A DNA stretch of 6,034 nt from Nitrospirota bacterium (GTDB taxonomy: Bacteria > JACPQY01): NCBI GenBank assembly GCA_016180645.1, contig JACPAV010000055.1:1-6034 (forward strand), given 5' to 3'. A program made the position numbers and the translations under genes. Under the pieces are notes generated by a model, which ran no database searches, was not told where the DNA came from, and saw only the letters and a program-made list of their open reading frames with translations. Shown piece by piece: positions 1 through 6,034 of the stretch (its first letter is position 1; every line of letters starts with the position of its first letter).

Positions 1-93
1 AGGGGAGGGTCTTCAGACCCTCCCGACAAGAGGGAGCAACCAAGAGGGAGCACCTGAAGGTGCTCCCCTACGAGGAGGCATTCTGTCAGAGGC
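1..93. mobile_element. Palindromic element copy 1, cut by the window edge
   Basis: It belongs to the same family as the 97-bp element, running in the opposite orientation. It contains a perfect palindrome at 3-24 (arm GGGAGGGTCT), a spacer, and a perfect palindrome at 46-67 (arm GGGAGCACCT) followed by CCCCTAC. After GAGGAG it ends in the terminal repeat GCATTCTGTCAGAGGC (78-93), which differs by one base from the corresponding terminus of the 97-bp element. The left terminus would lie outside the window. The spacer is 14 bp longer than in the 97-bp element, because a 12-bp piece, CAAGAGGGAGCA, occurs twice (27-38 and 41-52). Confidence 0.78.
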
Positions 94-97
94 TCTG

Positions 98-345
98 AGC
101 TCGACTTTTGCCATTCTTTGAAAGGTTTATGTTTGGTCATGATGCGTAGGGGAGGGTCTTCAGACCCTCCCGACAAGGGGGAGCAACCAAGAGGGAGCAC
201 CTGAAGGTGCTCCCCTACGAGGAGGCAAGGACAAGAGGGAGCATCTGAAGATGCTCCCCTACTTTCTCAAAATTCACGGCGTGGAAATGGCCTTCCCTTG
301 TGAAGTGATGTTCACACAGCATGGAAAAATGGCAAAAGTCGAGCT
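98..345. repeat. 18-bp perfect inverted repeat enclosing the palindrome cluster
   Basis: AGCTCGACTTTTGCCATT at 98-115 recurs, inverted, at 328-345. The heptamer GGCTCTG (91-97) just outside the left copy also recurs inverted at 355-361, beyond a 9-base gap next to the right copy. The right copy is the sequence immediately downstream of the pagL stop, so the left copy looks like an inverted duplicate of the pagL 3' flank next to the terminus of element copy 1. Confidence 0.75.
148..262. mobile_element. Palindromic element copy 2 plus an extra palindrome module
   Basis: Positions 148-227 repeat positions 1-80 with a single difference (A31 to G178). They contain palindromes at 150-171 and 193-214. 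Where copy 1 continues into its terminal repeat, this copy instead runs into a further module at 228-262, CAAGAGGGAGCA (232-243) opening a third palindrome at 237-258 (arm GGGAGCATCT) that closes with CCCCTAC. The left terminal repeat is reduced to ATGCGTAGGGG (142-152). The module order suggests a rearranged or recombined copy. Confidence 0.75.
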
Positions 346-364
346 TAGTGCGGACAGAGCCGAA

Positions 365-1039
365 TCAGAACTGGAACTGCCAGCCGAGGGTGGCGCCGAG
401 GGAGTCGAAGCCGGGGTTGCGGGAGTCGCCGGCGATAAGCGCGCCGTTCGAGATGTGAAGGTGGCGCAGGGATCCGAAGAAGTACGCGTCATCGAACCGG
501 CGAAACAAGAATCCTACGCCGTAGAGCGGAGTGAAGTTGACCTTGGTGCCGCCGGGTGGAAAAACGTCAGCGGTGAAGATCATGCCGATGCCGGTTTCCA
601 GGAAGGGGGTCCACTTCTCGCCGATCGGCAACTGCCATCGAGTGAAAATGTTCCCGCCGAGGCCCGCCGTGCGCACCTCGTCGTCGCGGAAGCCGGTGAG
701 ATTGAACTCCATGCCGGCGCAGAGCCAGCGGCGAAAGTGAAAACCGAAGGCGCTCCGCGCGTCGGCCACATCCGTTTCCCGTCCCCCGTGGCTTCGGAAA
801 TATCCGGCTTGCGACGAGATGAACCATGAGCGCGATCGGAGATCGCCCGATCCGCGGTCGCGGTCCGAAGGGTCCGTCTCCGTGAAGTAAAGCGATGCCG
901 CGAATGCCGGGAACCCCAGCAGGACGAGCTTCGGCTCGCCCAGCGGATTCAGCGCGTCGAAGGCCCGGGCCGGCCGGATGTCCGCCAGAAGAAGGAGCAC
1001 GGACAAGGTGAGTGACTTGACGCTAGTTGGCAGCGCCAT
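365..1039 (-). CDS. pagL: PagL-type lipid A 3-O-deacylase / acyloxyacyl hydrolase family outer-membrane protein
   Basis: PagL-family proteins are small outer-membrane beta-barrels that remove an ester-linked acyl chain from lipid A. The N-terminus is a signal peptide: a basic Lys8, hydrophobic LTLSVLLLLADI (10-21) and a likely cleavage after PARA (A26). The C-terminal third carries the family signature: NFTPLYGVGFLF (168-179), then LRHLHISNG (191-199) with the His-x-Ser pair H195 and S197, then RNPGFDS (207-213). The last residue is Phe (GWQFQF), as outer-membrane barrels require for assembly. The 224-residue length is slightly above the usual ~180-200. In Pseudomonas PagL the catalytic Glu lies 12 residues after the Ser; here that position is Pro209, with Asn208 and Asp212 nearby, as in many relatives, so catalysis is unproven. 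The ATG at 1039 is the only start that keeps the signal peptide; no good Shine-Dalgarno is seen. It may be co-transcribed with the carbonic anhydrase gene through the element. Confidence 0.82.
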   Translation of the reverse strand: MALPTSVKSLTLSVLLLLADIRPARAFDALNPLGEPKLVLLGFPAFAASLYFTETDPSDRDRGSGDLRSRSWFISSQAGYFRSHGGRETDVADARSAFGFHFRRWLCAGMEFNLTGFRDDEVRTAGLGGNIFTRWQLPIGEKWTPFLETGIGMIFTADVFPPGGTKVNFTPLYGVGFLFRRFDDAYFFGSLRHLHISNGALIAGDSRNPGFDSLGATLGWQFQF

Positions 1040-1055
1040 CGTGTGGTTTCTATGG

Positions 1056-1152
1056 GCCTCTAACAGAATGCCGATTCGTAGGGGAGCATCTTCAGATGCT
1101 CCCTCTTGGCGGGAGGGTCTGAAGACCCTCCCCTACGCATTCTGTTAGACGC
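1056..1152. mobile_element. 97-bp MITE-like palindromic element with 16-bp terminal inverted repeats
   Basis: The termini are GCCTCTAACAGAATGC (1056-1071) and, inverted, GCATTCTGTTAGACGC (1137-1152), matching at 15 of 16 positions. Inside, from GTAGGGG (1078) to CCCCTAC (1136), lie two perfect palindromes with 10-bp stems and 2-base centres. One is at 1082-1103 (GGGAGCATCT arm) and one at 1111-1132 (GGGAGGGTCT arm), separated by TCTTGGC. The two halves also pair with each other as 26-base arms with 22 matches, so one long hairpin or two short ones can form. No transposase or clear target duplication is visible. The element covers the 3' end of the carbonic anhydrase gene and stops 16 bp before the pagL start. 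Relative to the copies near the window start it lies in the opposite orientation. A non-mobile REP-type repeat is the alternative. Confidence 0.78.
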
Positions 1153-1658
1153 TCTAAGTAGTCCTTAGCGTAGCGGATGTAGCTTGTGGCGCTGTGATCG
1201 ATCTGCTGGATTTCCGACGGCTTGAGGGGGCGGACGACCTTGGCGGGCATGCCCATGACGAGGCTGCGGGGCGGAATCTTGGTTCCGGGAGTGACGAGGG
1301 CGCCCGCGGCGATGAAACAGTATTCGCCGATCTCGGCTCCATCCAGAACGACAGAGCGCATGCCGACAAGGACGTTGTCTGCGATGGTGCATCCATGAAT
1401 CACGGCGGCATGACCTACCGTGACGTTCGCGCCGACGCGAGTCGTCCACAGATCCTTCGTCGCGTGAATCACCGTTCCGTCCTGGATGTTCGTGCGCGCC
1501 CCGATGGCGATGGCGTTCACGTCGCCGCGGATGGTCACCCCGAACCAGATGCCGGTGTCGCTTCCCAACTCCACATTGCCGATGACGTAGGCATTGGGGG
1601 CGACAAAGACGCCCTCCGGGACTTTCGGGATCCAATGTTTGTAGGGGAGAATCGGCAT
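1092..1658 (-). CDS. Gamma-class carbonic anhydrase family protein (YrdA/PaaY-like)
   Basis: This is a left-handed beta-helix hexapeptide-repeat protein, typically a trimer with metal at the subunit interfaces. Archaeal Cam and some bacterial members interconvert CO2 and bicarbonate; many YrdA-like members have no proven activity. The expected residues are present: R44-G-D46 in TIRGDVN, Q59-D60 in NIQDGTVIH, and the three histidine ligands H65, H83 and H88 (VGHAAVIHG). Hexapeptide turns run through about residue 145, followed by the C-terminal helix (about 147-168, SATSYIRYAKDYL). The ATG at 1658 lies 12 bp after the pyrD stop and gives the usual MPILPYKHWIPKVP opening. No strong Shine-Dalgarno is seen. 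The final ~20 codons (from about 169) and the TGA lie inside a palindromic element, which adds an atypical tail ending LPPRGSI to a family body of ~170 residues. The cytosolic role is inferred, as is any link to bicarbonate for pyrimidine synthesis. Confidence 0.92.
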   Translation of the reverse strand: MPILPYKHWIPKVPEGVFVAPNAYVIGNVELGSDTGIWFGVTIRGDVNAIAIGARTNIQDGTVIHATKDLWTTRVGANVTVGHAAVIHGCTIADNVLVGMRSVVLDGAEIGEYCFIAAGALVTPGTKIPPRSLVMGMPAKVVRPLKPSEIQQIDHSATSYIRYAKDYLERLTECVGEGLQTLPPRGSI

Positions 1659-1670
1659 GTCAGCGAGGGT

Positions 1671-2576
1671 TTACGCTGCGAGATCCTGGGCAATCTTGGC
1701 GGCGATGCGGGGGTCGAACAAGTTGGCGGTGCCGATTTCGACGGCGACGGCCCCAGCGGACAGGTAGTCACGGACATCGGCCGCGCGCCGAACGCCGCCG
1801 GTGGCGATGATGGGGATGCGAAGGGAACTCCCGATTTCCTTGAGGTGCTTGAGCACGAGGGGTTTGAGCGCAGGTCCCGAGAGGCCGCCGAATTCGTTGC
1901 CCACAACGGGCCGTCCGGCTTCATCGACCGGCCGGATGCGCAGCGTATTGCCGAGGCAGATGGCGTCCGCGCCGGCTCCCTCGATGGCGCGCGCCACGTC
2001 CACCAGTCTGGGATCTCCGGGCGCGAGCTTGGCGATGATGGTTTTCTTCGTCCGTGTTCGCACCTGCCGAATGAGTTGTGCGGCCGCTTCCGGGTCTTCG
2101 CCGACCTCTCGCCCCCCACCTTGGACATTCGGACAGGAGAGATTGACTTCTATGGCCGCCAATTCGTCGGCCGATTCGAGTCGCGAGGTGAGTTCTTCAT
2201 ATTCGGCCGGACTGAAGCCGTAGACGTTGGCGATGATCGGAATGCCCCATTCCCGCAGGGCGGGCCAGCGATCCCGGAGGAAAGCCTCGATGCCGATGTT
2301 CTGGAGTCCGATCGAGTTGACCATCCCTCCCGGTACGCAGGCGACGCGGGGGGGGGGATTGCCCGGACGCGGCTGAAGCGTGATCCCCTTGGTGACGAAA
2401 CCGCCGAGGAGTCGGACGTCGAAAAAGTCGGGCAGGAATTCCCCGTTCGCGGCGATGCCGGAGGCGATGATGACGGGGTTGGGGAGGGAGAGGGGACCGA
2501 TGACGATTCGTGATCCCGTGATCCCGTGACTCCGTGAGCCCGCGTGAGGGCTCTGATTCACGGTTTCACGATTCAC
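1671..2576 (-). CDS. pyrD: Dihydroorotate dehydrogenase, class 1B-type catalytic subunit
   Basis: It oxidises dihydroorotate to orotate, the fourth step of pyrimidine synthesis, using FMN in a TIM barrel. Visible signatures are VTKGITLQPRPGNPPPRV (61-78), the catalytic-loop Cys148 in EVNLSCPNVQGGG, GNEFGGLSGPALKPL (226-240), IPIIATGG (254-261) for FMN phosphate, and VEIGTANLF (279-287). Cys rather than Ser in the loop excludes the membrane-bound class 2. The SCPNVxxGG form points to class 1B, which normally pairs with an iron-sulfur/FAD subunit PyrK that is not in this window. I choose the GTG at 2576, giving 301 residues and a GTGA overlap with the rimI stop that suggests translational coupling. 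A GTG at 2561 is also possible, and the frame runs open further upstream into rimI without family similarity. Homology begins near residue 22 (SRIVIGPL), so the first ~20 residues are repeat-encoded. No Shine-Dalgarno is visible. Confidence 0.93.
   Translation of the reverse strand: MNRETVNQSPHAGSRSHGITGSRIVIGPLSLPNPVIIASGIAANGEFLPDFFDVRLLGGFVTKGITLQPRPGNPPPRVACVPGGMVNSIGLQNIGIEAFLRDRWPALREWGIPIIANVYGFSPAEYEELTSRLESADELAAIEVNLSCPNVQGGGREVGEDPEAAAQLIRQVRTRTKKTIIAKLAPGDPRLVDVARAIEGAGADAICLGNTLRIRPVDEAGRPVVGNEFGGLSGPALKPLVLKHLKEIGSSLRIPIIATGGVRRAADVRDYLSAGAVAVEIGTANLFDPRIAAKIAQDLAA
2348..2357. repeat. Ten-base G/C homopolymer inside pyrD
   Basis: Ten consecutive G on the plus strand form a C10 run in the pyrD coding strand. 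It encodes Pro74-Pro76 and the first base of the Arg77 codon, within the conserved GNPPPR motif. The frame matches the family on both sides, so the length as read gives the ON state. Such tracts are prone to replication slippage and to sequencing or assembly error. Confidence 0.9.
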
Positions 2577-2590
2577 GGGTTCACGGTTCG
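2504..2590. repeat. GTGA-rich imperfect inverted repeat across the rimI/pyrD junction
   Basis: The left arm (2504-2537) is a run of CCGTGA-type units about 8 bp apart. The right arm (2558-2590) is the same kind of unit in reverse, TTCACGG-type, 7-8 bp apart. Read as its reverse complement, the right arm aligns with the left over about 33 bases, keeping all the CGTGA blocks and the terminal CGA. The centre is a perfect 6-bp stem, GAGCCC at 2536-2541 and GGGCTC at 2548-2553, with a 6-base loop. A transcript of either strand could fold into one long imperfect hairpin. The rimI stop (2573-2575) and the chosen pyrD start (2574-2576) lie inside the right arm. It resembles dispersed intergenic palindromic repeats, but copy number cannot be judged here. 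Confidence 0.8.
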
Positions 2591-3085
2591 TTGCGGAAGA
2601 TCCAGCAGAAGGGCCACGGCATCTTCGCGCGTGTCGTAGTAGTAGTTCGGGCGCACGCCCACGGCGCGGAATCCGAGCTTCCGATAGAGATTGAGAGCCG
2701 GTGTGTTGGAGGGCCGGGCCTCCAGCGTGGCAAGGGTCAGCCCCGTTTCGACGGCCAAATGGAGGACGTGGGTGAGGAGTCTCAGACCGAATCCGAGCCG
2801 GCGGAAATCCGATCCGACGGCAAGATTCAGGATATGGAGTTCGTTGTGGATGAACCAGGAGCAGAGGTAGCCCACGCACTTCCCGCCGTCCTCGAAATGA
2901 GCCTTCAAAACATACGAACGGGCCAGGGGGTTTCTCATTTCCGCTCTGAAAAAAGATTGCGGCCAGGGAGTGGGGAAGGATTCCCTCTCGATGTCCAGGA
3001 CTTCGGGGAGATCGTCCTCCTTCATCGAAGTGATGAGCGTGCTGACCAGTTTGTCGCCGCGATGGGGGGCGCGCAGGACGCTCAT
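2573..3085 (-). CDS. rimI: RimI-like ribosomal protein S18-alanine N-acetyltransferase (GNAT)
   Basis: The RimI family moves an acetyl group from acetyl-CoA to the N-terminal alanine of ribosomal protein S18 in the cytosol. The 170-residue protein has the RimI opening MKEDDLPEVLDIERESFPTPW (21-41). The acetyl-CoA loop is R95-R-L-G98-F-G100, matching R-x-x-G-x-G. The family Glu and Tyr are at E122 (LEARPSN) and Y134 (LYRKLGF), 12 apart as E103 and Y115 are in E. coli RimI. I use the ATG at 3085, the nearest good start covering the whole N-terminal strand; the only later ATG (Met21) would delete that strand. No clear Shine-Dalgarno precedes it. The gene lies 27 bp after ppdK, and its TGA overlaps the pyrD GTG by four bases. 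Its last residues (RTVNP) are encoded by the GTGA repeat. A general GNAT of unknown target is the alternative. Confidence 0.88.
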   Translation of the reverse strand: MSVLRAPHRGDKLVSTLITSMKEDDLPEVLDIERESFPTPWPQSFFRAEMRNPLARSYVLKAHFEDGGKCVGYLCSWFIHNELHILNLAVGSDFRRLGFGLRLLTHVLHLAVETGLTLATLEARPSNTPALNLYRKLGFRAVGVRPNYYYDTREDAVALLLDLPQRTVNP

Positions 3086-3112
3086 TCGGCGGGTGACGAG
3101 AGGGGTGGGTTC

Positions 3113-6028
3113 TTATCGCCGCGCTCGGGCGGTCCCCTTGCCGTTCAGCCGACGCGCGGTTTTCATTCGATTTCCATTCGTCACCCCCGCGGGCGAGCGA
3201 ACCGGGCCCGCTTGGGTGCGTTTCGCGGTGATGGCCGCTTGGGCGGCGGCCAACCGAGCGATCGGCACGCGATAGGGCGAGCAGGAGACATAGTCCAAGC
3301 CCGCATCATGGAAGAAATGGATGGACCGCGGGTCGCCCCCGTGCTCCCCGCACACACCGGTTTTCAGTTCCGGACGGGCCGAGCGGCCCTTCGCCACACC
3401 GAGTTTCACGAGCGCCCCGACCCCGAGCTGGTCCAGAGAGCTGAACGGATCGTGTTCGAGGATGTTTCGGCCCGGCACTTCGACGGGTTGTCGGCATACT
3501 TTGCAGACGGCGGCCGCCCGATCCAGTTGGTTCGACCCGCATTGCACGCAGATATTGGCGCTGTTGAGGTAGTGAGCGATGAAGCGGCCCGAATCGTCGC
3601 GTGAGAAACCGAAAGTCGTCTGCGTGAGATCGTTGGTGCCGAAGGAGAAGAACTCCGCTTCGCGCGCGATCTGGTCCGCCGTTACGGCCGCACGCGGGAG
3701 TTCGATCATCGTGCCCACACTGTACTTGAGCCGCAGGTTTTCCTTCTTCATGACTTCTTCGGCCACCCGGTGAATGAGAAGTTTCTGCGCTTTCATTTCC
3801 TGGTCCAAGCCCACCAGTGGAACCATGATTTCAGGGACCACCTTGACGTTCTGCTTGGCCACGGTGCAGGCGGCCTCGAAAATGGCGCGCGCCTGCATTT
3901 CGGTGATTTCGGGGTAGAGGATGCCGAGCCGGCAACCTCGGAAGCCGAGCATGGGGTTGAACTCGTGCAGTTCCTCGACGCGGTTCAGCAGGCGGCGTTT
4001 GGCCTCCATGTCAGCCCCGTTCCCGCGGATTTCCATCCGGGCGAGTTCCACCATCAATTCCTCCCGCTTGGGAAGAAACTCGTGGAGGGGAGGATCGAGC
4101 AGGCGGATCGTGACCGGATATCCTCTCATGATTTGGAAAAGGCCGATGAAATCATTTCGCTGAAGGGGAAGGAGCTGATGGAGGGCCTGGACGCGGTCTT
4201 CCTTCGTCCGGGCGAGAATCATCCTTTGCATGATGGGGATGCGGTCCTCCGCGAAGAACATGTGTTCCGTGCGACAGAGGCCGATGCCCTCGGCGCCGAA
4301 CCCCTTGGCGATTTCGGCCTGGTCCGGGATGTCCGCATTCGCGCGGATGCGGAGGCGGCGAACTTCATCCGCCCACTTCAGGAGCGTGGAGAAATATCGG
4401 AAGCGCTCTGAATCGCGGGAGCTGAGTTGATTCTGGATGACTTGAATGACTTCCGACGGGACGACGGCCACTTCGCCTTCGTATACGCATCCAACGAACC
4501 CATTGAGCGAGATGGGGCTGCCCTCCGGAAGGGTGCGGCCCCCAAACCGTGCGAGACGGGAAACTTCGTTGATCTCCAGCGTACCGCATCCGGCCACGCA
4601 GACCTTGCCCATTTGGCGGGCGACCACGGCGGCGTGGGAGGTCATTCCACCTTTTCCCGTCAGGATTCCGGCCGCGGCGCTCATCCCGTGGATGTCGTCG
4701 GGACTCGTCTCGGTGCGGACGAGAATCGCCCGCTCGCCGTTTCGCGCCATCTCCACGGCCTTTTCCGGCGTGAGGGCGATCAATCCGGTGGCCGCGCCCG
4801 GACCGGCCGGAAGGCCCTTGCCCAGGACGGCGGCGGAAGATTCCTTGGAGGGATCGAATACGGGAAATAGATATTGGGCGAGTTGCTCGCCATCGACGCG
4901 CATGAGGGCTTCTTCCTTATTGATCAGGCGCTTCTTGGCCATATCCACGGCCACCTTCACGGCGGCGAGCCCGGTGCGTTTCCCCGTGCGCGTCTGGAGG
5001 AGGAAAAGCTTGCCCTGCTCGATGGTGAATTCGAAATCCTGAATGTCGCGGAAATGCCTTTCCAGCCGCAACGTCACTTCCCGAAGTTTCTTGAATGCCT
5101 TCGGCATGTCCTCCTTGAGGTGGCGGATGGGCCGCGGGGTGCGGATGCCGGCCACCACGTCCTCCCCCTGTGCATTCACGAGGTATTCTCCGTAGAACTC
5201 ATTGGCGCCGGTGGCCGGATTGCGCGTGAAGCCGACTCCGGTGGCGGAGGTGTATCCCTTGTTTCCGAAGACCATGGCTTGGATGTTCACTCCGGTGCCG
5301 ATATCGTCTGGAATTCCGTATTGCTTCCTATAGAAGATCGCCCGGTCATTGTTCCACGAATCGAAGACGGCATCGCGGGCGAGGCAAAGCTGCTGGAGCG
5401 GATCCTGCGGGAACTCCTTCCCCGTTTCCCGGACCACCAACGCTTTGAACTCCTTCACCACGTCCTTCATTTCCTCCGCGGTCAGCTCCACGTCCTGCGC
5501 GCGGCCGAATTTCCTCTTCATCTCGGCGAGTTTTTCCTCGAATTTCTTTTTCTCGATCTTGAGCACGACGTCGGAATACATGGCGATGAACCGACGGGAG
5601 GAGTCCCACACGAACCGCTCGTCTTTCGTCTGGCCGATCAGCCCCAATGCCGTTCGATCGTTCAGTCCGAGATTCAGGATCGTGTCCATCATGCCCGGCA
5701 TGGAGAATTTCGCTCCCGATCGTACGGAGACGAGGAGGGGATCTTTTTCGTCGCCGAGACGCCGTCCGCAGGCGCGTTCGAGCCGCTTCAGCCCGGCCAG
5801 GCATTCCTCGTGAATTTTTCTGGGGAGTTTGCGTCCGGAGGTATTGTATTCGCGGCAGGCGTCGGTGGAAATGGTGAAGCCCGGGGGAACGGGGATCCCG
5901 AGGTTCGTCATTTCCGCCAGACCGGCTCCTTTGCCTCCCAGGAGGTCTTTCATCTTGCCGTCGCCGTCGGCGCGCCCGTTCCCGAAAAAGTAAACGTAGC
6001 GGTTGCCTTTGGCGTTGTGCTTCTCCAT
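3113..6028 (-). CDS. ppdK: Pyruvate, phosphate dikinase (PPDK), with a Cys4 insertion
   Basis: This cytosolic enzyme reversibly converts pyruvate, ATP and phosphate to PEP, AMP and pyrophosphate, linking glycolysis and gluconeogenesis. The 971-residue protein has the full family order. The N-terminal ATP-grasp domain carries KDLLGGKGAGLAEM (27-40), SVRSGAKFSMPGMMDT (101-116) and GVGFTRNPATGANEFYGEY (264-282). The phosphohistidine domain carries GGMTSHAAVVAR (460-471), with swivelling His465 and, two residues before it, the Thr that regulatory proteins phosphorylate in other PPDKs. The C-terminal PEP-binding barrel carries CRTEH (585-589), GTMIELPRA (772-780), SFGTNDLTQ (795-803) and GVCGEHGGDP (891-900) with catalytic Cys893. 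It is longer than the usual ~870-900 residues for two reasons: about 31 extra residues with four cysteines near 821-857, and a basic tail after about 935. The start is the ATG six bases from the window edge. The frame stays open upstream, so an earlier start cannot be excluded. It leads the probable operon, 27 bp before rimI. Identity is secure. Confidence 0.97.
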   Translation of the reverse strand: MEKHNAKGNRYVYFFGNGRADGDGKMKDLLGGKGAGLAEMTNLGIPVPPGFTISTDACREYNTSGRKLPRKIHEECLAGLKRLERACGRRLGDEKDPLLVSVRSGAKFSMPGMMDTILNLGLNDRTALGLIGQTKDERFVWDSSRRFIAMYSDVVLKIEKKKFEEKLAEMKRKFGRAQDVELTAEEMKDVVKEFKALVVRETGKEFPQDPLQQLCLARDAVFDSWNNDRAIFYRKQYGIPDDIGTGVNIQAMVFGNKGYTSATGVGFTRNPATGANEFYGEYLVNAQGEDVVAGIRTPRPIRHLKEDMPKAFKKLREVTLRLERHFRDIQDFEFTIEQGKLFLLQTRTGKRTGLAAVKVAVDMAKKRLINKEEALMRVDGEQLAQYLFPVFDPSKESSAAVLGKGLPAGPGAATGLIALTPEKAVEMARNGERAILVRTETSPDDIHGMSAAAGILTGKGGMTSHAAVVARQMGKVCVAGCGTLEINEVSRLARFGGRTLPEGSPISLNGFVGCVYEGEVAVVPSEVIQVIQNQLSSRDSERFRYFSTLLKWADEVRRLRIRANADIPDQAEIAKGFGAEGIGLCRTEHMFFAEDRIPIMQRMILARTKEDRVQALHQLLPLQRNDFIGLFQIMRGYPVTIRLLDPPLHEFLPKREELMVELARMEIRGNGADMEAKRRLLNRVEELHEFNPMLGFRGCRLGILYPEITEMQARAIFEAACTVAKQNVKVVPEIMVPLVGLDQEMKAQKLLIHRVAEEVMKKENLRLKYSVGTMIELPRAAVTADQIAREAEFFSFGTNDLTQTTFGFSRDDSGRFIAHYLNSANICVQCGSNQLDRAAAVCKVCRQPVEVPGRNILEHDPFSSLDQLGVGALVKLGVAKGRSARPELKTGVCGEHGGDPRSIHFFHDAGLDYVSCSPYRVPIARLAAAQAAITAKRTQAGPVRSPAGVTNGNRMKTARRLNGKGTARARR
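3494..3550 (-). other. Zinc-ribbon-like Cys4 motif inserted in PPDK
   Basis: PPDK residues 827-845 read Cys-x2-Cys-x11-Cys-x2-Cys (C827, C830, C842, C845), the spacing of a small zinc ribbon. The motif lies between two conserved blocks of the PEP-binding barrel, SFGTNDLTQ and GVCGEHGG. In the classical enzyme, for example that of Clostridium symbiosum as I recall it, the segment from GKF to DPF holds about 12 residues. Here it holds 43 (817-859). The frame is intact and the flanks match the family on both sides, so this is an in-frame insertion. Metal binding is inferred from the cysteine spacing only. Confidence 0.75.
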
Positions 6029-6034
6029 GCCCGC

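Follow-up and report, generated by a model that had tools for sequence, protein, structure and literature searches.

The PPDK gene and its surroundings

The window, by which we mean the whole 6,034-nucleotide stretch of DNA analyzed here, is one entire 6-kb contig of a draft genome that comprises 65 contigs. Its gene for pyruvate, phosphate dikinase (PPDK) lies on the minus strand (positions 3113–6028), encodes 971 amino acids, and was assigned from matches to TIGR01828, Pfam and the PDB. The protein scores 1285 bits over its full length against TIGR01828 (curated equivalog cut-off, 843), contains the Pfam domains PPDK_N, PEP-utilizers and PEP-utilizers_C, and is matched by the PPDKs of the PDB at E∼1e-300. 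PPDK, which catalyzes PEP + AMP + PPi = pyruvate + ATP + Pi, is a textbook domain-swiveling enzyme of central metabolism with many crystal structures, and the window protein consists of an ATP-grasp N domain, a swiveling central domain with the catalytic residue His465 (in GGMTSHAAVVAR), and a C-terminal PEP/pyruvate-binding barrel with the catalytic residue Cys893 (in CGEHGG, within the block GVCGEHGG). It shares with the bacterial PPDK of the Clostridium symbiosum type (1kbl and 1dik) the domain order, the catalytic His and Cys, the motifs GTNDLTQ, SRDD and CGEHGG, and the barrel fold. Judged from its sequence, the gene is complete and its product an apparently intact PPDK.

On the same strand, 3' of the PPDK gene, are genes for a RimI-like acetyltransferase, a dihydroorotate dehydrogenase and a gamma-carbonic-anhydrase-like protein; no gene in the PPDK neighborhood of the window hints at a special role. 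Elsewhere in the window, a predicted PagL-like lipid A deacylase (positions 365–1039, minus strand; 34.5 bits, cut-off 23) lies between two repeat blocks (positions 1–262 and 1073–1140). The repeats are palindromic, of sequence GGGAGCATCTGAAGATGCTCCC or the related form GGGAGGGTCTTCAGACCCTCCC, and several copies flank the gene. The window genome contains 115 occurrences of the pattern GGGAGCNNCTGAAGNTGCTCCC, compared with 0 of a reversed control: the repeats are a very abundant REP-like element.

Past the barrel, the PPDK ends in an Arg/Lys-rich C-terminal tail of ∼35 residues (positions 3113–3210). The proteins that share the insertion described below mostly end in basic tails as well, of varying length and sequence, while in three acidobacterial relatives (L069, L115 and L120) a basic extension is found at the N terminus instead. 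Elsewhere in the window genome, a minus-strand frame at positions 1–444 of locus L002 (contig C51) opens with the N-terminal 42 residues of another PPDK copy, which show 88% identity to the window PPDK, and continues without a frame break into an unrelated tail at the contig end; this fragment looks like a misassembly, a strain variant or a gene remnant.

The Cys4 insertion and its carriers

The PEP-binding (beta/alpha)8 barrel domain (residues 530–938; positions 3215–4441, minus strand), modeled with AlphaFold2 and compared by VIA, carries in its beta6-alpha6 loop a zinc-ribbon-like insertion with four cysteines (residues 821–858; positions 3455–3568, minus strand), located by comparison with the PPDKs of the PDB and by a predicted hairpin. 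Its first knuckle, C827-V-Q-C830, is encoded at positions 3539–3550 and its second, C842-K-V-C845, at positions 3494–3505, both on the minus strand. The earlier note had read these residues as a CxxC-x11-CxxC motif, and the codon positions agree (C827, 3548–3550; C830, 3539–3541; C842, 3503–3505; C845, 3494–3496). It had also described an in-frame stretch of about 31 extra residues between GTNDLTQ and the catalytic-Cys block, and here both the size and the location are borne out. We built a profile of the insertion site from four carriers and aligned it to the solved PPDKs: profile positions 52 to 80 (29 positions, corresponding to 31 residues in the window protein) have no counterpart in any PPDK of the PDB, and the difference is a pure insertion of 29–31 residues. 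In the numbering of the Clostridium symbiosum enzyme, the insertion point falls after residue 790 and before residue 791; that enzyme differs from the window protein in having neither the insertion nor any cysteine there. Neither the PDB search nor the profile alignment found the insertion in any solved PPDK. In shuffled versions of the window protein, a CxxC-x(7-14)-CxxC pattern arose in 2 of 20,000 trials.

To determine which lineages carry the four cysteines, as the earlier note had proposed, we read 132 distinct PPDKs at this loop. They fall into two classes: 13 contain the insertion together with all four cysteines, and 119 contain neither. The distance from GTNDLTQ to DPF is 54–56 residues in the carriers, with both CxxC pairs each time, and 25–31 residues to DPF (or NPF) in the non-carriers, which show no CxxC. 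Loss of the cysteines from relatives sharing the insertion had been set beforehand as a way for the metal-site idea to fail, and no carrier among the 13 lacks any of the four. The insertion goes well beyond chance because the four cysteines recur in every one of these carriers, which come from four lineages. We regard the Cys4 insertion as confirmed to be real.

Carriers were sought in a survey of 386 genomes, recorded as relatives of the window genome and, judging from their kinship codes, apparently sampled across phyla. A PPDK match was present in 318 of them, and in six genomes, belonging to three groups, the match ran through the insertion. A second survey of 385 genomes (largely the same as the first), with the insert itself as query, recovered the same groups. 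Within phyla, the insertion was found in both genomes examined from the window's own phylum, in 9 of 9 examined from the phylum of genome G021, and in the single genome examined from the phylum of G015; one additional carrier, L061, a MAG labeled Nitrospirae, appeared among the matches listed from named genomes. Each carrier genome gave one PPDK barrel match in the survey and the group censuses. A further candidate, L108, was rejected: NPF replaces DPF in its loop and there is no insertion. In this sample, where archaea amount to a handful of named loci, the insertion is restricted to a few small bacterial lineages; carriers beyond the sample are likely to exist.

To trace the origin of the insertion, we placed the carriers on a PPDK tree built without the loop columns, where they form three groups: the window genome with G001 and L061, the phylum of G021, and G015. 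The same region of the tree holds PPDKs from Acidobacteriota, Zixibacteria, Ratteibacteria and a DHVE2 archaeon, all without the insertion. The best tree requires three changes of insertion state, and a single carrier clade is not rejected (p-AU = 0.295). The insertion may have been gained once, followed by losses or transfers, or gained two to three times. The PPDK of L120, titled as a Bifidobacterium breve MAG, groups with Acidobacteriota on this tree, and the record looks mislabeled or contaminated.

Sequence constraint and predicted fold of the insertion

Within the insertion, conservation is concentrated on the cysteines. In an alignment of four carriers (columns 47–84), five columns are invariant and four of these are the cysteines, and across all 13 carriers the cysteines are invariant while the remainder of the insert diverges. 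Their codons (36 TGC and 16 TGT) differ only by silent changes. A comparison of L151 with L153 illustrates this: all four Cys codons differ silently, while four other loop codons have changed the residue. Most carriers show a CP.CG/C..CG flavor at the knuckles. The spacer between the knuckles is 11 residues long in the window group and L061, and 9 residues long in the phyla of G021 and G015. At the level of aligned sequences, this combination of conserved cysteines and a variable spacer is the signature of a putative four-ligand metal site with a tolerant turn.

We modeled residues 530–938 with AlphaFold2, using 68 homologues from named loci. The barrel was predicted with high confidence (pLDDT 92.3, pTM 0.89), and its eight strands are readable. 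The VIA comparison gave Z = 48.4 with maize PPDK (1vbg), Z = 44–48 for PPDK of the Clostridium symbiosum type, and Z∼30 with enzyme I. In the model, the insert lies after strand beta6 (FSFG, model residues 264–268) and before helix alpha6 (model residues 341–355), and between the knuckles it is predicted to form a beta-hairpin of two-residue strands (835–836 and 841–842); its pLDDT of ∼73–87 ranks with the lowest in the barrel model. An isolated 48-mer, folded with one homologue, yielded the same two strands, with pLDDT of 79–82 over the Cys region. The earlier note had asked whether prediction would set the four cysteines apart. It does not: in the barrel and in the isolated piece alike, they are predicted at the ends of the small hairpin.

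It is instructive to compare this predicted arrangement with known metal modules. A Foldseek search with the isolated piece returned non-significant matches (best E = 0.89), though most entries are modules known to bind zinc, namely ribosomal L37e and its relatives, RNA polymerase ABC10-alpha, RING, the RNF126 zinc finger and AccD. VIA found no match with Z≥2 for the isolated ribbon among the 64 chains compared, although a piece of 48 residues is little informative in such a comparison. When the single inserts of six carriers were compared with Pfam, the sub-threshold matches were mostly to zinc modules (DZR, DZR_2, Zn_ribbon_6, Zn_Ribbon_TF and ADK_lid); none reaches the cut-off of a Pfam zinc-ribbon family. 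For ADK_lid (PF05191), the best score was 15.6 bits against a gathering score of 26.6, and the G015 insert matched with E = 0.015. The zinc ribbons of L37e, Rpb12/ABC10-alpha, AccD and DZR likewise have two CxxC knuckles ending a short beta-hairpin, as is predicted in the PPDK insert. In contrast to these, the PPDK ribbon sits in a metabolic barrel, falls below every Pfam cut-off and has no significant structural match.

The reading of the four cysteines as a metal site, put forward in the earlier note, is supported by sequence conservation and by the predicted fold, and the insert is very probably a metal ribbon of the zinc type, here still termed putative. No solved PPDK has such a site, and no description of a zinc-ribbon or Cys insertion in PPDK was found in the open-license PMC literature, judged by title and abstract; a search of the same literature for PEP synthase with zinc, judged in the same way, gave nothing relevant. 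These results agree with the suspicion that the site is absent from characterized PPDKs: the Cys4 insertion is apparently an undescribed variation of a known enzyme.

Possible roles of the insertion

The most convincing reading of these data, and one that we consider fairly probable, is that the beta6-alpha6 active-site loop of PPDK bears a zinc ribbon with a structural role. The ribbon, 29–31 residues long, would consist of two CxxC knuckles with a short beta-hairpin between them, and its four thiolates would most likely keep a single Zn2+ permanently bound. Clipped by the ion, the distal half of the loop would become a small, rigid unit, and this would stabilize the mouth of the barrel, possibly with a contact to the partner subunit or to the docking central domain. 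The metal would remain outside the chemistry and serve a structural role. If the insert is indeed a metal ribbon, a role that is purely structural or in contact is quite likely. Counted against a structural zinc ribbon are the sub-threshold Pfam scores of the single inserts, the non-significant structural matches, the comparatively low model confidence of the insert, and the fact that most PPDKs work without the insertion.

The location of the insert is suggestive in two respects. Enzyme I of the PTS has, in its C-terminal domain, a PEP-binding barrel homologous to that of PPDK, and in the E. coli protein the beta6-alpha6 loop (residues 454–477) is one of the loops carrying PEP-binding residues (PMC9856155). 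The PPDK loop starts with GTNDLTQ, the equivalent of the start of the enzyme I loop, and the carrier profile matches enzyme I only as far as the start of the insertion. Enzyme I is not known to carry a Cys4 ribbon. In addition, the dimer interface of PPDK is formed by the PEP-binding domains, the enzyme is active as a dimer only, and mutations that lower cold dissociation sit near this interface (PMC5556012).

The best functional parallel may be the zinc-clipped lid of some adenylate kinases (ADK_lid, PF05191), offered as an analogy and not as membership: it is a Cys4 zinc clip on a loop over the active site of a phosphotransferase, as the PPDK insert would be. The enzyme fold is different, however, and the lid belongs to the common fold of adenylate kinases, whereas the PPDK ribbon is an insertion. 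In Gram-positive adenylate kinases the zinc LID has a stabilizing role.

The dimer interface raises an alternative, namely that the insert is an external knob binding another protein or a partner subunit, with an altered oligomer as a result and zinc only as scaffold. The position of the PEP-binding domains at the interface is consistent with this, related PEP synthases have been deposited as 24-chain assemblies (8a8e, 9dae), and the variable surface residues of the ribbon would fit a lineage-specific partner. Against it, no surface patch is conserved across lineages besides the cysteines and the flanking IL..DPF, and we consider such a contact module unlikely.

Slightly less likely still is a redox or metal switch, in which the reduced thiols would bind zinc and release it upon oxidation or zinc scarcity, so that the loop moves and PPDK flux changes. 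The site does lie on an active-site loop, and pyruvate kinase (PF00224), found in 14 of 14 control genomes, was not found in the window genome, G001 (84% complete, which bears on the missing enzyme) or G015; PPDK may therefore be the sole PEP/pyruvate step in these organisms and a step worth regulating. The phylum of G021, however, has both PPDK and pyruvate kinase (PF00224 in 4 of the 4 genomes searched). COX1-family proteins also speak against a switch, being present in the window genome, G001, G021, G306 and G386 and absent from G015 and G168; with this mixed distribution, no respiratory type shared by the carriers is obvious, and no strict link to aerobes or anaerobes was seen. Neither a regulator nor an operon partner suggests a switch, and the four-Cys sites of zinc ribbons generally have a structural role. 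That the ribbon PPDK acts as a metal- or redox-gated PEP/pyruvate valve in candidate phyla, in at least three genomes apparently without pyruvate kinase, we hold to be improbable.

That the four cysteines bind iron in place of zinc, as a mononuclear, rubredoxin-like Fe(Cys)4 site for electron transfer or sensing, is very unlikely: one carrier insert weakly matches the rubrerythrin rubredoxin-like domain with E = 0.00089, below the Pfam cut-off, but other inserts match zinc modules equally well or better, and PPDK chemistry requires no electrons. Chance cysteines or an error in assembling a metagenome bin, conceivable for a window that is a single contig of a draft genome, are opposed by the rarity of the pattern in shuffled sequences and refuted by its recurrence with four cysteines, at the same site and in frame, in 13 genomes or bins of four lineages, which leaves this explanation a negligible probability.

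For the PPDK family, the putative zinc ribbon, as a natural insertion in the beta6-alpha6 loop, offers a ready test of how activity and stability are governed by this loop and by the barrel-barrel interface. If a sensor role proved true, it would add a new mode of regulation at the PEP/pyruvate node. The insertion is also a clean molecular marker for a few deep, mostly uncultured lineages.
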